64,000 nt of DNA from a virus, in IMG/VR virus record IMGVR_UViG_3300027710_000011, positions 62,001 through 126,000 of that record; one strand, given 5' to 3'. Position 1 is the stretch's first letter. Every line of letters begins with the position of its first letter. A program made the translations under genes and the position numbers. Under the pieces are notes generated by a model. That model saw nothing but the letters and a program-made list of their open reading frames with translations. It did not search any database and had not been told where the DNA came from. This document shows, in pieces, positions 1-64,000 of the stretch.

Positions 1-196
1 TCAAGTCGTGATGCAGTCTGACAGTTCTTTCTAAATTATCCAAATTAGCGGGCGGTTCCAGAAACGGTACACCGCTGATAACAGCATAGTTTCGGCTGAA
101 CTTGATCTTGCTCACGTACGAAGCAGCTACCTCATTAAACAAGGCAGCGCTGTTGTTTGGTTTGGTCAAGCGATTCATGATTGCGTCTTTGTCCAT
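1..196 (-). CDS. Hypothetical protein, 3' end cut off by window
   Basis: A reading frame starts at an ATG at 196 (MDKDAIMNRLTKPNNSA) and stays open to the left edge, so only the first 65 residues are visible. I recognise no family. It lies 17 nt downstream of the DUF4262-like gene on the same strand and is probably in the same transcript. Confidence 0.7.
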   Translation of the reverse strand, partial: MDKDAIMNRLTKPNNSAALFNEVAASYVSKIKFSRNYAVISGVPFLEPPANLDNLERTVRLHHDL

Positions 197-213
197 TTTC
201 TTTTATCCTTTAT

Positions 214-795
214 TTAGTTGCCGTATACGTTTTGCGGGAAACCAGCGACGTCGTAGTTTGGTTCATCCGGGAGCACATTGAATCGATCAGAGCACACGAG
301 TTGGATCAATTTGACATCAGCTGTCTTAAATCCATAGCGGTCGACAGAGAGGATCACTTCCTCTCTGGTTTTCATCCAGTCCAAGAGTTTGATCTTGATG
401 CGCGAGCGCTGAGGTTCGTCGTCAATAATGACGCAATAATCACGTTCTTCGAGAACCTCATCAAGCAAACGCTGGTAGTTCTCCTGGGTGAATTCAGGGC
501 TATCCAGCATTTTCTGCGACAAGAGATTCATCAGGTTAGCAAGAGTTTTACTCGTGCTACCGGACACAAGGATTTCCGGAATACCGGCCCCAGTGTTACC
601 GATCGTATACAAGTAAGGAAGATTACTATCATCGCCATTAACGCCCTGAATAGCACGGCCCTGCTTAGAGATGATTTTCATCATTGATTGCTTGTAGGCT
701 TTTATTTTCTGTGCAAACTTCTTCAAGACAAATTGCGCGCGCGCGACCACGATGTGCTTGCGTGCACGGACTTTATTTGTTTTGACAATGCTCAT
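214..795 (-). CDS. DUF4262-like protein
   Basis: The 193-residue protein has a basic N-terminal tail (residues 1-45) followed by a region like the DUF4262 family. The family signs are LPYLYTIGNTG around residue 59, the PEILVSG strand, and a C-terminal QLVCSDRFNVLPDEPNYD that matches the usual QLVxxDxxGxxPxEPxY ending. The biochemical role of DUF4262 is unknown; it is common in phages and bacteria. The gene follows a terminator and an ACATATCAC-like box at 835-843, so it probably starts a transcription unit. The family call is from motif memory. Confidence 0.75.
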   Translation of the reverse strand: MSIVKTNKVRARKHIVVARAQFVLKKFAQKIKAYKQSMMKIISKQGRAIQGVNGDDSNLPYLYTIGNTGAGIPEILVSGSTSKTLANLMNLLSQKMLDSPEFTQENYQRLLDEVLEERDYCVIIDDEPQRSRIKIKLLDWMKTREEVILSVDRYGFKTADVKLIQLVCSDRFNVLPDEPNYDVAGFPQNVYGN

Positions 796-834
796 TTCTT
801 TTTATCCTATCTAAGTTGGTTGTTAGGTCAAGCA

Positions 835-843
835 GTGATATGT
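835..843 (-). promoter_or_regulatory. Putative phage promoter box
   Basis: On the minus strand this reads ACATATCAC, preceded by the terminator tail TCTATTCTTTTTT. The same arrangement occurs at 49117 and 59166. It lies 40 nt ahead of the DUF4262-like gene start. Promoter function is inferred from recurrence and position only. Confidence 0.4.
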
Positions 844-866
844 AATTAAAAAAGAATAGACTGCAT

Positions 867-894
867 AAAGGGAGAGGCAAACGCCTCTCCCTTT
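867..894 (-). terminator. Intrinsic terminator
   Basis: A perfect 12-bp stem (867-878 with 883-894) closes a four-base loop. On the minus strand it is followed by a T-rich tract. It lies just past the stop codon of the gene ending at 896. Confidence 0.85.
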
Positions 895-895
895 A

Positions 896-1318
896 TTAAC
901 TCTGTTGCAGACCGATGGTTTTATAGAGTTCTTGTGCCTCCGTAACCGTCAGGTCAAGGAACTCCTGATTAGGAATGGGAGCAAGAAAAGTGTTGTACTC
1001 CCACGAGCCGTTGGCATAATTATTGTTGTAACACACCGAACCAATCAGCTTGTCTTCGCTGAGATACTTGTAAACGGTCACGAACTTGACCAAAGCGGCC
1101 TCAGGATTGACCGTCAAGGCATGTTGCATAACCGCGACCACACCCAGAAGCATGCCGACAGTAGGCGCCGTCAACACGGTGAACAAGCCTTCTGCGTACA
1201 CCAGCTTTGCGCACGTAATCGCTTCGCCCGGAGACTCAAAGCTGCCGATGCGAGTCAGCATGTATTTGTCTTGAATTTTGTTCAAAACGAAGTACTCGCG
1301 GAGATTGTTGGGTTTCAT
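896..1318 (-). CDS. Hypothetical protein (140 aa)
   Basis: I chose the ATG at 1318 (MKPNNLREYF) because AAAGGAAAA precedes it. A longer frame to 1396 would run through the upstream terminator. The middle (residues 38-75) is rich in A, V, L and T and could form a hydrophobic helix. No family is recognised. The gene is flanked by terminators on both sides, so it may be a single-gene unit. Confidence 0.75.
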   Translation of the reverse strand: MKPNNLREYFVLNKIQDKYMLTRIGSFESPGEAITCAKLVYAEGLFTVLTAPTVGMLLGVVAVMQHALTVNPEAALVKFVTVYKYLSEDKLIGSVCYNNNYANGSWEYNTFLAPIPNQEFLDLTVTEAQELYKTIGLQQS

Positions 1319-1344
1319 AGTTTTCCTTTTTGACGACATAAAGG

Positions 1345-1363
1345 AGGAGGCGAAATGCCTCCT
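1345..1363 (-). terminator. Intrinsic terminator
   Basis: A 7-bp AGGAGGC stem with a 5-base loop lies directly after the SleB-like gene. On the minus strand it is followed by TTTATG. Confidence 0.75.
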
Positions 1364-1370
1364 TGTGGGG

Positions 1371-2024
1371 TTACGTGTAGAAGATGTGTCCACCAAGCCG
1401 ATAGCGAGCTGCGTAGCGCTTCAGAAATGGCTTTTCATGGACACCGTGGAAGTAGACGCTGCGGCCGACTGGATTGGGCTCGAGCTTGAGTAGGACCCGA
1501 CGTGCGATATCTCGAACATCGTCGAATTCCTTGGAAGGTTTGATAACGTCACTCCTCCCGTCGCAGTACCAGCCGAATTGGCATTGGTTCTTTACTGCTT
1601 TCCCGTTGATATGTTTTCCCTGGCGAACAACACCGCACACGGTGTCAGGGAATCGCTTGTCAGCTGCGCGATTGGTTACCACGTAACCTACAGCAGCCAG
1701 GCCTTTGCGGCCTTCACCCCTTGCTTCGAAATACATCGCTTGCGTTAGGCAGTTGAGACTATTCTCATCAGGCTGTTGCACTGACGGAACTTCGTCTTCC
1801 ACGATGAATGTCGCCGGCCCAAGTATTCGTGGATGGGGCTTGATTTCTTCAGAAACCTGTTTTGTGACAACCGGAGCTTGTTCAGCCAACACGGATTGCA
1901 CTTGACGAGTTTCTATCTCCGCTTGATGCGAAGAGATTGTCGAACAACCGACAAGGATAGCTAACATGAAGAACGTCAGCATAAGGCCTTTGACGGAGCC
2001 GAAGAGTTGATGTAGTTGGTTCAT
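1371..2024 (-). CDS. SleB-type cell wall hydrolase, lipoprotein form
   Basis: The 217-residue protein is a likely peptidoglycan hydrolase of the SleB family (Hydrolase_2). Residues 1-27 form a lipoprotein signal with a hydrophobic stretch and the lipobox LVGC (Cys27). A linker to about residue 88 leads to the catalytic domain. That domain has MYFEARGEG with the expected catalytic Glu100, then GYVVTNRA, FPDTVCGVV and CQFGWYCDG, all SleB signatures. In this family the enzyme cleaves cortex or wall peptidoglycan. The lipid anchor would hold it at a membrane facing the periplasm, so a role in lysis or wall remodelling is likely. An anchored form is unusual for a phage endolysin. Confidence 0.9.
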   Translation of the reverse strand: MNQLHQLFGSVKGLMLTFFMLAILVGCSTISSHQAEIETRQVQSVLAEQAPVVTKQVSEEIKPHPRILGPATFIVEDEVPSVQQPDENSLNCLTQAMYFEARGEGRKGLAAVGYVVTNRAADKRFPDTVCGVVRQGKHINGKAVKNQCQFGWYCDGRSDVIKPSKEFDDVRDIARRVLLKLEPNPVGRSVYFHGVHEKPFLKRYAARYRLGGHIFYT

Positions 2025-2174
2025 AGTGGGTATTAGTTAGTTCCTATTACGCGAGTTTGGCTTTTCGCGTGCATTGGGGCACTGACTGATTCCGAATTGG
2101 ATTGGCGTCCGCATCAGAGGTCAGAGTCATTTTGCATTAACACCTACCTTTCTTGAGTTGCACATAAATAGGAG

Positions 2175-2480
2175 TTAGAACTTCAAAAGTTCGTCACCTA
2201 CGCGCATGAGAGCTTGCGCCGATTGATTTGTTGAGCGGATGCGCGCTTCTTCAATCAGCTTTTGAAGATCATCACTTGATGTATCGCGCCATTCCAGACC
2301 GTTCTCGGTATTCATCAGGACTTGTCCTGGCTTGCCGAGCGCAGGTTGGTCCGCGGATTCATCGGCAGGGACGACAGTGCTTGTCATTCCACGACCGGGC
2401 TTAGGCAGTACAGCTTGACCAATTGCTGGTGCAGTAATCGCTGTCAGCAGACTACCCAGGAAATTACGACGTTTATTCAT
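2175..2480 (-). CDS. Small exported protein, Tat-like signal
   Basis: The 101-residue protein starts MNKRRNFLGSLLTAITAPA, which resembles a twin-arginine signal (RRNFLG followed by a hydrophobic run). The mature part has a GQVLMNTENGLEWRD segment like those in phage fibre or baseplate proteins, and then a helical tail. AAAGGAG precedes the start. It overlaps the upstream gene by 4 nt, so the two are translated together. Tat export is an inference; the two arginines could also suit an ordinary Sec signal. Confidence 0.75.
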   Translation of the reverse strand: MNKRRNFLGSLLTAITAPAIGQAVLPKPGRGMTSTVVPADESADQPALGKPGQVLMNTENGLEWRDTSSDDLQKLIEEARIRSTNQSAQALMRVGDELLKF

Positions 2481-2755
2481 GACGATTCTCCTTTATCTGT
2501 TGGCGGATATTTCTTCCAGGCATCCATTGCAATTTCACGAAGCTTCATTGCGGCTTTGTGAACAGACGGCATATCGAAAGCCGATGGATTAACGGTGCTA
2601 GAAAACCCTTCGCGTACCGGATAGATACCGTCGCTGGTACCAGTCACCGGGCGAGGTATGCCCGTCATGTCTTCACGAGTTACCGTGATGCTTTTGTTTC
2701 TGATGCCGCCTTCCGCGGTCAGCTTGCCTTTCAAGCCTTCCCAATCAAATTCCAT
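2477..2755 (-). CDS. Small protein resembling an NrdA segment
   Basis: The 92-residue protein opens with MEFDWEGLKGKLTAEGGIRN. This lines up with the YDWDALSKEIKANGGIRN stretch of the ribonucleotide reductase large subunit encoded at 28175. The match continues: GTSDGIYPVRE here against GGLNSVYPARD in NrdA. The remaining C-terminal half is different and charged. It may be a detached fragment of a reductase, or a small protein reusing that loop. It lacks all catalytic cysteines, so it cannot be an active reductase. Confidence 0.75.
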   Translation of the reverse strand: MEFDWEGLKGKLTAEGGIRNKSITVTREDMTGIPRPVTGTSDGIYPVREGFSSTVNPSAFDMPSVHKAAMKLREIAMDAWKKYPPTDKGESS

Positions 2756-2800
2756 CTGACACCCCTTGTCAAGTATACGATAAGTTGTTGTGTAAAAAAT

Positions 2801-2826
2801 AAAAGGAGGGATTGCTCCCTCCTTTT
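2801..2826 (-). terminator. Intrinsic terminator
   Basis: A 10-11 bp stem AAAAGGAGGG/CCCTCCTTTT lies between the gene ending at 2829 and the next start at 2755. On the minus strand it ends in TTTTATTTTTT. Confidence 0.85.
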
Positions 2827-2828
2827 AT

Positions 2829-3335
2829 TCAGTCAACCCGGCGCGAGTTGATCGCAAGTTCTTGCCAATTGTCACGAACACCAATCTGATATCCCGATGG
2901 GTAAGACATCGTTTTGTTGCGTTCCTCAGCCATCAAAACACTACGCGCATTGAGTAGTGCTTCGATGTAATCGTGACGCTGTGTGGTAGTCAGCGCGACT
3001 TCACGAGGATCTTTCATCCATGACAACTCGATAGGAAAATCATCGATCTTGACAAAGTCACGGTCGTAAATGCTGATCCAGCCAGTGACCGTGCACACCG
3101 TCATTTGCGGCATTGCAAAGCGTGGACGAGCGTACTGTGGTGTAGACGCCGACTCATACATCTTGTCCAACCTAGCTCCGCTCGCATCGATCATTCTCAA
3201 CACCGCCTTCACAGCCACATCAGCGGCACGGTTGGCGTGGTTGAACTTCGCGTTCTGCAGCGAGTTATGCACAGCGTTCTTGCAGGCTGAGACAAAGCCC
3301 CACCAGTCTTTCGACGTATCGATTTTTTCAGTCAT
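2829..3335 (-). CDS. Hypothetical protein (168 aa)
   Basis: The start at 3335 (MTEKIDTSKDWWGF) is supported by GAGG 5 nt upstream and an overlap with the end of the preceding gene. The first 60 residues are helical and contain DVAVKAVLRMIDASG. This resembles RLAVRSVLFLIDDGN in the protein encoded at 3617, so the two may be distant paralogs. The second half is predicted mixed alpha/beta. No family is recognised. Confidence 0.75.
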   Translation of the reverse strand: MTEKIDTSKDWWGFVSACKNAVHNSLQNAKFNHANRAADVAVKAVLRMIDASGARLDKMYESASTPQYARPRFAMPQMTVCTVTGWISIYDRDFVKIDDFPIELSWMKDPREVALTTTQRHDYIEALLNARSVLMAEERNKTMSYPSGYQIGVRDNWQELAINSRRVD

Positions 3336-3639
3336 CAGTATCCTCGAATGTTTGTTGCACACCGATGTGAACGTGCGAAACTTCGCCGTTTGTATCGTTG
3401 AAGATAAATTCCGACGTATAACCAGCCGTGACAATAACGCTATGTCTTTGGCCGCGTTCAGTCTCACTGATCATCACCACGTAAGTGCCGACGCGTTTAC
3501 CTTCTTCTGTTTCATGAAGAACATCAAATCCGATGTCCATCGATTGCAGGACGCCGATGTAGGCCGTCAGCTTCGATCCCGGTAAGACCTCTGCAAGAGC
3601 AGCGATCTGACTGGCTTCAAGTTTCTTTGTTTTCAGCAT
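3328..3639 (-). CDS. Hypothetical protein (103 aa)
   Basis: A short protein with a helical N-terminus (LEASQIAALAEVLPG) and a beta-rich remainder with alternating hydrophobic residues (YVVMISET, HSVIVTAGY). It overlaps the genes on both sides, so it is part of a tightly coupled cluster with 2829-3335 and 3617-4054. The family is unknown. Confidence 0.75.
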   Translation of the reverse strand: MLKTKKLEASQIAALAEVLPGSKLTAYIGVLQSMDIGFDVLHETEEGKRVGTYVVMISETERGQRHSVIVTAGYTSEFIFNDTNGEVSHVHIGVQQTFEDTDD

Positions 3640-4054
3640 AGAACGTATCCTCCGTAGACAGACCGAACTTCACCAGGTGAGCGCCGAGGTTGGTGCCGAA
3701 TTCTTCTCGCAGCTTGTTGCCAGCCGCAAGACTGTCTTTGTCATCAAAGAACTCGTGCAAACTACCGGCAAAATCCTCTTCTTCATCTGTGATGCGGAAG
3801 TCCACCGCGCCTTCGATGTTGATGTCCAGCATATCGTCGAGTCTAGGCATCATTGCCGCCATTGGAACGCCGACTTCAGCATTTCCATCATCGATGAGAA
3901 ACAGTACGCTGCGAACAGCCAAACGTACACGTTCCTCAGGCGACAAGTCTTCGCGGCTTGCACACTGCGTTGCGATTTCGTCGCAAGCAGCAGCAAACAT
4001 CAGAGCAGTTTCTTCAGCTGTGTAGAACAACTGCTGTTTGCTGTTTTCATTCAT
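3617..4054 (-). CDS. Hypothetical acidic protein (145 aa)
   Basis: An acidic protein with a helical first half (TAEETALMFAAACDEIATQ; RLAVRSVLFLIDDGN). It ends right at the start of 3328-3639 and begins at the stop of the AAA+ ATPase gene. This coupling suggests a possible partner of the ATPase. I recognise no family. Confidence 0.75.
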   Translation of the reverse strand: MNENSKQQLFYTAEETALMFAAACDEIATQCASREDLSPEERVRLAVRSVLFLIDDGNAEVGVPMAAMMPRLDDMLDINIEGAVDFRITDEEEDFAGSLHEFFDDKDSLAAGNKLREEFGTNLGAHLVKFGLSTEDTFYAENKET

Positions 4055-5403
4055 TACCTACGCGCTCCTGATTTGGTATTAAACATCACTTTTCGATCAT
4101 GGCCGAAAGGATAAGCGTCCATTGGATAATTCGCCGGATACACGTGAACTGGCGAATTATCACCTTGTTGTGCCCGTTGACGTTCCATTCGAATCTTACC
4201 TTCTTCGTCAGCAGCCTTATCGAATGGATCAGAGTCGACACTTTCATCGAACTTCTTACCCATTTCCTGCAGCTTACCGACGCGACCCGTTGATTGCCGC
4301 ATTGTCAACTCATAGGTGACGTCGTCTTTGACATACGTGTAAGAACGCATATCTTCAGACATTTTTGTGATCTCATCCTCAAACAAGGTAACCGCCGTCG
4401 TTACTTCTTTGACTTCCGGGTCCTCGCTACAGAAGAAGATCTTGACAACAGTACCAACGTCCGTGACACGCTCGGTCGCGGTTTTGTTCTCCACGCGGCC
4501 GTCAGGATAAGTGATCTTTGCGTGATAAAGAACCGTACCACGTAGTTTAGTGGCGCCGCCAAACATCAAGTCCATAGCACCCATTACGGTCAAGCCTGGT
4601 GTGTGGTTCATTTCGTCCACCATGGCCGCCATCATGTCGAAGTTCAAAGAGTCGTACAGAACAGATAGCTTTGCAAAATGCATCACTGTCTTTTCTTCTT
4701 TGCTCTTGATGTTGTCGCGAACATAACCAACCAAGACATCGAGGGGCAGCAACGAGTAGTACTTCGTGTAGCGAATCCGGCTCGGACGATCGAACAAGTA
4801 TTGAGAGATGCGATCGCTGTCGTTGCCAGCAATCACGATCAACTTCTTACCGCCGCCCACGCTGCCGTCAAAGATGCTGAGCAAGCGATCTTGCGCGGAA
4901 GTGTCGTTGTTACCACTGTTCTCGATTTGCTTGGAGTACTGCTTGTCGAACTCTTCGAACACGAACATCACGTCCTGCGTCAAGGAACGCACCACCATCT
5001 CCAACATCCCGGCCGGGTATTGCTGGCTGCAGTAGATCACAGGCATGTCCATCATGGTGGCTGTGCGTGCCATAGCCATGATAGTGGTGGTCTTGCCAGA
5101 GCCCTTCTGGCCAACCAGCATCACGCCCATGTTGCCTTTCAGGCGCTCGAACGTACGGAAGTAATGATCGACGTCCTTGAGGACATCACCATACAACTTC
5201 TCCGGCGGTTGCACGAAGGGGATCGGTTCCAGCACAGCGCCTTTTTCTGGATCAAAAGTCAGCTCGTAAGGAACAGCGCGCAACTGTTGCACGGCTTTGC
5301 CCGGAACAGCGCGGGTTGGAACAATGTTGCCATTGTCCATCTCACGAAAGATATACGTAACTGGCTGCGCTTGGTTAGAGCCGGCTTTGTTCGTCTGAGT
5401 CAT
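4054..5403 (-). CDS. AAA+ ATPase
   Basis: The 449-residue protein is an ATP-driven motor of unknown target. It has a Walker A motif GQKGSGKTT (residues 98-106), a Walker B strand DVMFVFEE with Glu150/Glu151, and a sensor-like LIVIAGNDSDR with an arginine-rich stretch after it. The C-terminal third has a run of charged residues and a proline/tyrosine-rich tail. The ATG at 5403 follows AAAGGGAAACAAG; a longer frame to 5475 lacks a ribosome site. In other large phages such ATPases act in replication or host takeover; here the role is not visible. Confidence 0.85.
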   Translation of the reverse strand: MTQTNKAGSNQAQPVTYIFREMDNGNIVPTRAVPGKAVQQLRAVPYELTFDPEKGAVLEPIPFVQPPEKLYGDVLKDVDHYFRTFERLKGNMGVMLVGQKGSGKTTTIMAMARTATMMDMPVIYCSQQYPAGMLEMVVRSLTQDVMFVFEEFDKQYSKQIENSGNNDTSAQDRLLSIFDGSVGGGKKLIVIAGNDSDRISQYLFDRPSRIRYTKYYSLLPLDVLVGYVRDNIKSKEEKTVMHFAKLSVLYDSLNFDMMAAMVDEMNHTPGLTVMGAMDLMFGGATKLRGTVLYHAKITYPDGRVENKTATERVTDVGTVVKIFFCSEDPEVKEVTTAVTLFEDEITKMSEDMRSYTYVKDDVTYELTMRQSTGRVGKLQEMGKKFDESVDSDPFDKAADEEGKIRMERQRAQQGDNSPVHVYPANYPMDAYPFGHDRKVMFNTKSGARR

Positions 5404-5514
5404 CTTGTTTCCCTTTTGGTTGTGGAATAGGTCTAGTGAGAAAATGTGGTGGTTCAGCCACATGTAGAAATTCAAAAGCAGACAGAATCGAAACCCTGTC
5501 TGCCGGTTTATTGC

Positions 5515-5910
5515 TTAGTGCTGAGTGGGTTTCTCGGCCAGCAAAGCCGTTGCATCACCCTTGGCGGATTGAGCCAGGAGAGACATCATGTTCAGCATCG
5601 CAGGGACTTCACTGACATCAGTGATATCCAGCAAACGATGCTCGCTCGAGCGAGAAGCGCGCAGTGCCAAACGCACGCCGAGATAGACGCCGTCTTTGGT
5701 GAAAGCGCGCAGCGTGAAGCGGCGGCCGTCTTGAGTGCGGAACTCGTGAACATTGTTACCTTGCGACCACTCGGCAAAGCCGATCAAAGGCAATGCGTTG
5801 CGCATTGCGGAAATGAAAGGCAGGATGGCTTGCGCATGGTGCTCTGCATTACGGACAGAGCCCTTGATGCCGAGACTGGTTTTACGCAGCAAAGAGACAT
5901 GGGTTTTCAT
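5515..5910 (-). CDS. Hypothetical basic protein (131 aa)
   Basis: A basic protein starting MKTHVSLLRKTSLGIKGSV with AAGGAACC upstream. It has a central beta-like region (FTKDGVYLGVRLALRASRSS) and an alanine-rich helical end. It lies downstream of an intergenic region with competing hairpins (5996-6059). No family is recognised. Confidence 0.75.
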   Translation of the reverse strand: MKTHVSLLRKTSLGIKGSVRNAEHHAQAILPFISAMRNALPLIGFAEWSQGNNVHEFRTQDGRRFTLRAFTKDGVYLGVRLALRASRSSEHRLLDITDVSEVPAMLNMMSLLAQSAKGDATALLAEKPTQH

Positions 5911-5995
5911 GATTTCGGTTCCTTATTGAACACAAAGTTGAGTTAAAGAAAAAGTCGGACTACGTGCGACAAACGTCTACACTGATCCTAAGAGA

Positions 5996-6059
5996 CTCGG
6001 ACGCATCCGAGCTTGAACACCTCTCTATAAGGTTTTTGACGTTCAAGATTCGAGTGTTC
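5996..6059 (-). promoter_or_regulatory. Structured leader with competing hairpins
   Basis: This untranslated stretch ahead of the gene at 5910 has a 6-bp hairpin with a four-base loop (5996-6011). It also has two mutually exclusive stems: 6012-6018 with 6041-6047, and 6015-6020 with 6054-6059. Overlapping arms of this kind are typical of switch-like leaders, but no known riboswitch is recognised. Confidence 0.35.
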
Positions 6060-6079
6060 TGCATTTTACTGCACAACGA

Positions 6080-6379
6080 TTACCAATGTTTCCGGAGTTC
6101 CCGAGTCACCTTCTTGATTTCTCGATAAAGGTGCCGGAGCATCATGTAAATGATCAGACAGATGAAGTACACCGGAATGAGGATGTTCGCTATTGGAATG
6201 GTGCTGAAGATCAGCACAAGTCCAGCGTTCTTGAGGCGCTTGCGTCTTTCAACATGTGTTTCGCCGTCAGGACGTTTCTTGATCTCCCAGCGAACTTGCA
6301 TGAAGACGAGCAAGAAGATGGCGACGTAAATGAACGCCATCGACAGCAAGCCGGTTGTGAATAATGCCTTGGGTGTCAT
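6080..6379 (-). CDS. Small membrane protein (99 aa)
   Basis: It has two hydrophobic segments: residues 8-29 (LFTTGLLSMAFIYVAIFLLV) and about 52-80 (LVLIFSTIPIANILIPVYF). A short loop with positively charged residues (KKRP, RRKRLKN) lies between them. The C-terminus is basic. This suggests an inner-membrane hairpin with both ends in the cytoplasm. It overlaps the next gene by 4 nt. Function is unknown; a similar small membrane protein is encoded at 52662. Confidence 0.75.
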   Translation of the reverse strand: MTPKALFTTGLLSMAFIYVAIFLLVFMQVRWEIKKRPDGETHVERRKRLKNAGLVLIFSTIPIANILIPVYFICLIIYMMLRHLYREIKKVTRELRKHW

Positions 6380-6822
6380 GAATGTTTCCTTCGCTTTTCA
6401 GCGATGGCTCCGTGAAGGTTGTGCGCGTTCATCTGCACAACTGCTTGGACGTATTGTTCTACCAGCCGATTGATGCTTTCGAGAAGTGTCTCAATTGCAT
6501 CTTCAGCCACGACATCGTCAAGTGATTTGAAGATGTAGTTCAGAACCACGAAGTTGCCAGCAACTGCGCGAGGCGTCGCTTGTCCTGTTTGCAAACTTGA
6601 GGCTTGCGCGAACATATTCAGTGCGCACATCAGGAACTTGTGATACTGGGGATCACAGCGATCGCAAACACGCACAACCATACTCGCAACAATGGTCACC
6701 ATGTCTCTAGTTTTCTTAGGCCAGCAACCACGATACGTTTGATCGTAGAGGATCTGGTTCAGATTGAGAGAGACAGTTTGACTAAACGGCGTCAAGCACG
6801 GATAAACAGAGATGGTGCTCAT
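6376..6822 (-). CDS. Hypothetical protein (148 aa)
   Basis: A mostly helical protein with several hydrophobic helices that are not long enough for clear membrane spans (MVTIVASMVVRVC, FLMCALNMFAQA). It ends in a basic tail. It overlaps both neighbours by 4 nt, so it is translated together with 6080-6379 and 6819-7364. The family is unknown. Confidence 0.75.
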   Translation of the reverse strand: MSTISVYPCLTPFSQTVSLNLNQILYDQTYRGCWPKKTRDMVTIVASMVVRVCDRCDPQYHKFLMCALNMFAQASSLQTGQATPRAVAGNFVVLNYIFKSLDDVVAEDAIETLLESINRLVEQYVQAVVQMNAHNLHGAIAEKRRKHS

Positions 6823-7364
6823 AACAGCCGAATGACGTCAACGTTCGTCAGATGTGTATTGCTGCCCTTGAAGAACGCGTTGTAGAACTTGCATTCTTCT
6901 TGGTAAGTCATCGGCACTTCACCGTAGCTGTCGAACACCAGAGTGCCCAACTTCTTGTCCAGCTGTTCTTCTTCTTTGAACTTGACAAAGGCCGGTTCAT
7001 CGATGTTGTTCAGCAAACAGAAGTGTTGCTTGTGTGACGGATATGCGTCATCGAGCATCACAAGCACATGAGGCTCACGAACAACAATGATAGTGTTGTT
7101 GATGATGGCGTCGTGAGCTTTGTCCAACAGCCAACGACCACGCACGCCGCTTGGCAGCGCAATTACGGGAGTCGTTTGATACAGCTGCGCCAGGCTCAAT
7201 GCTGATTCCTTCCCGCCAGTGATCAGGTTGGACGGATGAGCGTAGTCGTAGATGCCGGTGTATTCTTTCAAGCGCATGCGCGTTTGATCAACCAAACGGT
7301 CGATATAGACGCTGGTCATCGCGTTTTTGATACGCTCGAGTTCCTGATGAGTTTTTTCAGTCAT
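6819..7364 (-). CDS. Hypothetical protein (181 aa)
   Basis: A mixed alpha/beta protein. The segment TPVIALPSGVRGRWLLDKAHD followed by NTIIVVREPHVLVMLDD has the hydrophobic strand pattern of a nucleotide- or restriction-type fold, but there is no P-loop. It sits 6 nt after the HD-domain gene and overlaps 6376-6822, so all are in one operon. No family is recognised. Confidence 0.75.
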   Translation of the reverse strand: MTEKTHQELERIKNAMTSVYIDRLVDQTRMRLKEYTGIYDYAHPSNLITGGKESALSLAQLYQTTPVIALPSGVRGRWLLDKAHDAIINNTIIVVREPHVLVMLDDAYPSHKQHFCLLNNIDEPAFVKFKEEEQLDKKLGTLVFDSYGEVPMTYQEECKFYNAFFKGSNTHLTNVDVIRLL

Positions 7365-7369
7365 TTCGC

Positions 7370-8071
7370 TTATCCTTTAATTTGCTTGGTGTAGTTAATG
7401 TCGTGAACCTTGCGCATCAAACGAACGATGTCAAGCTTCGCTTTATGATTCTCCGCGATGTTGCTGGGAAATTCAGTTCTCTCAAACATACCCAAGGTTG
7501 CCAGCATGAACTGACCTTGAGAATAGTTTTTGAATTCGTTACCGGCTCGTCCGCGAATGTCGCAAAGACACGCGTTGATAAAGCTCATTGCGAGGCCGGC
7601 GTCGTCCAGCAGACGGGCATCTCGGATGAAGCTAAGGATGCGTGATGAACGCATCGAAAAGATCGAGTGCAACCTGATGTGTTGTTCACACATCAGCAAA
7701 GCCAATTCTCGGTCCATCCCTTCAATACCCAGGCGATCACAAACTGCTTTCACCAGAGGAATGCCGGTGCGCTCATGATCGTGGTGGCGAGGCAATATTT
7801 CAGCAGGCGTGATACCTTTGCCTAGATCATGCACGAGAACAGCAAATCGCTCCGAAGCAGTCAGCTTTAGGCGACGAGATTGTTCCATGCACAGTTCCAT
7901 GTGGATACCGACATCGATCTCAGGATGGTGTTCAGGACGCTGAGGAACGCCGTAGAGCGCATCAACTTCAGGTAAGTAGGACTTGAGCAGTCCGCTTGCG
8001 CGCTGATCTTGCAGCTCTTGTGCAGGGTTTTCACTTTTCAAGAGCTTCAGGAGATGTTCGTTGGTTGTCAT
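7370..8071 (-). CDS. HD-domain phosphohydrolase like the Cca C-terminus
   Basis: The 233-residue protein matches the HD domain found at the C-terminus of bacterial CCA tRNA nucleotidyltransferase (Cca). Key stretches are HPEIDVGIHMELC (His57), AVLVHDLGKGITP (His81-Asp82), PRHHDHE (residues 95-100) and CDIRGRAG. In E. coli Cca this domain has metal-dependent 2',3'-cyclic phosphodiesterase and phosphatase activity. The nucleotidyltransferase part is absent, so it cannot add CCA. A role in tRNA end repair or RNA healing fits the tRNA genes in the window, but this is inference. Confidence 0.85.
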   Translation of the reverse strand: MTTNEHLLKLLKSENPAQELQDQRASGLLKSYLPEVDALYGVPQRPEHHPEIDVGIHMELCMEQSRRLKLTASERFAVLVHDLGKGITPAEILPRHHDHERTGIPLVKAVCDRLGIEGMDRELALLMCEQHIRLHSIFSMRSSRILSFIRDARLLDDAGLAMSFINACLCDIRGRAGNEFKNYSQGQFMLATLGMFERTEFPSNIAENHKAKLDIVRLMRKVHDINYTKQIKG

Positions 8072-8091
8072 CTTATCCTCTATTACGTAAT

Positions 8092-8117
8092 AAAGAGCAG
8101 ACCTAGGTCTGCTCTTT
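8092..8117 (-). terminator. Intrinsic terminator (perfect palindrome)
   Basis: The 26-bp perfect palindrome has A- and T-rich ends. It separates the gene ending at 8123 from the HD-domain gene that starts at 8071, and can work in both directions. Confidence 0.85.
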
Positions 8118-8122
8118 TATGT

Positions 8123-8602
8123 TCACCAACCAGACCAGGCTGGCTTGCCGGCGGAATTAAGCACCGTCACTTTTCGATGACGCAACCATTCCTTCATTTC
8201 AATCTTCTCAACTTTCCTGATGTTGCGCTGAATATCGTTCTTGGTTTTGAACTCATCAGCCAAGTTGTTAAAGCGATTGTTCACCGCTTCCCAACCATCT
8301 TCAGGTGCTTTGAAAATCGTGTACAGATACACCACAATGCCGAGCAAGTCTTCTCGTGTAGGCGAGACTGCACCATTCTCGATAACGATGGTGATGTTCT
8401 GGTCACGAGTTTGCACGCGATTGACTTTGAAGCTTTGCTCCAAAGCTGAAGCAAGTCCCATGTCAATCACATCGTCTCGTGACTTTGCAGCGTAGAGATA
8501 GTGATTGGATTCAGTCTGATCCCATTGCACTTCTACCCCAGTATGCTTAAAAGCAGGCTGGAGTACCTCATGCTCATATTTCGAGCTGTGATAAATGAGC
8601 AC
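8123..8602 (-). CDS. Hypothetical protein (159 aa)
   Basis: An alpha/beta protein with a beta-rich N-terminus (MLIYHSSKYEHEVLQPAF) and a helical C-terminal half (NNRFNNLADEFKTKNDIQRN). No family signature is seen. It lies 14 nt downstream of 8616-9011. Confidence 0.75.
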   Translation of the reverse strand: MLIYHSSKYEHEVLQPAFKHTGVEVQWDQTESNHYLYAAKSRDDVIDMGLASALEQSFKVNRVQTRDQNITIVIENGAVSPTREDLLGIVVYLYTIFKAPEDGWEAVNNRFNNLADEFKTKNDIQRNIRKVEKIEMKEWLRHRKVTVLNSAGKPAWSGW

Positions 8603-8615
8603 TTGGATCTCCTTG

Positions 8616-9011
8616 CTACATAGCGTAGATGTGCTCGTCTTGAGCTGCTGCCTTCTCGATCACTGACAGCGCGTCCAGATACAGATCAGCCGTGACTTCA
8701 CCGGAGCCGATGTCCATCCCCATCTTCAAGACTTCACGGGAATCCCAGTGTTGCTTGATGAAAGGAATGAATTTGTCAAGCGTCTTAGGCAAGTTCTCTT
8801 GAGCTTGCTGGAACGCTTTGACGCTGTACTCATATTCACGACGTGGTTCGACCAAACCGTACCACGTGTCAGTATCTTCGTGATACTGTTTACCGTACAA
8901 CTCTGGTTTGTCCCATTGCTTGATCAGCCTCAGAACAAACCGTGCCGTGGTTGTCGAGAAGGTGAGAGGATCTTTGACAGAATCCAATCCTGCGTAGAGA
9001 TAGGTACTCAC
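8616..9011 (-). CDS. Hypothetical protein (131 aa)
   Basis: A helical, tyrosine-rich protein (MSTYLYAGLDSVKDPL; GKQYHEDTDTWYGLVEPRRE). It starts two bases before the stop codon of the Dcd-family gene, so the two are co-transcribed and probably translationally coupled. The family is unknown. Confidence 0.75.
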   Translation of the reverse strand: MSTYLYAGLDSVKDPLTFSTTTARFVLRLIKQWDKPELYGKQYHEDTDTWYGLVEPRREYEYSVKAFQQAQENLPKTLDKFIPFIKQHWDSREVLKMGMDIGSGEVTADLYLDALSVIEKAAAQDEHIYAM

Positions 9012-9012
9012 G

Positions 9013-9876
9013 TCAGACCTTCCCCAAGGTCAAGCCCGTCTGGCCTTGGTATTTGCCCTTGCGATCAGCGTAGCTGGTCTTGCAGTCCTTGTTGCCGCGG
9101 AAGAAGATGAACTGAGCAATGCCTTCGTTCACGTAGACCTTCATCGGCAGGGACGTCGAGTTGGAGATCTCGATCACCACGTTGCCGTGGAAACCAGGTT
9201 CGATTGGTGTCACGTTGACAATGGCGCCAGCGCGAGCGTAGGTCGACTTGCCCACACAGATCACCATGACGTTGCGAGGGATCTTGAAGTACTCGGGCGT
9301 CACGCCGAGTACATAGCTGTTCGGAGGCAAGATGACGTACTCGCAGCCTTGCGCATCCGTGTGCACCTTGGCATCCACCAGGCAATCTTCACCACCGTTC
9401 TTGGGATCGATGATGCCGCCGTTGGCGTTGGTGAACAGACGGAACTTGTCGCTGACGCGCACGTCGTAGCCGAACGACGACAGACCGTAGCTGAGTACTT
9501 TGGCACCCTCGGATGTTTCGCGAATGCACTCGGTCTTGAAGTCCGAGATCATCGGCTCAAAGCGATTCTTGATCTGCTCGGTGACCGGCAGAGTGTAGAG
9601 TTGCTTCAAGCGCTCAGATTCAGCGTTGATGGCGTCAACAGCGTGCTGAGCCATCGGCCACGTGTTCAGGTTCGGATTGTTCGACCGGAAAGCCTGCAGA
9701 GCTGCGTCGTGACCTGCTTCGTCGTAGTACGTTTCGGGCAGAACGCACAGCTCTTGAATTTCAGTATCCGACAAGATGCCGGACGATGCGCCGATCATGA
9801 TTCCCATGGCGTGCTTGAGCTGATCTTCGCTCAGAACAGCAGCCAGGTCATTGGGGCGAGGAGATTGAATCTTCAT
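9013..9876 (-). CDS. dcd: dCTP deaminase-family protein with N-terminal extension
   Basis: The C-terminal part (from about residue 105) matches dCTP deaminase, which converts dCTP to dUTP for dTMP synthesis. Visible signatures are [58 protein letters not shown] and the ending [11 protein letters not shown]. The catalytic Glu is expected in the VVIEISN strand. Typical Dcd proteins have about 190 residues; this one has 287 because of about 95 extra N-terminal residues of unknown role. The related dUTPase fold is an alternative. It fits the RNR genes as part of dNTP supply. Confidence 0.88.
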
Positions 9877-9889
9877 GGTTTTGGTTCTC

Positions 9890-10462
9890 TTATTTGACAC
9901 GCTTCAGAAACGATGGTTGTGGTTTAGGCTCTGGCGCAGGAGTTTCTTGCGCAGCTGCCGAATCAGTCTTCTCGCCGACCAGCGTGTCGCCAGTAAGCGC
10001 TTCGTACATGCCTGGTGTAATGGCACCAATCAGCAGGGTTTGCGCCATGGTGCCGTAGCCGAACAACTCACCCAGCTTGACGCCAGCTGGACAAAAAGCC
10101 ATCAGCATCGCTGTGAACGGAACGAACACGCTGCGAGCCTGGCCGTTGAATCGCATCATGCAACCGATGCCTTGATCGCTGATGAAGAAGTTCTTGCAGG
10201 CGCTGTCTGCAAAATTCAAGACCAGCGTCTTGCATTGATAAGACGTCGTCATCAACTTATCGTCTTTCACGACAAGTACGGGATATTCTTCCGTCTGATG
10301 AGGAATGCCTTGTACACCTTCGACGCCAGGGAAGTTGTAGATGAACTTCACATGGACCGGATCGCTCATTGCGCGCATCCAGCCAAGCAGACCAGGAACG
10401 ATGAAAGGACGGCTATCAACAACGCCCTGCAGCTGCATGTAATCAAAATCTTTTCTGGTCAT
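9890..10462 (-). CDS. Hypothetical protein (190 aa)
   Basis: A mixed protein with [18 protein letters not shown] near the start and a central beta-rich region ([33 protein letters not shown]). The C-terminal 25 residues are low-complexity ([10 protein letters not shown]) and end in a basic stretch. It sits 13 nt upstream of the Dcd-family gene. No family is recognised. Confidence 0.75.
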
Positions 10463-10516
10463 GGTACCCTCTTTGTAGCTATACTAATAAAAGATCAGTG
10501 TAAAAATCACACGGCA

Positions 10517-10545
10517 TAAAGGACTGGCGTTGAACCAGTCCTTTA
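10517..10545 (-). terminator. Intrinsic terminator
   Basis: An 11-bp stem TAAAGGACTGG/CCAGTCCTTTA with a 7-base loop lies just after the gene ending at 10555. Confidence 0.8.
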
Positions 10546-10554
10546 TGTATCTAG

Positions 10555-10851
10555 TCATTCTTTCACTGGAGGCTTTGCTGGGAAATGAGTCCGAGCTAAC
10601 AACTTGAACGCTGATCGATTGATGAGTATTCGACGTGCAAGCTGTCTGTCTCCTGGCTTACTTGATTGGGCCAGGGCTTGAGCAATGGCTTTTAAGTCAT
10701 CGATGGACGAGATTACTTCTTGCTCCAGAGTCTTCTCTCTTGGTGGAGCAATAGGCGACATGTCCAGCGGAACACCCATTGTGGTTTCGCCAATGATTGT
10801 GGCGAGATCATCTAGTTTCTTGTTCACACCGAAATTAAAATGGAAGTGCAT
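10555..10851 (-). CDS. Hypothetical protein (98 aa)
   Basis: A small helical protein starting MHFHFNFGVNKKLDDLATI. It has a helical second half (SSIDDLKAIAQALAQSS; LARRILINRSAFKLLAR). A strong ribosome site (AAGGGGG) lies upstream. No family is recognised. Confidence 0.75.
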   Translation of the reverse strand: MHFHFNFGVNKKLDDLATIIGETTMGVPLDMSPIAPPREKTLEQEVISSIDDLKAIAQALAQSSKPGDRQLARRILINRSAFKLLARTHFPAKPPVKE

Positions 10852-10871
10852 GAATCCCCCTTGATTGGATC

Positions 10872-11339
10872 CTACATAGATTTCTTGTGATTTTCAAAGA
10901 CCCTTTGGTCCACAAGATCAAGGTGTTTTTTCCATTCTAGAGGGAAAGAGCAGTTCACTGCTTCACGGAACATGGGTGCAATTTGCTCAGGTGTATAACC
11001 TGCATTACCGCAAGCAATCGAAGTAACCATGTATTCCAGATCGTTGTTGCGATGCGTGTATTCCACGAACTCGGCAACTTCGATAGCGATCTCTTCCAGA
11101 GTGCGCGTGACAATCCAGTTGTTGGTAGGCGACACTTGCTTTCTGGTAGCGATAGCGTAAGCTTGACCGGTACGGCCATGACCAACGCCTTCTACAGCGC
11201 CAAAGTACTTAGCCGCAACTAAGGCCGATGATTTCCCATGTCTCCCGCCCGTATTACTTCCGAATACCCAGATTCTATCCAGCCCGCACACAGTTCCATC
11301 AGCGTGATACACGCGCACTGGAAATAAAGGTGCAATCAT
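10872..11339 (-). CDS. A1S_2505-like phage non-structural protein
   Basis: The 155-residue protein matches a conserved phage family often labelled A1S_2505 non-structural protein. Signs are IWVFGSNTGGRHGKSSALVA, the segment YFGAVEGVGHGRTGQAYAI, the helix LEEIAIEVAEFVEYT and the ending VTSIACGNAGYTPEQIAPMF. The glycine-rich turns and the final CGNAGY motif resemble macro-domain-like nucleotide-binding folds, but the true activity is unknown. The family call is from memory of the motif pattern. Confidence 0.8.
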   Translation of the reverse strand: MIAPLFPVRVYHADGTVCGLDRIWVFGSNTGGRHGKSSALVAAKYFGAVEGVGHGRTGQAYAIATRKQVSPTNNWIVTRTLEEIAIEVAEFVEYTHRNNDLEYMVTSIACGNAGYTPEQIAPMFREAVNCSFPLEWKKHLDLVDQRVFENHKKSM

Positions 11340-11370
11340 TTTGTCTCCAATACGTTTGTTTACTAGATCG

Positions 11371-11379
11371 GTAATATGT
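11371..11379 (-). promoter_or_regulatory. Putative phage promoter box (variant)
   Basis: On the minus strand it reads CACATATTAC, a one-base variant of the ACATATCAC box seen at 835 and elsewhere. It lies between the terminator at 11403-11433 and the start at 11339. Confidence 0.3.
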
Positions 11380-11402
11380 GGCTATCGCATTCTGCAATAC
11401 GT

Positions 11403-11433
11403 AATAAAAGTGGGCTAGATACCCACTTTTATT
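11403..11433 (-). terminator. Intrinsic terminator
   Basis: A 12-bp stem (11403-11414 with 11422-11433) with T-rich flanks lies just after the gene ending at 11444. Confidence 0.85.
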
Positions 11434-11443
11434 TTGTGTTTGT

Positions 11444-11929
11444 TTACATCTTGAGATCGTTACTGAGGACGAAGTCGATGAGCGGAGTGTCCACATTGAC
11501 AAACGTGGTTTCAACGGCATCGTACAACATCACGGTTGCCATGCGAGAGTCGATCGCTGTGTTGTCCAGTAACAGACAAAACTGGTCATCGACAATGGTC
11601 AGGATAAAACGGATGTCGTCGTGGAAGTCCAACCGAGAACGGATGTTCCCAGTAATTGGTTTCAGCTTGACTTGCTTACGAAAAGCAAGAGAGGGTCGAC
11701 CGGAGGAGCTCTTGAACAGATTGGCTGCGAGTAAACCCACGTTGGAGTAGGTGGTTGTTTTTGCCACGTCATCATTAACGTGCGCCCGCTGCCAGAGTTC
11801 TTCAAAGATACCTTTTTGCATGTACCGTTTGATTGTGCGTGCGTTGTCGGGATCCACGTTCTTCTGAACGTTTAACAGAAATCCGGATAACGTCAGTGCA
11901 CTAAGTTTTGTAGCCAACTGCTTTTGCAT
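11444..11929 (-). CDS. Hypothetical protein (161 aa)
   Basis: The ATG at 11929 (MQKQLATKLSALTLSG) is chosen because GGGAAAAGAG precedes it. The first 65 residues are helical. The middle is basic (SSGRPSLAFRKQVKLKPIT) and the C-terminal part is beta-rich with acidic residues. It is the last minus-strand gene before the divergent region facing the giant repeat gene. No family is recognised. Confidence 0.7.
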   Translation of the reverse strand: MQKQLATKLSALTLSGFLLNVQKNVDPDNARTIKRYMQKGIFEELWQRAHVNDDVAKTTTYSNVGLLAANLFKSSSGRPSLAFRKQVKLKPITGNIRSRLDFHDDIRFILTIVDDQFCLLLDNTAIDSRMATVMLYDAVETTFVNVDTPLIDFVLSNDLKM

Positions 11930-11969
11930 CTCTTTTCCCAGTAACGTAAATCTTGGTTTACATAACAAT

Positions 11970-12118
11970 GCACCAAGTCCCTCAACCTATGTCTTTACAC
12001 AGTATAAAAAGTCGGGAGGAATCCTATGCTTTTACAAAGCGATTTGTTTAACCAACTGTAAAGGAATGAGCTCTATGTTGCGTCCAACCAACTGGTGGCA
12101 TAAGTAGGTCAAGCGACC
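11970..12118 (+). promoter_or_regulatory. Divergent intergenic region with two tiny leader ORFs
   Basis: This region separates a minus-strand block from the plus-strand giant gene. It holds two very short frames, each with a ribosome site: 12026-12061 (MLLQSDLFNQL, after GGGAGGAA) and 12075-12107 (MLRPTNWWHK, after AAAGGAATG). The stop of the second is 11 nt from the giant gene's ATG, whose own ribosome site is weak. Leader peptides that couple translation are an inference. Confidence 0.35.
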
Positions 12119-15100
12119 ATGCCTTCAAATACAACAAAACCATACGGCGGGTTAAGTCGTGACCGACTGACTCAGCTGATCAATGACTTCAACAACACGA
12201 ATCGCGTTGAAGGCGTAGATTTCATCTACGGCGTGCCGGTAGCACACACAGGTCCAAATGGTGAGAACACAAAGATCACCCTGACGCCTTTGCCGGACAC
12301 GATTTACGACGGTCCTGTGGACGTGCATTATTCGCGTCTGCGACTGAACGTTCTGGAGTTCTTGCCAGAAGGTTTCATTCGCGCTGCGGTGATCAAAGAC
12401 TTTCCTTTCTGGATCCACTCAGTCTTGCCGGAGATCAATGCCGCGTTGGGTCTGAATCTGGATGCATCGGAAGTCGTCAACACGCACTACGAAGGTCCTC
12501 AATCAACGTACCGTTTGGAAATCGTTCCAAGCGCTTCTGTTGCTTGGAGGCCGAGCTTCTATGATTTTCACGCCGTTCTCGGTGTGGAGCTCACAGATTC
12601 GTTCTTCACTGACATCGCAGATGGTTTCATCTGGAGCGGTAACGCGCTTGAAGACGTATTGCCGCGCGATTATCTGGAAGGCTTCGTTGCAGAAACCACG
12701 GAACTGAGTGTCGTCATTACTGGCGAAGTTGCGAATGGTTTTGCTCCGCGCGTAACACAGCTGTCTGAAATCATCCCTGTCAATAAGCTGGACGGTTTCG
12801 CTGCTGCGCTGTACGAACTCGAACGCGCTATTCCGACTGACAAGTTGGACGGCTTTGTTTTGACACCCGGTAAGCTTGAAGACCTGATTGGTCCCAAGGC
12901 CCTGGGCTTCGTGGCAGAAACATCACCTCTGGCTTCCTTCATTCCTGATGTAGCCGACGGCTTCGTTTGGACATTGTCGAGCCTGGCTGACTTCTTCCCC
13001 AGTAACGTGATGGGTGGCTTTGAGTTGACGCCTGGCGTTATCTCTAGCTTCTTCCCTGATAAGCTGGACGGCTTTGCCGCGACAACGACATCTCTGCATA
13101 CGTTGATCAACGATGTGGCTGACGGTTTCGATCGCTTCAGTACCAACCTGGGTACGCTGATTGCCGACAAGGCAGACGGTTTTGACCCTGTGTTCTTCTC
13201 GATTCCTTCGGCCTTCAACTCAGACATCCTGGACGGCTTTGTTGTTGCCGAACGTGAGTTGGGTGAGTTCTACCCTAGTAATGTCCTGGACGGCTTTGCT
13301 AAGTCCGAGAGTAACTTCGCTGGATTCTTCCCTAGCGACGTGGTAGATGGTTTCGTGTACACGCCTGGTGACTTGGCTGCTTTCTTTGCCAATAAGGCAG
13401 ACGGCTTTATCTGGACTGAGCGCGAGCTGGGCGAACTGATCGCTGACACTGCTGATGGATTCATTCGTCCTGAAGTAGAGTTGTCGACGCTGATCTACAA
13501 GGATCAAGCAGAAGGCTTCGTACCTAACACCACTGAACTGAGTGAAGTGATTGTTCAAGACGTTGCTACGGGCTTTGTTCGTACCGACAATGAACTGTCC
13601 AACCTGTTCACTGATGTAGCATCCGGTTTTGCGTTGACACCGCGCGAATTGAGCGAGTTGTTTGTTGATCAAGCATCTGGCTTCATCGTTAGCGATACCA
13701 ACCTGAGTGAAATTCTGGCTGACGTACTGAACGGTTTCGTACGTACCCCGACCTTGCTCGAACAAGTGATTTCTGACGTTGCCACTGGCTTCGATGCAAT
13801 CACTTACACACTGGAAGAGAAATTCAATTCAGACATCCTGAACGGTTTCGTTGAAACATTCAGTGACTTGGAACGTCTGATCGATGATTTCGCCAACGGT
13901 TTCGCTTATACGCCAATGCCACTTGGACAGATGTTCGGTGACATCGGTTTGGGCTTCGACATCGTTCCGACAAATCTGTCTGAACTGATTGGCGATGTCG
14001 CTACTGGTTTTGAAGTTCAAGATTCCACGATCGGGACGTTCTTCCAAGACGTCGCTGATGGCTTTGTCCTGACAGAAAACACACTGTCGGCAGTATTTGA
14101 AGACCAAGCCCTCGGGTTTGTTCCACAAACAACTGGTTTGACTGAAGTCATTCCTGGCCATGTGATGGGAGGTTTCTCGCCTTCGACTACAGAGCTGGCT
14201 GAGCTGATCGTTACTGATGTGGCTGACGGTTTCATTCCGCGCACAACAGCACTGGACGACTTGATTGCTAACGTCGCTTCTGGCTTCACGTTGACGGAGG
14301 GTGACCTCCAAGACTTGATTGCTACAGACGTGATGGATGGCTTCACGCCTGAGACCACTGAATTGTCCGTTCTGTTTGACGACGCTGCCAACGGCTTTGT
14401 TTACACAGAAGGCGACATTGGTCAGTTGATCACTGATACAGCAGATGGTTTTGTTTGGACAGCCTCTGACATCGCTGGATTCTTTAGCGATAGCGCAGAT
14501 GGTTTCGTTCTGACCGAAGGTAATCTGGCATCTCTGTTCGTGGACGCTGCCAACGGCTTCTCACGGACTGAATCCAGCCTGACTGTCTTCATCTCCGACC
14601 TCGCTGACGGTTTCACACCCGTTGTCGTGGCACTTTCGGACTTGATCGCAGATAAGGCAGATGGCTTTGCACCTTTCGAACCTGACCTGAATTCGTTGAT
14701 TGCTGACAAAGCTGATGGATTCGTACTGACACCTGGAGAGGTTGAAAACCTGTTCAGCGATGTAATGGACGGCTTCGTGCCTGAAACTACATTGATCGAT
14801 ACGCTGTTCGTTACTGATGTAGCACGCGGCTTCACAGCAGAGACATCTGCTCTAGGTACTTTCCTGCAAGACACAGCTGACGGTTTCGTTTGGACACCTA
14901 CCGATATTGATAGCAAGTTTGTATTCGATGTCGTTGAAGGTTTTGTCTGGACTGAATCCTCGCTGGACAGTTTCATCACTGCTGATGTACTCGATGGCTT
15001 TGTTGCAAGCGTAACTCCGCTTAGCGACATGGTGACCGCTGACGTGTTGGATGGGTTCATTGCTCAGACAACAGCTTTGTCAGAATTGATCAGTAACGTG

Positions 15101-16396
15101 GCGACGGGCTTTAGCCCTGAATCTACACCACTGAGCACTCTGATCACAGCAGACGTAGCGACGGGCTTCATTGTTAGCGAAACGGCTCTCAGCGAGATTA
15201 TCGTTGGTGAGACCGCTAACGGGTTCTCTGCACAGACTACAGCGCTCTCAGCGTTGATTACGGACGTCGCAGACGGCTTTGTGCGTGGTGAAAGTGAACT
15301 GACTAGCTTCATTGCCGACAAGGCAGATGGCTTCGTCTTTACACCTGGTCAGCTGGAAGTGCTGATTGGTAACGTTGCAACCGGTTTCGTACCGGAAACA
15401 ACTGACCTGTCTGCAATGATCGGTGACGTTGCAACCGGCTTCGTCTTTACGCCTGGTCTGATCAGTGATCTGTTTGTTGAGATTGCTGATGGCTTTGCTC
15501 CTGGTACTAGCGACATCGCTACGTTCTTTGCAGATGTTGCTGACGGCTTTGCTGTCGGCACAACGGTTCTGTCGACACTCATCGCTGATAAGGCCGATGG
15601 TTTCGTGGCGGCCGCAACTGATCTGTCAAGCTTGGTCGCAAACGTTGCTGACGGTTTCGTCTACACCGAGAACGACCTGACGAACGTGATCGCTGACAAG
15701 GCAGACGGGTTTGTTGCTGAAACAACAGACATTAATGGCTTGTTCGCTAGCAATGTGTTGGATGGCTTCGATAGCGTTCACACCACGATTGCCACAATGA
15801 TCTCTGACGTCGCTTCTGGCTTCGTCTGGAGTGAACGTGCTCTTAGCGAGCTGATTGTCCCTGATGTCCTGGACGGCTTCGACACTGGCGAGCAAACGCT
15901 CAATAGCGTGATTGCTGACAAGGTTGATGGCTTCCTGGCCACACCTGATGCAGACGGTCAATTGACTAACGCACTCTTCGTATTGCGTCCTGCAGATACA
16001 CAGTGGGCTGACGGTACCGTTATCGATGGTCGTATTGTTGAGAACATGCTTGTTCCAACCAGTCAAGATACGTGGGAAACTTTGCCCGCAACTTGGTCTG
16101 AATGGAATACGTGGCTGAGCAATCCGAACCCGATTGTCGAGTACGAAGAAGTAATTGACCTGGGTCAAGTCCGCACTGTTCGCTTGCGTGTTGATGCTGC
16201 TATCAATACAGCAACGACGGAAGGATGGGAAGCTAGGTACGTTACCAGCCTTGACGGAGTTGATTGGGGCAATGAAACATCGTGGCGTGATTTCCCAGGC
16301 AATAACGTAACAACGCGTTACGTGAAGGTCAAATGGGCCGCTCTCGGTACCTTCGCTACATTGTTGTCGCCAATGCTGACTGTTTACGAAAATTAA
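12119..16396 (+). CDS. Giant tandem-repeat virion protein (61 x 18/19 aa)
   Basis: The 1425-residue protein has three parts. Residues 1-170 contain a domain that seems shared with the protein at 16699 (TKITLTPLP, then YDGPVDVHYSRLRL). Residues about 175-1285 are 61 tandem units of 18 or 19 residues with consensus D-V-A-D-G-F-V-x(3)-T-x-L-S-x-L-I-x; Gly-Phe is invariant in every unit I read. Residues about 1290-1425 form a beta-rich domain with many Trp (TWETLPATWSEWNTWL) like carbohydrate-binding modules of fibres. A long, rigid fibre or a stacked solenoid is likely. I know no named family for the repeat. The gene stands alone on the plus strand. Confidence 0.9.
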   Translation: MPSNTTKPYGGLSRDRLTQLINDFNNTNRVEGVDFIYGVPVAHTGPNGENTKITLTPLPDTIYDGPVDVHYSRLRLNVLEFLPEGFIRAAVIKDFPFWIHSVLPEINAALGLNLDASEVVNTHYEGPQSTYRLEIVPSASVAWRPSFYDFHAVLGVELTDSFFTDIADGFIWSGNALEDVLPRDYLEGFVAETTELSVVITGEVANGFAPRVTQLSEIIPVNKLDGFAAALYELERAIPTDKLDGFVLTPGKLEDLIGPKALGFVAETSPLASFIPDVADGFVWTLSSLADFFPSNVMGGFELTPGVISSFFPDKLDGFAATTTSLHTLINDVADGFDRFSTNLGTLIADKADGFDPVFFSIPSAFNSDILDGFVVAERELGEFYPSNVLDGFAKSESNFAGFFPSDVVDGFVYTPGDLAAFFANKADGFIWTERELGELIADTADGFIRPEVELSTLIYKDQAEGFVPNTTELSEVIVQDVATGFVRTDNELSNLFTDVASGFALTPRELSELFVDQASGFIVSDTNLSEILADVLNGFVRTPTLLEQVISDVATGFDAITYTLEEKFNSDILNGFVETFSDLERLIDDFANGFAYTPMPLGQMFGDIGLGFDIVPTNLSELIGDVATGFEVQDSTIGTFFQDVADGFVLTENTLSAVFEDQALGFVPQTTGLTEVIPGHVMGGFSPSTTELAELIVTDVADGFIPRTTALDDLIANVASGFTLTEGDLQDLIATDVMDGFTPETTELSVLFDDAANGFVYTEGDIGQLITDTADGFVWTASDIAGFFSDSADGFVLTEGNLASLFVDAANGFSRTESSLTVFISDLADGFTPVVVALSDLIADKADGFAPFEPDLNSLIADKADGFVLTPGEVENLFSDVMDGFVPETTLIDTLFVTDVARGFTAETSALGTFLQDTADGFVWTPTDIDSKFVFDVVEGFVWTESSLDSFITADVLDGFVASVTPLSDMVTADVLDGFIAQTTALSELISNVATGFSPESTPLSTLITADVATGFIVSETALSEIIVGETANGFSAQTTALSALITDVADGFVRGESELTSFIADKADGFVFTPGQLEVLIGNVATGFVPETTDLSAMIGDVATGFVFTPGLISDLFVEIADGFAPGTSDIATFFADVADGFAVGTTVLSTLIADKADGFVAAATDLSSLVANVADGFVYTENDLTNVIADKADGFVAETTDINGLFASNVLDGFDSVHTTIATMISDVASGFVWSERALSELIVPDVLDGFDTGEQTLNSVIADKVDGFLATPDADGQLTNALFVLRPADTQWADGTVIDGRIVENMLVPTSQDTWETLPATWSEWNTWLSNPNPIVEYEEVIDLGQVRTVRLRVDAAINTATTEGWEARYVTSLDGVDWGNETSWRDFPGNNVTTRYVKVKWAALGTFATLLSPMLTVYEN
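12640..15960 (+). repeat. 61-unit tandem coding repeat, 54/57-nt period
   Basis: The repeats in the giant gene are 54 or 57 nt long. The DNA of the units has drifted (synonymous and non-synonymous), while the Gly-Phe pair is kept. The units appear old and under selection rather than freshly amplified. Boundaries are approximate. Confidence 0.85.
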
Positions 16397-16416
16397 ACAG
16401 TGACGGCATAGAGGGT

Positions 16417-16451
16417 AGAGCAGTCATCTTACTGACTGATTGCTCTACCTC
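16417..16451 (+). terminator. Hairpin after giant gene, possible terminator
   Basis: An 8-bp outer stem GTAGAGCA/TGCTCTAC encloses an inner AGTCA/TGACT pairing directly past the stop of the giant gene. It lacks a strong T tract, so termination is not certain. Confidence 0.5.
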
Positions 16452-16503
16452 AGATTATAATGTGAAGCAAGTTATTTTTGGAAGTACAAGAATAATTTGC
16501 TAC

Positions 16504-16630
16504 ACCCTTGTGTTGCCTGTACGCTAACTACGTACCGCAAGCTCAGTCCTCTTCAAGCCAAAACACAGGGTAAGGTTTGAAGTAACCACTTTTGCTCAAT
16601 GTGGTGGTCGTTAATTCGAGTAACATTGAG
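16504..16630 (+). promoter_or_regulatory. Structured leader with possible pseudoknot
   Basis: The leader of the gene at 16699 has a 10-bp stem with one bulge (16504-16514 with 16562-16571). Its right arm lies in the loop of a second 9-bp stem (16551-16559 with 16574-16582), which is a pseudoknot arrangement. Downstream, ACCAC/GTGGT (16585-16605) competes with CTCAATGT/ACATTGAG (16595-16602 with 16623-16630). No known riboswitch is recognised. Confidence 0.4.
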
Positions 16631-16698
16631 GGTTCTATTCTTATCCTATGTGGTAACACCCCCTAGGTAACTTTTTCATCTCTCATCTGGAGAATCAC

Positions 16699-17160
16699 AT
16701 GTCTGGTTTGCAAGTCGATCGCGCCAAGAGCGCTGACCAAAATATGCTGGCACTGATCCTGACCGCATCTTCGTTCGCCTTCACCGGCAGCGAATTCACG
16801 GTGGGCCCTGCTTCCGCACAAACTCCTGCTGATCCGCAAGAGAAGACCAACAGCCAAGTCACGCTGACCGCCGTCGCCAATTCCGGCTTCACCGGCACCA
16901 AGACCCTGCGCTACGCTCGCCTGGTCATCGGCCAAACTCGTCCCGGCGCCAAGGTGGCCTACGTGATCGGCGGCGCCGACACTCTGAGCACCCTGAAGTC
17001 CGCCATCGCTGTGGAACACAACCTGGTCGAGTCCGAGTTCGACATCACTGGTTCGTTGCCTGCTCAAGGCGCTGCTGCTGCCGTGTTCGCTGTGACCGCC
17101 GCCGGCGCCAGCAAGCTGTACACCGGCACCATCAACGTGTCCGTGACCTACCCTGCCTAA
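16699..17160 (+). CDS. Virion-type protein (153 aa)
   Basis: The N-terminal half carries a domain like the start of the giant repeat protein: a helix (NMLALILTASS), then TNSQVTLTAVANSGFTG, and the ending LRYARLVIG. The second half is an Ala/Gly/Thr-rich beta region ending GTINVSVTYPA. Codons are strongly biased to C- and G-ending forms, unlike the minus-strand genes, as expected for an abundant virion protein. GGAG lies 7 nt before the ATG and a strong terminator follows. It could be a head decoration or tail component. Confidence 0.8.
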   Translation: MSGLQVDRAKSADQNMLALILTASSFAFTGSEFTVGPASAQTPADPQEKTNSQVTLTAVANSGFTGTKTLRYARLVIGQTRPGAKVAYVIGGADTLSTLKSAIAVEHNLVESEFDITGSLPAQGAAAAVFAVTAAGASKLYTGTINVSVTYPA

Positions 17161-17176
17161 TCACCGGTGGTCTAAT

Positions 17177-17200
17177 AAAGGAGGGCTTCGGCCCTCCTTT
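17177..17200 (+). terminator. Intrinsic terminator (UUCG loop)
   Basis: A perfect 10-bp stem AAAGGAGGGC/GCCCTCCTTT closes the stable TTCG tetraloop. It ends the plus-strand unit and faces the terminator of the convergent gene at 17277. Confidence 0.92.
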
Positions 17201-17232
17201 ATGCCGTCTAAAGCAAAAAATAAAACACAGAA

Positions 17233-17262
17233 TAAACAGAGGAGTCGAAACTCCTCTGTTTA
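17233..17262 (-). terminator. Intrinsic terminator
   Basis: A 12-bp stem (AAACAGAGGAG/CTCCTCTGTTT core) with T-rich sequence on its minus-strand side ends the convergent gene at 17277. Confidence 0.85.
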
Positions 17263-17276
17263 CTACATTCTCTTTC

Positions 17277-18194
17277 CTACTGTGCTTTAACAACGTACGT
17301 TTTAACTACTTTGTGCCCAACGCCTTCGTTCACGGTTTTATCGTTGATCCAGACGACTTTACCGCTCTTATAGTGGCGCTTGTGGCCTCGACGAACATGT
17401 TCTCGTGGTCTGAACCGCTCATCAATTCCTTCAGATGGTCCCGCATAATCAGTAGCTTCCGGAGATACAACATCTATTTCCAGAATACGGTAACTATCAA
17501 AAGGAAGTACGCCCTTTGGTAAGGACTTGTTATTGAACTGAGCTTTCTTCAAAATCTTGGGCGGACCCACGTTAACATTTGCACACGACAGCGCGTTTAA
17601 AAAGTTCATAAGCGCATGAGCTTCATCGTTGTAATCGGTAATTGGAAACCGACCATCAGAGGTAGCAATCAAAATAGCACAACTACCGTCCGCTGTAGTA
17701 GTTTTGAAATCCTTTTTAGGGATTGCGCCCATCGGTAATATGCACCATTTTTTATGTTTTTCATCGTAAAAGCACGGTTGAAAGAAAATGAATCTTTCAT
17801 CGCCACTTTCAGTTGCATAAACCAAACGCTTTCTTGACAGTATAGTGGTTTCTGCGTAATTACCCTCGATCCCTTTGGCCCTCATTTCCGCCTGCTGCGC
17901 CTGGATGATGAATTGATCTTCAGGTCTATCCTCACTCCGATCACGAGTAACGTTGAACTCAAGGCAAATTGTTTTAAACGGTAAGCGAAGTTCTTCGTCG
18001 TTGGGAAGTCCCGACAACCCTTTATCATCGAGAACAAAACCGTTATCAGGCAGCACGAACTTCTCAGAATCACGATGCAGCTTAGCGACGTAATATAGAT
18101 CCTCAGCATACTTGTGATCGCCAAGTGCCCTGACTCCATTTTCAAACTTTTTAGCATAAGCAGCAACTGCTCGGCTATAATTGAAGTATTCCAT
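17277..18194 (-). CDS. Hypothetical protein (305 aa)
   Basis: A 305-residue alpha/beta protein. A helical start (MEYFNYSRAVAAYAKKFENG) is followed by beta-rich segments (FKTICLEFNVTRDRSEDRP, RFIFFQPCFYDEKHKKW, DGSCAILIATSDGRFP) and a basic C-terminus rich in His, Arg and Lys. The tail could bind nucleic acid. No family is recognised. A box shared with the region ahead of 45315 lies upstream. Confidence 0.75.
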   Translation of the reverse strand: MEYFNYSRAVAAYAKKFENGVRALGDHKYAEDLYYVAKLHRDSEKFVLPDNGFVLDDKGLSGLPNDEELRLPFKTICLEFNVTRDRSEDRPEDQFIIQAQQAEMRAKGIEGNYAETTILSRKRLVYATESGDERFIFFQPCFYDEKHKKWCILPMGAIPKKDFKTTTADGSCAILIATSDGRFPITDYNDEAHALMNFLNALSCANVNVGPPKILKKAQFNNKSLPKGVLPFDSYRILEIDVVSPEATDYAGPSEGIDERFRPREHVRRGHKRHYKSGKVVWINDKTVNEGVGHKVVKTYVVKAQ

Positions 18195-18231
18195 GGTTGT
18201 TTCCTCTTTGGTTATGACGTATTACGCTGCA

Positions 18232-18257
18232 ATAATAAGTATCTGAAATATTCTAGG
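18232..18257 (-). promoter_or_regulatory. Putative promoter; 16-bp block shared with 45383-45398
   Basis: The minus strand carries CCTAGAATATTTCAGA followed by TACTTATTATT. The same 16 bases occur at 45383-45398, where ACACATATACC follows. Both lie between a terminator and a gene start. Confidence 0.4.
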
Positions 18258-18289
18258 CTATAGTTCTTAACAAAAAAGAAAGAGCATAT

Positions 18290-18311
18290 GCAGGGAGCCG
18301 AAGCTCCCTGC
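18290..18311 (-). terminator. Intrinsic terminator
   Basis: A 9-bp stem GCAGGGAGC/GCTCCCTGC with a short loop, followed on the minus strand by a T-rich tract. Confidence 0.8.
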
Positions 18312-18314
18312 ATT

Positions 18315-18674
18315 TTAGTTCTTAGGCAACTTCTTGAAGTTTTGTCTGAACTCTTCTGGGGAATAGTGTTTGCTACCAACGATCTTGGTGCACGTCGGGT
18401 CAAACGCAATTGCATGACCCATGCAGACTTCATCGGAACCTTTCCAACCAAAGGTGATAAGGATACCTTGTTGGAATTCAGTGCCGGCAGTGAAATGTCC
18501 GCGATTGATATCTGGTGTCTTTCCGCCGCCCTCCTCGACTTTGCGTATATCGATGAATAAATTCTTCATGAAGTCTGCGTGCTCCTGCAGCAAGCCGCAA
18601 GTAGTTGCAAAATCAAAGAACTCGATTGGATCTTCCATCTCCAACATCTTCTCGAGATTGTTCTTTTCAGCCAT
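18315..18674 (-). CDS. Hypothetical protein (119 aa)
   Basis: An acidic helical N-terminus (MAEKNNLEKMLEMEDPIEFF) leads to a small beta-rich region (GILITFGWKGSDEVCMGHA) and a basic tail. It is the last gene of a five-gene minus-strand cluster. No family is recognised. Confidence 0.75.
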   Translation of the reverse strand: MAEKNNLEKMLEMEDPIEFFDFATTCGLLQEHADFMKNLFIDIRKVEEGGGKTPDINRGHFTAGTEFQQGILITFGWKGSDEVCMGHAIAFDPTCTKIVGSKHYSPEEFRQNFKKLPKN

Positions 18675-18687
18675 TTACTCCTCCTTC

Positions 18688-19158
18688 TTACTTGAAAGTA
18701 TTTCTGCGCCAACGACCGTTTATGTCGCTAACAGGGTTGATAGAGCCGCCCTCACCCGCCAGCTTCATTTGGTCGCCGATGAGTTCGCGCATCTTGAACT
18801 GCTTTTGCACGCGCAGTTCGATGAAGACTTCGCCACACACGTCGTCAATCTGTGCGTAGTAATCGTCTTCATCGAACTCTTCACCTTGCGTGTCGGTGAC
18901 TTCATTGACGGCCTTGCGGAAAGCAGCCGCAGCTTTGGCCATCTCTACTTTTTCACGTTCTCTGAAACCCACTGGAAAGGTTTCAGGATCAGGCTTGGCC
19001 ACCATGGCTTCTGCGCCGCAATGCGAGATCTTCTGGCGTTGAGCATCCGTCATGTAAGGGAAGTACTTTTTGAGCACCTCCTCAAACTGATCGATCACGA
19101 ACTGCTTGAAAATCAAGTACAGCTCTTGATTGGTTGGGATCTTTATAACGTTACTCAT
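18688..19158 (-). CDS. Hypothetical helical protein (156 aa)
   Basis: An almost entirely helical, charged protein (QFVIDQFEEVLKKYFPYM; REREKVEMAKAAAAFRKA). It could form a coiled coil between residues 70 and 130. It shares one base with the start of 19158-19436. No family is recognised. Confidence 0.75.
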   Translation of the reverse strand: MSNVIKIPTNQELYLIFKQFVIDQFEEVLKKYFPYMTDAQRQKISHCGAEAMVAKPDPETFPVGFREREKVEMAKAAAAFRKAVNEVTDTQGEEFDEDDYYAQIDDVCGEVFIELRVQKQFKMRELIGDQMKLAGEGGSINPVSDINGRWRRNTFK

Positions 19159-19436
19159 CAGCGCACCTGACCTGTTCGACGTGCCGTGATGTTACGCATC
19201 GCTTGACGATACGTCGGGAACAGCGATTCATGCAAGCGCCAGGGTGTGAACAAATGCATGATCCAGCCGCTTTTGCTCTTGATCTTTGCCTTGAGCAAGC
19301 CGTCTTTGATGATCGGCTTGCTCAAGAACAACAGAGGCTGAGGTTTTGACTTTTCTGTCAATTCACCGGCCGGACATGTCCACATAGTGGTGCCCGACTT
19401 GAGCTTCTTGAATTTCTTGGAATTAGGATTCATCAC
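19158..19436 (-). CDS. Hypothetical basic protein (92 aa)
   Basis: A small basic protein with many Lys (MMNPNSKKFKKLKSGTTMW) and a central beta-rich KSGWIMHLFTPW. It overlaps both neighbours, which suggests coupled translation. Nucleic-acid binding is possible from charge alone. No family is recognised. Confidence 0.7.
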   Translation of the reverse strand: MMNPNSKKFKKLKSGTTMWTCPAGELTEKSKPQPLLFLSKPIIKDGLLKAKIKSKSGWIMHLFTPWRLHESLFPTYRQAMRNITARRTGQVR

Positions 19437-19684
19437 ATCTTCTCCGGAGTATGACCTTCAGGCCAAGGATCACTGCTGTCGCTTAAAACATCAATCATCC
19501 GGTTACGTACATCGTCACCACGGTCGCTGTGGAATTCGATAATGACATCGCCTTGAGTCGAATATTTCGTATGGAAATCTCGCAGTGCTTCAAGAGAAAG
19601 CGAAGCCTCCGAGACGATATCCCAATTCTCTTTCGTGTCTTTCATCAACACGTAAGGCACGTTGGAGGCTTCTTGCATTTTCAC
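19433..19684 (-). CDS. Short paralog of the next protein's C-terminus (83 aa)
   Basis: This protein lines up with the C-terminal part of the protein encoded at 19681-20340. Both share QEaSNVPYVLMKDTKENWDI-like starts, DVIIEF/QVLLEF strands, RMIDVLS/AAIDVLS helices and the ending PWPEGHTPEKM/AWPEGYKPEKKV. The two genes overlap by 4 nt. This looks like a tandem duplication in which one copy kept a longer N-terminus. Function is unknown. Confidence 0.75.
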   Translation of the reverse strand: MKMQEASNVPYVLMKDTKENWDIVSEASLSLEALRDFHTKYSTQGDVIIEFHSDRGDDVRNRMIDVLSDSSDPWPEGHTPEKM

Positions 19685-20340
19685 ACCTTCTTTTCCGGTT
19701 TATAGCCTTCAGGCCAAGCGTCGACTTGGGACAAGACATCAATCGCGGCATTGCGATCAGCAACAGCAGACGGACGGTTGAATTCGAGAAGCACTTGATC
19801 ATTACTCTCATCGGTGGCAACCGAAGTTGTCACGTGTTTATTGATGATGTCCCAGACTTCTTCGTTGTTCTTGACGACCAGGGACGGGATACCTGGGGTT
19901 TCTTGCAGATCCATTTTGTCTTCCTTCTTGGTTGGTTGTAGGATATTTTTCATCCGAGCGGAGTCAAAGAACTTGACCTCGTTTGAAATAAGTTTGGGGA
20001 GCAAGGCATTGAGCCGCATCTTTCCAAAATGGAAAAACATCTCGCTGCTAGTTGGTTCAGGACGATGAGTTATAATTATCTCGTCAGCAATGGTCTCCAG
20101 CCAACGTCGTGCACCGCCTGCAGGGCGAATAGTTCTGATCTCCACGCCCTTTGCCAATTCACGCAACTTGTTCACGTAGATGGGTTCACGCAAAAAGTCT
20201 GCTTTGTTGGGAATTTCCCAGATGTTGAGGTAATCGCGATATGCGTCTTTGGTATGGTTGGACGAAAGATCGACAGTTTGCTGATCCAGCTGGTTAAGCT
20301 TTTGCAACAATGCTGGGAAATCAATTTGGCTGTTATTCAC
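19681..20340 (-). CDS. Hypothetical protein (219 aa), paralog of 19433 product
   Basis: The first 130 residues are helical and basic in places (NKADFLREPIYVNKLRELA; MRLNALLPKLISNEVK). The last 75 residues repeat the fold of the downstream 83-residue protein, including DVLSQVDAWPEGYKPE. It starts a transcription unit after the terminator at 20382-20416. No family is recognised. Confidence 0.75.
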   Translation of the reverse strand: MNNSQIDFPALLQKLNQLDQQTVDLSSNHTKDAYRDYLNIWEIPNKADFLREPIYVNKLRELAKGVEIRTIRPAGGARRWLETIADEIIITHRPEPTSSEMFFHFGKMRLNALLPKLISNEVKFFDSARMKNILQPTKKEDKMDLQETPGIPSLVVKNNEEVWDIINKHVTTSVATDESNDQVLLEFNRPSAVADRNAAIDVLSQVDAWPEGYKPEKKV

Positions 20341-20381
20341 GTTAGTTTCTCTTGGTTAGTGAAATAAAAAAGAATAAACAC

Positions 20382-20416
20382 CTCCTTAAGTACACGGGTT
20401 AGATGCACTTAAGGAG
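20382..20416 (-). terminator. Intrinsic terminator ending the structured RNA region
   Basis: A perfect 10-bp stem CTCCTTAAGT/ACTTAAGGAG with a 15-base loop. On the minus strand it is followed by TTTATTCTTTTTT. It would end a minus-strand transcript that covers the folded region upstream. Confidence 0.85.
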
Positions 20417-20590
20417 ATATTCGAATTCGCTTAGTTCTTCGGTACCGGTGGCCATGAGACTTTCGTCTCGCTGAACTGTGCTTGCGCACAACAGCAACGG
20501 TTCGTACTCCTCTACAAACGAATTCGGTATCTCTGTTTTATTCACGTGGCATCCGTACAAGTTGACCAACGATAAATTGGGGGCGGTCAA
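20399..20590 (-). other. Weak 63-codon frame, probably not a gene
   Basis: The frame can only start at TTG, has no ribosome site, and its stop lies inside the loop of the terminator at 20382-20416. Its composition does not look typical of the neighbouring proteins. It may simply be the 3' part of the structured RNA. Confidence 0.25.
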
Positions 20591-20599
20591 GCGTGCACT

Positions 20600-21590
20600 A
20601 TGGAATCACCAGCGTTATTAAGTCCGTATCTGGATCTTGGTCTGCCGCAACCGGCGTCGAATTGTTTTTGGAAGCTTTTTGGCGGGAGGATTGCAATACA
20701 GTAAGCTAATTAACTCACGTTGTAGACAAGCCCATCCATTTCTGGATGCAAGCAAGTCTAAGCTCAGCGCCGCAACGTGGCCACTGTATCCATGAGGGTG
20801 TTTTAAGAACCTGACTCGATATAATCCGTAGCATTATCCGATCGCATAGATGCTAACGTAGCCTCGGTTTCTTTAATCACATGCGCTCACCCCACCGGGT
20901 ACCTTCGATGCACAGTAGGCGCCGTACAGGCTGCGTCGGGAACTCGGCAAGGGCGGCCACAGCCCACAGTCCCGACTATCGCTGTAGAACCCTTGAACTT
21001 CAGTCGCCTGCAAACACTCGCTTTTGCGCAGCGTGCATTAAAACTGAAGCCAAGGCCCAAGACCTCCGATCTTAGAACGTCAATACGTACTGCCAGTATT
21101 GCGCGTGCTATGGCTTGATCGAACCGGAGGTCCTTTTTGTTTATCAACCCGATGAGGTACCGGGTCAAACGAATGCGTATCCCCACAGAACCTCCCTTCT
21201 GAGTTGACTTTTATTGACAGCAGATTTGGTTTGAATCTACTGCTTGGTTGTTGGTGGGCATGAGTAAACGAGGGGCCTTCTCGAATCCGATGTGGTCTGA
21301 ACCGTCACGGTATTGAAGCCTGGCAGCAAGTTACTCTTCCCGTTTTTTATTCTGTTGGTCAGGGCAACTAACCAACGTAATTGACTCTTTCTAGAGTTTT
21401 GTGTTGGCCGCAACCGGCCTTCGAATTGTGGGTTGGAAAGGGAGTAATGACCATGGTTGATCGTCACTACTCCCAACAGCATTCGGATGCGCTCGTGCAG
21501 CACCATGCTGCGGGCTGAAAAGCGCTTCCAGCCTACGTTGCGTTGATGAATTCGCCTGGACTGCTCATGCGCTGCCGCATCATGATCGTT
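20600..21590 (-). ncRNA. Candidate large structured non-coding RNA
   Basis: Nearly 1 kb with no convincing gene is packed with nested complementary arms. One domain has 20696-20702 with 20783-20789, inside it 20716-20722 with 20773-20779, and inside that the hairpin 20733-20748. Others are 20935-20941/20970-20976, 20998-21004/21043-21049 and 21061-21068/21125-21132 enclosing 21081-21086/21096-21101. A hairpin motif GCCGCAACCGGC followed by TCGAATTG occurs twice (20644-20664 and 21407-21428). The stem 21440-21451/21463-21474 has a G-U pair only if transcribed from the minus strand. The size and ornate folding recall phage RNAs such as GOLLD or ROOL, but I cannot assign a family. Confidence 0.5.
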
Positions 21591-21971
21591 GTCCTGGCGC
21601 GCTTGCACTAATTCATCATTCTCGTATTCACAGACGTACCAAGGAGAGATGGGTTCTTCATTCTGAACCAACGCTTGTGCCAAGGCTTTTCCGAGTCGAA
21701 TGGCAATACTGTCATCCTCAGATAACAGCACTCTGAGAATATCGCGTTTTGCAGCAACTGATCTGGCATCCACCATGCGTTGAAACGTAGAGCCAGATTC
21801 TTGCTCACGAATAGCGTGTAGGAATTCTTCGCGCTTGCTGGCTTCTTGGTTAGCGACTTCGATCAGTTCACATCCGGCTTCTTGTACCAAGTGTCTGATC
21901 TTATCGATCAAAGCAGAATCAAGACCTGCCCCCACGATAAGGAGGCGTTTTGTTTCATCGCTGGAATTCAC
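21237..21971 (-). CDS. Hypothetical protein, C-terminus doubtful
   Basis: A GTG at 21971 follows AAAGGAGG; an ATG at 21989 overlaps that ribosome site and is less likely. The first 125 or so residues look like a real protein: a strand-turn start (RLLIVGAGLDSALIDKI), then helices (AAKRDILRVLLSEDDSIAI; LGKALAQALVQNEE). The last 120 residues are basic and odd, and the DNA below about 21590 is full of hairpins. The true stop may be missing because of a frameshift, or the gene runs into the structured RNA. No family is recognised. Confidence 0.55.
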   Translation of the reverse strand: MNSSDETKRLLIVGAGLDSALIDKIRHLVQEAGCELIEVANQEASKREEFLHAIREQESGSTFQRMVDARSVAAKRDILRVLLSEDDSIAIRLGKALAQALVQNEEPISPWYVCEYENDELVQARQDNDHDAAAHEQSRRIHQRNVGWKRFSARSMVLHERIRMLLGVVTINHGHYSLSNPQFEGRLRPTQNSRKSQLRWLVALTNRIKNGKSNLLPGFNTVTVQTTSDSRRPLVYSCPPTTKQ

Positions 21972-21992
21972 AACTACCTCCTTTCTCATTGG

Positions 21993-22520
21993 TTAAACTT
22001 GATAGCAGCTCAGGTGAGCTACACGGTCGAAGAACTCTTCGCAGTCGTCGTATTTCTTAAGTATCAGACTTCCATCACCAAACGTGTGTTCGTACCTGTA
22101 TGGTAAGAACCCGCTCATGACGTAAAGCTTAAACAGTTCAAACTGATGAAAGATGTCTAGAGCCGATTGCTCAATAGTGATCATCTTATCGATCAGTGTT
22201 ACTGACGGATACGGCCAAGGGTTTTGTTTCACACCATTTTCTTGTCCGAGTAACTTAAGTTCTTCCTCGGCTTGACTCAAGTGCAAGTGAAGATACCGCG
22301 TCATGCTAGCGATGTCGCGGTACGCTGTTGCTCTGTAAGAACAGGCTTCAACGATTTGATCAATGATGAATTCAGGGCTGGCTGAGAACAGCGAATTAAT
22401 CGTTCTGATCTGTCGTGAAACATCAATCACGACGGTATGCGGAAGATTGTTAAAGTCATCTACCGCATCAGAGTAACTAATATCTTCTTGCACTGAAGCT
22501 CCTTTATTGACATAAGTCAA
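21993..22520 (-). CDS. Hypothetical protein (175 aa)
   Basis: A helical protein (SDAVDDFNNLPHTVVIDVSR; YRDIASMTRYLHLHLSQAEE) with a C-terminal beta hairpin (EHTFGDGSLILKKYDD). It overlaps the upstream gene by 4 nt. No family is recognised. Confidence 0.75.
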   Translation of the reverse strand: MTYVNKGASVQEDISYSDAVDDFNNLPHTVVIDVSRQIRTINSLFSASPEFIIDQIVEACSYRATAYRDIASMTRYLHLHLSQAEEELKLLGQENGVKQNPWPYPSVTLIDKMITIEQSALDIFHQFELFKLYVMSGFLPYRYEHTFGDGSLILKKYDDCEEFFDRVAHLSCYQV

Positions 22521-22726
22521 TCAGGAACAGTGTGTGTCCTGACCAACTCGATTGCGCGTTGCTTGATGAGGGTAGAACCCAGTTGCTTTGCGAATGCAAG
22601 CATTTCTGGATCTTCGCTCTTATCAATCTTAGACCAAGTGACGAACTGTTTACCCCAGGAAATCTGAGGAGTCAGATCGTTGTAGCTGAAAGCAGCCACT
22701 TGACTTTTCTTGAATTGTGCAGCCAT
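22517..22726 (-). CDS. Hypothetical protein (69 aa)
   Basis: I chose the ATG at 22726 (MAAQFKKSQVAAFSYNDL). A longer frame to 22801 starts with Cys- and aromatic-rich residues and would overlap the promoter box. The ribosome site is weak. No family is recognised. Confidence 0.65.
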   Translation of the reverse strand: MAAQFKKSQVAAFSYNDLTPQISWGKQFVTWSKIDKSEDPEMLAFAKQLGSTLIKQRAIELVRTHTVPD

Positions 22727-22805
22727 GATTTTAATGTTGGTTAGGTGTCCACAAATGATGGTAAACACACAGTAAAAACTACACATAACACCAGCCTCCA
22801 AAATG

Positions 22806-22833
22806 GTGATATGTCGTTAAAACAATCTAGGAT
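22806..22833 (-). promoter_or_regulatory. Putative phage promoter
   Basis: On the minus strand CCTAGATTGTTTT is followed by ACGACATATCACC. The spacing matches the CCTAGA...ACATATACC arrangement upstream of the gene at 45315. It lies ahead of the minus-strand genes that begin at 22726. Confidence 0.4.
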
Positions 22834-22902
22834 CAAAGTGTATTGTGTGTACATCTCTCTACATGAGAGTAAAGATTTTTATTTTGGCTAGGAGGCCTAG
22901 CG

Positions 22903-24939
22903 ATGGCTAACATTGTTACACGAGCCCTTGGCTTCGTGGATGTGTCTGAAGACGAGAAATACATCACAATCGGCGGTGTGAAGGCTGAGAATATCGGTAA
23001 GGACATTCTCCGCATGTGGGGAACGAATCGCATTGAGCAACACATGTTCAATGAGATTGGTGGACGCGTTATCAGGTTCCCAAAGTTCTTTGGTCCTGAG
23101 GTGCATTACATCCTCAGCAAGATTTTGAACAACAAGAAGGTCGTTACAAGTCGTGGAAGTATCAAGGACGCTTTGGCTCTCCTTGAACAAAACACTTGGA
23201 TGAAACGCATCACGCAAGAGTACGACCCTATTATTGATTTGGATGCCGTCAAGCTGTTCAATAAGACGCCGATGCCGCACCAGATTAATTTCTTCCAGAT
23301 GTATAGTCATCGTACGCAATCGTACGGACTGAACGGCTATCTCCTGTCCGCTGGCGCTGGCACTGGTAAGACACTGATGGCACTCATCTTGTCCGAAATG
23401 CTGCATGCTGACTACAAGGTGATTGTCTGTCCAAAGAATGCTGCTTACCGAGTGTGGGTAACTTCTTTGGCTGAAGAATACAAAGATCCTCGCAAGGCTT
23501 GGGTAATCGCAGACGGTAAGGCTTACGAAGGTCAGAAGTACATTGTCTGTCATTACGAAGGTTTGGAAAAGCTCAAGGCCATTGCTGGCCGCCTTTCCGG
23601 ACGCGTGATCATCCCGCTTGATGAGTCTCACAATTTGAACAGTGACGATTCCTTGCGGACTCAATACTTCATCGACATCTGTCGCTCCATCCGTAACGTA
23701 CACGTGCTGTGGATGTCGGGTACACCAGTGAAAGCTCTTGGGTACGAAAGCATTCCACTGTTGCGCTCCATTGATCCGCTCTTCACCGATGAAGTGGAAG
23801 CGCGGTTCAAGAAGATCTATGGGCGTGATGCCACAAAGGCTTTGGACATCTTGCGTCAACGTATCGGCATGATTTCTTTCCACGTGGAAAGCTCTGCGGT
23901 TGTGACAAATGAGACGACGACTCACAATCGGATGATCAGTATCCCGAACGGTAAGATATACACGTTGGATGCTGTGCGTACCGAGATGCAGAAGTTCATT
24001 GAAACTCGTCTGAAATTCTACTTGGGCGAGAGCAAGAGTTTCAAGAAAACTTATGAGCGAGCGCTTGATATCTACGAAGACACGATCAAGGATAATGGCC
24101 TGCTGTCTAAAGACAGTGAAGAACGTCGTGCATTCAAGACGTACAAGCGCTACATCGAGCTGATCTCTTCCGGCTTTGATCCAATGAGTATGGCTAAGGA
24201 AGCCAAGTATTGCAATCATTTCGAGAAGAACATCATTGCTCCTACTTTGCCAAAAGACTTGAAGAAGGCTTTCATGAGCGCCAAGTCTGTGGTGAAGTAT
24301 CCGCAGCTTAAGGTACTTGGTGAAGCACTCGGTGGTGTTCTGAGCAAGAAGCGTGTTCAATGTCACTTGGACATGATTCCGCATATGGGACTAGAAAAGA
24401 TCATCAACGCGGCTTCGAAGAAGACCATCATCTTCTCGAGTTACGTTGAGGTGGTGGATGCAATCACGAAGTACCTGAAGGGTAAGGGTTTCAATCCCAT
24501 TGCCGTACACGCAAGTAGTGGTCAGGAACTCTCAGCATCCGTTAACCAGTTCTTCAAAGATCCGAATCTCAATCCGTTGGTGGCGACTTTCCAATCGCTA
24601 TCGACAGCAGTTCCGATTATCTGCGCGAACTGTACTGTGTTCACGAACATGCCGTTCCGTGAATACGAGATTACACAAGCTCGTGCTCGCACGAATCGTT
24701 TGGGTCAAGATACTGCTGTTGAGTACTACAACACGTACCTTGACACTGGTAAAGAGCCCAACGTCTCCACCCGCTCACGTGACATCCTGGAATGGTCGCG
24801 CCAACAAGTTGCAGCCATCCTTGGCCAAGACTATGGCGGCACTATTACAGCTGAAATGGTGAACTCGATGGAGAGTTTGACAGAGGACTACACTCCTTTC
24901 GAGATCAGTCTCGCTATGGAGGAATACGCAGACTTTTAA
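22903..24939 (+). CDS. SNF2-like SF2 helicase
   Basis: The 678-residue protein is a superfamily 2 ATPase of the SNF2 type, which translocates on duplex DNA. Motif I is GAGTGKT (residues 151-157), motif II is DESH (240-243), motif III is SGTP (272-275) and motif VI is QARARTNRLGQ (from 592). An insert of about 100 helical residues lies between the two RecA-like lobes (around 360-460). About 130 residues precede the helicase core. A strong GGAGG precedes the ATG. In phages such enzymes act in replication fork handling or transcription; the exact role is unknown. Confidence 0.9.
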   Translation: MANIVTRALGFVDVSEDEKYITIGGVKAENIGKDILRMWGTNRIEQHMFNEIGGRVIRFPKFFGPEVHYILSKILNNKKVVTSRGSIKDALALLEQNTWMKRITQEYDPIIDLDAVKLFNKTPMPHQINFFQMYSHRTQSYGLNGYLLSAGAGTGKTLMALILSEMLHADYKVIVCPKNAAYRVWVTSLAEEYKDPRKAWVIADGKAYEGQKYIVCHYEGLEKLKAIAGRLSGRVIIPLDESHNLNSDDSLRTQYFIDICRSIRNVHVLWMSGTPVKALGYESIPLLRSIDPLFTDEVEARFKKIYGRDATKALDILRQRIGMISFHVESSAVVTNETTTHNRMISIPNGKIYTLDAVRTEMQKFIETRLKFYLGESKSFKKTYERALDIYEDTIKDNGLLSKDSEERRAFKTYKRYIELISSGFDPMSMAKEAKYCNHFEKNIIAPTLPKDLKKAFMSAKSVVKYPQLKVLGEALGGVLSKKRVQCHLDMIPHMGLEKIINAASKKTIIFSSYVEVVDAITKYLKGKGFNPIAVHASSGQELSASVNQFFKDPNLNPLVATFQSLSTAVPIICANCTVFTNMPFREYEITQARARTNRLGQDTAVEYYNTYLDTGKEPNVSTRSRDILEWSRQQVAAILGQDYGGTITAEMVNSMESLTEDYTPFEISLAMEEYADF

Positions 24940-24954
24940 ATAATCGAGGTCGTG

Positions 24955-25254
24955 ATGGGAAATGGAACAGAACCTATGAAGGGGCGTCGTGCTCCTTTAA
25001 ACAAAGATGGTTTCTTTGAGAACTTTGGACAACCTGGAGACTATGGACGTATCAAGCGGACGCTCGAACAAGTCCATGGTTTACAGGATCAACTGTACTG
25101 GCAAGTGATTGCACCTGACGGTAGTAGCTGTAAGTTGAGTCCAGAGGTTCACGAAGTCCTTGAACACAAGGACGGTACCATTTCTGTCACACCTTCGATT
25201 GTCACAAAGAGCTGGCACGGCTGGTTGAAACATGGAATCTGGACTTCCGTGTAA
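24955..25254 (+). CDS. Hypothetical protein (99 aa)
   Basis: The start follows GAGGTC closely, and either a GTG at 24952 or the ATG at 24955 could be used. The protein contains DGFFENFGQPGDYGRIKR and a C-terminal KSWHGWLKHGIW. It sits 12 nt after the helicase gene and is probably in the same transcript. No family is recognised. Confidence 0.75.
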   Translation: MGNGTEPMKGRRAPLNKDGFFENFGQPGDYGRIKRTLEQVHGLQDQLYWQVIAPDGSSCKLSPEVHEVLEHKDGTISVTPSIVTKSWHGWLKHGIWTSV

Positions 25255-25338
25255 TAACCATTATCTTGTGTGAACAAATGTCTAATTACTTGGAAGTAGC
25301 TAGATACGACCACCCTTCTACACGTCTCAGGAAACAAC

Positions 25339-27036
25339 ATGAAACATCTGCCGCAAATTCTCGCCCAACAGCGCGCTCAAGCCCAATTCGCCATCGCCGG
25401 CGTTCCGTCTTCGCAATTGAGCGTTGCTCAAGAAGGCATCGCTCAAGAAGGCTTCGTGGACGGCTTCAAGGACTTCTTCACGCACCAGGCCACCACGAGT
25501 GACTTGGCTATCGTGCGCAAGGCCGCTTCGACCATGGCTGAATACAAGGTCGGTCTGACTTCCACTCGTCAGTTCGTCAACAACAACAACATGGCAGCGC
25601 TGCGCTACCTGTTCAAAGAAGATCAGCTGACCGGCAACCTGGTGGGTGACATCAATCACGACGTCAAGACCGTCGGCATGGTCAACGACGTTCTGCGCAA
25701 CATCGTTGAACTGCTGAAGAAGTCCAAGCCTGAAGACCGCAACAACGAAATCGAGAACGGCCTGATCAGCGTCCTGAAGGAAGCACGTGTCCACCTGGAC
25801 GACGTCGCCATGCTGGGCAACTACTACTTCTCGTTCGGCGCCCGCGGCACCGGAGATATGCTTGGTAACCATATCGACGAAGACATCAAGGCGAAGCTTC
25901 GCTTGGGCAACAACCTCACCGAAGCTGCTGTCGGCCTGGTCTTCTACGCTCTGGACAAGAAGAAGGCCGACGGTCTCTTCCCCAAGATCAACGAGAAGAT
26001 GGACTTCGACCTGAACGCTTTCAAGTCGGCAACTACTGCCTACGCAAAAATGCTGGGCCAGTCGGCTGCTTTGATCGAAGAGTTCATTGGCGAATACAAG
26101 CGCAGCAAGCGTCACGACAGCAAGCACGTTCGTCACGTTCTGCGCTACGGCCACAACGTTTGCGGCGTGTTGGTCGCCATCGCTTCGGTGACTCAGCCTT
26201 TCCTGAACTACATGCGCTCGCAGCTGAAGACTGGCGACGTCGCCATGGAAGGCTTCACTGACTCCGTCAAGAACGGTGTCAATCTGCTGAAGAGCAAATT
26301 CTCGCCCAATGACGAGACGAAGGCCAAGGCACAGATCGAGGTCTTGACCAAGCTCAAAGACGACGCTGAGCAACTGAAGAAGTACATCTCTTCGGGCGCT
26401 GACATCAAGTCGACATCGGTCAAGTTGACGCAAGCTGCCAAGAACTTCCCGGTGAGCGCGCAGACGCCTGACGAGCTGGTGCGCAACTTGTCCGCTTGGC
26501 GCAAGCAGACGGCTGCTGAGGTGACACGCATCTCCAAACTGACCGACAAGGCTGAAGTGGAATCCGCCATCGCCAAGATGAAGGAACAAGCCAAGGTCAA
26601 GGGCAAGATCGCTGACAACATGGTCTTCACGAAGGACGCGTGCTTGAAGCTGCTGTCGGAGATGATCGCATTGATCGATCTGAGCGTTCAGACCTGCAAG
26701 CGCAGTCTGGAGTTGAAGACGGAAGCCGGCGAAGTCAAGCCAAGCATGGAATCCATGTACATCGCCATGGAAAGCATGGAGATGACCATCGCTATGGAAG
26801 GCTTCTGGTCGAAAGTATTCGGCTACTACCTGCTGATCACCGGCTATGCCAGCTGGTTCTACGCCATCATCGTCGCTTGCTGGACTGTGTTCATGATCCT
26901 CACTGGTGCCGGTGTGTTCGCAGTACTGTTTACCGCAGGCGCTGCTGGCGTCAACTGGTTCCTCGGCAGCTTGTTTGTCGAAGCCGGTCGCAAGATGATC
27001 GACGACAACCAGGACGATGGCGAATATCGTTCCTAA
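25339..27036 (+). CDS. Internal head protein with A-x-E processing sites
   Basis: The 565-residue protein carries repeated A-x-E motifs typical of prohead-protease cut sites in phiKZ-like and SPN3US-like phages: AQE at 30-32 and 35-37, AME at 302-304, 476-478 and 485-487. The segments between are helical and charged. Two hydrophobic helices lie near the C-terminus (YYLLITGYASWFYAIIVACW and GVFAVLFTAGAAG). Residues about 300-500 are paralogous to the protein at 27110. Codon use is C/G-rich as in highly expressed virion genes. It is probably packed inside the head and cleaved during maturation; injection with DNA is possible. Confidence 0.82.
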   Translation: MKHLPQILAQQRAQAQFAIAGVPSSQLSVAQEGIAQEGFVDGFKDFFTHQATTSDLAIVRKAASTMAEYKVGLTSTRQFVNNNNMAALRYLFKEDQLTGNLVGDINHDVKTVGMVNDVLRNIVELLKKSKPEDRNNEIENGLISVLKEARVHLDDVAMLGNYYFSFGARGTGDMLGNHIDEDIKAKLRLGNNLTEAAVGLVFYALDKKKADGLFPKINEKMDFDLNAFKSATTAYAKMLGQSAALIEEFIGEYKRSKRHDSKHVRHVLRYGHNVCGVLVAIASVTQPFLNYMRSQLKTGDVAMEGFTDSVKNGVNLLKSKFSPNDETKAKAQIEVLTKLKDDAEQLKKYISSGADIKSTSVKLTQAAKNFPVSAQTPDELVRNLSAWRKQTAAEVTRISKLTDKAEVESAIAKMKEQAKVKGKIADNMVFTKDACLKLLSEMIALIDLSVQTCKRSLELKTEAGEVKPSMESMYIAMESMEMTIAMEGFWSKVFGYYLLITGYASWFYAIIVACWTVFMILTGAGVFAVLFTAGAAGVNWFLGSLFVEAGRKMIDDNQDDGEYRS

Positions 27037-27050
27037 GTTCTTCTGAACTG

Positions 27051-27084
27051 TTAAAAGACCGAGTGGAAACACTCGGTCTTTTAA
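27051..27084 (+). terminator. Intrinsic terminator
   Basis: A long stem TTAAAAGACCGAGT/ACTCGGTCTTTTAA with a short loop lies between the two internal head protein genes. It may tune the level of the second gene. Confidence 0.9.
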
Positions 27085-27109
27085 TTTGTCACACAACAGG
27101 AAACAAAAT

Positions 27110-27955
27110 ATGGGTACCAATACTCAAACGCTTGTGTTGCCAACGCAGCAAGAAGCTATTGCCATGGAAGGTATCAAAGACACGCTCAAAGATGCCTGGG
27201 GCGCTCTGGTGAAGAAGTTCAATCCTACGGACCATGAAGCAATCATGGCTCGTATGGAAAAGCTCTCGAAAGTTCGTGTTGACCTTATCAAGCTGAAACA
27301 ACAAATCAGCATGGGTAAGGACGACGGTCAGGTGACTGCGAACATCACGCGCTTTACTGCACACTTGCCTGTGACGGCCGATACAGGTGAGCAGCTTGTC
27401 AAAGAGCTGGCTATGCAGCGTAAACGCATTCATGCCGTGGTTGTGGCTGCCGAGCATGCAAACACGCCGGAATCCATCAAGACGGTTCGGGAGCAAATGC
27501 TCTTGGAGCTCTCAAAGAAAGGCAACGTCTCCAAAGACATCATCTTCACCAAGAAGGTGATTCTGCAAGTGCTGGATGAAACCATCGCTTTGCTGGATGT
27601 TGTTAAGGACGCGGGTGGTGCGTACAACAAGTGCCACGAGAAAGCCAAGACTTCTGGAAGCTTGGCTACAGAGTCCTACCTCAACGGCCTGGCTTTGGAA
27701 AGCTATGAAGATACGCTGGAAATAGCCCTAGAAGGCCTTGTGAGCGCCATCGTTGGCCTGACTGCACTCCTGGCCTCTATCACTGCTCGCGTGATGATGT
27801 ACTTCGCCTGGGTGATGGCAATTGGCGCTCTTCTGACCGGACAGTTCGCTGCAGCCTTTGGTTTGTTTATCGCTGCTGAAGTTCTGGAATGGATCAGTCA
27901 AGCTGGTCTGAATTATTCCAATGTCCAGCTGAACGGCGGTGAAGAAGAGCATTGA
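27110..27955 (+). CDS. Internal head protein paralog with A-x-E sites
   Basis: The ATG at 27110 (MGTNTQTLVLPTQQEA) follows CAGGAAAC. The protein (281 residues) lines up with residues about 300-565 of its upstream neighbour, including the shared VSKDIIFTKK/DNMVFTKD helix and IALLD. It has AME at 18-20, ATE at 186-188, ALE at 195-197 and ALE at 206-208, all candidate protease sites. Two hydrophobic helices follow the last site. A duplicated pair of this kind is typical of jumbo-phage inner-head proteins. Confidence 0.8.
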   Translation: MGTNTQTLVLPTQQEAIAMEGIKDTLKDAWGALVKKFNPTDHEAIMARMEKLSKVRVDLIKLKQQISMGKDDGQVTANITRFTAHLPVTADTGEQLVKELAMQRKRIHAVVVAAEHANTPESIKTVREQMLLELSKKGNVSKDIIFTKKVILQVLDETIALLDVVKDAGGAYNKCHEKAKTSGSLATESYLNGLALESYEDTLEIALEGLVSAIVGLTALLASITARVMMYFAWVMAIGALLTGQFAAAFGLFIAAEVLEWISQAGLNYSNVQLNGGEEEH

Positions 27956-27975
27956 TTTTTGAACTGAATATATAG

Positions 27976-28006
27976 CGAGTAAATGGGCTAAAAACCCATT
28001 TACTCG
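27976..28006 (+). terminator. Intrinsic terminator
   Basis: A perfect 12-bp stem CGAGTAAATGGG/CCCATTTACTCG with a 7-base A-rich loop. It separates the head protein genes from the nrd genes. Confidence 0.85.
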
Positions 28007-28174
28007 TGTATGCCGTGTGTTTTTAATTGTAACTGGATTTTGGCATTTATAATTTGTACAAGGGGAGAACAGAGTACTTTTTTAGCACTCCGAGTCATCC
28101 TTTGTAAGCAAGTCAAAACTGCTAAGTCCATGCGAAATTATCAACCAAACTCTGTATAAAGAGGTAAAAAATCC
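28007..28174 (+). promoter_or_regulatory. nrdA leader region with tiny ORF
   Basis: This 168-nt stretch precedes nrdA. It includes an AT-rich TTTATAATTTG block and a 9-codon frame at 28130-28159 (MRNYQPNSV). The frame ends 15 nt before nrdA and overlaps its ribosome-site zone (AGAGGT). I recognise no NrdR box. Leader-peptide control is possible but unproven. Confidence 0.35.
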
Positions 28175-30793
28175 ATGTTGTCTATCCTAATTAAGCGCGA
28201 CGGAACTCGCGAACCATTGATGGCAGAAAAAGTCAATGGGTGGGGTGAATGGGCGGCCGCTAATCTCGGAGATACCGTAGATTGGACTGCCGGCGTTATG
28301 AGTGCTGTGGCTTCTTTGCCCGAAGTTGCCCATAGCCAAGACTTGCAGCACGCTTTGATTCGTTACTTCTTGAATCTGGGCACGTCTGGTGGTCAGCGCA
28401 TGGCAGGACGTCTGTATGCGGCGACGGTCCACAAAGACATGTTCGGCAAAGCCTACATGCCGACGATTTGGAACGTGCATCAGCAGCTGCTCAACGCCGG
28501 CTTTATGGTCAAGCTGGATTACTCGGATGAAGAATACGCCGAGTTGCAAAGCGTGATCGATCATGAGCGCGATTTCGACTACATGCACACCCAGCTGTAT
28601 CAAATCCGCTACAAGTACTCGCTGCGCAACCAACTGACGGGTACTGAATACGAAAGCCCTCAATTCGTGTTCATGCGTATGGCCATGGCTTTGGCTGAAG
28701 ACCAACCAAAGCATCGTCGTATGAAGGATGCGAAGAAGTGGTACAACTACTTCTCCCTGAACAAGATCAACGCTCCGACGCCGAACTACACCAATCTGGG
28801 CACCAAGCTCAACGGTTACGCTTCGTGCTGTCTGTACACCGTTGATGACACTGCTGACTCTTTGGCAGTGGGCGACCACATTGCGTACAAGATGACTGTC
28901 ATGTCGGCCGGCATTGGCAACATCTTGATGACTCGCTCCATTCTGGATCCCGTGCGCGGTGGTTTGTTCAAGCATCGCGGCAAGCTGCCTTACCTGCGCT
29001 CCATGCAAGGCGCAGTCACTGCCAACGTGAAGAACGGCCGCAACGGCGCATGCACATCGTCCTTCGTGGCGTTCGATCCTGAGATCGATACGTTGCAGCA
29101 GTTGAAGAATCCCATGACGGTTTCTGACAAACAAATCCGCGGGATGGATTACAACATGCAAGGCAACAAGTTCCTTGGTCGCAAAGCAGCTGCCAATGAA
29201 GATGTGTTCTTGTTCAACATCTTCACGGCTCCTGACCTCTTTGCCGCTTTCTACGGCAAGGATCTGAACAAGTTCATCGAGCTGTACAACAAGTACGAAG
29301 CCGATCCGAACTTCAAGAAGGTTTACAAGTCCGCTCGTGAGATCATCATCAATACCGAGAACGAGGCTTACGAAACCGGCCGTGCGTACTTGTCCTTCAT
29401 GGACGAGATCAACTACCACACGCCGTACAAGGATCCGATCAACACATCCAACTTGTGTGTTGAAATCACGGAACCCACGCACGCGTACCAGAACATGATT
29501 GATCTGTACACCAACGGCCCAGTTGGTTACATCGAGATTCGTGTGATTGGCAGCGATGAGCCGATGCGCATGAAAGCCCCTGACGCCGTGTATCTGGTTG
29601 ATCACGAAGAATGGGAAGCTGCGCAGAACCTGATTCCTGGCGTGATGTTCCGTAAGCTCGGCGAAGATCGTGTTTACACGGTGACCGAGATTATCGACGT
29701 CAAGAAAGAACCTGAAGTGGCCATGTGCTCTTTGGGTGCCATCGTCAAACCCAATGTGACTGACGACGAATACGAGGACGTGATGTATTACACGCTCCTC
29801 ATGATCGACAAGTGCATTCACAAGTCCGATTACCCGCTGGCTCACGTCGGCTACACCGCCAAGGCTCGTATGGCTGCCGGTGTGGGGATCATGAGTTTGG
29901 CTCACCATCTGGCGAAGCTGGGTCTGGACTATACCGGCGAAGCTGGTAAGCGTGAAATCCACAAGGTGTTCGAAACGCACATGTACTACGCTATCCGTGC
30001 TTCTTTGAAGCTGGGTAAAGAGCTGGGCAATGCACCGTGGATCCACCGTACCAAGTGGGCTGAAGGTTGGGTTCCTACTCATACGGCCAACAAGCGTGTT
30101 CAGGAGATCGTTCCTGGCGGCTTTGTCAAGCAGTACGACTGGGATGCGCTGAGCAAAGAGATCAAGGCTAACGGCGGTATCCGCAACTCTGCCTTGGTTG
30201 CACACATGCCTGGCGAATCCAGCTCCAAAGCGTCTGGTGGTCTGAACAGCGTGTACCCTGCACGCGATACGTCCCTCATCAAGACGGACAACGACATCAC
30301 GACGTACTGGACTGTTCCGGACAGCAGCTTGTATTACCAACCGGCATGGGAAGTTCCGACCAAGGACATGATCGAAGATTACTCGATCATGCAACTTTGG
30401 ACCGACCAAGCTATCTCGGCAGACGAATATCGCAAGATCGAAGGTGCTGAGAAGGTCGGCACCGATGAGATGTTGCAGAACTACTTCCTTCGTTGCAAGT
30501 ACGGCCAGAAGACTCGTTACTACATGAACACCAAGACTTCCAAAGCGGTCAAGCTCGATCGCGCAGAAACTGCGTGTGGTGTAGAAACGAGTACCAGTGG
30601 CGTTCATGTGGAGAACATGATTGCTGAGTCCAAAGAAAACTGGAACGGCGGTCCTGTTCATGAAGGCTGGGCAAGTAACGATGCTCCTGCGCCGGACATC
30701 GCGCATCGTCCACCGACAATTAGTAGCGGTGACGATAGCGTCTACAACACAGAAGCTTCGGCTGGCTGCGAAGGCGGCTTCTGCAGTCTGTAA
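28175..30793 (+). CDS. nrdA: Ribonucleotide reductase class Ia, large subunit
   Basis: The 872-residue enzyme reduces ribonucleotides to deoxyribonucleotides. It has a short ATP-cone-like N-terminus, the active-site disulfide cysteine in GYASCCLY (Cys218/219), NLCVE with Asn426, Cys428 and Glu430, the second catalytic cysteine in VAMCSLGAI (Cys518), the WEVP segment, YYMNT, and the C-terminal CEGGFC pair (Cys865/Cys870) that exchanges electrons with thioredoxin or glutaredoxin. The gap between Cys428 and Cys518 is 90 residues against 23 in E. coli, an insertion of about 65 residues. It lies 48 bases ahead of nrdB. Confidence 0.95.
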   Translation: MLSILIKRDGTREPLMAEKVNGWGEWAAANLGDTVDWTAGVMSAVASLPEVAHSQDLQHALIRYFLNLGTSGGQRMAGRLYAATVHKDMFGKAYMPTIWNVHQQLLNAGFMVKLDYSDEEYAELQSVIDHERDFDYMHTQLYQIRYKYSLRNQLTGTEYESPQFVFMRMAMALAEDQPKHRRMKDAKKWYNYFSLNKINAPTPNYTNLGTKLNGYASCCLYTVDDTADSLAVGDHIAYKMTVMSAGIGNILMTRSILDPVRGGLFKHRGKLPYLRSMQGAVTANVKNGRNGACTSSFVAFDPEIDTLQQLKNPMTVSDKQIRGMDYNMQGNKFLGRKAAANEDVFLFNIFTAPDLFAAFYGKDLNKFIELYNKYEADPNFKKVYKSAREIIINTENEAYETGRAYLSFMDEINYHTPYKDPINTSNLCVEITEPTHAYQNMIDLYTNGPVGYIEIRVIGSDEPMRMKAPDAVYLVDHEEWEAAQNLIPGVMFRKLGEDRVYTVTEIIDVKKEPEVAMCSLGAIVKPNVTDDEYEDVMYYTLLMIDKCIHKSDYPLAHVGYTAKARMAAGVGIMSLAHHLAKLGLDYTGEAGKREIHKVFETHMYYAIRASLKLGKELGNAPWIHRTKWAEGWVPTHTANKRVQEIVPGGFVKQYDWDALSKEIKANGGIRNSALVAHMPGESSSKASGGLNSVYPARDTSLIKTDNDITTYWTVPDSSLYYQPAWEVPTKDMIEDYSIMQLWTDQAISADEYRKIEGAEKVGTDEMLQNYFLRCKYGQKTRYYMNTKTSKAVKLDRAETACGVETSTSGVHVENMIAESKENWNGGPVHEGWASNDAPAPDIAHRPPTISSGDDSVYNTEASAGCEGGFCSL

Positions 30794-30799
30794 CCAACC

Positions 30800-30821
30800 G
30801 GGAGGGCCTGAGTGCCCTCCC
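30800..30821 (+). terminator. Hairpin between nrdA and nrdB
   Basis: An 8-bp GC-rich stem GGGAGGGC/GCCCTCCC lies between nrdA and nrdB with no T run. It may pause polymerase or protect the nrdA message rather than stop transcription. Confidence 0.55.
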
Positions 30822-30841
30822 ACCTCTGAGATACCACAAGC

Positions 30842-31948
30842 ATGTTAGAAAAATCAATCTTCAACATTGGTAAGTCCGATTACCGTGGCCATCCCAGTTT
30901 GTTCCTGGGTCAAGAAGCAGGTCTCTTCGACACTGTGAACAAACAGTTCCCAAAGGTTTGGGATAACTACAAGAACATGAAGTCCCTTGACTGGGACGAG
31001 CTTGAATTCGATTTCAAGTCATGCAATACTGAGTTCAAGTCACGTCCTGCAGGAATGACTCGTCGGATGATCAGCACGCTGGGCTGGCAATGGGAAGGTG
31101 ATTCCGTTGCATCCCGTACCGTGCTGCCTATCATGGCACCTTTCATCTCTGCCCCGGAGTTGCAAGCTGCTTGGGGTCGCATCACTGATAATGAAGTGCT
31201 GCACGCTGCCACCTATTCGGAAATCGTTCGCTACTCGTTCGATAACCCGCATGAAGTGCTCACTGAAGTCTTGAAGATCAAGGAATCTCTGTCGCGTTTG
31301 AAGACCGTTTCTGACGTGATGGCCAAGGTCTATCGTGTTTCTCACGAATACGCATTGGGCATGCGTGAGAACAATCAAGACACGTACAACCACATCTACC
31401 TCTTTGTGGTTGCGCTGTTGTGCTTGGAACGCATTCAGTTCATGGGTTCGTTCGCAATCACCTTCGCTATTGGTGAAGTCGGTGCGTTCATGCCTATCGT
31501 GAAAGCTGTTCAGCGTATCGCTCAAGATGAGCTGGAAGTTCACGTTGATCTGAACAAGATCATTTTGGCCAACGAGCACAAGACTGAACGCGGTCGCATT
31601 GCTCGTAAGGAAACTCTGTCACAAGTCCGCGCAATGGTTCGCGAATGCTTGGGTGCAGAACAAGCCTGGGTGGACTACCAAGATCTGGATCACGATCCCC
31701 TCGTGGGTCTGAATGGTCGTTTGCTGCGCGAATGGAACTGCTTGTCGGCTGGCGACGTCTACGACTCTTTGGAACTCCTGCCTGATTCGGATCTGGTGAT
31801 CCCGAAGAAGAACCCAATTGGCTTCATGACCAACTGGCTGGACATGTCCAAGACGCAAGCTGCTGTGCAAGAACAGCAGAACGCGCAGTACAAGGTCAAC
31901 GTCATCACTCGCAATGATGATGGTAAGATCTACGCTGGTGATTTCTGA
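30842..31948 (+). CDS. nrdB: Ribonucleotide reductase class Ia, small subunit
   Basis: The 368-residue protein carries the di-iron tyrosyl radical cofactor for NrdA. The expected ligands are Asp87 (WEGDSVASR), Glu118 and His121 with radical Tyr125 (NEVLHAATY), Glu195 (CLERIQF), and Glu229 and His233 in QDELEVH. The last pair is four residues apart, while E. coli uses E-x-x-H, so Glu231 may be the ligand or the helix is shifted. The C-terminus (KVNVITRNDDGKIYAGDF) is likely the NrdA-binding tail. Confidence 0.93.
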   Translation: MLEKSIFNIGKSDYRGHPSLFLGQEAGLFDTVNKQFPKVWDNYKNMKSLDWDELEFDFKSCNTEFKSRPAGMTRRMISTLGWQWEGDSVASRTVLPIMAPFISAPELQAAWGRITDNEVLHAATYSEIVRYSFDNPHEVLTEVLKIKESLSRLKTVSDVMAKVYRVSHEYALGMRENNQDTYNHIYLFVVALLCLERIQFMGSFAITFAIGEVGAFMPIVKAVQRIAQDELEVHVDLNKIILANEHKTERGRIARKETLSQVRAMVRECLGAEQAWVDYQDLDHDPLVGLNGRLLREWNCLSAGDVYDSLELLPDSDLVIPKKNPIGFMTNWLDMSKTQAAVQEQQNAQYKVNVITRNDDGKIYAGDF

Positions 31949-31966
31949 CCAAAAAATAAAGATCAT

Positions 31967-31994
31967 AAAGGAGGAGCCCTTGGGCTCCTCCTTT
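31967..31994 (+). terminator. Bidirectional terminator
   Basis: A perfect 13-bp stem AAAGGAGGAGCCC/GGGCTCCTCCTTT lies between the convergent nrdB and 595-residue protein genes. T-rich tracts occur on both sides. Confidence 0.92.
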
Positions 31995-32012
31995 ATTTTG
32001 TCGCTACTTAGT

Positions 32013-33800
32013 TCAATCCGGAATGTAATCAACGGCGTTCAAGACGCCTTTGATCAAACTGAACATAAACACAGCGCGCAGGCCGCAGCTCAAGAGGTCT
32101 GTCTTCAAACATTCCATCAACCGACCTCCTGTGATACGCGAGAAGTCGGAAATGGTTTTGACACCAATCTCGTCCAGCTGCGCAAAGTTAGCAGCGTACT
32201 GAACCGGCATATCGAAGATGTCGACCATCGGCATGCTCAGCGGAATCACATCCTTCGAAAGCGAAGGCTTGATTGGAAACGGCGTAATGAAACGTATGTC
32301 TTCCTTAAACGTGTAACCTTTATTCTTGATACGTCTAACAACGCAGTCAGCAGCCTCCATAGACAGACCCGACGCGATCATGAAAGTAGTCTCGTTCAAA
32401 CCGATGATGCTGCCAATCGATATAAAACTTCTGCTTACCAGATGCGAAGTCACACCGTCAGGCAGATTCAACTGATTTATCGGACGCAACCCAAGTGGAC
32501 GCGTGTCAGGCGTCTGAGTTGGTTCACGGTCTTGCTTGCGCAAGACCGAGTTCGCAGCCAGGCTTTCAAGACGCATCTCTGACTCACCGACACTTCGCAC
32601 TGGCGCTGCGCGCAAGAACGGATTGACGGTTTCCGTAGCCTTACTTACCAAGTCGGTTTCGCCAATGATGACATTGACCGGAACCCCGGAGCGCTGATGC
32701 AAATACGAACACTTATCCCCCGTCATCGGCAGATTCTTGAGCAGAGATTTTCCAGCATCAGTGATGATGCGTAGCGCTGCTTCAACATGACTCGGTGTTA
32801 CGTCCGAGTCTATTTGCAGATGATCAAGGATGGCGTCCAGCAGTTTCTTCTTCTGACGGAAGTTAGTCAGAAGATCTTGACTGCTACATTCGGCAGCTTG
32901 ACGCTTAGCATTTTCTGCCTGTTTAGCATACATGCCGTGTGGCGTTTGCATCCGGGTGCGCAAACGTTTGGTTGCTTCGATCTGCTGCGCCTGCATGAAC
33001 CATAAGTCCATAAAGCCAGTACTTTCAGGAGGGCGAACAACGGCAGCGGCGCGTGCTTCAGTTTCTTGCGCAATTATATTCATCACACGCCCGACATGAT
33101 CAGCGCTTTTGTTTGCCGTACTGACAACGATCTTCGGCGCCAAAGCGTTTTGTAAGTGATTGGCCAAAGCTACGTTCATTTGACTCAGAACAGAGCGCAC
33201 CTCAGCCGGCATGTCGTTCCAGCAAGTAATGGTCACGATGTCCTTGCTTTGGATCAACCTCTTATCAACCATCTGTACTTGCGCTGTACGAAAGGCTCTC
33301 TCTATGTTTTCATACTTAGGAGAACTAACGTAATGGCTCACGAAGCGATTCGCCAAATCGTGATACAGCTGGATAGTCCAAACGGGTTTGTTCTTAGCCA
33401 CAGCGTCTTCCTTTACGGCCTTTGGAGCCTTTGTTTTTGCCGGTGATGGAGTTGCGTTTGCCTTGACTGTTTTGGTTTTCTGATGGTGCTCCTTCAGTAC
33501 TTTACTGGCGCGAGCACCCAATCTTCCTTTCCACACATCCGTCTTGTACTTTGTTTTGTACTCACGCATCTCGTTGAAGTACGAAGCGTAGAGTTCCTTG
33601 CTAATGGGTTTTGGCGCATGACACAGCGCCTTGATCGTAACTCGGTGATCTTTGTGCAAGATTCCGAGTTTAATCATGTCGTCTTGTGCGAGGTTGAACG
33701 CATCCTGAATAATTAAGTCAGGTTTTGCTTTCACCTTTTCCACGAAAAGACGAGCACAAGCTTTCACTGCACCTTCTGTCCATTTTTGGATATTAGACAT
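32013..33800 (-). CDS. Hypothetical protein with repeated helical domain (595 aa)
   Basis: Two copies of a helical module of about 65 residues are visible. The first is near residue 7 (WTEGAVKACARLFVEKVK, then IIQDAFNLAQDDMI). The second is near residue 145 (WTIQLYHDLANRFVSHYV, then IERAFRTAQVQMV). A looser copy starts the protein at 36558. The rest is helical and basic, with a C-terminal compact region (DIFDMPVQYAANFAQLDEIG). This suggests a scaffold or nucleic-acid binding protein. No named family is recognised. Confidence 0.75.
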   Translation of the reverse strand: MSNIQKWTEGAVKACARLFVEKVKAKPDLIIQDAFNLAQDDMIKLGILHKDHRVTIKALCHAPKPISKELYASYFNEMREYKTKYKTDVWKGRLGARASKVLKEHHQKTKTVKANATPSPAKTKAPKAVKEDAVAKNKPVWTIQLYHDLANRFVSHYVSSPKYENIERAFRTAQVQMVDKRLIQSKDIVTITCWNDMPAEVRSVLSQMNVALANHLQNALAPKIVVSTANKSADHVGRVMNIIAQETEARAAAVVRPPESTGFMDLWFMQAQQIEATKRLRTRMQTPHGMYAKQAENAKRQAAECSSQDLLTNFRQKKKLLDAILDHLQIDSDVTPSHVEAALRIITDAGKSLLKNLPMTGDKCSYLHQRSGVPVNVIIGETDLVSKATETVNPFLRAAPVRSVGESEMRLESLAANSVLRKQDREPTQTPDTRPLGLRPINQLNLPDGVTSHLVSRSFISIGSIIGLNETTFMIASGLSMEAADCVVRRIKNKGYTFKEDIRFITPFPIKPSLSKDVIPLSMPMVDIFDMPVQYAANFAQLDEIGVKTISDFSRITGGRLMECLKTDLLSCGLRAVFMFSLIKGVLNAVDYIPD

Positions 33801-33846
33801 GGTTGTATCTCCTTTTAGTTAAAATTTAAGAAAGTCTCAATTCACG

Positions 33847-33882
33847 CTCGTAATAGGTAATAGAAGTGAAACGTATTACGAG
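33847..33882 (-). promoter_or_regulatory. Inverted repeat, possible operator
   Basis: A perfect 9-bp inverted repeat CTCGTAATA/TATTACGAG with an 18-base spacer lies 47 nt ahead of the 595-residue gene start, just past a terminator. It could be a protein-binding site or a hairpin leader. Confidence 0.35.
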
Positions 33883-33901
33883 TATAAACAAAAACAAAGA
33901 A

Positions 33902-33930
33902 TAAAAGGAGGGAGTAATTCCCTCCTTTTA
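33902..33930 (-). terminator. Intrinsic terminator
   Basis: An 11-bp stem TAAAAGGAGGG/CCCTCCTTTTA lies after the gene at 33943. Confidence 0.85.
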
Positions 33931-33942
33931 TAACGTCTTATC

Positions 33943-34608
33943 TTAGACGTTGCCGTAACCCAGCTTGCGCCAGCGCTCGATGATCGAGTTTTCGAGCAAG
34001 TCATGCAACTTGTCCGAGTCGTTCAGATGAGCCGATGAGAACATCGTCAGTTTGTTGCTATCGTTGGCACCGATATTTGCGACGGCGTATACAGCAGCAG
34101 CAGAGACGGTGTTCTCGTCCAACTTTAGGAAATGGTGCTGGATAAATTTGCCGTCCTTGTTCGCCATCGTGATGGTGAAGCCAGGGTTCTTGAATTCAGA
34201 ACTGCTCTTGACCGGGTCATCCATGTTGATGATGGTTGTGACGCCCACGTAGTTCCCCTTGTGAGGATCTGGCTTTGGCAAGTACGAAGTCACAATCTTT
34301 TCCAGCGACGACATCAGGCGCTCGCGGAAGCGACGAGCGTTTTCTTGCTTGCCTTGGTTGTCATGCCTCACTGGTGTAGCAAAGAACAACTTGACTGCCG
34401 CTGCGAGACTTGCGATCTTGGGATCAGTGATGACGTCGTTATCGCCGTTGATGGCGTTGACAACTTCCAGCGTGATGTTATTTGCTTCGAACTGCATCAT
34501 CTCACGACCATTCGGCCAAGATAACGTGATCATGCCTGTGATGTAGGCGCGAATATGTTCGATGTCTTCTTTGGCGATGACGTATTTGATTGCTGGGAAC
34601 AAATCCAT
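33943..34608 (-). CDS. Hypothetical protein (221 aa)
   Basis: It starts MDLFPAIKYVIAKEDIEHIR. A basic middle (RRFRERLMSSLEKIVTSYL) is followed by a beta-rich half (YVGVTTIINMDDPVKSS; NPGFTITMANKDGK) and a helical end. It follows the promoter box at 34655. No family is recognised. Confidence 0.75.
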   Translation of the reverse strand: MDLFPAIKYVIAKEDIEHIRAYITGMITLSWPNGREMMQFEANNITLEVVNAINGDNDVITDPKIASLAAAVKLFFATPVRHDNQGKQENARRFRERLMSSLEKIVTSYLPKPDPHKGNYVGVTTIINMDDPVKSSSEFKNPGFTITMANKDGKFIQHHFLKLDENTVSAAAVYAVANIGANDSNKLTMFSSAHLNDSDKLHDLLENSIIERWRKLGYGNV

Positions 34609-34654
34609 GGTGATTCCTCTTTTTTACTGGTCTAGGACTGGTTATGTCCTGTTA

Positions 34655-34663
34655 GTGATATGT
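34655..34663 (-). promoter_or_regulatory. Putative phage promoter box
   Basis: The minus strand reads ACATATCACTAAC after an AT-rich AAAAATTTGAAGAC. It is 47 nt from the next start and lies just past a terminator. Confidence 0.4.
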
Positions 34664-34687
34664 GTCTTCAAATTTTTTAATAGGGGA

Positions 34688-34713
34688 GTAGGGGAGTCCT
34701 AGGACTCCCCTAC
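34688..34713 (-). terminator. Intrinsic terminator (palindrome)
   Basis: A 12-bp stem GTAGGGGAGTCC/GGACTCCCCTAC with a two-base centre follows the gene at 34718. Confidence 0.85.
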
Positions 34714-34717
34714 TTTC

Positions 34718-34963
34718 TTACGCCGTTACTTCTCTGCACTTGCCTTTGACTGCTTCAAAGATAACGTCATCGTCGGGACCTAGGAAAAGGAAACCCGCGT
34801 GATAATCACTCGAGTGATCTTCCCATGCACTGTGCGCTTCTTCCATCGAAATGGAATAACCGCGCACGGCACATATCTCGACAATACGACCAGCGTCTTC
34901 CAAGTCCACATCCGAAAGACATGCGGGCTCGTGATACGCTAAACGCTTCTTCAGATCAGCCAC
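34718..34963 (-). CDS. Small acidic protein (81 aa)
   Basis: An acidic protein (VDLEDAGRIVEICAVRG; SAWEDHSSDYHAGFLFLG) that overlaps the lipoprotein gene by 8 nt. Stop-start overlap suggests coupled translation. It may be a cytosolic partner, but no family is recognised. Confidence 0.7.
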   Translation of the reverse strand: MADLKKRLAYHEPACLSDVDLEDAGRIVEICAVRGYSISMEEAHSAWEDHSSDYHAGFLFLGPDDDVIFEAVKGKCREVTA

Positions 34964-36488
34964 CGTTGCTGGCCTTCAGCAGGCTGACCACGTCACGACC
35001 ACCAGTGGTGATGGTTCCGAGGTAAGTTGCCAGACCGGTGTTGAAGTTCACTTCAATGTACAAGACATTGCTGTTGGCAGTGTTGGTCACGGTCGCGTAA
35101 GCGCGATCGCTGAACATCTGGAAGCCGCTGGGAATGTAGCCCAGTGTGTCCAGATTCACCTTCACCAGATTGCCAGAGCTCAGATCTTGACGGATGAAGT
35201 TATTCATCGGCGCAGTCACGCAGTAAGCAAAGCCGGCCGAAACACGCGAGTACTTCGGCGAGACGCTCATCGGCGTGATCATTTCCAACACGTCACCAGC
35301 GTACGGCAAGTCCCACTTGTAGGTGGTAGGTGCCGCATAGATCGAGCTTTGCTGGGCCTTGGAGTAGTCCCAGTAGTTGCAGCGATCACCACCGATCACA
35401 GTGCCGCTGCGACCAGCGAAGCGAGTCATCGACTGCGGAGCTTGCACGTTCTTAGCCCAAGGCGCGGAGACGCCGTTGACCACGTCGACCACGGAGTTCG
35501 TGCCGTTTTGATAGGCAATGAATTCCTTGGCATCGCTCAGGACAATGCTGGTCGTGCAAGGCGTGCCGACGTTCTGGTTTGCATCGCGGATGATCTTGAA
35601 GGCGGTGTCACCCTTCTTGTAAATCATCAGGCCAGCGAACTGGCTTGCGTTGCCCACCAGATAGGTGCCGTCATAGGCCAGTTGGCCGCTGAAGTTGCCG
35701 GCCTTGCTGCACACAGGTTGCGTTGTCGCAGTCAGGTCAACACGTGCCACGCCGCCCTTGTTGTCGATCTGCAGTTCGCGAACCAGACCAGTGCTCTTGC
35801 TCAGATAGATCGCGTTGGACGAGGTGTTGAAACCTTCATCGCCCGCAGGGATCATGTCCGAGATGTCGCCGATCACGTCTTGGTTCAGAGCCACAGCTTG
35901 GCCGGTGGTGCCAAAGACCACGTAGTCGCCGGTGGTGTAGGTCAGGTTGCAGCTGGCGTCCACAGACGTGGGCACCGACATGTTGACCAGGGCATTTTGG
36001 TTGCCCATGTCCAACCACCACACGCTGTTGATCTTCACGCCGACGTTGGTGAAGTCGCACTTGACCTTGGATGCATCAGCCGTTGCGAACACAGGCGCCA
36101 TCGAGCCCAGCTTGCCACCTTGACCCAGCTTGGCAGACAGTTGCTGCGTAGCAGGAATGTTGGCAGGTGGGTAGGCCGGTTGGCACAGAGCCCCGCAGGC
36201 TTCAGCGTAGGCATTGCCGACCACGATGGTAGAGCTCTTGTTGAGGAAACGCTCCAGACGGTCCATCATCAAGGCCCCGACCTTTTGAGTGGGAGCCGTG
36301 GTGGCCAGAACGTCCTTGGTGCCCAAGCTCAGACCGGTCAGCGAGATGGCTTGTGGTCCAACAGGCGTCACAGGCGCAACAGGATCGGGCGTGTTGGGTG
36401 TGGAAGATCCGCCGCCTCCGCCGCCACCGCAAGCGGTGAGGACAATGGCTGCAGCAGCGATCAGAGAAGAATTGAAATGCTTTTTCAT
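34956..36488 (-). CDS. Large phage-encoded lipoprotein (510 aa)
   Basis: The ATG at 36488 gives a clear lipoprotein signal: MKKHFNSSLIAAAAIVLTAC with lipobox LTAC (Cys20), then a poly-glycine linker. The rest is a beta-rich region of about 450 residues with repeated strand-turn patterns (YVVFGTTGQAVAL, YLVGNASQFAGLMIY, AKEFIAYQNGTNSV, GRSGTVIGGDRC) that look like a beta-propeller. Several cysteines suit a periplasmic or outer-membrane site. A role at the cell surface, such as receptor masking or superinfection exclusion, is inference. Confidence 0.82.
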   Translation of the reverse strand: MKKHFNSSLIAAAAIVLTACGGGGGGGSSTPNTPDPVAPVTPVGPQAISLTGLSLGTKDVLATTAPTQKVGALMMDRLERFLNKSSTIVVGNAYAEACGALCQPAYPPANIPATQQLSAKLGQGGKLGSMAPVFATADASKVKCDFTNVGVKINSVWWLDMGNQNALVNMSVPTSVDASCNLTYTTGDYVVFGTTGQAVALNQDVIGDISDMIPAGDEGFNTSSNAIYLSKSTGLVRELQIDNKGGVARVDLTATTQPVCSKAGNFSGQLAYDGTYLVGNASQFAGLMIYKKGDTAFKIIRDANQNVGTPCTTSIVLSDAKEFIAYQNGTNSVVDVVNGVSAPWAKNVQAPQSMTRFAGRSGTVIGGDRCNYWDYSKAQQSSIYAAPTTYKWDLPYAGDVLEMITPMSVSPKYSRVSAGFAYCVTAPMNNFIRQDLSSGNLVKVNLDTLGYIPSGFQMFSDRAYATVTNTANSNVLYIEVNFNTGLATYLGTITTGGRDVVSLLKASNGG

Positions 36489-36532
36489 GATGATTCCTAG
36501 AAGTCGAATTGAATGGAGAAACAAAAGAGAAG

Positions 36533-36549
36533 GGAGGGTTAGACCCTCC
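36533..36549 (-). terminator. Short hairpin, possible terminator
   Basis: A 6-bp GGAGGG/CCCTCC stem with flanking AGAG/CTCT complementarity follows the gene at 36558. Confidence 0.6.
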
Positions 36550-36557
36550 TCTAAGTT

Positions 36558-37853
36558 TTAATGAGCAGTCAGCGCAGCCAGCTCTTGGGATGCGATGTTA
36601 CGCAGAGCCGAGATAGCGCCAGTGATGCGGCAAAGACGCACGGTGCGGCCATTGTTCTTGGCTTTGTCCACACCCTTTCTAGCCAGATCTTCGTGAGCGT
36701 GCGAAATGAAGCGCACCATCATGAAAACAACGTCTGCGTTGGACGTGTGTTCCACAATCTGGTTTCCAGAGTCATCTGGTTCCAACATCACTAGATCAAA
36801 CTTGCCGTCAAGAGCCTTGCGCGCACGGTCTTGTTCGCGCTTGAACAGACAGACGACCACGGCCTTGGGTTTCTTAACCGGCTTCACTGCCTCAGGCTTC
36901 AGATCCGAAACAATGTTCGGCTTCTTTGCAAAAGGCATGATCGGAACGATATCTACCAGCGCTTTCGCAGCGGGAGTAGGAGTGATATCGATTACCGACT
37001 TGGTTTCCACGATGGCAGGAACTGGAGCAGGTGCCGGAGCTGACACGACCGGCGCCGCTGCTGTCGCGTGTTCCAGATAGCTGTTGAGATCAGCCGAGAG
37101 CTTTTCGTACTTGATCATCAGTGTCTTGATGACGTCGTCTTGAGACAGCACCAGTTCTTCGAGCTCGCTGATGCGTGCAGACAACTTGCTGTTGTCTGCA
37201 CTTGACTGACGATGAGCGGACGAATGCTCTTCATGGATGACGCGACTGACCTCAGCCATCTGAGGTTGTGCCTTGGGCTTCTTGGTCTTGATGACGTGAA
37301 GCGATTGCGATGGCTGCACAAACACAGTGTGCTGGACTGGCTTGTACAACCGGCCACGAAGGTGCTTCACAGCACCATATTCCACCAGATTGTGGGAAGG
37401 CGTCATGCGGTCATTGCCTTGTATGTCACACAGAACCAAGTTACCTTCCGCAGGATCTTCCGCCACCCGCTCGTGACTGGCTTTGACAGCTGTCAGCAAG
37501 TGCTCTTGCGTTGACTGGTCATGAGCAGGTGCTTGCGCAGGCATGGCTGTAGCGAAAGACGGTGAGACCATACCCGACTTGATCTTTCTGTTGGAATTGC
37601 GACCGCCTTGAGTCTTGCTTTCGCGTATTTCCGTGTATACGTCAAGGTGGTTAGTCTTAAACGCTTCCAGCAGATCGCCGCGCATGTCGGACAGGCCACG
37701 CCAAACACGCGTGTTATTTGCCTCAATGTCACCGTCATCGAGCAGTTGTTTTTGCGCGTCGTGCATCAATTGACTTTGCGATGCTGTGCTATCTTCTTTG
37801 TACTTATTGACCAGCAGCGCGACGAACTTCTTGCAAATTTCCTTAGACCACAT
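36558..37853 (-). CDS. Hypothetical protein (431 aa), helical module plus C-terminal domain
   Basis: The N-terminus (MWSKEICKKFVALLVNKYK; QLMHDAQKQLLDDGD) resembles the helical module in the 595-residue protein. The middle has a coiled-coil-like stretch (LSARISELEELVLSQDDVIK) and a Pro/Ala-rich linker. The last 110 residues form an alpha/beta domain (KAVVVCLFKREQDRARK; ADVVFMMVRFISHAHED; NNGRTVRLCRITG) similar in outline to DUF2325-type folds. No firm family is given. Confidence 0.75.
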   Translation of the reverse strand: MWSKEICKKFVALLVNKYKEDSTASQSQLMHDAQKQLLDDGDIEANNTRVWRGLSDMRGDLLEAFKTNHLDVYTEIRESKTQGGRNSNRKIKSGMVSPSFATAMPAQAPAHDQSTQEHLLTAVKASHERVAEDPAEGNLVLCDIQGNDRMTPSHNLVEYGAVKHLRGRLYKPVQHTVFVQPSQSLHVIKTKKPKAQPQMAEVSRVIHEEHSSAHRQSSADNSKLSARISELEELVLSQDDVIKTLMIKYEKLSADLNSYLEHATAAAPVVSAPAPAPVPAIVETKSVIDITPTPAAKALVDIVPIMPFAKKPNIVSDLKPEAVKPVKKPKAVVVCLFKREQDRARKALDGKFDLVMLEPDDSGNQIVEHTSNADVVFMMVRFISHAHEDLARKGVDKAKNNGRTVRLCRITGAISALRNIASQELAALTAH

Positions 37854-37886
37854 GATCTATCCTCTACCTAGTTAAGAAACAAAATA

Positions 37887-37912
37887 AGACTGGGAGCGAG
37901 TGCTCCCAGTCT
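37887..37912 (-). terminator. Intrinsic terminator
   Basis: A perfect 11-bp stem AGACTGGGAGC/GCTCCCAGTCT lies between the gene at 37927 and the next start at 37853. Confidence 0.85.
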
Positions 37913-37926
37913 ATGCCGACATCGGC

Positions 37927-38349
37927 TCAGAAACGAATGAACACCAGCTCGCAATAGCGACCGTCTTCAGGACCCAGTTCCTTGAAGATGAGTTTGATTC
38001 TGGGTGCAGCGATCTCGATATGGTACTCCAGCTCGCCCTTCTCATTCATCGAACGCGAGAGCGTAATAGAAGTACCTGCTGTATTGGCCAGGAAGTCCAT
38101 CTTGGCCGCTTCGACCAAGGGGTATTCCATATCTGCCAATGTTAGCAAATGCCCGCAGATTTGCGCACAGATGCTTTCCAGCTCCAAATCGCAATCCAAC
38201 GTCACCCGGCCCAGCATGTTGTACGTGCTGAACGTCAGGTACTTCGGCCCTGCAGCAATGCTCAGACTGGGATGTTCACCCAAGTATCGGAGCAACTTCT
38301 TCAACTCGACCACACATTCAAAGTGCGGTGTAATGATTTCAACAGCCAT
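37927..38349 (-). CDS. Hypothetical protein (140 aa)
   Basis: It starts MAVEIITPHFECVVELKKLL and has a beta-rich body (LSIAAGPKYLTFSTYNML; LEYHIEIAAPRIKLIFKE). The pattern of alternating strands fits a small beta-sandwich. No family is recognised. Confidence 0.75.
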   Translation of the reverse strand: MAVEIITPHFECVVELKKLLRYLGEHPSLSIAAGPKYLTFSTYNMLGRVTLDCDLELESICAQICGHLLTLADMEYPLVEAAKMDFLANTAGTSITLSRSMNEKGELEYHIEIAAPRIKLIFKELGPEDGRYCELVFIRF

Positions 38350-38384
38350 GACGGCCTCCTTTTCTTGACAACAATGTCAATAGA

Positions 38385-38774
38385 TTAATTTTGCCTTTGC
38401 AAGAACTGAACAAGCGCTTGCTTGATCTTTTCAGACGGAGCGTAATTACTCAGTTCTCGCGTAGGTGCCCAAAGTTTGCGTGCTGTGACGTCAGCAAGCT
38501 TCATGATCTCATCCAACACTTCTTGCTTTTTATCGCCAAGAATCAAGCAACGAGCTTCGGCTTCTCGCTGCAGACTATCCAAGTAGAAGTAGGACGAAAT
38601 CTTCACTCCCCGGCGCTGTTCGGAAATATGCGCCAGGAAGTAAAGAAGCAGCGGCACCATCAACTGTATCGCAATCAACGTGACCTCGCTATTGCTAGCG
38701 GTTTGCGGCAATTTTCGTGCAGCATCACGAGCGATAGCGTAGTCGGTGGAGCTGAAGATATTTTTGTTGGACAT
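38385..38774 (-). CDS. Hypothetical helical protein (129 aa)
   Basis: Mostly helical, with a long hydrophobic helix (LIAIQLMVPLLLYFLAHIS) that could be membrane-embedded or buried. The C-terminal half is basic. It sits 8 nt after 38783-39265. No family is recognised. Confidence 0.75.
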   Translation of the reverse strand: MSNKNIFSSTDYAIARDAARKLPQTASNSEVTLIAIQLMVPLLLYFLAHISEQRRGVKISSYFYLDSLQREAEARCLILGDKKQEVLDEIMKLADVTARKLWAPTRELSNYAPSEKIKQALVQFLQRQN

Positions 38775-38782
38775 CTTGCTGC

Positions 38783-39265
38783 TTAGGCGTAGTAGTTGCT
38801 GAGCTTCGAAGGTCGTTCAGAATTCACGCGCTCAACAAAGCAACTGACTGCTCTGTCCAATTGCCACAGTGGATAACTTTGAACGGTGTACAGCACTTCC
38901 CAGTAGACCTTTTCACGGCTTGCCGACATAAACAACGGCTCGGTACTTTTACGATGAATTTCTTCACCAAAAGCAACTTGCAACGTGTTCGGGATACCGT
39001 TGGTGTGGTACTGATCGTCAACGTAGCGCAGCGTCAAACACGTTTTGTTCTTGAAGAAGTACGCAAACCTGATCTTTGTCAAGTCTTGCGTAAAACCGAA
39101 TTCTTCAAGCCAATCGCTGATGCGCTTGACCGTGATCTCGTCTGGACGAATGTGAGTCAGCTGCAAGGTGTTTCCCTCACTTTGCACGTTAGCCTCACCT
39201 TCGTAGATCTCGATCCGCACCGTACCTGTCTTCACACCGGCGACTTCCGCATTCTTGACTGACAT
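38783..39265 (-). CDS. Hypothetical protein (160 aa)
   Basis: It starts MSVKNAEVAGVKTGTVRIEI with a beta-rich first half and helical second half (SYPLWQLDRAVSCFVERVN). GGAG lies before the start. No family is recognised. Confidence 0.75.
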   Translation of the reverse strand: MSVKNAEVAGVKTGTVRIEIYEGEANVQSEGNTLQLTHIRPDEITVKRISDWLEEFGFTQDLTKIRFAYFFKNKTCLTLRYVDDQYHTNGIPNTLQVAFGEEIHRKSTEPLFMSASREKVYWEVLYTVQSYPLWQLDRAVSCFVERVNSERPSKLSNYYA

Positions 39266-39275
39266 GACTGAACTC

Positions 39276-39557
39276 CTAATGAATGTTGACGATGTGCGGC
39301 GAGCGCCGCGCCATGGTCTTGCACGGGCTCATTTCCAGGATTTTGAGCTTGTGCATTGTGACACAAATGCGAACGAAGTCATCTTCGTCGCGCCAGTCCA
39401 AACCGTACAGTTTGAAGTGGAACATAATGGCCATACTGTTCTTGATATCTTTGGCCTTGGTGAAGTTTTCAGGAAAGAGCTTTCGAAGCTTCACCTCGTT
39501 AGAGATGATTGCTTCTTCCAGCTCTGTATCCGTCATATCAGCAACCAGCTTAGTCAT
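39276..39557 (-). CDS. Hypothetical protein (93 aa)
   Basis: The ATG at 39557 (MTKLVADMTDTELEEAI) follows the stop of the upstream gene by a few bases. A longer frame would overlap it. The protein is helical then beta (SMAIMFHFKLYGLDWRDED). No family is recognised. Confidence 0.7.
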   Translation of the reverse strand: MTKLVADMTDTELEEAIISNEVKLRKLFPENFTKAKDIKNSMAIMFHFKLYGLDWRDEDDFVRICVTMHKLKILEMSPCKTMARRSPHIVNIH

Positions 39558-39558
39558 G

Positions 39559-39894
39559 TCAGTGCATCCGAAGAGTTTCAGAACGACGCAGCTCACTTGC
39601 GGTGACAACAGGCTTCTCGACAAGTTTCTTGTTCTTCTGCTTGTTGGGCAACTTGTCGTTCCACAATGTTTCCATCGTACCCTTAGCTGTGAGGCGGATG
39701 GTGCCGCACTGATAGCCGTTGATGCGCAGGGTGAATTCGATCAGGTCACCCACCGCGCCTTCTTCGACCAAGAACTCACTGCAACGACGAATTGCAGTTG
39801 CAATGCGAGCATAGCGACGAATCCACACCACAGTGCGGACTTTGCTGCGACCTTCGAAACGGTGCAGATGGGCTTCGATATTGAACTTTGCCAT
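39559..39894 (-). CDS. Hypothetical basic protein (111 aa)
   Basis: The ATG at 39894 (MAKFNIEAHLHRFEG) has AAAAGGG 9 nt upstream. It is basic, with a central beta hairpin (DLIEFTLRINGYQCGTIRL) and a Lys/Asn-rich tail (NKQKNKKLVEK). It could bind nucleic acid. No family is recognised. Confidence 0.7.
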   Translation of the reverse strand: MAKFNIEAHLHRFEGRSKVRTVVWIRRYARIATAIRRCSEFLVEEGAVGDLIEFTLRINGYQCGTIRLTAKGTMETLWNDKLPNKQKNKKLVEKPVVTASELRRSETLRMH

Positions 39895-39899
39895 TTGGG

Positions 39900-40154
39900 T
39901 CATCCCTTTTGTTTGTTCATTTTCAACTGAACTTCATCGATTTGAGCACGCGTCAGAACCACAGCCATTTCGGGCGGCGGATCATAACTGGAAGCGATTT
40001 TGTCAGCCACTTCCTTGTCATCAATGAAGCACTTGCATGCGACCGCATGGTCGTAGTCCGTACCGTTTGGAATATGCCAGTACGAAATGGCGTAGGCTTG
40101 ACCCTGGTCATCCACGGTCCCGCCTGCCAGGAGGATTTCTTGCGTGATAGTCAC
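39900..40154 (-). CDS. Hypothetical protein (84 aa)
   Basis: A small protein (MTITQEILLAGGTVDDQGQA) with a helical C-terminus (VLTRAQIDEVQLKMNKQKG). It is 6 nt from the next gene. No family is recognised. Confidence 0.7.
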   Translation of the reverse strand: MTITQEILLAGGTVDDQGQAYAISYWHIPNGTDYDHAVACKCFIDDKEVADKIASSYDPPPEMAVVLTRAQIDEVQLKMNKQKG

Positions 40155-40188
40155 GACTGCTCCTAAGAGAAGTTATTGAACTGGGCGC

Positions 40189-40527
40189 TCATACCCCCAG
40201 AATAGCACGTTGCTTTTGCAGCCACGTGTTGCGAGAAACTTGCGATTCGTAAATGCACACGGCGTTGTTAGTGCATGCATTGTTGATTTGAGTTTCCCAC
40301 TGGATTTGATTTTCAACAAATCCTTTCATTTGCGCAGAGTCAGCACCCTTTGCAGAACGAATCTTACTAACGTGATTGCGCATCAAGTCGCTTTGCGCAT
40401 TGATGGCTTGTTGGTAGCACGTGTTCAGCGAACGCTGGTCACGATACTTGTTGCAATAGCTGTTGCCCGAAGCAAAAGCACTCATGGAGAGAACCATCAA
40501 AAAGATGGCAGTGATGATCTTGTTCAT
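40189..40527 (-). CDS. Secreted protein, LprI-like
   Basis: Residues 1-19 form a Sec signal peptide (MNKIITAIFLMVLSMSAFA). The mature 93 residues are helical with four cysteines (NSYCNKYR, LNTCYQQA, NNACTNNAVC). The pattern resembles the LprI/DUF1311 lysozyme-inhibitor-like family, in which cysteines bridge helices. The match is loose. Periplasmic localisation is secure; function is not. Confidence 0.75.
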   Translation of the reverse strand: MNKIITAIFLMVLSMSAFASGNSYCNKYRDQRSLNTCYQQAINAQSDLMRNHVSKIRSAKGADSAQMKGFVENQIQWETQINNACTNNAVCIYESQVSRNTWLQKQRAILGV

Positions 40528-40621
40528 GATTGATAACCCTTCAAAGATTTCGCGCCGGTCATATTGGCGTGCATGTTTGTTAACTCGTGCGTCAGAATGC
40601 GAGTAAAAGGCAGTAACGCCT

Positions 40622-40918
40622 CTATTCAGTTGGTTTGTACAAATGGTCTTCTTTGAAAACCATCAGCTCCAGAAGTGTGGAGTACACGACAACGTCGACT
40701 TGCTTGTCATTGCGTTCGTTGTACTTCTTGACCAATTTGACATACGTCGAAGGAGCAAGTGTCGGGTCACTGAGTTGGCAGTACACGGCAGTCGTCAGCT
40801 CACTCTTTTGGGAGTACAAGAAATCACTGAAACCGACTTGCACGTCCATCATCTTACCAACGATGACGTTGGAGATGACAGTTGCTTTTTCGGCCAGTTT
40901 GCTGTGTGTGATAGACAT
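40622..40918 (-). CDS. Hypothetical protein (98 aa)
   Basis: The start at 40918 (MSITHSKLAEKATVISN) follows CGGAG. The protein is helical with SDPTLAPSTYVKLVKKYNE. It follows an intergenic region with alternative hairpins (40945-41002). No family is recognised. Confidence 0.7.
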   Translation of the reverse strand: MSITHSKLAEKATVISNVIVGKMMDVQVGFSDFLYSQKSELTTAVYCQLSDPTLAPSTYVKLVKKYNERNDKQVDVVVYSTLLELMVFKEDHLYKPTE

Positions 40919-40944
40919 TGAATTTCTCCGAAGATAATAAGTTA

Positions 40945-41002
40945 GTGATAGGTAAATCTGCAAAAACAAACTTACCTATCACCCACTTAAGTGGGTGATA
41001 GG
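40945..41002 (-). promoter_or_regulatory. Three-armed alternative hairpin region
   Basis: A 28-bp perfect palindrome (40975-41002) acts as terminator for the gene at 41011. Its left arm also pairs with 40945-40955 (GTGATAGGTAA with TTACCTATCAC at 40973-40983). The two pairings exclude each other, so this may be a switch rather than a plain terminator. Confidence 0.5.
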
Positions 41003-41010
41003 GTTGATTC

Positions 41011-41472
41011 TTACTTGGGAGCGGCCAAGTTGTAGGCGTTTTCCCACATCTCGCCGCGTGCTTTGTACGCATTGAGTTTTTCTTGAACGGCGTTACCGCG
41101 TTCCCAGACTTTGAGATCGTCCGAATAGCCGTAATGCCAGTCATGGCCGGCGAGCATGGTCAAGAAGTCGAGGAACTCGGGATCCAGGGAATCCAAGTAC
41201 TTGTCAATCAACTTGTCCGTACGTGTTGGCTCCAACAGCCGGTCAGCGTGCTGGCGACCGCGTTCCATGAGAACTTGCATATAGGTGTCACCACCCGCCC
41301 ACGCAATGGGGAACAAAAAGTTGGCTTCGTAATCTTGCGCTCGGACGTAGCGCTCCATATCGCGAGGTTCCAAAGGTTCTTTGAAGTTCGCGATCTCGTA
41401 ACTGAAGTGATGACTGCGTACGTGACTGCGGAAATCATCCAGGGACATCAGTTCGTTTTGCTTGTAGCGCAT
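41011..41472 (-). CDS. Hypothetical protein (153 aa)
   Basis: The start at 41472 (MRYKQNELMSLDDFRSHV) follows AGGAGGTAGC, the same ribosome site as at 44885. It is rich in aromatic and charged residues (HFSYEIANFKEPLEPRDME; DWHYGYSDDLKVWERG). No family is recognised. Confidence 0.75.
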   Translation of the reverse strand: MRYKQNELMSLDDFRSHVRSHHFSYEIANFKEPLEPRDMERYVRAQDYEANFLFPIAWAGGDTYMQVLMERGRQHADRLLEPTRTDKLIDKYLDSLDPEFLDFLTMLAGHDWHYGYSDDLKVWERGNAVQEKLNAYKARGEMWENAYNLAAPK

Positions 41473-41531
41473 GCTACCTCCTGATATTCTCCGCACCTAC
41501 ATAGGTACGGAGGCTCGTGTAAAAATGGTTG

Positions 41532-41879
41532 TTAGATGACGGTGAAGTTGGCGACAGCGTCTTCAGCCTTCTTCACGTCTTCCTTGGCGCTATCCAGGCC
41601 TTCCATCATGCAATCCAAACGCATTTTTGCCAAGGCAAGGTTGGCGAACTCGCCTCGGGCCAAAGCTTCTTGAACCTTTTCCACACCGCCGTTGGCTTGG
41701 ACGAAATTGTGGATGTTGGCTTCGAGAGTACGGACGGCGGCATCGACATTTTCCAAAACGACCTTGCCGCGCTGAAGAAGGATAATTGCTTCGCCGAACT
41801 TATCGGCTTGTTCCGTAGCCTTGGCTTGAAGACCCTGGCGCAGAGTTTCCACATTCAGTTTGTTGGCTGCTGTGTTCAT
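41532..41879 (-). CDS. Hypothetical coiled-coil protein (115 aa)
   Basis: It is fully helical with a heptad-like pattern across residues 15-105 (LQAKATEQADKFGEAIILLQ; VDAAVRTLEANIHNFVQAN). It may self-assemble. No family is recognised. Confidence 0.75.
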   Translation of the reverse strand: MNTAANKLNVETLRQGLQAKATEQADKFGEAIILLQRGKVVLENVDAAVRTLEANIHNFVQANGGVEKVQEALARGEFANLALAKMRLDCMMEGLDSAKEDVKKAEDAVANFTVI

Positions 41880-41929
41880 GATTTGTTTTTCCTAAAAAAG
41901 AAGTTAATGGGATTCGCTCTGACATGATG

Positions 41930-42334
41930 TCAGTACTTGCGACGAAACTTGGGTTTGGGTTGAAAGACGTTGTCGGTGTTCCAGGCCACAACTGGTGTGG
42001 AAGGGATATCAATATCCTTCATGAGATGGATGATGACTTTACCATTGCTGTAAATAAAAGCGGGCTCGGTCTTCATCTCATAAAGTGCAATATCTTCGGC
42101 TGTCTCAGCATAGATGCAAATCAGCACCATTAAACCAGCCGACTCGTCATTAATGTAGAAAAACCAACACTTACCCTCGCTGTTCTCGGTCTTGCCCACA
42201 TGGTTGACAGAGTTCAAGTAATCACGTGAACCCGACGCAGTGATGATCAAGGCGATCTGCTCATCGTTCAACGGCTTATGCACCGTCACGTTTTTGAGAT
42301 GGCCCTTTTCGTTGTAGAGAACTTGGATTTTCAT
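41930..42334 (-). CDS. Hypothetical protein (134 aa)
   Basis: The start at 42334 (MKIQVLYNEKGHLKNVTVH) lies 4 nt after the upstream stop. Strands alternate (KCWFFYINDESAGLMVLIC; EPAFIYSNGKVIIHLM). The end is basic (PKPKFRRKY). No family is recognised. Confidence 0.72.
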   Translation of the reverse strand: MKIQVLYNEKGHLKNVTVHKPLNDEQIALIITASGSRDYLNSVNHVGKTENSEGKCWFFYINDESAGLMVLICIYAETAEDIALYEMKTEPAFIYSNGKVIIHLMKDIDIPSTPVVAWNTDNVFQPKPKFRRKY

Positions 42335-42338
42335 GATT

Positions 42339-42689
42339 TCAAAGGCTGTCGCCGAAGAGTTTGTACACCTGCGGCGCAATATCAGGGAAACCACCAACGG
42401 CCTTGGCCAAATCAACCACATCAGTCTCACTGAGGTTGAAACGTTGCCCAAGTTTTTGGTGACGAAACGCATCAATACGTTTTTGCAAAGTTTGCAAATA
42501 CATGTTGGTCGCACGCGGGATAGGCGAGCCATCTTCGTTATCGATACGAATGCCGTTGCTGTCAATAACAACAAACGCGCAGTCCTGATCGTGAGCCGGG
42601 TTGTTCCACAGCTGAACAAATGCGCCGGTGACATGGTCAACACCAAAAGCGATCGTGCACACTTGACCTACGATTTCTTTACGAGACAT
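42339..42689 (-). CDS. Hypothetical protein (116 aa)
   Basis: It starts MSRKEIVGQVCTIAFGVD. A beta-rich half with DCAFVVIDSNGIRIDNEDG is followed by a helical half. It overlaps no gene but sits close to the next. No family is recognised. Confidence 0.72.
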   Translation of the reverse strand: MSRKEIVGQVCTIAFGVDHVTGAFVQLWNNPAHDQDCAFVVIDSNGIRIDNEDGSPIPRATNMYLQTLQKRIDAFRHQKLGQRFNLSETDVVDLAKAVGGFPDIAPQVYKLFGDSL

Positions 42690-42740
42690 GGTAGTACTCC
42701 GAAACTTTAAGGGCGAGGTTGGTTGACCTCGCCCTGTGTG

Positions 42741-43136
42741 TTAGACGCGCTGGATATCAGCCACGCCATTCGTGAACGTGATCAGTTGTGAGAACTTACC
42801 CAGGTCAAATCCGGGGATGGCGGACTCCTGATTGTTCCAGGCACGAAGACGCTCGATCAACTCGTTACCGTCGTAGTCGACAGTACCGCCAATCGACCAA
42901 CGGCTGAGTTCCACTTGACCATCGTCGGTCACGTAGTACGGGTTGATACAACACACCGTATCTTCATTGACCGTCACGAGTTTTTCACCCACGTGGTTAT
43001 TGAAGACTGCGGCATGAGTGATCGTCTTAATCTTACCGTTATGACCGTCAATGTACTTGCCCTGATTTTGTTCCAGCACATGCAGGACATTGATAACAGA
43101 AGCGGACAGGGCGGGAGTTTGTGTGGAAACGTTCAT
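42741..43136 (-). CDS. Hypothetical protein (131 aa)
   Basis: The ATG at 43136 (MNVSTQTPALSASVINVL) follows AAGGAAC. The second half is beta-rich (ELSRWSIGGTVDYDGNEL). No family is recognised. Confidence 0.72.
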   Translation of the reverse strand: MNVSTQTPALSASVINVLHVLEQNQGKYIDGHNGKIKTITHAAVFNNHVGEKLVTVNEDTVCCINPYYVTDDGQVELSRWSIGGTVDYDGNELIERLRAWNNQESAIPGFDLGKFSQLITFTNGVADIQRV

Positions 43137-43160
43137 GATGTTCCTTGTGAGGTAATAAAA

Positions 43161-43178
43161 GGAGGGCACATGCCCTCC
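43161..43178 (-). terminator. Intrinsic terminator
   Basis: An 8-bp stem GGAGGGCA/TGCCCTCC followed by T-rich sequence on the minus strand, after the gene at 43187. Confidence 0.8.
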
Positions 43179-43186
43179 TCCCTTTT

Positions 43187-43513
43187 TCAGATCCTGTCTT
43201 CTAACAGGAACTGTCGGATTTCATTACGAAGCGTTTTACTATAACGCAATTCGTAATCATCCGACCACCAGTTTTGTTTGGAGCTGAAAACCTCAACACC
43301 GTCGTACAAGACAACAGTGTTGCGACTCTCTTCTCCGCCATAACCGACGGTCTCCACTTGCACCAGCTCAGGGTTGAGATTTGTTCTCAACCACCAAACA
43401 GTGGTGTAAATGAAGTCTTCAACGATATTCCATTTCATGTCACTACGAAGATGATAGACGTCATCTTCGGAGAAAGAAATGGTGGAACCGTTGTTTTTCG
43501 CTACGTTGGACAT
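43187..43513 (-). CDS. Hypothetical protein (108 aa)
   Basis: The start at 43513 (MSNVAKNNGSTISFSEDD) follows AGGAG. It has a Trp-rich middle (MKWNIVEDFIYTTVWWLR) and a beta strand (TVVLYDGVEVFSSKQNW). No family is recognised. Confidence 0.72.
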   Translation of the reverse strand: MSNVAKNNGSTISFSEDDVYHLRSDMKWNIVEDFIYTTVWWLRTNLNPELVQVETVGYGGEESRNTVVLYDGVEVFSSKQNWWSDDYELRYSKTLRNEIRQFLLEDRI

Positions 43514-43616
43514 GATGTCTCCTAGTAGCGGACAGCAACTGATCAACACGATCAGTGACCCCGCTCATCCTCTTTTGATCCAGCTGGGTCGCGCTGGAGA
43601 GGTTTAACAGCCCTGG

Positions 43617-43832
43617 TTAGGGCTGAGTATCTTGGGAAGCAGCTTGCGCAGCCTCCCGTTCTTCTTCGTCGTAGTTGTCTTGCATCTCCTTCTCGAAGAT
43701 CTTGGCGTGCTTACGAGCGCATGCTCCGCACATCAGGTAACGATTACCGTCACTGCTGTCAAGCGCTTGACGCAAGTCGTCAACCGGAACTTCTTTCTCA
43801 CAGTTCTCGCAGAGGTCAGTATCGACTATCAT
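43617..43832 (-). CDS. Small zinc-finger protein (71 aa)
   Basis: Two CxxC pairs are visible, CENC near residue 8 and CGAC near residue 36, spaced as in a treble-clef or zinc-ribbon finger. A helical acidic C-terminus follows (EKEMQDNYDEEEREAAQAA). Small zinc proteins in phages often bind host polymerase or nucleic acid; here the partner is unknown. Confidence 0.78.
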   Translation of the reverse strand: MIVDTDLCENCEKEVPVDDLRQALDSSDGNRYLMCGACARKHAKIFEKEMQDNYDEEEREAAQAASQDTQP

Positions 43833-43847
43833 TTCAATGGCTCCTTA

Positions 43848-44114
43848 TTAAGCTGCCTTTGTTTCCAACAAGTTCTTCAAGCGAACGGTCATTTCAATGT
43901 TCCATTCACCGTCGATAATGCATTGCTTTGTAGCTTGCAAAAGAGCACAGCCATCCAAGTAGATGACGACCATGCTGTCTTTCACAACCAGTTGTACTGC
44001 GTCAACGCGCAACTTAGAGATACGTTGAATGTGACGCAGACGAGCAAACGTACGACCAATGAAGGACATAGCGATCTTGCTTTGTGCCTTCAGTGTCTTA
44101 TAAACTTTGTTCAC
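43848..44114 (-). CDS. Hypothetical protein (88 aa)
   Basis: A basic N-terminal helix region (SFIGRTFARLRHIQRISKL) followed by a beta-rich half ending EWNIEMTVRLKNLLE. That ending resembles SWSVEVTEELRDAI in the 44932 product, so the two may be related. No family is recognised. Confidence 0.72.
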   Translation of the reverse strand: MNKVYKTLKAQSKIAMSFIGRTFARLRHIQRISKLRVDAVQLVVKDSMVVIYLDGCALLQATKQCIIDGEWNIEMTVRLKNLLETKAA

Positions 44115-44146
44115 TTAAAACTCCTTAATTAGTTGAGTTCAAGAGT

Positions 44147-44180
44147 GATAGCCATACCTACAAAAGCAAGTATGGCTATC
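44147..44180 (-). other. Strong hairpin between genes
   Basis: A perfect 11-bp stem GATAGCCATAC/GTATGGCTATC with a 12-base loop. There is no clear T tract, so it may be a processing or stability element rather than a terminator. Confidence 0.55.
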
Positions 44181-44205
44181 GCCCCAGAGGACGATAGTGG
44201 TTGCG

Positions 44206-44628
44206 TTAGTGATAACGCTTGTTGCCCCAGCGCTTGGAGCGAGCCAGACGAACGACTTCCTTAGAAGCCGTAGACACGTCGCGCATCATTTGCGCAAACA
44301 TGTCTTCTGGTTCGTCTGTTTCCAGGTATTTGCGCAGATGAGCCTCACCCTTAGCAGTGATGACATCTACGACAAACACGCGTTGGATGTGTGCCAGGCG
44401 CGCTTTGATCAAGTACTCCAGCTCGGGTGCCAGAGCAGTCTTGGAGGCTTGAGCAATGAACTCAGCCTTGGCCAGGAACTTGATCGCATCTTCGAGAGCA
44501 GCTGGCTTGGATGCCAGATACGTCTTGAATTCGTCGTTCTCGACGTCGCGAATGACACTCTTGGCTGCGCCAGGAATGTGTTTGGATGCCTTCTTATCGA
44601 AAGCTGCAAGCAAAACGGTGGCGTCCAT
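44206..44628 (-). CDS. Hypothetical helical protein (140 aa)
   Basis: All helical, basic and alanine-rich (TVLLAAFDKKASKHIPGAAK; KFLAKAEFIAQASKTAL). It ends in arginine- and lysine-rich residues (ARSKRWGNKRYH). No family is recognised. Confidence 0.75.
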   Translation of the reverse strand: MDATVLLAAFDKKASKHIPGAAKSVIRDVENDEFKTYLASKPAALEDAIKFLAKAEFIAQASKTALAPELEYLIKARLAHIQRVFVVDVITAKGEAHLRKYLETDEPEDMFAQMMRDVSTASKEVVRLARSKRWGNKRYH

Positions 44629-44664
44629 GTGGGACCCTTTCTTCGTTGGTGGATGGAATTGAAA

Positions 44665-44684
44665 AGCCCGAAGATCTTCGGGCT
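44665..44684 (-). terminator. Perfect palindrome, possible terminator
   Basis: The 20-bp palindrome AGCCCGAAGA/TCTTCGGGCT follows the gene at 44691 and may form a stem with a small loop. Confidence 0.65.
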
Positions 44685-44690
44685 ACGAAT

Positions 44691-44885
44691 TTACAAAACG
44701 AGGAACGAATTGGAATCGTACGCTGTTGTGTATTGACTCACAGGGACAAAACGGTAGTTAACATTTTGTCCCTTGCGTTCTTTACGCTTCTCAGGATCAT
44801 TCTCAGGTATGAGAAAATGACGGGACTCCTGACCAATCACAACCACCAAGTCTTCAGACTCGTCTTTAGCTTTGCCGTAGCTCAT
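44691..44885 (-). CDS. Small protein (64 aa)
   Basis: The start at 44885 (MSYGKAKDESEDLVVVIG) follows GGAGGTAGC. A middle part with RHFLIPENDPEKRKERKG is charged. No family is recognised. Confidence 0.65.
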   Translation of the reverse strand: MSYGKAKDESEDLVVVIGQESRHFLIPENDPEKRKERKGQNVNYRFVPVSQYTTAYDSNSFLVL

Positions 44886-44931
44886 GCTACCTCCCAAGTA
44901 ACCTGTACCCACATGAGTACAGAGTTGAAAA

Positions 44932-45315
44932 TCAGAACATCTTTGCAGGCTGAATTGCGTCACGCAGTTCTTCGGTCACTTCCACAGACCAAGAGGTGTC
45001 GTTGAAGAAGTCGCGCTTGGCCTTCACCAGTTTGCGATGACCAACCACGAGCTCGATCTCGCCTTGGATACTGGTTTCCATTTTGAACTTGCTCGGGTCA
45101 GAGCTGTTGGCCTTGATGAAAGTGGCCAGCTTGCTCAGCAAGTCCAGAGTGGTGACGGTGTCAATTGCAGTTTCGATCTTGATCATTTTGGTGACTTTCG
45201 TAGTTGTGGAAGTGAAATTTACATCATGAGTCTTCTTGGCAGAACTGCCGATGGCGCACAGGGCAGCCAAGAAGAACAAACCCAGGGCGCTTGAGGGTGC
45301 AGATTTTTCAGTCAT
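44932..45315 (-). CDS. Hypothetical protein with hydrophobic N-terminus (127 aa)
   Basis: A hydrophobic helix (LGLFFLAALCAIGSSA, residues 11-26) could be a signal anchor. The rest is helical then beta (IQGEIELVVGHRKLVKAK), ending SWSVEVTEELRDAI like the 43848 product. The gene follows a 16-bp block shared with 18242-18257. No family is recognised. Confidence 0.72.
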   Translation of the reverse strand: MTEKSAPSSALGLFFLAALCAIGSSAKKTHDVNFTSTTTKVTKMIKIETAIDTVTTLDLLSKLATFIKANSSDPSKFKMETSIQGEIELVVGHRKLVKAKRDFFNDTSWSVEVTEELRDAIQPAKMF

Positions 45316-45375
45316 TTGTTTTCTCCAATTAAAAGATGATTATTAAGTTCGATACTACCTTAACTCATGCTAGGT

Positions 45376-45398
45376 ATATGTGTCTGAAATATTCTAGG
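45376..45398 (-). promoter_or_regulatory. Putative promoter; 16-bp block shared with 18242-18257
   Basis: The minus strand reads CCTAGAATATTTCAGA then ACACATATACC. It combines the block seen at 18242 with the ACATAT box. It lies between a terminator and the start at 45315. Confidence 0.45.
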
Positions 45399-45430
45399 AT
45401 ACAGTTTTTGACCAAAAAAAGACATCATAA

Positions 45431-45454
45431 TCAGGGGAGCCAAAGCTCCCCTGA
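45431..45454 (-). terminator. Intrinsic terminator
   Basis: A 10-bp stem TCAGGGGAGC/GCTCCCCTGA with a 4-base loop follows the small gene at 45463. Confidence 0.85.
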
Positions 45455-45462
45455 TTTTAAGA

Positions 45463-45636
45463 CTATACGGATGAACCACTCCGTATTTGACGACGATCAT
45501 GCCACCAATAGCAAGGGATCGCTACTGCGAACATGATGCAGAACGTCAGCACACTTAGTACTGCAATTGCGAACGCGCCCAATACCACCAGTGTCGTAGA
45601 TAACACTTTAGTGGCGAGCTTGTTTAACTTTTTCAC
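45463..45636 (-). CDS. Small membrane protein (57 aa)
   Basis: A GTG at 45636 follows GGGAGACATAAG. The product VKKLNKLATKVLSTTLVVLG... has a long hydrophobic helix (about residues 15-42) and a basic end (WWHDRRQIRS). It is a single-pass membrane peptide of unknown role. It pairs with the similar small membrane gene just upstream. Confidence 0.65.
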   Translation of the reverse strand: MKKLNKLATKVLSTTLVVLGAFAIAVLSVLTFCIMFAVAIPCYWWHDRRQIRSGSSV

Positions 45637-45669
45637 CTTATGTCTCCCTTAAGGCTAGATTGTTTTACA

Positions 45670-45685
45670 GGAGGATTTATCCTCC
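45670..45685 (-). terminator. Short hairpin
   Basis: A 7-bp stem GGAGGAT/ATCCTCC with a 2-base centre lies between the two small membrane genes. Confidence 0.6.
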
Positions 45686-45700
45686 ATACGCATTACTGCC

Positions 45701-45871
45701 TTACTTCTCGCCGGTAGCTTCTTTGATCAGTTGCTGGAATTGTTCCAGCTTCTTTTTATTTTGCATCCTGAGCCGCAGCGTTTGTTTGTGATCGCGTAAT
45801 GAAACCACAACAATTGCGAAGATAGGAGCCAACGCAATTGTCCAGACGAGCAACGCCATTAAGTCAGACAT
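45701..45871 (-). CDS. Small membrane protein (56 aa)
   Basis: The ATG at 45871 follows GGGGGAGGGT. It encodes MSDLMALLVWTIALAPIFAI with one transmembrane segment (residues 5-24) and a basic coiled tail (QNKKKLEQFQQLIKEAT). The topology suggests N-out and a cytoplasmic helix. No family is recognised. Confidence 0.7.
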   Translation of the reverse strand: MSDLMALLVWTIALAPIFAIVVVSLRDHKQTLRLRMQNKKKLEQFQQLIKEATGEK

Positions 45872-45889
45872 ACCCTCCCCCTATTTGTC

Positions 45890-46150
45890 TTAAGGTTGCT
45901 CAGCGGCAATATCTTCACGACCAATGATGACACCTTGATCATTGATGGAAGTGGGTTCGAACTGGAAACTACCGCCTTGGCCTTGCGAATTGCCAACACG
46001 GAACATGCCTTGCACATCGAACTCATCGCGCTTCAAGCCAGGAGTCATTCTCGTATAAGAGATGTTTCCCTCAAACGAGTCATTATTCTCGATGCTCTTA
46101 CGAATGTCACCAAGAACATTCATAAGGTTTTCTTTTGTCAGAATTGCCAT
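45890..46150 (-). CDS. Hypothetical protein (86 aa)
   Basis: The start at 46150 (MAILTKENLMNVLGDIRK) is chosen over a longer frame to 46189, which overlaps the upstream gene more. The second half is glycine- and glutamine-rich (GMFRVGNSQGQGGSFQFE). No family is recognised. Confidence 0.7.
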   Translation of the reverse strand: MAILTKENLMNVLGDIRKSIENNDSFEGNISYTRMTPGLKRDEFDVQGMFRVGNSQGQGGSFQFEPTSINDQGVIIGREDIAAEQP

Positions 46151-46155
46151 TTTGT

Positions 46156-46602
46156 TTATCCTTGTTTTTTGATACTGATCTTTACGCACTCGACGTGAAA
46201 GCCATCAATCAGTTCGTAGTAGTAATCTACCAGTACAAGGCGCTTGTTAACGCGAACCTTGTACTGGCAGCAAACGTCTTTGTTTGGCCGAACTGTAATT
46301 GCGCCGTTCAAGCCATAGATCAGTTCGTTAAACAAGGCTTGCTGTTTTTCATCCGTGTAAAGGATGCCGATATTAGGCGCGGAATACCTAACATCAAATG
46401 GCAAGAGCTTAGCAAACTCACCGCATTTCAGCAGCGGATCAATCGATTCTGGGTTCGACTTGAGATCCGCATAGCGAAACACCCAAGAGACCGTGCTGGG
46501 CTGCATGTTGGATTGGTTAACCCATTCCACCATTCGGTGCAGAGCCACAACAATGTCGCTTGCTTCTTTATAGAGCAGTTTGTATTTCCGCAGGTCGAGC
46601 AT
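46156..46602 (-). CDS. Hypothetical protein (148 aa)
   Basis: The ATG at 46602 (MLDLRKYKLLYKEASDIV) overlaps the upstream stop closely. It is helical then beta (ITVRPNKDVCCQYKVRVNK). No family is recognised. Confidence 0.72.
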   Translation of the reverse strand: MLDLRKYKLLYKEASDIVVALHRMVEWVNQSNMQPSTVSWVFRYADLKSNPESIDPLLKCGEFAKLLPFDVRYSAPNIGILYTDEKQQALFNELIYGLNGAITVRPNKDVCCQYKVRVNKRLVLVDYYYELIDGFHVECVKISIKKQG

Positions 46603-46604
46603 GG

Positions 46605-46931
46605 TTAGTAGCTGAACTTCACGAATTCGGGGTTGATGACACGGCGGATTTGGTATTCGGCCTGGACGTTCCACGCATCAGTACCGTTGGGCTTGCGAGC
46701 GATCAGCAAGACGTCGGTGTTGTGCTTGATGCGCAGCTCTTGAGCGGCCATTTCCAAGCGAATAGCACCGGGATTGTCCACACCCAATTGCAGCATCTGG
46801 AAGACGCGTGAGATCAGAGTGAAAGATTCGACTGTGGACAGATTGAAGCCCAAAGGCTCCAGCTGCAACGAACGAACGTTGTCCTTGAGCAGTTCGCTGG
46901 GGGCAGTGATTTGGTTTTCTGGAGTAGACAT
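46605..46931 (-). CDS. Hypothetical protein (108 aa)
   Basis: The start at 46931 (MSTPENQITAPSELLKDN) follows AAAAGG. It has a helical middle (ESFTLISRVFQMLQLG) and a basic, beta end. No family is recognised. Confidence 0.72.
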   Translation of the reverse strand: MSTPENQITAPSELLKDNVRSLQLEPLGFNLSTVESFTLISRVFQMLQLGVDNPGAIRLEMAAQELRIKHNTDVLLIARKPNGTDAWNVQAEYQIRRVINPEFVKFSY

Positions 46932-46996
46932 AGTCTGCCTTTTATTGCTTACCATAAAGGTACTTGGTTGGTTGATTTGTCGCTATCAGTATCTAA

Positions 46997-47016
46997 GCAT
47001 ACTGTTGAGAGTATGC
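46997..47016 (-). other. Small hairpin
   Basis: A 7-bp stem GCATACT/AGTATGC between genes. Termination is possible because T residues follow on the minus strand, but the stem is weak. Confidence 0.4.
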
Positions 47017-47023
47017 GTAAAAA

Positions 47024-47221
47024 CTAATTGCCTTTGAATGCGTTTTGTGTAACCATACCCAGACGAAGTTTGGTCGCGCGCACAACGTAGTCTTTATATT
47101 GACTATTCTTGTTCTTGAAACGACGCAGAGCTTCTGCTCTGACTTCTATCAATACTTGCTCTACCTCGGTCTCAGATTTACTGGACTGTCTGGCAAGCTT
47201 CATAATTGTTTCACTCGTCAT
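47024..47221 (-). CDS. Small basic protein (65 aa)
   Basis: A helical basic protein (MTSETIMKLARQSSKSETE; VRAEALRRFKNKNSQYKDY). It may bind nucleic acid; no family is recognised. Confidence 0.65.
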   Translation of the reverse strand: MTSETIMKLARQSSKSETEVEQVLIEVRAEALRRFKNKNSQYKDYVVRATKLRLGMVTQNAFKGN

Positions 47222-47269
47222 AAGTCCTCTCTAAAACGTTGTTAGTTGTAAGTTCCTACCGTCTTCTTT

Positions 47270-47599
47270 TTAGTTCAGACTGTTAGGGTTGATAAAAGGT
47301 TTCGTCGTAAAGTCTTTAACCATGTCATCCATGTTGAGTTTACCGAGCTCAACACGAATGGCGTCAATGTGACCCTTTGCTTCGTCCGACAGCGTAACCT
47401 TCATGGCTTTCGCATCGACGTCGACAGCGCAGCTGGACAGTAAAAGTATTGCTTGTTTCGTTAATGGAATGGTGCCTTTGAGAAGACCTGTCACTTGGTC
47501 CTGAGTAAGGACCGGAAGTAGGAGACGATCAACGATGGTCGGCACAGGAATGTCTTTGAGTAAAGCATTCAGGTGTTCAAGAACAATATTTGCACGCAT
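47270..47599 (-). CDS. Hypothetical helical protein (109 aa)
   Basis: Mostly helical (MRANIVLEHLNALLKDIPV; ITKQAILLLSSCAVD-like core). No family is recognised. Confidence 0.7.
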   Translation of the reverse strand: MRANIVLEHLNALLKDIPVPTIVDRLLLPVLTQDQVTGLLKGTIPLTKQAILLLSSCAVDVDAKAMKVTLSDEAKGHIDAIRVELGKLNMDDMVKDFTTKPFINPNSLN

Positions 47600-47631
47600 A
47601 ACGAATTCCTTTTTAGATGATTACGTACTCT

Positions 47632-47817
47632 TCACGCAATTTTACTTGCGTCAATGCGCTTGAGAAGCTCAGCCTCGCGTTGCTGAGTTTCTTTGTGTTG
47701 AGCAGCAGCTTCTTTATCCTTGCCTTCGGCAAGAAGTTTGTGCAGCTGACTGCCAGACATTGCGTGCGTTCCTTGGTAGAAGAACGCATTGCGGAACAAC
47801 TCTGACTTGGTAGCCAT
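47632..47817 (-). CDS. Small helical protein (61 aa)
   Basis: MATKSELFRNAFFYQGTHAM leads to a charged helix (KDKEAAAQHKETQQREAELL). No family is recognised. Confidence 0.65.
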   Translation of the reverse strand: MATKSELFRNAFFYQGTHAMSGSQLHKLLAEGKDKEAAAQHKETQQREAELLKRIDASKIA

Positions 47818-47831
47818 TTTTTCCTCTCTAG

Positions 47832-48254
47832 TTAACCACGACCTCGTTTATTAGGTGAGCGGTAATCTTGGCATTCAAAATTACCACTCACGATGTCTTC
47901 AAAGAACGGGCCGAGCGTGAGTTCGATAAACATCATCTCATCACCGTTGGGATGGTGAAGCTTGAATTTATCACGAAGCTTTCCATAGGCATGTTCGTCA
48001 TTACCGGCAAGTAAGGCATGAAAGGCATCTAGTGCTTTCTCATGCGAAACACCTTCGGCAATAACGACATTCTCGATGCACAAATCAACACATGCGGCAT
48101 GCACACGGATCTTGGATCGACGCGTGTTGTCCATAGTTGATTGCTTCGTTTTCATAAAGTCAATCAACTTATCTGGACCAACGCGCTTGTGCTTGTAGAG
48201 CTTCAAGCGCACGTATAGCGGAAAGACTTTTTTGATGCTAGGTAATTCTGACAT
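47832..48254 (-). CDS. Hypothetical protein (140 aa)
   Basis: The start at 48254 (MSELPSIKKVFPLYVRLKL) is preferred. It is basic and helical with VDLCIENVVIAEGVSHEKA and ends in a basic loop (RSPNKRGRG). No family is recognised. Confidence 0.7.
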   Translation of the reverse strand: MSELPSIKKVFPLYVRLKLYKHKRVGPDKLIDFMKTKQSTMDNTRRSKIRVHAACVDLCIENVVIAEGVSHEKALDAFHALLAGNDEHAYGKLRDKFKLHHPNGDEMMFIELTLGPFFEDIVSGNFECQDYRSPNKRGRG

Positions 48255-48255
48255 C

Positions 48256-48552
48256 TCACTTCCCTTCAATCACTGGATGTTTGTAACGATTATCCAGCTT
48301 CTGTACGGCCGCAATGACTTCAGCGTTCGTGTAGTTGTTTGGATGATTCGCTATTTCAATTGCTTTGTCATACGCAGGGTCGTTATCGATGTTTGCGTAT
48401 TTACAAAGCAACTGTCGTTCACACAACCGGGTTTCCACGACTTGTTGGAACTTTTCCAAACCAAAAGCCATCACGCCGAAGCCGATTACGAAAACAAGAA
48501 TTACGCCTACAACTGAGCACGCGATTTTCAGACGCTTTATGAATTGCTTCAT
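48256..48552 (-). CDS. Single-pass membrane protein (98 aa)
   Basis: A hydrophobic helix (ACSVVGVILVFVIGFGVMA, residues 11-29) with basic residues before it suggests N-in topology. The outer part has two cysteines (RLCERQLLC) and is likely periplasmic. Function is unknown. Confidence 0.75.
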   Translation of the reverse strand: MKQFIKRLKIACSVVGVILVFVIGFGVMAFGLEKFQQVVETRLCERQLLCKYANIDNDPAYDKAIEIANHPNNYTNAEVIAAVQKLDNRYKHPVIEGK

Positions 48553-48561
48553 TGTTGTCCC

Positions 48562-48927
48562 TTATGTTTTTTGTATTTTGGTTGGCAGCACTTCACACAC
48601 AAGCTTTCGAAATAACTCTTCTTGTTCAGCAAGAATCCGTGCATCGAAGTTTTCCTTCAAACCGATCACCAAAACACCAAATTCATCCACGTAAAAGTCA
48701 AGCCCTTCCTTCACAATCTGTTCATGGATCAGAGTGAAGTTAAGCATGCTTTTACTTGCCCAAAAACGCACGGTACCAGCAAGTACTTTGCCTTCTTCCT
48801 TCATGGCTTTGACTGCGTCAGGCCATGAATTTTGTTTAGCAGCAAAAGCCCAACTTGCACACGGATGAATGATGGGTGGTGTTGGCAAAATGAAGTCTTC
48901 GTGAAAGCGATTAGTGCCGTTAAACAT
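48562..48927 (-). CDS. Hypothetical protein (121 aa)
   Basis: MFNGTNRFHEDFILPTPPII opens a mixed protein with a Trp/His-rich region (SWAFAAKQNSWPDAVKAM) and an acidic C-terminus. It overlaps the upstream gene by 8 nt. No family is recognised. Confidence 0.72.
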   Translation of the reverse strand: MFNGTNRFHEDFILPTPPIIHPCASWAFAAKQNSWPDAVKAMKEEGKVLAGTVRFWASKSMLNFTLIHEQIVKEGLDFYVDEFGVLVIGLKENFDARILAEQEELFRKLVCEVLPTKIQKT

Positions 48928-49078
48928 TATCGCTTCCTTTCTTCATGCGGTTGCTCATGTTCTTGTCCTTCATCAGTTCGGTATAGAGTTTCAAAGAGAA
49001 ACCCAACACGATCAAATTACCGACGACAAGCAAGACGTTGACGATGGTAAGTCCGATGTTTAGAGTGGTTATTTCCAC
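48920..49078 (-). CDS. Small membrane protein (52 aa)
   Basis: A GTG at 49078 has AGGAGG 4 nt upstream. An earlier frame would read through the promoter box. The product (VEITTLNIGLTIVNVLLVVG) has a hydrophobic helix and a basic tail (YTELMKDKNMSNRMKKGS). It is a small membrane protein of unknown role. Confidence 0.6.
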   Translation of the reverse strand: MEITTLNIGLTIVNVLLVVGNLIVLGFSLKLYTELMKDKNMSNRMKKGSDNV

Positions 49079-49116
49079 ATCGCCTCCTACAGTTAGTTTA
49101 CTTATACACCAGGTCA

Positions 49117-49125
49117 GTGATATGT
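49117..49125 (-). promoter_or_regulatory. Putative phage promoter box
   Basis: Minus strand ACATATCACTGACC preceded by TCTATTCTTTTTTGATT, nearly identical to the site at 835. It lies between a terminator and the start at 49078. Confidence 0.4.
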
Positions 49126-49148
49126 AATCAAAAAAGAATAGACTGCAT

Positions 49149-49176
49149 AAAGAGAGGAGCATTGGCTCCTCTCTTT
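49149..49176 (-). terminator. Intrinsic terminator
   Basis: A 12-bp stem AAAGAGAGGAGC/GCTCCTCTCTTT with a 4-base loop lies after the gene at 49179, with a T-rich tract on its minus-strand side. Confidence 0.88.
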
Positions 49177-49178
49177 AT

Positions 49179-49490
49179 TTAGAATTTAATTTGCTTCCAC
49201 TTAAAGAATTTTGCCTTCCAACCAGAATCTGTAAGAATATAACAGACGTCCGGTACTTTATTGGTGAATGTTTGAATCTTACGAACTTTCACGTCGATAG
49301 ATTCAAACAGTTTAATACAGCCATTCATATCACAGCAATTGTGCGATGGCATGTACAGCATACCTTCCTGTTCAAGAAAGTTATATTCGATACTTTCAAC
49401 CTGACACATAAGACCAGGGTGATTAAAGCCCCGAAGAGCTTCAGTTTTTTCTTCATTTTCATCAGGGATCCAGTCGTCTTCATTATTCAT
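49179..49490 (-). CDS. Hypothetical protein with CC motif (103 aa)
   Basis: An acidic start (MNNEDDWIPDENEEKTEAL) leads to YMPSHNCCDMNGCIKLF. The proline-x-x-x-CC element resembles those in the proteins at 59767 and 63471. No family is recognised. Confidence 0.72.
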   Translation of the reverse strand: MNNEDDWIPDENEEKTEALRGFNHPGLMCQVESIEYNFLEQEGMLYMPSHNCCDMNGCIKLFESIDVKVRKIQTFTNKVPDVCYILTDSGWKAKFFKWKQIKF

Positions 49491-49524
49491 GATATTTCCA
49501 ATGTTGATAAAACGTTACGGCATA

Positions 49525-49547
49525 GGGGGAGGCTAAAAGCCTCCCCC
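49525..49547 (-). terminator. Intrinsic terminator
   Basis: A 9-bp stem GGGGGAGGC/GCCTCCCCC with an AT-rich loop lies after the SET-domain gene. Confidence 0.85.
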
Positions 49548-49549
49548 TT

Positions 49550-49999
49550 TTATTTCAAGTACTTTGGATCCAACATGGTCCCACGGCACTTAGGACTTTC
49601 ACACAAACACTTGAACTTACTCAGCTCAGTATCTGTGGTGCGCATTCTGTAATCAATGCAAAGCTCTTCACCTTGCTCGATTTTTCTCTTTGCATAAAAA
49701 CGAATCTGCAGACGATCATTCTCGTCTCGCTCTTCTCGCGCAGCTACATTAGGACTGCACGAGTGATTCATCTTGCGCATCGAGTTGAGCCGGTTGTCGC
49801 CATCGATAGTGGAACCATCAGACAGCTGAAAGCAATAGAACCTAACCCCATCATCTTTGATGAGATGCTCTGTGCCTTCTTTGTACCTCTTTCCAAAGTA
49901 CTGACCAACCAAGACATGACGAGCGATTGGGACGGTTGTGTACAAACCATCAAACCCGTGTTTTGTCTGGCGTACTTCCACTCCCTTAATTGCTCTCAT
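49550..49999 (-). CDS. SET-domain protein (lysine methyltransferase-like)
   Basis: The 149-residue protein has the signature motifs of SET-domain lysine methyltransferases: the N-terminal GLYTT with HVLVGQYFG, the catalytic NHSCSPN (residues 78-84), GEELCIDY (110-117) and a post-SET zinc-binding CxC-x4-C (C131, C133, C138) with a CRG continuation. In the family these bind S-adenosylmethionine and transfer a methyl group to lysine. A target in a bacterial cell could be a host or phage DNA-binding protein. It is small but contains all core motifs. It lies 132 bases from a tRNA-Thr gene. Confidence 0.9.
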   Translation of the reverse strand: MRAIKGVEVRQTKHGFDGLYTTVPIARHVLVGQYFGKRYKEGTEHLIKDDGVRFYCFQLSDGSTIDGDNRLNSMRKMNHSCSPNVAAREERDENDRLQIRFYAKRKIEQGEELCIDYRMRTTDTELSKFKCLCESPKCRGTMLDPKYLK

Positions 50000-50030
50000 G
50001 ATTCTTATTGGTTTTGAAACTACAAAAGAA

Positions 50031-50130
50031 TGCTGTCTGAAGCTGCTTCACCTGTCAGGCCCAAGAGCGTAAGTGTACGCGTGCCAGAGAAGACGTTGCC
50101 GCCCCCGTTAATGCATATCTTCAGACAGCA
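50031..50130 (-). ncRNA. Candidate structured RNA after tRNA-Thr
   Basis: A 12-bp perfect outer stem (50031-50042 with 50119-50130) closes about 76 nt that hold the hairpins GCGTAAGTGTACGC and CCTGTCAGG. No protein frame fits. It lies 2 nt beyond the 3' end of tRNA-Thr and is probably on the same transcript. No known RNA family is recognised. Confidence 0.45.
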
Positions 50131-50132
50131 AC

Positions 50133-50207
50133 TGGTGCCGGATATCTGGATCGAACAGATGACCTACCGCTTACAAGGCGGTTGCTCTACCACTGAGCTA
50201 AGCCGGC
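50133..50207 (-). tRNA. tRNA-Thr (anticodon TGT)
   Basis: On the minus strand the sequence begins GCCGGCTTAGCTCAGTGG, has the anticodon loop CTTGTAA on a GC-rich stem (anticodon TGT), a T-arm with GTTCGATC, and ends with an encoded CCA. The acceptor stem has one mismatch at its sixth pair. A full cloverleaf can be drawn. It follows directly on the gene at 50209. Confidence 0.9.
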
Positions 50208-50208
50208 T

Positions 50209-50493
50209 TTATTTTAACACCAAACAATCTTGTCGCATGCGAAACAAAGCACTGTCTTCCCAACACTCTTCGTTGGGGTAGTACAACTTCTCAGCGGCCG
50301 CGGCTTCGGTCGGGAAATTCTCGCCGATCGGGCAAAGCACAATGAACTGGCCAGGCTTTGCGAATTTCGCTGCGTCAGCCTCATCCCAATGCAAAGACTC
50401 GGCCATCCAATTCTTCTCGTCCACCACCGTGCCAACAGCCCAAATTCGCTTCGGCAAAGGCGCGCCTAACTGGTCTTGAGGTGTTTGTTCCAT
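50209..50493 (-). CDS. Hypothetical protein (94 aa)
   Basis: It starts MEQTPQDQLGAPLPKRIWA. A central acidic helix (SLHWDEADAAKFAKPGQF) precedes PNEECWEDSALFRMRQD. Its stop lies 2 nt before the tRNA. No family is recognised. Confidence 0.72.
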   Translation of the reverse strand: MEQTPQDQLGAPLPKRIWAVGTVVDEKNWMAESLHWDEADAAKFAKPGQFIVLCPIGENFPTEAAAAEKLYYPNEECWEDSALFRMRQDCLVLK

Positions 50494-50508
50494 GATGTTC
50501 CTAAGACT

Positions 50509-50637
50509 TTAACGTGCTCGCCAACAACGCGGATACGGATACCAAGGTATCTGAACAGGTTTTGATTCAGGTTTCGATTCTTCCTTCGTCTTAGGACGAT
50601 AGGGAGGAATCGCGTACTTGACAACAGGCGCTACCAC
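50509..50637 (-). CDS. Doubtful small basic frame (42 aa)
   Basis: Only GTG can start it and no ribosome site is seen. The proline- and lysine-rich sequence (PPYRPKTKEESKPESKP) ends in Trp/Arg. It could be a real short protein or chance. Confidence 0.3.
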   Translation of the reverse strand: MVAPVVKYAIPPYRPKTKEESKPESKPVQIPWYPYPRCWRAR

Positions 50638-50638
50638 G

Positions 50639-50917
50639 TTAGCACCAAACAATCTTACCGCCTTGTACCCAGTAATGGGACTTGCACGGGAGTTGCTGGT
50701 TTCCGATGGATGGATGCAAGGTAGGTCCCTCAGGACTTTCCATGTACGTCCAACCACGTTCTTTATCGATGGGAGTCACCGTTTCAATACCGCACCCACA
50801 GGCACAGCGATGAATGGCGAGTTCGTACTTCTTGGAAACGTAGAGCTTACCGTCCTGCATCTTCGTGCGTTCCGGCATTGTCACTACTTCTTCAACTGTC
50901 AGCTTTTCAATTGTCAT
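50639..50917 (-). CDS. DUF6527-like protein
   Basis: The 92-residue protein resembles the DUF6527 family. The signs are CACGCGIETVTPIDKERGW and the ending PTLHPSIGNQQLPCKSHYW. Cysteine and histidine positions fit a metal site, typical of the family. The start at 50917 (MTIEKLTVEEVV) has GGAGG upstream. Function is unknown. Confidence 0.75.
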   Translation of the reverse strand: MTIEKLTVEEVVTMPERTKMQDGKLYVSKKYELAIHRCACGCGIETVTPIDKERGWTYMESPEGPTLHPSIGNQQLPCKSHYWVQGGKIVWC

Positions 50918-50924
50918 TGAAACC

Positions 50925-51068
50925 TCCATTCACCAGGACCCGAACAATACTCGTGTGCCCTTAGTCTGACTTATCATGCTGTCAAGCGCAGTGTATTTCA
51001 CCTGCCAGGTTATCCTCACCCGTCTATGAACCTTATCTAGAAAGATTCGCCAGGCCCTGGTGAATGGA
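50925..51068 (-). ncRNA. Candidate structured RNA domain 2
   Basis: A perfect 13-bp outer stem (50925-50937 with 51056-51068) closes a 118-nt loop with no gene. It is only 10 nt from a second closed domain (51079-51246). One arm overlaps the ribosome site of the gene at 50917, so the fold could affect its translation. No known RNA family is recognised. Confidence 0.45.
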
Positions 51069-51078
51069 ACTTCATCTC

Positions 51079-51246
51079 TATATGGCTGCACCTCTAGGTC
51101 GCATCATGGTCTCTGGAGACAGCACTGTGTGCCGAAACGACAACCAAGCGTTACTTCCACAATTAACAAGCATCACCAAATTAACTGGGTTTCTATTCTT
51201 TCGACCTTGCGGGATCGATGGTCCCGCTACCAGATGCACCCATATA
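51079..51246 (-). ncRNA. Candidate structured RNA domain 1
   Basis: Outer pairing of 51079-51090 with 51235-51246 (11 of 12 bp) encloses hairpins at 51109-51120 and 51209-51227 (6 bp). It begins right after the terminator of the gene at 51280, so it is likely a minus-strand RNA. No family is recognised. Confidence 0.45.
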
Positions 51247-51274
51247 AAGACGGTGATTTAAGTTAACCGTCTTC
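51247..51274 (-). terminator. Intrinsic terminator
   Basis: An 8-bp stem AAGACGGT/ACCGTCTT with a 12-base loop lies after the gene at 51280; TTTATATGG follows on the minus strand. Confidence 0.75.
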
Positions 51275-51279
51275 CGCTC

Positions 51280-51507
51280 TTATCTTCCGATGGTTTTAAG
51301 ACGCAGTATCAGAGCTGCTTGTGCGTCCATGCTGGATTCAAGTTCAGAAATAGCGAGTTCCAAATCACTCGGTGGATGTGGCGAGTGAAGTGTTTTCTGA
51401 GCAAGTTCAGAGATTTGTCTCAGCTTAACTATGTTGGCAGAGACAACAGTGTGCTGATCTTGAAGCACCTGTATCTTCTCTTTGAGATCAGGATCGTTAC
51501 TATCCAT
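51280..51507 (-). CDS. Hypothetical coiled-coil protein (75 aa)
   Basis: Wholly helical (EKIQVLQDQHTVVSANIVK; DLELAISELESSMDAQAAL) with a heptad pattern. It may dimerise. No family is recognised. Confidence 0.72.
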   Translation of the reverse strand: MDSNDPDLKEKIQVLQDQHTVVSANIVKLRQISELAQKTLHSPHPPSDLELAISELESSMDAQAALILRLKTIGR

Positions 51508-51535
51508 TATCTATCTCCAATCAAAAAGAATAGAC

Positions 51536-52258
51536 TCAGTAGTTTCCACCACTTAAGAATTTGGAGATTGTCCAATGAGAAACGCCTAGACGTCTGCCTA
51601 TTTCGCGCAAGCTTAGCTCAGTCATGTTCTCGTAGATGTAAGCCTGCATCTCCGGAGTTAACACGCTTTGACTATTTTCTTCACCTATCCTTTTTGGAAT
51701 AAGTCCGCTGCTCGATGCGTGTTGCATATTCTCAAGACCAGTTGACCATTCAAGATTCCTAATAGATGGGTTTTCTTTATTGCCATCCACATGATTGACT
51801 TGTGGTTTATCTTCCGGGTTAGGTATGAAAGCCTTTGCTACACATAAATGTAGTTTCATCGCGTAATTTTTACCCTGACGCCCACCTATTTTTGTTACAT
51901 GCCCAGGATAGCCGTTAAGGGAATTTTCTTTAACGACTTTCATACTACGTTTAGATATCAGATGGCCTTCGCTGCTTATCATGAAATATTCAGACGTAGG
52001 ACCAGGAACATCTTTAACCTGTATTTCTAACCTAGGATGTGGGATGCCGCTTTTCAAAACCACAGGTCCAGCAGGCGTCATGAGGCCAGTTTCACCAGGC
52101 TGTAAGGATCTACCAATGCTTGTTTCAACTTGATATTGGCGAAACGATTTTAATACCTTTGTAACGTCACCATTTTCAAATGTTGTTGTAATTAATGCAT
52201 AGCTGAATCCGTCGTCATTAACTTCTTCAACAACTACAGATTTGACATTGTGTTCCAT
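51536..52258 (-). CDS. HNH homing endonuclease with HTH tail
   Basis: The 240-residue protein matches free-standing HNH homing endonucleases. A NUMOD4-like region (EYFMISSEGHLISKRSMK) precedes the HNH core (KPQVNHVDGNKENPSIRNLE, then GLENMQHA). A C-terminal helix-turn-helix follows (LSLREIGRRLGVSHWTISKF). Such enzymes cut intronless or marker-lacking DNA and spread by copying. It lies next to tRNAs with odd insertions. Confidence 0.88.
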   Translation of the reverse strand: MEHNVKSVVVEEVNDDGFSYALITTTFENGDVTKVLKSFRQYQVETSIGRSLQPGETGLMTPAGPVVLKSGIPHPRLEIQVKDVPGPTSEYFMISSEGHLISKRSMKVVKENSLNGYPGHVTKIGGRQGKNYAMKLHLCVAKAFIPNPEDKPQVNHVDGNKENPSIRNLEWSTGLENMQHASSSGLIPKRIGEENSQSVLTPEMQAYIYENMTELSLREIGRRLGVSHWTISKFLSGGNY

Positions 52259-52280
52259 AACACCTCCAAAAATAACGGCA

Positions 52281-52306
52281 TAAAGAGAGGTTTTACCCTC
52301 TCTTTA
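52281..52306 (-). terminator. Intrinsic terminator of the tRNA transcript
   Basis: A 10-bp stem TAAAGAGAGG/CCTCTCTTTA lies 12 nt beyond the tRNA-Asn 3' end. Confidence 0.82.
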
Positions 52307-52317
52307 TGCACTCAAGG

Positions 52318-52393
52318 CTCCGCATTAGAGAATCGAACTCTACTAACCAGTGATTAACAGTCACGCCCATGCACCTTGCTCGGGTTTTGCGGA
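52318..52393 (-). tRNA. tRNA-Asn (anticodon GTT), unusual D arm
   Basis: On the minus strand the T-arm (TAGAG TTCGATT CTCTA) and anticodon loop CTGTTAA are clear. The 5' arm TCCGCAA pairs with ATGCGGA in six of seven positions. The D arm is a short CCC/GGG stem with a 13-nt loop, which is unusual. CCA is not encoded (GCC then TTG follow). A complete tRNA-Asn of 76 nt fits, but folding is by eye. Confidence 0.7.
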
Positions 52394-52436
52394 ATCGTTC
52401 TTTACCCAATAGCTCTACCAACTGAGCTATCAGGGA
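52394..52436 (-). pseudogene. Orphan tRNA 5' half
   Basis: A minus-strand sequence with a TCCCTGA arm and a perfect D-arm GCTCAGTTGGTAGAGC (52412-52427) is followed by no T-arm before tRNA-Asn begins. It looks like a tRNA cut short by recombination, or the outer half of an interrupted tRNA. Confidence 0.5.
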
Positions 52437-52447
52437 ATTGTTCTGTG

Positions 52448-52554
52448 TGGCGCTACTTGGAATCGAACCAAGCACCTGCCTTTCTGTCGTAGCTAACGCA
52501 GCAGCGTAATCGCAGGGACAGATCGGTTGCTCTAGCCATCTGAGCTATAGCGCC
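52448..52554 (-). tRNA. tRNA-like gene with about 31 extra bases
   Basis: On the minus strand a perfect 7-bp acceptor (GGCGCTA/TAGCGCC), a D-arm (GCTCAGATGGCTAGAGC) and a T-arm (CTTGG TTCGATT CCAAG) are present. The stretch between D- and T-arms is 55 nt, against about 22 in a normal tRNA and too long even for a class II arm. It holds nested hairpins (TCTGTC/GACAGA, ACGC/GCGT). It may contain a small intron or be broken. I cannot assign an anticodon. Confidence 0.55.
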
Positions 52555-52566
52555 TAAACTGGGGAC

Positions 52567-52640
52567 ATAATGGAGCAAGAACCTGTGGAGTCAACGACTT
52601 TTCAGCTATTGACTTGATCCACGGGTCCTCGCTACATTAT
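52567..52640 (-). ncRNA. Candidate rod-like hairpin RNA
   Basis: A near-perfect long hairpin: 52567-52572 with 52635-52640, 52575-52583 with 52624-52632, 52585-52588 with 52619-52622, and 52589-52594 with 52609-52614. Two pairs are G-U only if the minus strand is transcribed, which supports that strand. It lies 12 nt ahead of the first tRNA-like gene, so it may be cut from the same precursor. No family is recognised. Confidence 0.5.
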
Positions 52641-52661
52641 TAGTGCTTAGCTAGTAAATTT

Positions 52662-53090
52662 CTACTGACCACCACTTTGTTTTCCATCACCATAAACCTC
52701 TTCGAACAGCACGATGATGTACGCTGCGCCCTTAACGCCTATTTGAAATATTGCCCAGCCCAAGAAAAACAACGGGATGAGCATGTTCAGAACAGGAATG
52801 AATCCCCACGTCATGACGACCTTACGAGCTAGTAAGATTTGCGGCGTCACGCTGGTGTGAGGATACGTCCGGATGTGAATATACATCATAATCATGACCA
52901 TCGCAAGGACGGCCACGTAGACCAGGTAAGCTCCTTCGAGCAAAACACTTGGTCCCAGACGCGTATAGATGACCACGCAGAGATTGACGAAGCTTCGTCC
53001 AACCACGAACGTCCACCAAGTAGCTATTGCCATCAAGCCATAGACCAGTAGCGCCTTCCAGAACTTGTTAAACGCTTCTTTTGGTTTCAT
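52662..53090 (-). CDS. Membrane protein (142 aa)
   Basis: Three or four hydrophobic helices are visible: LLVYGLMAIATWWTFVVG, the stretch LEGAYLVYVAVLAMVMIMM and VLNMLIPLFFLGWAIFQIG. Two or more loops are charged. It resembles the small membrane protein at 6080. Function is unknown. Confidence 0.75.
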   Translation of the reverse strand: MKPKEAFNKFWKALLVYGLMAIATWWTFVVGRSFVNLCVVIYTRLGPSVLLEGAYLVYVAVLAMVMIMMYIHIRTYPHTSVTPQILLARKVVMTWGFIPVLNMLIPLFFLGWAIFQIGVKGAAYIIVLFEEVYGDGKQSGGQ

Positions 53091-53102
53091 ACAGATCCTT
53101 TC

Positions 53103-53723
53103 TTAGAATTTGTCAAGCTTGGCGATTGCGTACGTCCATTTCTTGTCCCGCAAATCTTCATCACCATGGCACGCCATTGCCTTGTAAGTGGTGAACATAT
53201 GGGAAGCAATGCCTTCCATATCGCGATTAGGCCATTGCGAAGGAATCATCATCGCTGTTTTCATGGTCTCGTCGCCGCAATTAATGACAAGAACATGAGT
53301 GACAACGTCAGAGATGGGATCGAGCTTGAGTTTATTGCGGATCACGCTAGCGTGCTCGAAACTGTAGCTGTACCAGTCTTCTTTCAGCGCATTGAGATAG
53401 CGTTCGGACAACGTCTTCACCGTGAGATCATGATTCATCCAGTGGGCATCGGATTGAATCATGAGCCGTAAGTGCTCGATCTGACGTGTCTTGTTCCAGT
53501 AGCGACGTTTTTCCCAATGCTTAAAGCGCTCACCCAATCCACCGTTGGTCCAAGCGTAGTTGATTTCAAACCACGTGCTGTCCACACCAAAGTAGATCAG
53601 AGCCAGTGCCAGCATTCCTGCTACCGGGTTCTTATCGGTTACCGCAAAGTACACACAGATTGCAGCCACCGCCAGCATGATGATGCCTGCAATCCCGATA
53701 CCAGAGAAGATTCTTTTCTTCAC
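53103..53723 (-). CDS. Membrane-anchored protein (206 aa)
   Basis: An N-terminal hydrophobic segment (GIGIAGIIMLAVAAICVYFA) and possibly a second (MLALALIYFGVDSTWFEI) are followed by a soluble, charged domain (RFKHWEKRRYWNKTRQIEH). It is 12 nt from the previous gene. No family is recognised. Confidence 0.75.
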   Translation of the reverse strand: MKKRIFSGIGIAGIIMLAVAAICVYFAVTDKNPVAGMLALALIYFGVDSTWFEINYAWTNGGLGERFKHWEKRRYWNKTRQIEHLRLMIQSDAHWMNHDLTVKTLSERYLNALKEDWYSYSFEHASVIRNKLKLDPISDVVTHVLVINCGDETMKTAMMIPSQWPNRDMEGIASHMFTTYKAMACHGDEDLRDKKWTYAIAKLDKF

Positions 53724-53725
53724 GA

Positions 53726-54535
53726 TCAGTCCTTCATGTCGACGATGTCAAAAGTAATGATGTTCAGGCTACCAGGCTGAGGCTGGAGCTTGCCGTCAAC
53801 GCTTTCCAATTGCAGCATTGCTCGCATGCGGAACTCAGGTTTCTTACCTGCTTTTATCTGACCAACCAAGGCGCCGCCAAAAGCGCCGGTCGGTACGACT
53901 TTCCCGCGAACCACACCTTCGTTGTCAATCCACACCTGACTGATCTCGTGACTAACGTATTGCTCGTCAATCCGAGTGAGGCGGTTGGTGATGACGTTTT
54001 CCAGCGCCGAGGCTTTATCCTCGGGTTTGCCGAACTCGCCTTTCAGCGCTCCGGCGTTAATTCGAGGCTGGACGGAGAACAAGGCCTTTGCAACTTCTAT
54101 GCGAGGATAGTAGCGATTGGAATTTTCGTACCAGTAGTCTGCACGGTGCAGTTCCACATTGTTCAAATGCTGAGCGAGAAATGTCGCGTCCTTAATCTCG
54201 CGTTTGAGCTCGCCATCCACAAGCCGAAGTTCTTCGTACGTGTACACACCCGAATCTCGCGGATCAGGCGATCTGTAAATACGAACCATCGGCTCACTGT
54301 TATCCGCCACGATGTCGTCAAGAACGATGCGTGACAGAGCCGTATCGCCTTCTCCCGTGACAACTGCTTTAGGAAACTCATCAAACACCCGTTTGAGAGC
54401 CTTAGAAACCGTATCGTAACCGACGAACAACGGATGGACGTTTCCGTTGATCAACACACGGACAGTGTTTGCTTCGGTAACGTACAGGCTCAAACGGACG
54501 TCAAGGTAGCCGTCGCTATTTGCTTCGATCTTCAT
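53726..54535 (-). CDS. Prohead-protease-like protein, possibly inactive
   Basis: The second half of this 269-residue protein lines up with T4 gp21-type prohead proteases. The pattern includes NRYYPRIEVAKAL, then a GALKGEFGKPE turn, then YVSHEISQVWIDNEGVVRGK with the expected catalytic His, and IKAGKKPEFRMRAML. The usual serine (in S-x-R) appears replaced, so catalysis is doubtful. The first half is beta-rich and different. The known sites A-x-E in the head proteins at 25339 and 27110 need a protease; this gene may be an inactive relative. Confidence in the fold is moderate. Confidence 0.55.
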   Translation of the reverse strand: MKIEANSDGYLDVRLSLYVTEANTVRVLINGNVHPLFVGYDTVSKALKRVFDEFPKAVVTGEGDTALSRIVLDDIVADNSEPMVRIYRSPDPRDSGVYTYEELRLVDGELKREIKDATFLAQHLNNVELHRADYWYENSNRYYPRIEVAKALFSVQPRINAGALKGEFGKPEDKASALENVITNRLTRIDEQYVSHEISQVWIDNEGVVRGKVVPTGAFGGALVGQIKAGKKPEFRMRAMLQLESVDGKLQPQPGSLNIITFDIVDMKD

Positions 54536-54565
54536 TATGTTTCTCCTGTTTATACAAAAAAGAAA

Positions 54566-54583
54566 AGGAGGCCGAAGCCTCCT
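54566..54583 (-). terminator. Intrinsic terminator
   Basis: A 7-bp stem AGGAGGC/GCCTCCT with a short loop, followed on the minus strand by a T-rich stretch. Confidence 0.8.
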
Positions 54584-54613
54584 CTTATTCCGTCAGTTCT
54601 TTCATTGCTCGCC

Positions 54614-54976
54614 TCAGGTTGCCAAAAGCGAAGGAAGGTTTAGCTCGATGGGACGACGCATCGCTGCGCGAGCAGATGCCCACAGCAGACAAACGATGAC
54701 CACATCATCGCTTTGGAACTGCTCTTTGGCTGCGATAAGAATGTCCATCACCGCGACAGCGGCTTCGTAGTTCTTACCTAGACCTCGAGCGTATTCTCGT
54801 GTTTTCACCATCTGGTCCGGAGGTGCCTGCAAAGCAGACATCAGCAGGAACACTACTTCGCTCTTCATGGCAATCGACGACATGTACAGCTGCTTGTTAG
54901 CGCTGCTCACCGACATTTCTTTTCCATTGACGGTAAAGATACGACGGTCGTCGTCTGTGAAACGTTCTTCTGCCAC
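54614..54976 (-). CDS. Hypothetical helical protein (120 aa)
   Basis: Helical with hydrophobic stretches (SSIAMKSEVVFLLMSALQA; AVAVMDILIAAKEQFQSDD). It sits 3 nt after the binding-protein gene. No family is recognised. Confidence 0.72.
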   Translation of the reverse strand: MAEERFTDDDRRIFTVNGKEMSVSSANKQLYMSSIAMKSEVVFLLMSALQAPPDQMVKTREYARGLGKNYEAAVAVMDILIAAKEQFQSDDVVIVCLLWASARAAMRRPIELNLPSLLAT

Positions 54977-54979
54977 GAC

Positions 54980-55948
54980 TTACTTCTTCTTGGGAGTGGG
55001 CGAAGCGGCTTGAGCATTGGGCAGCTCGTACCAAAAGCGCGGATCACCACGGTCTTCGGAGTTCACATCTTGCCAGGCAGGATGTGTGCCATCAGCGTCT
55101 TGGATCTTGGGCAACTGCTTGTAGAAGCAAGCGCGCAGAGCAGCCAGCTTTGCCAGTTGCTCAGGATCACGGAAAACACGAGTGACAAACAAAGCACGCG
55201 ATGCCAGTGTGTCGACAGCACGACCACCGTTCAGGTTTGCGTATTCCACCTTGACAGCAGAGTACACGCCTTGGGTGTCGGAGTTGCCGCGCAGAGGGAT
55301 CAGTTTGAAGTTGCCCTTGACGGCCTTGACAGCGTCGGATTGCAAACCAGCAGAGATCAACACGCCGTCAACCTTACCGGCAGTCAGAGCCGCCAGAAGG
55401 AGACTGGTGCTTTCATAGCTGTCATCGATCTTCCACTGATACTTCATCATGTCGCTCAGAATGCGAGCGGTCACAGCAGAACCACCCACAGCGCCGATGG
55501 TGCGGTTCTTGAAGTCTTCAGCGTTGTTGTAAGCAACATCAGCGCCACCCAGCTTGGTAAAGCCCAGGTTGACGCCGCCTTCCTTCTTCACGTCAGCACG
55601 TGCGATCAGGTGAGCCGCTTCGTTGTGCAGCGTGAACAGCGTCTTCAGGTTCGACACCGAACTGGCGTTGTCGAAACGCGCAGCAGCCATCACGTCAAAC
55701 GGGATCAGCGCGGCCTTCACGCTATTGCCCTTGATCGACGCCAGGTTGGCCGTGCCGCCCTTGGACTGGACTTCTTCGAGCTTCATATTGTCGTCGCTGC
55801 AACGCTCGCTCAAGGTGCCGAGCATGTTGGAGTACACGCTGCCATTCTTGGCACCGCCACCACCGCCGACCTTGAAGACTTCTTGCGCTTGGATAGACAC
55901 GGACAGCATGAGAGCTGCGACCATCAGAAACAGACGATTCGTTTTCAC
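54980..55948 (-). CDS. Periplasmic solute-binding protein (TAXI-like)
   Basis: The 322-residue protein has a Sec signal (MKTNRLFLMVAALMLSVSIQ, cut after QAQ). The mature part resembles TAXI-type TRAP solute receptors: VGGGGGAKNGSVYSN near the start, a conserved LASIKGNSVKAALIPFDV, and VGGSAVTARILSDMM. These bind small molecules between two lobes in the periplasm and normally pair with a membrane transporter, which is not seen here. A phage could use it to bind host nutrients or a signal. It is an unusual cargo. Confidence 0.78.
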   Translation of the reverse strand: MKTNRLFLMVAALMLSVSIQAQEVFKVGGGGGAKNGSVYSNMLGTLSERCSDDNMKLEEVQSKGGTANLASIKGNSVKAALIPFDVMAAARFDNASSVSNLKTLFTLHNEAAHLIARADVKKEGGVNLGFTKLGGADVAYNNAEDFKNRTIGAVGGSAVTARILSDMMKYQWKIDDSYESTSLLLAALTAGKVDGVLISAGLQSDAVKAVKGNFKLIPLRGNSDTQGVYSAVKVEYANLNGGRAVDTLASRALFVTRVFRDPEQLAKLAALRACFYKQLPKIQDADGTHPAWQDVNSEDRGDPRFWYELPNAQAASPTPKKK

Positions 55949-55988
55949 AGATGTTTTCCTTTATAAGGTTTGGTTGAGGTTGTACTTC

Positions 55989-56132
55989 TTACTTGCCCAT
56001 GCCGCTGTAGCCGCCGCTGGTTTGTTCAGCAGGCACAGCGGTCTCGGCATCCGCGCCGCTTGTGAGCAAATAGTTCATGCCGACGAGGAAAGCGACCAAG
56101 GCAAGGCCGCCGAGGATGTAGTACTTCTTCAT
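55989..56132 (-). CDS. Small membrane or lipoprotein-like peptide (47 aa)
   Basis: MKKYYILGGLALVAFLVGMN forms a signal or membrane segment, then a short soluble tail (TSGADAETAVPAEQTSGGYS). It overlaps the upstream gene by 4 nt. Function is unknown. Confidence 0.65.
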   Translation of the reverse strand: MKKYYILGGLALVAFLVGMNYLLTSGADAETAVPAEQTSGGYSGMGK

Positions 56133-56947
56133 TGCTTGACCTGCTCTTTCTGGGTGACAGGGATTTCAAGGGTTTCGGTGGGAGACATCGTGATCTGATG
56201 CATCGTCACGCCGGAGATGGCCGCTTTTGTGCGGCTGTTATACAGGCTCTGCTCAATCTGAGCACGACGGCGTGCAACCGATTCGCGCACGGCAGTGAGC
56301 GACGCGTCGTTGCGGATGCGATCCGTGAATTCCTTGCGCTGAATGCCAGCCATCTTGGAGTTGAGAGAATCGCGTTTGAGACCCAAGTTCCAGTCAGTCT
56401 CCAGCGCGGTGATCAGACGTTCCCAGCGAGTCTGTTCGACCTTCCACAAGGAGATCTCGGAGCGTTGCAGTTCCAAGTCTTCGCGCATCATAGCGACTTC
56501 AGCTTTGCGATCAGCATAGCTTTCAGCAGTCATGTTGTTGATGCCGGCATTGACTTCAGCCTCGTACTGATGGATGCCAGTGTTCCAATCAGCAACGGCG
56601 TCTTCGGCCGCTTTGATGCGAACGTCTTCTTTGTTCCACAACGCCCACTGGGTTTGGATGGGATTGTCCGCTGCGATCTTTTGGATCAGAGCGATCTGCT
56701 TGACTTCCAGCCAGTTCCAGAAAGGACGCGCGCCGAAGAACGGGATGGCCGCCATTACGCTTGCCAAGATCAGACCGCCCAGACCCATGGTAGCACCCCA
56801 CATGGCCCAGGCGATCCAGTAGCCACCGCCACCCAACACAAAGGCACCGATCAAGCCGGTAACGATCATGTTGCGTTTCATCTTGTCTTTGAGACGAGTT
56901 GTCATCTCTTCGACGTCAAAACCCTTTTGCTTTTCAGACATTTTCAA
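56129..56947 (-). CDS. Membrane protein with coiled coil (272 aa)
   Basis: Two hydrophobic helices (residues about 30-48, MIVTGLIGAFVLGGGGYWI; about 52-70, TMGLGGLILASVMAAIPFF) are followed by a long helical region (IRIKAAEDAVADWNTGIHQY; SEISLWKVEQTRWERLI; TAVRESVARRRAQIEQSLYN). The cytoplasmic coil may tether other factors. The neighbour products at 54980 and 55989 are also envelope-linked. No family is recognised. Confidence 0.75.
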   Translation of the reverse strand: MKMSEKQKGFDVEEMTTRLKDKMKRNMIVTGLIGAFVLGGGGYWIAWAMWGATMGLGGLILASVMAAIPFFGARPFWNWLEVKQIALIQKIAADNPIQTQWALWNKEDVRIKAAEDAVADWNTGIHQYEAEVNAGINNMTAESYADRKAEVAMMREDLELQRSEISLWKVEQTRWERLITALETDWNLGLKRDSLNSKMAGIQRKEFTDRIRNDASLTAVRESVARRRAQIEQSLYNSRTKAAISGVTMHQITMSPTETLEIPVTQKEQVKQ

Positions 56948-57013
56948 TTGCCCTATTGGTTGATTAACTCAAAAGAAGTAGGTGTTCTAGGAAATTTTGG
57001 CAGTGTTTAATTC

Positions 57014-57748
57014 TTAGGTGACCGTGAAGGTGCCATGAACATACAGTGCCACTACGGAGATACTGGAGATCTCGTCATCTGTTCCAAACATTTCACTCAA
57101 CTTAAACAAGTGAGAAGTATGGACTATGTTTGCGAACTCCGCGCTAAACACGCCGGCGCTTGGCTGAAATCCTAAGAACGCCGATAACAAGAAATACTTG
57201 TCACGGAACTTGAATGTTTTATCGAAATGAGGTCCTTGTTTTTCTTGGTCAACACCGACCAAGAAAACCTTTCCGACTTCATCACCACTCAAGCGCGCCG
57301 TGAATTGAATCTTCCTACCTTGTTTGGTAAGCAGTTCCAACTCAATGGCGTTTACACAAATATCTTCGTTGTAGTTGATGGTGCCGACGACATTGTGATG
57401 TGGCGCCAACTTCTTGTGATCGAAGACGATAGTGTTTGGAGGTTCACCAGAGACGTCCAGCTTGTACTCGTAATTACGAATGGTTGAAGAACCCAGCTCG
57501 ATCACGTTCGATGTTGCGGGTTCAACTTCTTGCGCCTGGCCGGAGAGGCGCGACACTTCAGCTTGGAACTCGTCGAGGACTTTTGTCAGGCAAGTTTTGT
57601 CGCCTGTCAAGTCTTCGACTGTCGAGCCGCTCAGCGCAAGGATTTCACGAAGGGCTGGACCGCCGCTCACGACTGCTTGCAGCAGCTCAAACAGAGGCTT
57701 GTAGCTGAGCGTGACTTTGACGTCATCGATCTTTTCTGTTTCACTCAT
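57014..57748 (-). CDS. Hypothetical protein (244 aa)
   Basis: The first 75 residues are helical (FELLQAVVSGGPALREIL). The rest is beta-rich (NTIVFDHKKLAPHHNVVGTI; FLLSAFLGFQPSAGVF), ending in a beta hairpin. It may be a small virion or enzyme domain. No family is recognised. Confidence 0.75.
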   Translation of the reverse strand: MSETEKIDDVKVTLSYKPLFELLQAVVSGGPALREILALSGSTVEDLTGDKTCLTKVLDEFQAEVSRLSGQAQEVEPATSNVIELGSSTIRNYEYKLDVSGEPPNTIVFDHKKLAPHHNVVGTINYNEDICVNAIELELLTKQGRKIQFTARLSGDEVGKVFLVGVDQEKQGPHFDKTFKFRDKYFLLSAFLGFQPSAGVFSAEFANIVHTSHLFKLSEMFGTDDEISSISVVALYVHGTFTVT

Positions 57749-57766
57749 TTTCTTTTGCTCCTGAAC

Positions 57767-58663
57767 TTAAGTGTATTGTTGCACGTAATGGTTGCCGACA
57801 ATGATGTTGCTGTGAATGTTGTCAACAGTGAAGTAACCTTCAGGTTCTTGTTGAGGCAGTTTAAAACCTAGCTTCTTTCCGAACTTTGGGTTGTACTCGT
57901 TGACAAGACGTCGAACACCGTCGTCGTTTGTTTTGTTGAACCAATTGGCCTTATCCAACACGTCTTCCTCGTCACCGGTTTTGATGTAGAGGGCAACAGC
58001 TAGAATCTGGTCAAGAACCGGCGTGTCCTTCAAGTAGACACACAGGTTAGCCACATGCACATCGTCTTTGGTCAGGAGCTCCAGGCTATAAGGCGTGGAG
58101 TATCCCGGAGAGATGGTTCTCTCGATGATGCTTTGGTGACCACGCTTGAGTACAAACTTGAAGATGCTGTTCGGATTATCGATGACGATCTCGTCGCCAC
58201 CAATGAAGATCCGAATCTCATCACCGAAGCCCATGTTGTCCACCAGCTTGAGCGCTTTCTTGATTGCACTTCTGGCCTTGTAGACACTGGATCTTCGATC
58301 ACGCTGGTACTTACGTTTTCTTCTATCAAGTTCTTCTTGCGAAGGTTGACAGTTGTTAACGTTGATCCAATTACCAGTACCGGAAATAAACCACCGCGTA
58401 TCAGTAGACACGGTGTTGTACGTAATACTGGTCGTACCGTTTGTTGGGATGATGATTTCGGACGTTGTTGCGGCTATCGATCGTATCGGCTGAATCACCG
58501 ACAAAGAACCAGCATTAGACGGAACCCAAATCCAACTACCGTCGCGAGGACCTATCGTGACAAATTCAGTGCACGTAGTAGCAATTGGTAGGGTACCTGT
58601 CGTGATGATTCCTGTTCTTGGGATCTCTGGAACAATCAACTCACCTGTCAGTTCCGTTGTCAT
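57767..58663 (-). CDS. Hypothetical phage protein (298 aa)
   Basis: The N-terminus (about 110 residues) is Thr/Ile-rich and beta (ITTGTLPIATTCTEFVTIG). A basic linker (RRKRKYQRDRRSSVYKAR) leads to an alpha/beta domain (DEIRIFIGGDEIVIDNPNS; ILAVALYIKTGDEEDVLDKA) like a conserved domain in several phage proteins of unknown role. It overlaps the next gene by 4 nt. Confidence 0.75.
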   Translation of the reverse strand: MTTELTGELIVPEIPRTGIITTGTLPIATTCTEFVTIGPRDGSWIWVPSNAGSLSVIQPIRSIAATTSEIIIPTNGTTSITYNTVSTDTRWFISGTGNWINVNNCQPSQEELDRRKRKYQRDRRSSVYKARSAIKKALKLVDNMGFGDEIRIFIGGDEIVIDNPNSIFKFVLKRGHQSIIERTISPGYSTPYSLELLTKDDVHVANLCVYLKDTPVLDQILAVALYIKTGDEEDVLDKANWFNKTNDDGVRRLVNEYNPKFGKKLGFKLPQQEPEGYFTVDNIHSNIIVGNHYVQQYT

Positions 58664-59136
58664 CCGCCTGCAAGGGCACGGGTCGCAATAAGGCGATCGC
58701 CCTTCTTGACTTCATCAGCATCGCGAATGCGGCGCTCAGCTTGGAACTCGCGCTTGACCTCATCCTTGCGCTTTGCAAGACCTGCGCTGCCTGCGTCCAC
58801 ATTGCGCGCGATGTCAGCATCATCCATCAGCTTGACGATCTTCTCGAAGTCCTTGTCCTTGATGATCAAGTTTTCGATGGTATCCACGCCCTTCTTACCC
58901 AGCTTGCGCTTGTAAGAGATATTGGTCATGGGCAAACGACGCGTCGTGAAGAAGACGTAGTTCTCAGCCATCTTCTTGCGGATGAGGTCTTTCATCGCTG
59001 CATCGTTTTCAGGCGACCACGTTATCGTGATATCGCCAGTCATCGAGAGGAAGGTAATCCCAACATGATCGTCAGGAACTTGTTGGTTGGTTGTGTTATC
59101 GTACATTTGAACTTCTCGCTGCAAGAAATCATTCAT
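58660..59136 (-). CDS. Hypothetical protein (158 aa)
   Basis: It starts MNDFLQREVQMYDNTTNQQ and has a C-terminal charged helical region (RKDEVKREFQAERRIRDAD). A promoter box lies upstream at 59166. No family is recognised. Confidence 0.72.
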   Translation of the reverse strand: MNDFLQREVQMYDNTTNQQVPDDHVGITFLSMTGDITITWSPENDAAMKDLIRKKMAENYVFFTTRRLPMTNISYKRKLGKKGVDTIENLIIKDKDFEKIVKLMDDADIARNVDAGSAGLAKRKDEVKREFQAERRIRDADEVKKGDRLIATRALAGG

Positions 59137-59165
59137 GGTTGTAAACCTCCGTATTAGCTAGGGAG

Positions 59166-59174
59166 GTGATATGT
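59166..59174 (-). promoter_or_regulatory. Putative phage promoter box
   Basis: Minus strand ACATATCACC after TCTATTCTTTTTTGGTC. It lies 30 nt from the start at 59136, and just past a strong terminator. Confidence 0.42.
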
Positions 59175-59195
59175 GACCAAAAAAGAATAGACTGT

Positions 59196-59225
59196 AATTG
59201 AGGAGGGCATTTGCCCTCCTCAATT
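59196..59225 (-). terminator. Intrinsic terminator
   Basis: A 14-bp stem AATTGAGGAGGGCA/TGCCCTCCTCAATT with a 2-base centre lies after the gene at 59225. Confidence 0.9.
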
Positions 59226-59737
59226 TAAAACGCTGCTTGACAGATTTTCATTTTGTCAACCATAAAGCTCAACAAATGCATGCCCTTGCCTTCATTGCGC
59301 GGTACAGAAACGACGTAGGTAATCAAGGGGTCAGTAACGTCTTCTGGCACAATCGTAATGCTGATATCCTTGAAACTATCGTTAATGATTTTCTCGGCAA
59401 AGGAAACGTCCTTGAACGGAGAAACAGCTTCAGGATGACGAGAAGTCATTGTGCGAAGATAATTGCGATGAGCTACGCGATAAATGTAGCTCAACATGTC
59501 TGCGTGCTCTACTGCATCAATGCCGGCGTTAGCGACGAAGACCATGCAGGCATCCATAAAGCGATGGTACGCATCGATGCCTTCATTATATTTCTGACGA
59601 TGCAAGACACCGGCTACAACTTGACCCGGAGCGCATTCGTTGCAGTCGGCGACTGAGCCATAGCACATGAGAATATCCTCAATCAGCTGAACAAATGGCA
59701 TCATGTCTTTGGTTACGATTTTGTTAGTTGTGCTCAT
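59225..59737 (-). CDS. Hypothetical protein (170 aa)
   Basis: The ATG at 59737 (MSTTNKIVTKDMMPFV) follows AAAGGATTGAAG. A helical first half with several cysteines (CYGSVADCNECAPG) precedes a beta-rich end. No family is recognised. Confidence 0.72.
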   Translation of the reverse strand: MSTTNKIVTKDMMPFVQLIEDILMCYGSVADCNECAPGQVVAGVLHRQKYNEGIDAYHRFMDACMVFVANAGIDAVEHADMLSYIYRVAHRNYLRTMTSRHPEAVSPFKDVSFAEKIINDSFKDISITIVPEDVTDPLITYVVSVPRNEGKGMHLLSFMVDKMKICQAAF

Positions 59738-59766
59738 CTTCAATCCTTTTTATTAATGGTAATTAT

Positions 59767-60105
59767 TCAGTGCAGTACTTCTTGAGAAGCGCCGATCAGG
59801 TGGACTTTCACACCGTGTTCAGCAGCTACGCTTTTCACAAGTGAGTTCAAAGCCATACCCATCATTGCGTTGCGCTCTTCTTCAGAAGCGTTCTTGAAGC
59901 TCAGACGCACTTCTTCAGGCCACAACAACTTAGGGTTACAGCACGAGAAGTCAGGCGTGCACTCACCACCTTCCATCTTCTCGCGATACAAGACCTTGTC
60001 TTCTTTGTCACAGACGCTGTACCAGCGATTGTTGTTGTGGATAGGATTGCCCTTCACCCACTCTTCCAATTGCTGGTCTGGTGTCATTTCGTTTTCTTCG
60101 AGCAT
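59767..60105 (-). CDS. Hypothetical protein with CxPDxSCC motif (112 aa)
   Basis: It carries ECTPDFSCCNPKLLWPEE near residue 47. The same element with the following helix (EEVRLSFKNASEEERNAMM) occurs in the protein at the right edge of the window (LCLPDHSCCN, then KEVRQIVFNSSSDQRD). This points to a shared metal- or nucleic-acid-binding domain. No named family is recognised. Confidence 0.75.
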   Translation of the reverse strand: MLEENEMTPDQQLEEWVKGNPIHNNNRWYSVCDKEDKVLYREKMEGGECTPDFSCCNPKLLWPEEVRLSFKNASEEERNAMMGMALNSLVKSVAAEHGVKVHLIGASQEVLH

Positions 60106-60425
60106 GACTTATCCTTTTTTGCGAACTTAGCCTTACTACCATTCACGTAATGGGCTTTTTGCTGACAATAGAGACTCACAGCACTGCGAGACATACGGCC
60201 AAGAATAGCGTTGGCTTCACACTCGAACTCATCACGGGCGCTACCCAGATCAGAGAACGTGCGCGTTTCCATGCTTTGCCCGCTGCCGATGAGAACGTAG
60301 AACTCACGTTCATTATCCTTAGCGTGCAAGCGAACACGATATCCTGCGTACGCGAAGTCCCCCAGGTCGAGTAATCCCGTACAAGGGATCTCTTCTTCAG
60401 ACGGACGGTTTATCGTCTTTGGCAT
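60084..60425 (-). CDS. Hypothetical protein (113 aa)
   Basis: The start at 60425 (MPKTINRPSEEEIPCTG) follows AGGAG inside the end of the upstream gene. It has a beta-rich centre (RVRLHAKDNEREFYVLIG) and a basic, lysine-rich tail. No family is recognised. Confidence 0.7.
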   Translation of the reverse strand: MPKTINRPSEEEIPCTGLLDLGDFAYAGYRVRLHAKDNEREFYVLIGSGQSMETRTFSDLGSARDEFECEANAILGRMSRSAVSLYCQQKAHYVNGSKAKFAKKDKSCSKKTK

Positions 60426-60726
60426 CTTCAGCTCCTGGTGCGGCCGCACGAATGATATCAGCAGCACGTTCAACAATGTCTTTGCGCGACTCGTACTCGC
60501 AGTTCCGTAAGACTTTGCCAACGCCCGAGTTATCGGTTGTCAGGTCTTCCATGATTCCACGTGCTGCAGCATGCGCCCAGTCCACAGCTGGAACTATTTC
60601 ATCCTGACCATCAGGTTGATCGTAAGGAAGAAAAGCAGCCTGTTCCAACTTTTTCTTGGCCGCGAGGAGTCTTACTTGCTGATGTTTCCAGTGAACTTGC
60701 ACTGGTTTGATTTGTTTTTCGCTCAC
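60397..60726 (-). CDS. Hypothetical protein (109 aa)
   Basis: A helical protein (MSEKQIKPVQVHWKHQQVR; VERAADIIRAAAPGAEDAKD). It overlaps the downstream gene by 29 nt. No family is recognised. Confidence 0.7.
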   Translation of the reverse strand: MSEKQIKPVQVHWKHQQVRLLAAKKKLEQAAFLPYDQPDGQDEIVPAVDWAHAAARGIMEDLTTDNSGVGKVLRNCEYESRKDIVERAADIIRAAAPGAEDAKDDKPSV

Positions 60727-60735
60727 GATGTCTCC

Positions 60736-61017
60736 CTAGCCGTGACGGTCGATGATCTTCTTCTTCAGACCTTCGTAAGTCGGGTCGAGCAAGAAGGCGG
60801 TATCCGGTTGATCTTTCTTGGTTGTGTTCTGGGTCTCGAAGAAGATACGATCACCCTTCTTACCAGCGATGTCTTTGGCAAGCGGTGGCGTATCTGTTGC
60901 CAAACGTGTGATCAGGCCGATGAAGTGGTACTGATTGTCCGTACCCAATTTGCTGACCAGAACAGATCCTGGGGCTTTCTTGGAATTGAACTTAAGTGTT
61001 GGTTGCGTGTTCATCAC
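60736..61017 (-). CDS. Hypothetical protein (93 aa)
   Basis: MMNTQPTLKFNSKKAPGSVL begins a beta-rich protein (YHFIGLITRLATD; RIFFETQNTTKK). No family is recognised. Confidence 0.72.
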   Translation of the reverse strand: MMNTQPTLKFNSKKAPGSVLVSKLGTDNQYHFIGLITRLATDTPPLAKDIAGKKGDRIFFETQNTTKKDQPDTAFLLDPTYEGLKKKIIDRHG

Positions 61018-61042
61018 TATCTCCTTTTTTACAGAATAAAAA

Positions 61043-61063
61043 GAAGAGGTGGTTAGCCTCTTC
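61043..61063 (-). terminator. Intrinsic terminator
   Basis: A 7-bp stem GAAGAGG/CCTCTTC with T-rich sequence on its minus-strand side lies between 61077 and 61017. Confidence 0.7.
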
Positions 61064-61076
61064 TCTTAGGGGTGGT

Positions 61077-61295
61077 TCAAGCTACGCCTAACAAGTTTCC
61101 CGAGCCAGGTACTACGTGTCGGGTTAACAAAGGGCCAGAGGTATAAACGAGGTCGTACATGCCGCCTTGAATGCGGACAGGAACCATTGGCATGGGCTTC
61201 ATCACAAGCCTTTCTTGCTTGTGTTCATTCGCATAATCAATGTATTCCTGCAGAGCTTTTGGTATTGAATAAGCGCTCGGAAGTAATCTCACCAT
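61077..61295 (-). CDS. Hypothetical protein (72 aa)
   Basis: MVRLLPSAYSIPKALQEYID starts a small protein with a proline-rich beta end (KPMPMVPVRIQGGMYDLVY). No family is recognised. Confidence 0.65.
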   Translation of the reverse strand: MVRLLPSAYSIPKALQEYIDYANEHKQERLVMKPMPMVPVRIQGGMYDLVYTSGPLLTRHVVPGSGNLLGVA

Positions 61296-61348
61296 GGCAG
61301 GGAAAAAGAATACACTATCACAAAATCACTGCTATGGTTTTTAACTAC

Positions 61349-61714
61349 TCACCAGAAGCTGTATTCCCAATCAGCCACGTATTTCGCACGGAGTTGAGGC
61401 TCGTATTCCGGGTTGCCCAGGAAACGTTTGATCTCCAACTCGTTCGAGTAACGCAGCTTGCGCTCTTCCATGTTGCGGTAGTAGTGGTTGGGAGTCCAGG
61501 CATTGTTGTGCTTGGCCTCACCGTGAATCTCCCAGTACCGCTGGTTGCGCTCTTGTTCCGTCATCGGACGGTAGGTAGGGCACCCACCGTGACCACGCTC
61601 CATCTCGTGAAGGAAATAGTCACAGGTAGTGTAGAAACCGCCGGACTTAAAGCCGCCGTATTTAGAGGGACGGCAAGTCTTTTCGTAAGTCTTGCGACGG
61701 ATGGTTCTGCTCAT
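61349..61714 (-). CDS. Hypothetical aromatic-rich protein (121 aa)
   Basis: Rich in Tyr, Trp and Arg (MSRTIRRKTYEKTCRPSKYG; NNAWTPNHYYRNMEERKLRY) with a glycine loop. Its basic start suggests nucleic-acid contact. No family is recognised. Confidence 0.72.
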   Translation of the reverse strand: MSRTIRRKTYEKTCRPSKYGGFKSGGFYTTCDYFLHEMERGHGGCPTYRPMTEQERNQRYWEIHGEAKHNNAWTPNHYYRNMEERKLRYSNELEIKRFLGNPEYEPQLRAKYVADWEYSFW

Positions 61715-61788
61715 TGATTTCTCCTTGAAGTCGACATCGACTTAAAAGAGTGGAGCAGAAGTGTTGTTCTTTGTATTTCATGTCAGTC

Positions 61789-62550
61789 CTATTTGAGAAG
61801 CTTTGTTTGCTTTTGAATTTCCAGAGCGAACTTTCTGAACTCGTCTTCGTTACCAAAGACAATGTATTCGCCACGGGTCACATGATGTTGAACACCGGCA
61901 TCTGTCATGGCTTGCACGATCTTGTCCATCGGCAATTCCTTCACAGGAATATCCGTTGGAATGAGAACGCTGGTCTCGATTTTTTGCAGAGCATCTTTAC
62001 TGAGATTGTGGTCGCGATACGCACTGCGGATACCGCCACCATCTATTTGATCCCAGCAGACCGGTGTGACTTGGTTGTCTGGCACCGTCACGACTGTCAG
62101 ACCTGGAGATACTTCATTCACGGTGGTGGCTGCCATGAGTTCGTTATTTCCAACAAGCTCTTCATACTTGCTGGAAGTAATGTGGAGCCTGTTGGACTTC
62201 ACGCCGGAACGAACTGCTGCTAGCACAATGCGTTTTTCCCAACGCTCCGTACTCATCGCCGGCAAAGATGCCCATTTGTAGTAAATTTCTAACGGAATGT
62301 GCATCCGAAACGGAATCTGAGTCGAAGCTTTGTCAAAGCCAGAAAGCGGCTCATTGGTGGCCATTACATTACCGTTACCGCCTCTTATGTACTCGCTCAA
62401 GACGTAAGTCAAGCCATACGCTTCAAAGCTCTCGCAACGAAGTTCGCCATACTGCTGTAACAATTCAGCGTCACTAAGTTTGAGAACTTCGGCAATGATC
62501 TTGTCCACCTCGACGAAATTGGCGGCGTCGTAATAATCAATCTTACTCAT
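61789..62550 (-). CDS. Hypothetical protein (253 aa)
   Basis: Mixed alpha/beta (MSKIDYYDAANFVEVDKII; VNEVSPGLTVVTVPDNQVTP) with a short coil near the end (EFRKFALEIQKQTKLLK). It overlaps the upstream gene by 4 nt. No family is recognised. Confidence 0.75.
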   Translation of the reverse strand: MSKIDYYDAANFVEVDKIIAEVLKLSDAELLQQYGELRCESFEAYGLTYVLSEYIRGGNGNVMATNEPLSGFDKASTQIPFRMHIPLEIYYKWASLPAMSTERWEKRIVLAAVRSGVKSNRLHITSSKYEELVGNNELMAATTVNEVSPGLTVVTVPDNQVTPVCWDQIDGGGIRSAYRDHNLSKDALQKIETSVLIPTDIPVKELPMDKIVQAMTDAGVQHHVTRGEYIVFGNEDEFRKFALEIQKQTKLLK

Positions 62551-63029
62551 GTTCTTTTTCCTATTTTGAGTTCTTGACCAATTTCCATATACAGCTCGTT
62601 ATGTCGTCTTTCACGAGCTGCTAAGGCGTCGATGCAGGTGAACATGTTTGTGAACATGTCCTTCTCGCGAAGCCCGTTTCCGATAGTGTACGAGATCATC
62701 TCAGGCGTGACCTCTGGCAACGGATAGTGTTTTTTGCAGAACTGCGCAAGCGTCATTGGACTTGCGTCAGGCAACTTGAAGGGCTTGTGACTGGATTCTT
62801 TCACCGCCTGCATCACGGCAAGTTGGAAGTCAGAGGGATGATGCCTAGCGATCTTACTGGCATCGTTGCGAACCCACATCTCCTGACCTTCGGTTTTACT
62901 GCGCAGCCAGCCGTCTTCTTCAAGAGTTTTGGCAGCCATCTCTTGAGCATGAGTCTTCCCAACTTGCATTGAAGACATTGCTGCAAAGAGAGCGAGACTT
63001 TGGTAAGGACGTAATGGAAAGCGTGCCAT
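62547..63029 (-). CDS. Hypothetical protein (160 aa)
   Basis: MARFPLRPYQSLALFAAMSS starts a mixed protein with a helical end (FTCIDALAARERRHNELYME). No family is recognised. Confidence 0.72.
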   Translation of the reverse strand: MARFPLRPYQSLALFAAMSSMQVGKTHAQEMAAKTLEEDGWLRSKTEGQEMWVRNDASKIARHHPSDFQLAVMQAVKESSHKPFKLPDASPMTLAQFCKKHYPLPEVTPEMISYTIGNGLREKDMFTNMFTCIDALAARERRHNELYMEIGQELKIGKRT

Positions 63030-63058
63030 TTTCGTATCTTTCTGAGTTGAGACGAGCT

Positions 63059-63382
63059 CTAGTACTGACTGTCAAGTTCTGCGATTTCCTCAGCAGTGAT
63101 TTGAAGAGTCAGAATAGACATGCAGTCCTCAGGACTGATCACACCTGTCCAAAGCTCGCCGTCGGTTGTGACGATTGCGATCTTGTTTTGAAATGTAGTC
63201 GTATCAACATTCTTAGTGATACGACCGTAACTGATGAACAAGTTCTGAATGAACTGCTCGTCTTTGAATCTTGCTGTTGGAATCTGAATTTGCTTCAGTT
63301 GTTCTTCTTGTCTTGATCTGACGAATTCTGCGAACGTATCTTGGAAGTCCGCTTTCTTGTTTCGTGTCATAAACTCAAACAT
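63059..63382 (-). CDS. Hypothetical protein (107 aa)
   Basis: A helical basic start (MFEFMTRNKKADFQDTFAEF) leads to a beta-rich second half (FQNKIAIVTTDGELWTGVIS) and an acidic end. No family is recognised. Confidence 0.72.
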   Translation of the reverse strand: MFEFMTRNKKADFQDTFAEFVRSRQEEQLKQIQIPTARFKDEQFIQNLFISYGRITKNVDTTTFQNKIAIVTTDGELWTGVISPEDCMSILTLQITAEEIAELDSQY

Positions 63383-63433
63383 TTGGTTTCCTCACCCCCG
63401 TTTATTGATCTATACTTTTTACTGACGTAATAA

Positions 63434-63459
63434 AAAAGAGCAGGATATCCTGCTCTTTT
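63434..63459 (-). terminator. Intrinsic terminator (perfect palindrome)
   Basis: A 26-bp palindrome with AAAAGAGCAGGAT and its complement, followed by T-rich sequence on the minus strand. Confidence 0.88.
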
Positions 63460-63470
63460 CCATCGTTGTT

Positions 63471-64000
63471 TTATTTTGTCTTTTGCGCTTCGTAATCAAC
63501 TTTCAAGCGATTCATCAGGTTTTCCATTTGAAACAGATCACGCTGATCGCTTGATGAGTTGAACACAATTTGACGTACTTCCTTTTCGAACATGCCGTGT
63601 TGGTTGCAGCACGAGTGATCAGGTAAGCACAGGCCGCGTTCAAAATCCGGTATTTCAACAGTTTGACTGTTGGCTTGTGCACGAGCGCGCAGCTGATGTT
63701 GTTTGCTCCACATGAAAGCCAGTGGTATTTTGAAGATAGGAATGTCCGCATTACCTTTGACACGGATGGGATCCATGTCTTCTAGATACGGAACCAACGA
63801 CTGATGAACAGAGTATCCTTCCACCCAACGCGACAACACGGTGATCCGGTCCAGAGATTCAATTCGCTTGATCAGACGAATGTCTTTCTCAGTGAACCCA
63901 TCTTTCTTGTATCGCAGCGTCATGTAATCCTGACAGTCTTCCGGTGTGAACTTCAAAGGAGGGCTATCTGGATCAAGCGCAATTGCATAGACACCAATCT
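63471..64000 (-). CDS. Hypothetical protein with CC motif, cut at window edge
   Basis: The frame stays open to the right edge, so the N-terminus is missing; the TTG at 63956 is unlikely to be the start. Visible residues end with LCLPDHSCCN and a basic helical tail, like the 59767 product. No family is recognised. Confidence 0.75.
   Translation of the reverse strand, partial: IGVYAIALDPDSPPLKFTPEDCQDYMTLRYKKDGFTEKDIRLIKRIESLDRITVLSRWVEGYSVHQSLVPYLEDMDPIRVKGNADIPIFKIPLAFMWSKQHQLRARAQANSQTVEIPDFERGLCLPDHSCCNQHGMFEKEVRQIVFNSSSDQRDLFQMENLMNRLKVDYEAQKTK

Follow-up and report, generated by a model that had tools for sequence, protein, structure and literature searches.

The locus lies in a jumbo phage known from an IMG/VR record of 276,772 bp, bases 62,001-126,000 of which make up the window, the whole 64,000-nt stretch of DNA that was analysed; coordinates are those of the window unless marked otherwise. 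The phage appears to be a deep branch of the phiKZ-like jumbo phages, a placement that rests on matches of its helicase (22,903-24,939) to Xanthomonas phage LucasX (46%), Klebsiella phage Eowyn (43%) and many phiKZ-like Pseudomonas and Erwinia jumbo phages (36-41%). Neighbouring proteins used as bait for near relatives found none. The region of interest, 20,376-21,436, is situated within a minus-strand block of orphan genes (17,277-22,801), whose tested proteins had no detectable relative, with the exception of a 305-aa protein sharing 29% identity with a DT01 protein. By a simple gene caller, the gap containing the region is the longest without genes in the 277-kb genome; this gap also includes two low-scoring ORFs (21,237-21,989 and 21,993-22,520). 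The features of the locus, in ascending order, are these:

19,681-20,340, minus strand: downstream orphan gene, 219 aa, with a good coding score
20,366-20,422, minus strand: intrinsic-terminator-like hairpin (20,422-20,376) of 20 pairs, five of them G-U, followed by the tail ATTCTTTTTT
20,376-21,436, minus strand: mostly non-coding stretch with minus-biased folding, the core of the finding, delimited by codon, period-3, positional and fold scores
20,399-20,605, minus strand: ORF3, an open frame with an ambiguous coding signal, 63 aa from TTG 20,590
20,456-20,495, minus strand: two adjacent GNRA-loop hairpins inside ORF3, GUGC-GCAA-GCAC and GAGAC-GAAA-GUCUC
20,606-20,676, minus strand: repeat copy 2 by repeat alignment, CAATTCGA, hairpin GCCG-GUUG-CGGC, a second small hairpin and ACGCUGGU
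20,696-20,789, minus strand: nested three-layer hairpin domain of 8 + 7 + 5 + 6 bp, by folding
20,887-21,186, minus strand: ORF2, 99 aa from a GTG, with the Shine-Dalgarno sequence GGGAGGT
20,997-21,050, minus strand: 9-bp stem GCUUCAGUU/GACUGAAGU around a hairpin (z -4.6 for 20,991-21,055)
21,059-21,134, minus strand: 13-bp stem AGGACCUCCGGUU/GAUCGGAGGUCUU with smaller hairpins within
21,237-21,971, minus strand: ORF1, 244 aa from GTG 21,971 behind a strong Shine-Dalgarno sequence, AAAGGAGGT (open frame of 250 aa, 21,989-21,237)
21,368-21,439, minus strand: repeat copy 1 by repeat alignment, CAATTCGA, hairpin GGCCG-GUUG-CGGCC, a second small hairpin and ACGUUGGU
21,440-21,474, minus strand: 12-bp hairpin GGGAGUAGUGAC/GUCAUUACUCCC

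Coding signal is lost over most of this stretch. Codon log-odds are below zero in all six frames across nearly all of 20,360-21,400, the period-3 signal vanishes, and positional base composition marks ~20,376-21,436 as non-coding or at most weakly coding. The sequence-only reading had seen no convincing gene between 20,600 and 21,590, which holds for the part up to ~21,436, whereas the remainder, 21,590 to ~21,436, is probably coding. The frame there is ORF1, which is probably a gene because of its strong Shine-Dalgarno sequence and GTG start. Its positional coding score climbs until ~21,436 and then drops at the rate of random or non-coding sequence; the point where the signal ends is also the start of repeat copy 1. 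The last ~65 ORF1 codons, which cross that copy, are non-coding-like, and the frame extends 200 nt into the region. ORF2 is probably spurious because its codon-position composition is not coding-like; its second-position composition is atypical and its positional score resembles that of non-coding sequence. ORF3 may be coding: its score lies midway between random sequence and real genes, its codon-position composition is coding-like, and its start has no convincing Shine-Dalgarno sequence. The ORF3 frame opens at 20,605, directly past repeat copy 2, and ends at 20,399, inside the terminator hairpin. No homologue of ORF1 or ORF3 was detected, and Pfam and PHROG returned nothing noteworthy for the stretch. 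The data support ~0.8-1.05 kb at ~20,376-21,436 that is non-coding, lies on the minus strand and ends in a terminator, a length that fits the size of roughly 0.6-1.2 kb looked for in large phage ncRNAs, with the ORF1 tail and ORF3 as caveats.

Near each end of the region stands one copy of a direct repeat, the two being 763 nt apart and 73% identical across 70 nt. The hairpin-plus-tail motif reported twice by the earlier reading is confirmed as part of this longer repeat, the copy at 21,407 carrying one extra base. None of 300 dinucleotide shuffles attained the repeat score, although 23 of the 441 genome windows contain a diverged repeat just as strong. Between the two copies there is almost no change in the lead CAAUUCGA or in the GCCG-GUUG-CGGC hairpin, while the flanks have drifted. 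Both copies also contain the second small hairpin, with differing stem letters; these are not counted as covariation because they cannot be aligned without an indel, and two internal copies are in any case too small a set for such evidence. A covariance model of the two-copy element found only these two sites in the 277-kb genome, and this model (R1) had no match among 49 relatives. Several leads on the element were discarded. A looser pattern scan gave 25 matches, the best at 19 bits and forced by the pattern, and a scan of viral contigs for CAATTCGA plus the hairpin gave nine, all in unrelated sequence and approximately the number expected by chance. Duplicated coding sequence was likewise rejected as the origin of the repeat: the translations of the two copies have a few residues in common, but an indel and a stop codon disrupt copy 1, and there is no start.

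The individual stems described earlier are present on folding at their reported positions, the three-layer domain at 20,789-20,696 among them. The 12-bp hairpin (arms 21,474-21,463 and 21,451-21,440) indeed has a G-U pair on the minus strand that is broken on the plus strand, and the 13-bp stem (arms 21,134-21,122 and 21,071-21,059) has three. Local folds favour the same strand, with z of -5.3 on minus and -3.2 on plus for 21,435-21,480, and -3.3 and -2.3 for 20,690-20,795. Over 20,590-21,580 the local-span z is -5.0 on minus versus -0.6 on plus, and with the terminator added it is -6.1 and -1.9. This strand asymmetry is real, since the plus strand scores near zero, and it is not exceptional. 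In the 64-kb control, minus-strand windows average a z of -3.6 (sd 1.8) and 19% are as low or lower. The minus/plus values of the gap (-4.9/-0.85) are at the level of windows holding ordinary minus-strand ORFs, such as 79,161-80,160 in genome coordinates, which holds the 305-aa gene (-5.2/-2.3), and 207,704-208,703 (-4.0/-0.4). The number of stems, long ones included, and their energy are average for the window. The claim of an unusually dense set of stems therefore fails against the genome-wide fold controls, and fold energy was dropped as proof of an RNA, given that coding windows of the same genome fold equally well. Eye-counted stems and fold energy alone, these controls warn, cannot tell RNA genes and ordinary genes apart in these genomes. 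Conversely, a weak fold energy does not rule an RNA out, because in LucasX a hairpin that is conserved and covarying sits in a region whose z is only -0.7, a sign of the low sensitivity of the test. Among 1-kb minus-strand segments of the window, those with the strongest local folds have z of -9.3, -8.5 and -7.5 and lie at 49,001-49,991 and 43,001-44,991.

The downstream boundary is drawn by the hairpin at 20,422-20,376. On the minus strand it consists of a stable 20-pair stem followed by a U-run (the U-rich tail ATTCTTTTTT), the form of an intrinsic terminator, and the earlier description of a strong minus-strand terminator is borne out. As five G-U pairs are needed, it should work best on that strand; the plus-strand fold of the same sequence has 9 pairs only. 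Terminator-like sites in the scanned stretch number 8 against 6.4 expected, which is near chance, and this hairpin is the longest of them. No promoter is visible in the region.

As the sequence-only reading had anticipated, the region belongs to no family that could be matched. Rfam gave no gathering-threshold match, relaxing the cutoff to E 10 on 20,300-21,700 brought up no meaningful one, and the genome outside the window had no Rfam matches. The GOLLD covariance model had no match at the gathering threshold in the window or the genome, nor on 20,300-21,700 at E up to 10; the ROOL model likewise had no match for the region. The same reading had pointed to related phages as the place to find the region again, and a DNA search of a phage collection and 81 related phage records returned no homologue. 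This absence, from collections that may lack near relatives of the window, is not proof of uniqueness; with no homologue there is consequently no covariation evidence for the region. Short blastn matches from 50 relatives piled up at 21,310-21,281 and were rejected, as they fall within unrelated genes.

GOLLD is often found near phage tRNA genes, and the earlier reading had drawn a parallel with large RNAs in such a setting. The parallel does not hold, as ARAGORN finds a single tRNA in the whole genome, at 50,133-50,207, which is 29 kb from the region; this distance counts against a GOLLD or ROOL reading. The region resembles GOLLD in being a large multi-hairpin phage RNA candidate of similar length, yet differs in having no GOLLD match in Rfam and no tRNAs nearby. 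It shares with ROOL its phage-borne nature and size class, but again Rfam offers no match, and the surrounding 29 kb contain no tRNA island. In GOLLD itself the 3' region is conserved, and the RNA assembles into nanocages (PMC12286853). Another, weak tRNA call in the window was made by Rfam at 52,448-52,554 on the minus strand (107 nt, 40.7 bits), without an ARAGORN call; it possibly reflects a tRNA carrying an insertion or an extended arm.

A closer parallel in layout is found in Vibrio phage ICP1, in which RNA-seq identified the most abundant transcript as an unclassified RNA of ~800 nt from a ~1-kb gap that has no ORF, in a phage lacking tRNAs (PMC7567579). In each case a lytic phage has ~1 kb devoid of ORFs, away from tRNAs and outside any known family. 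However, the ICP1 RNA is backed by RNA-seq, whereas the region here is known from sequence alone and found no blastn match in the phage collection. Phage phiKZ, of a related lineage, also makes non-coding transcripts; two candidates are reported, the first of ~100 nt, and the passage on them presents neither as a giant RNA (PMC8545117).

The reading tentatively preferred, at a probability somewhat short of even, is that of an unclassified minus-strand ncRNA, or a very long structured 3' region, that works as RNA and uses the repeats as contact sites. A minus-strand transcript would enter from ORF1, coding to ~21,436, or start at a promoter inside the region, would cross ~1 kb of non-coding sequence and would halt at the intrinsic terminator at 20,422-20,376. 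The non-coding part of this presumed single, defined RNA would fold into separate hairpin domains and might serve as a scaffold or be bound by a protein of the phage or its host, with the paired 70-nt hairpin elements near its ends as the best candidates for conserved functional contact sites. In favour of an RNA are the long stretch of phage genome without genes, the minus-biased fold, the repeat, the terminator and the precedents of ICP1 and phiKZ; against it are a fold no better than that of genes, the lack of a homologue, the empty Rfam search, the 23 genome windows with repeats of equal strength, the ORF1 and ORF3 frames and the lack of a visible promoter. The original proposal of a giant structured ncRNA of ~1 kb is thus upheld as regards a non-coding, terminator-ended stretch with a repeated hairpin, but not as regards Rfam, homologues, tRNA neighbourhood or a fold that is anything other than typical, and a giant functional RNA in the region is a possibility that falls a little further below an even chance. 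To our knowledge, only a few large phage RNAs have been described, none with an established function. An unclassified large RNA from a jumbo phage of the phiKZ-like kind would enlarge this small set and pose the question of what becomes of such RNAs where a phage keeps transcription apart from translation.

The main competitor, unlikely though in serious contention, is decayed or fast-evolving accessory DNA, in which orphan-gene remnants and read-through, ordinary hairpins and a normal operon terminator would account for the locus with no large functional RNA. The setting agrees with this, as the orphan block 17,277-22,801 has almost no relatives beyond the one 29% DT01 match, the fold statistics resemble those of coding windows, ORF1 continues without a stop of its own, and ORF2 and ORF3 look like fragments of genes. 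Mere decay sits poorly, however, with long stems of which several use G-U pairs strand-specifically, with a repeat that preserves exactly its hairpin part, and with a gene-free length that is large for a tightly packed phage genome.

Three further explanations carry much less weight. An intron or intron-like insertion in one gene, with ORF1 as exon 1, ORF3 as exon 2 and the repeats marking the ends of the insert, is improbable. It would explain why the ORF1 coding signal ends where copy 1 starts and the ORF3 frame opens at 20,605, just past copy 2, with no convincing Shine-Dalgarno sequence; excising 763 nt between equivalent repeat positions also puts the frames in register, which chance alone achieves one time in three. 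Yet the joined frame has stop codons in copy 2, just ahead of ORF3, no catalytic core was found (at E up to 10, Rfam has no group I match and only a meaningless D5-like group II match, E 0.83), and neither ORF has a homologue against which to check the junction. A similarly slim chance is given to a DNA-level element, such as recombinase sites or a replication or packaging signal, formed by palindromic 70-nt repeats flanking a spacer. The pair of direct repeats, with its spacing of 763 nt, its palindromic core (GCCGCAACCGGC) and no further copy in the genome, is what such an element would offer, but the G-U pairs of the long stems work only in minus-strand RNA and there is no skew change at the site. 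That overlooked small proteins (the full 244-aa ORF1, the 99-aa ORF2 and a 48-63-aa ORF3) fill most of the stretch is very unlikely. Good Shine-Dalgarno sequences ahead of ORF1 and ORF2 and the coding-like codon-position composition of ORF3 fit this explanation; the non-coding-like scores of the ORF1 tail and ORF2, the atypical second-position composition of ORF2 and the absence of Pfam or PHROG matches of note do not.

A control scan of gene-free gaps brought out a second candidate in the same genome and on the same strand, outside the window (G000:50240-51440, minus strand; L120:10240-11440), and it is a far better giant-RNA candidate than 20,376-21,436. Its gap (50,210-51,400 in genome coordinates) has a z of ~-14 and -0.39 to -0.40 kcal/mol per nt, and its ~1.2 kb without convincing ORFs contain many long hairpins, many of them GAAA-capped. 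It differs from the first region in this far stronger fold, in the GAAA hairpins and in a 3' module to which a second phage has a related one. It has no meaningful Rfam match and no match in the phage collection. The 3' part is homologous to a stretch of phage G041 (80% over 56 nt, E 5e-6), and the common module occupies L120:10650-10709 (minus strand) and L138:1664-1760 (minus strand; G041:C1:127006-127061). Its AUCCAGA loop is complementary to the loop of the next hairpin, UUCUGGAGU, as in a kissing loop; both loops are kept between the two phages and the first stem is fully replaced (AUGCUC/GAGCAU versus GGCAG/CUGCC). A model of this module, R2, has only two convincing sites among 71 records, namely the second candidate and G041. 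A match in G052 lies inside genes and was set aside as chance, as was LucasX 8,481-8,502 as a homologue of the second RNA because it falls inside a 2.4-kaa gene.

The G041 RNA candidate (L138:1576-2457, minus strand) is ~880 nt long, ORF-poor and internally duplicated; close to it are two tRNA-Leu genes, separated by an HNH-like ORF. A hairpin from its duplication, CCCGG..CUGUAGGYGGAU..CCGGG, recurs with compensatory stem changes. Three copies lie in the tRNA region of G041 (127,205-127,237, 127,472-127,503 and 126,007-126,038), two in gaps of the tRNA region of LucasX (MW825358: 142,021-142,052 and 136,960-136,991) and one in G019 (183,923-183,955), with no tRNA in the surrounding 5 kb. The CUGUAGGYGGAU hairpin and the R2 and R3 modules are absent from 20,376-21,436, and the idea that this region is a copy of the second RNA or of those modules was abandoned for want of any sequence similarity.

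Giant RNAs seem likely in this phage lineage, which raises the prior for an RNA at 20,376-21,436 slightly and lends it no direct support. The more ambitious proposition is that the genome encodes at least two unrelated giant RNAs, at 20,376-21,436 and at G000:50240-51440, the latter founding a new class in phiKZ-like phages through the kissing-loop 3' module shared with G041, whose own RNA carries the covarying hairpin also present in LucasX and G019. This proposition is doubtful, at roughly one chance in four; were it true, phiKZ-like phages would routinely use large RNAs.

A further RNA of a different kind, ~180 nt long and tRNA-Leu-like, was seen on the minus strand of L231 and L232, around G013:C1:208244-208283 and G046:C1:140719-140743. 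It lies inside tRNA arrays and has no ARAGORN call. Its start resembles a D-arm (GAGUGGGGGAAUUGGUAUACCC), its T-arm stands far downstream, and the sequences from the two phages are 76% identical.
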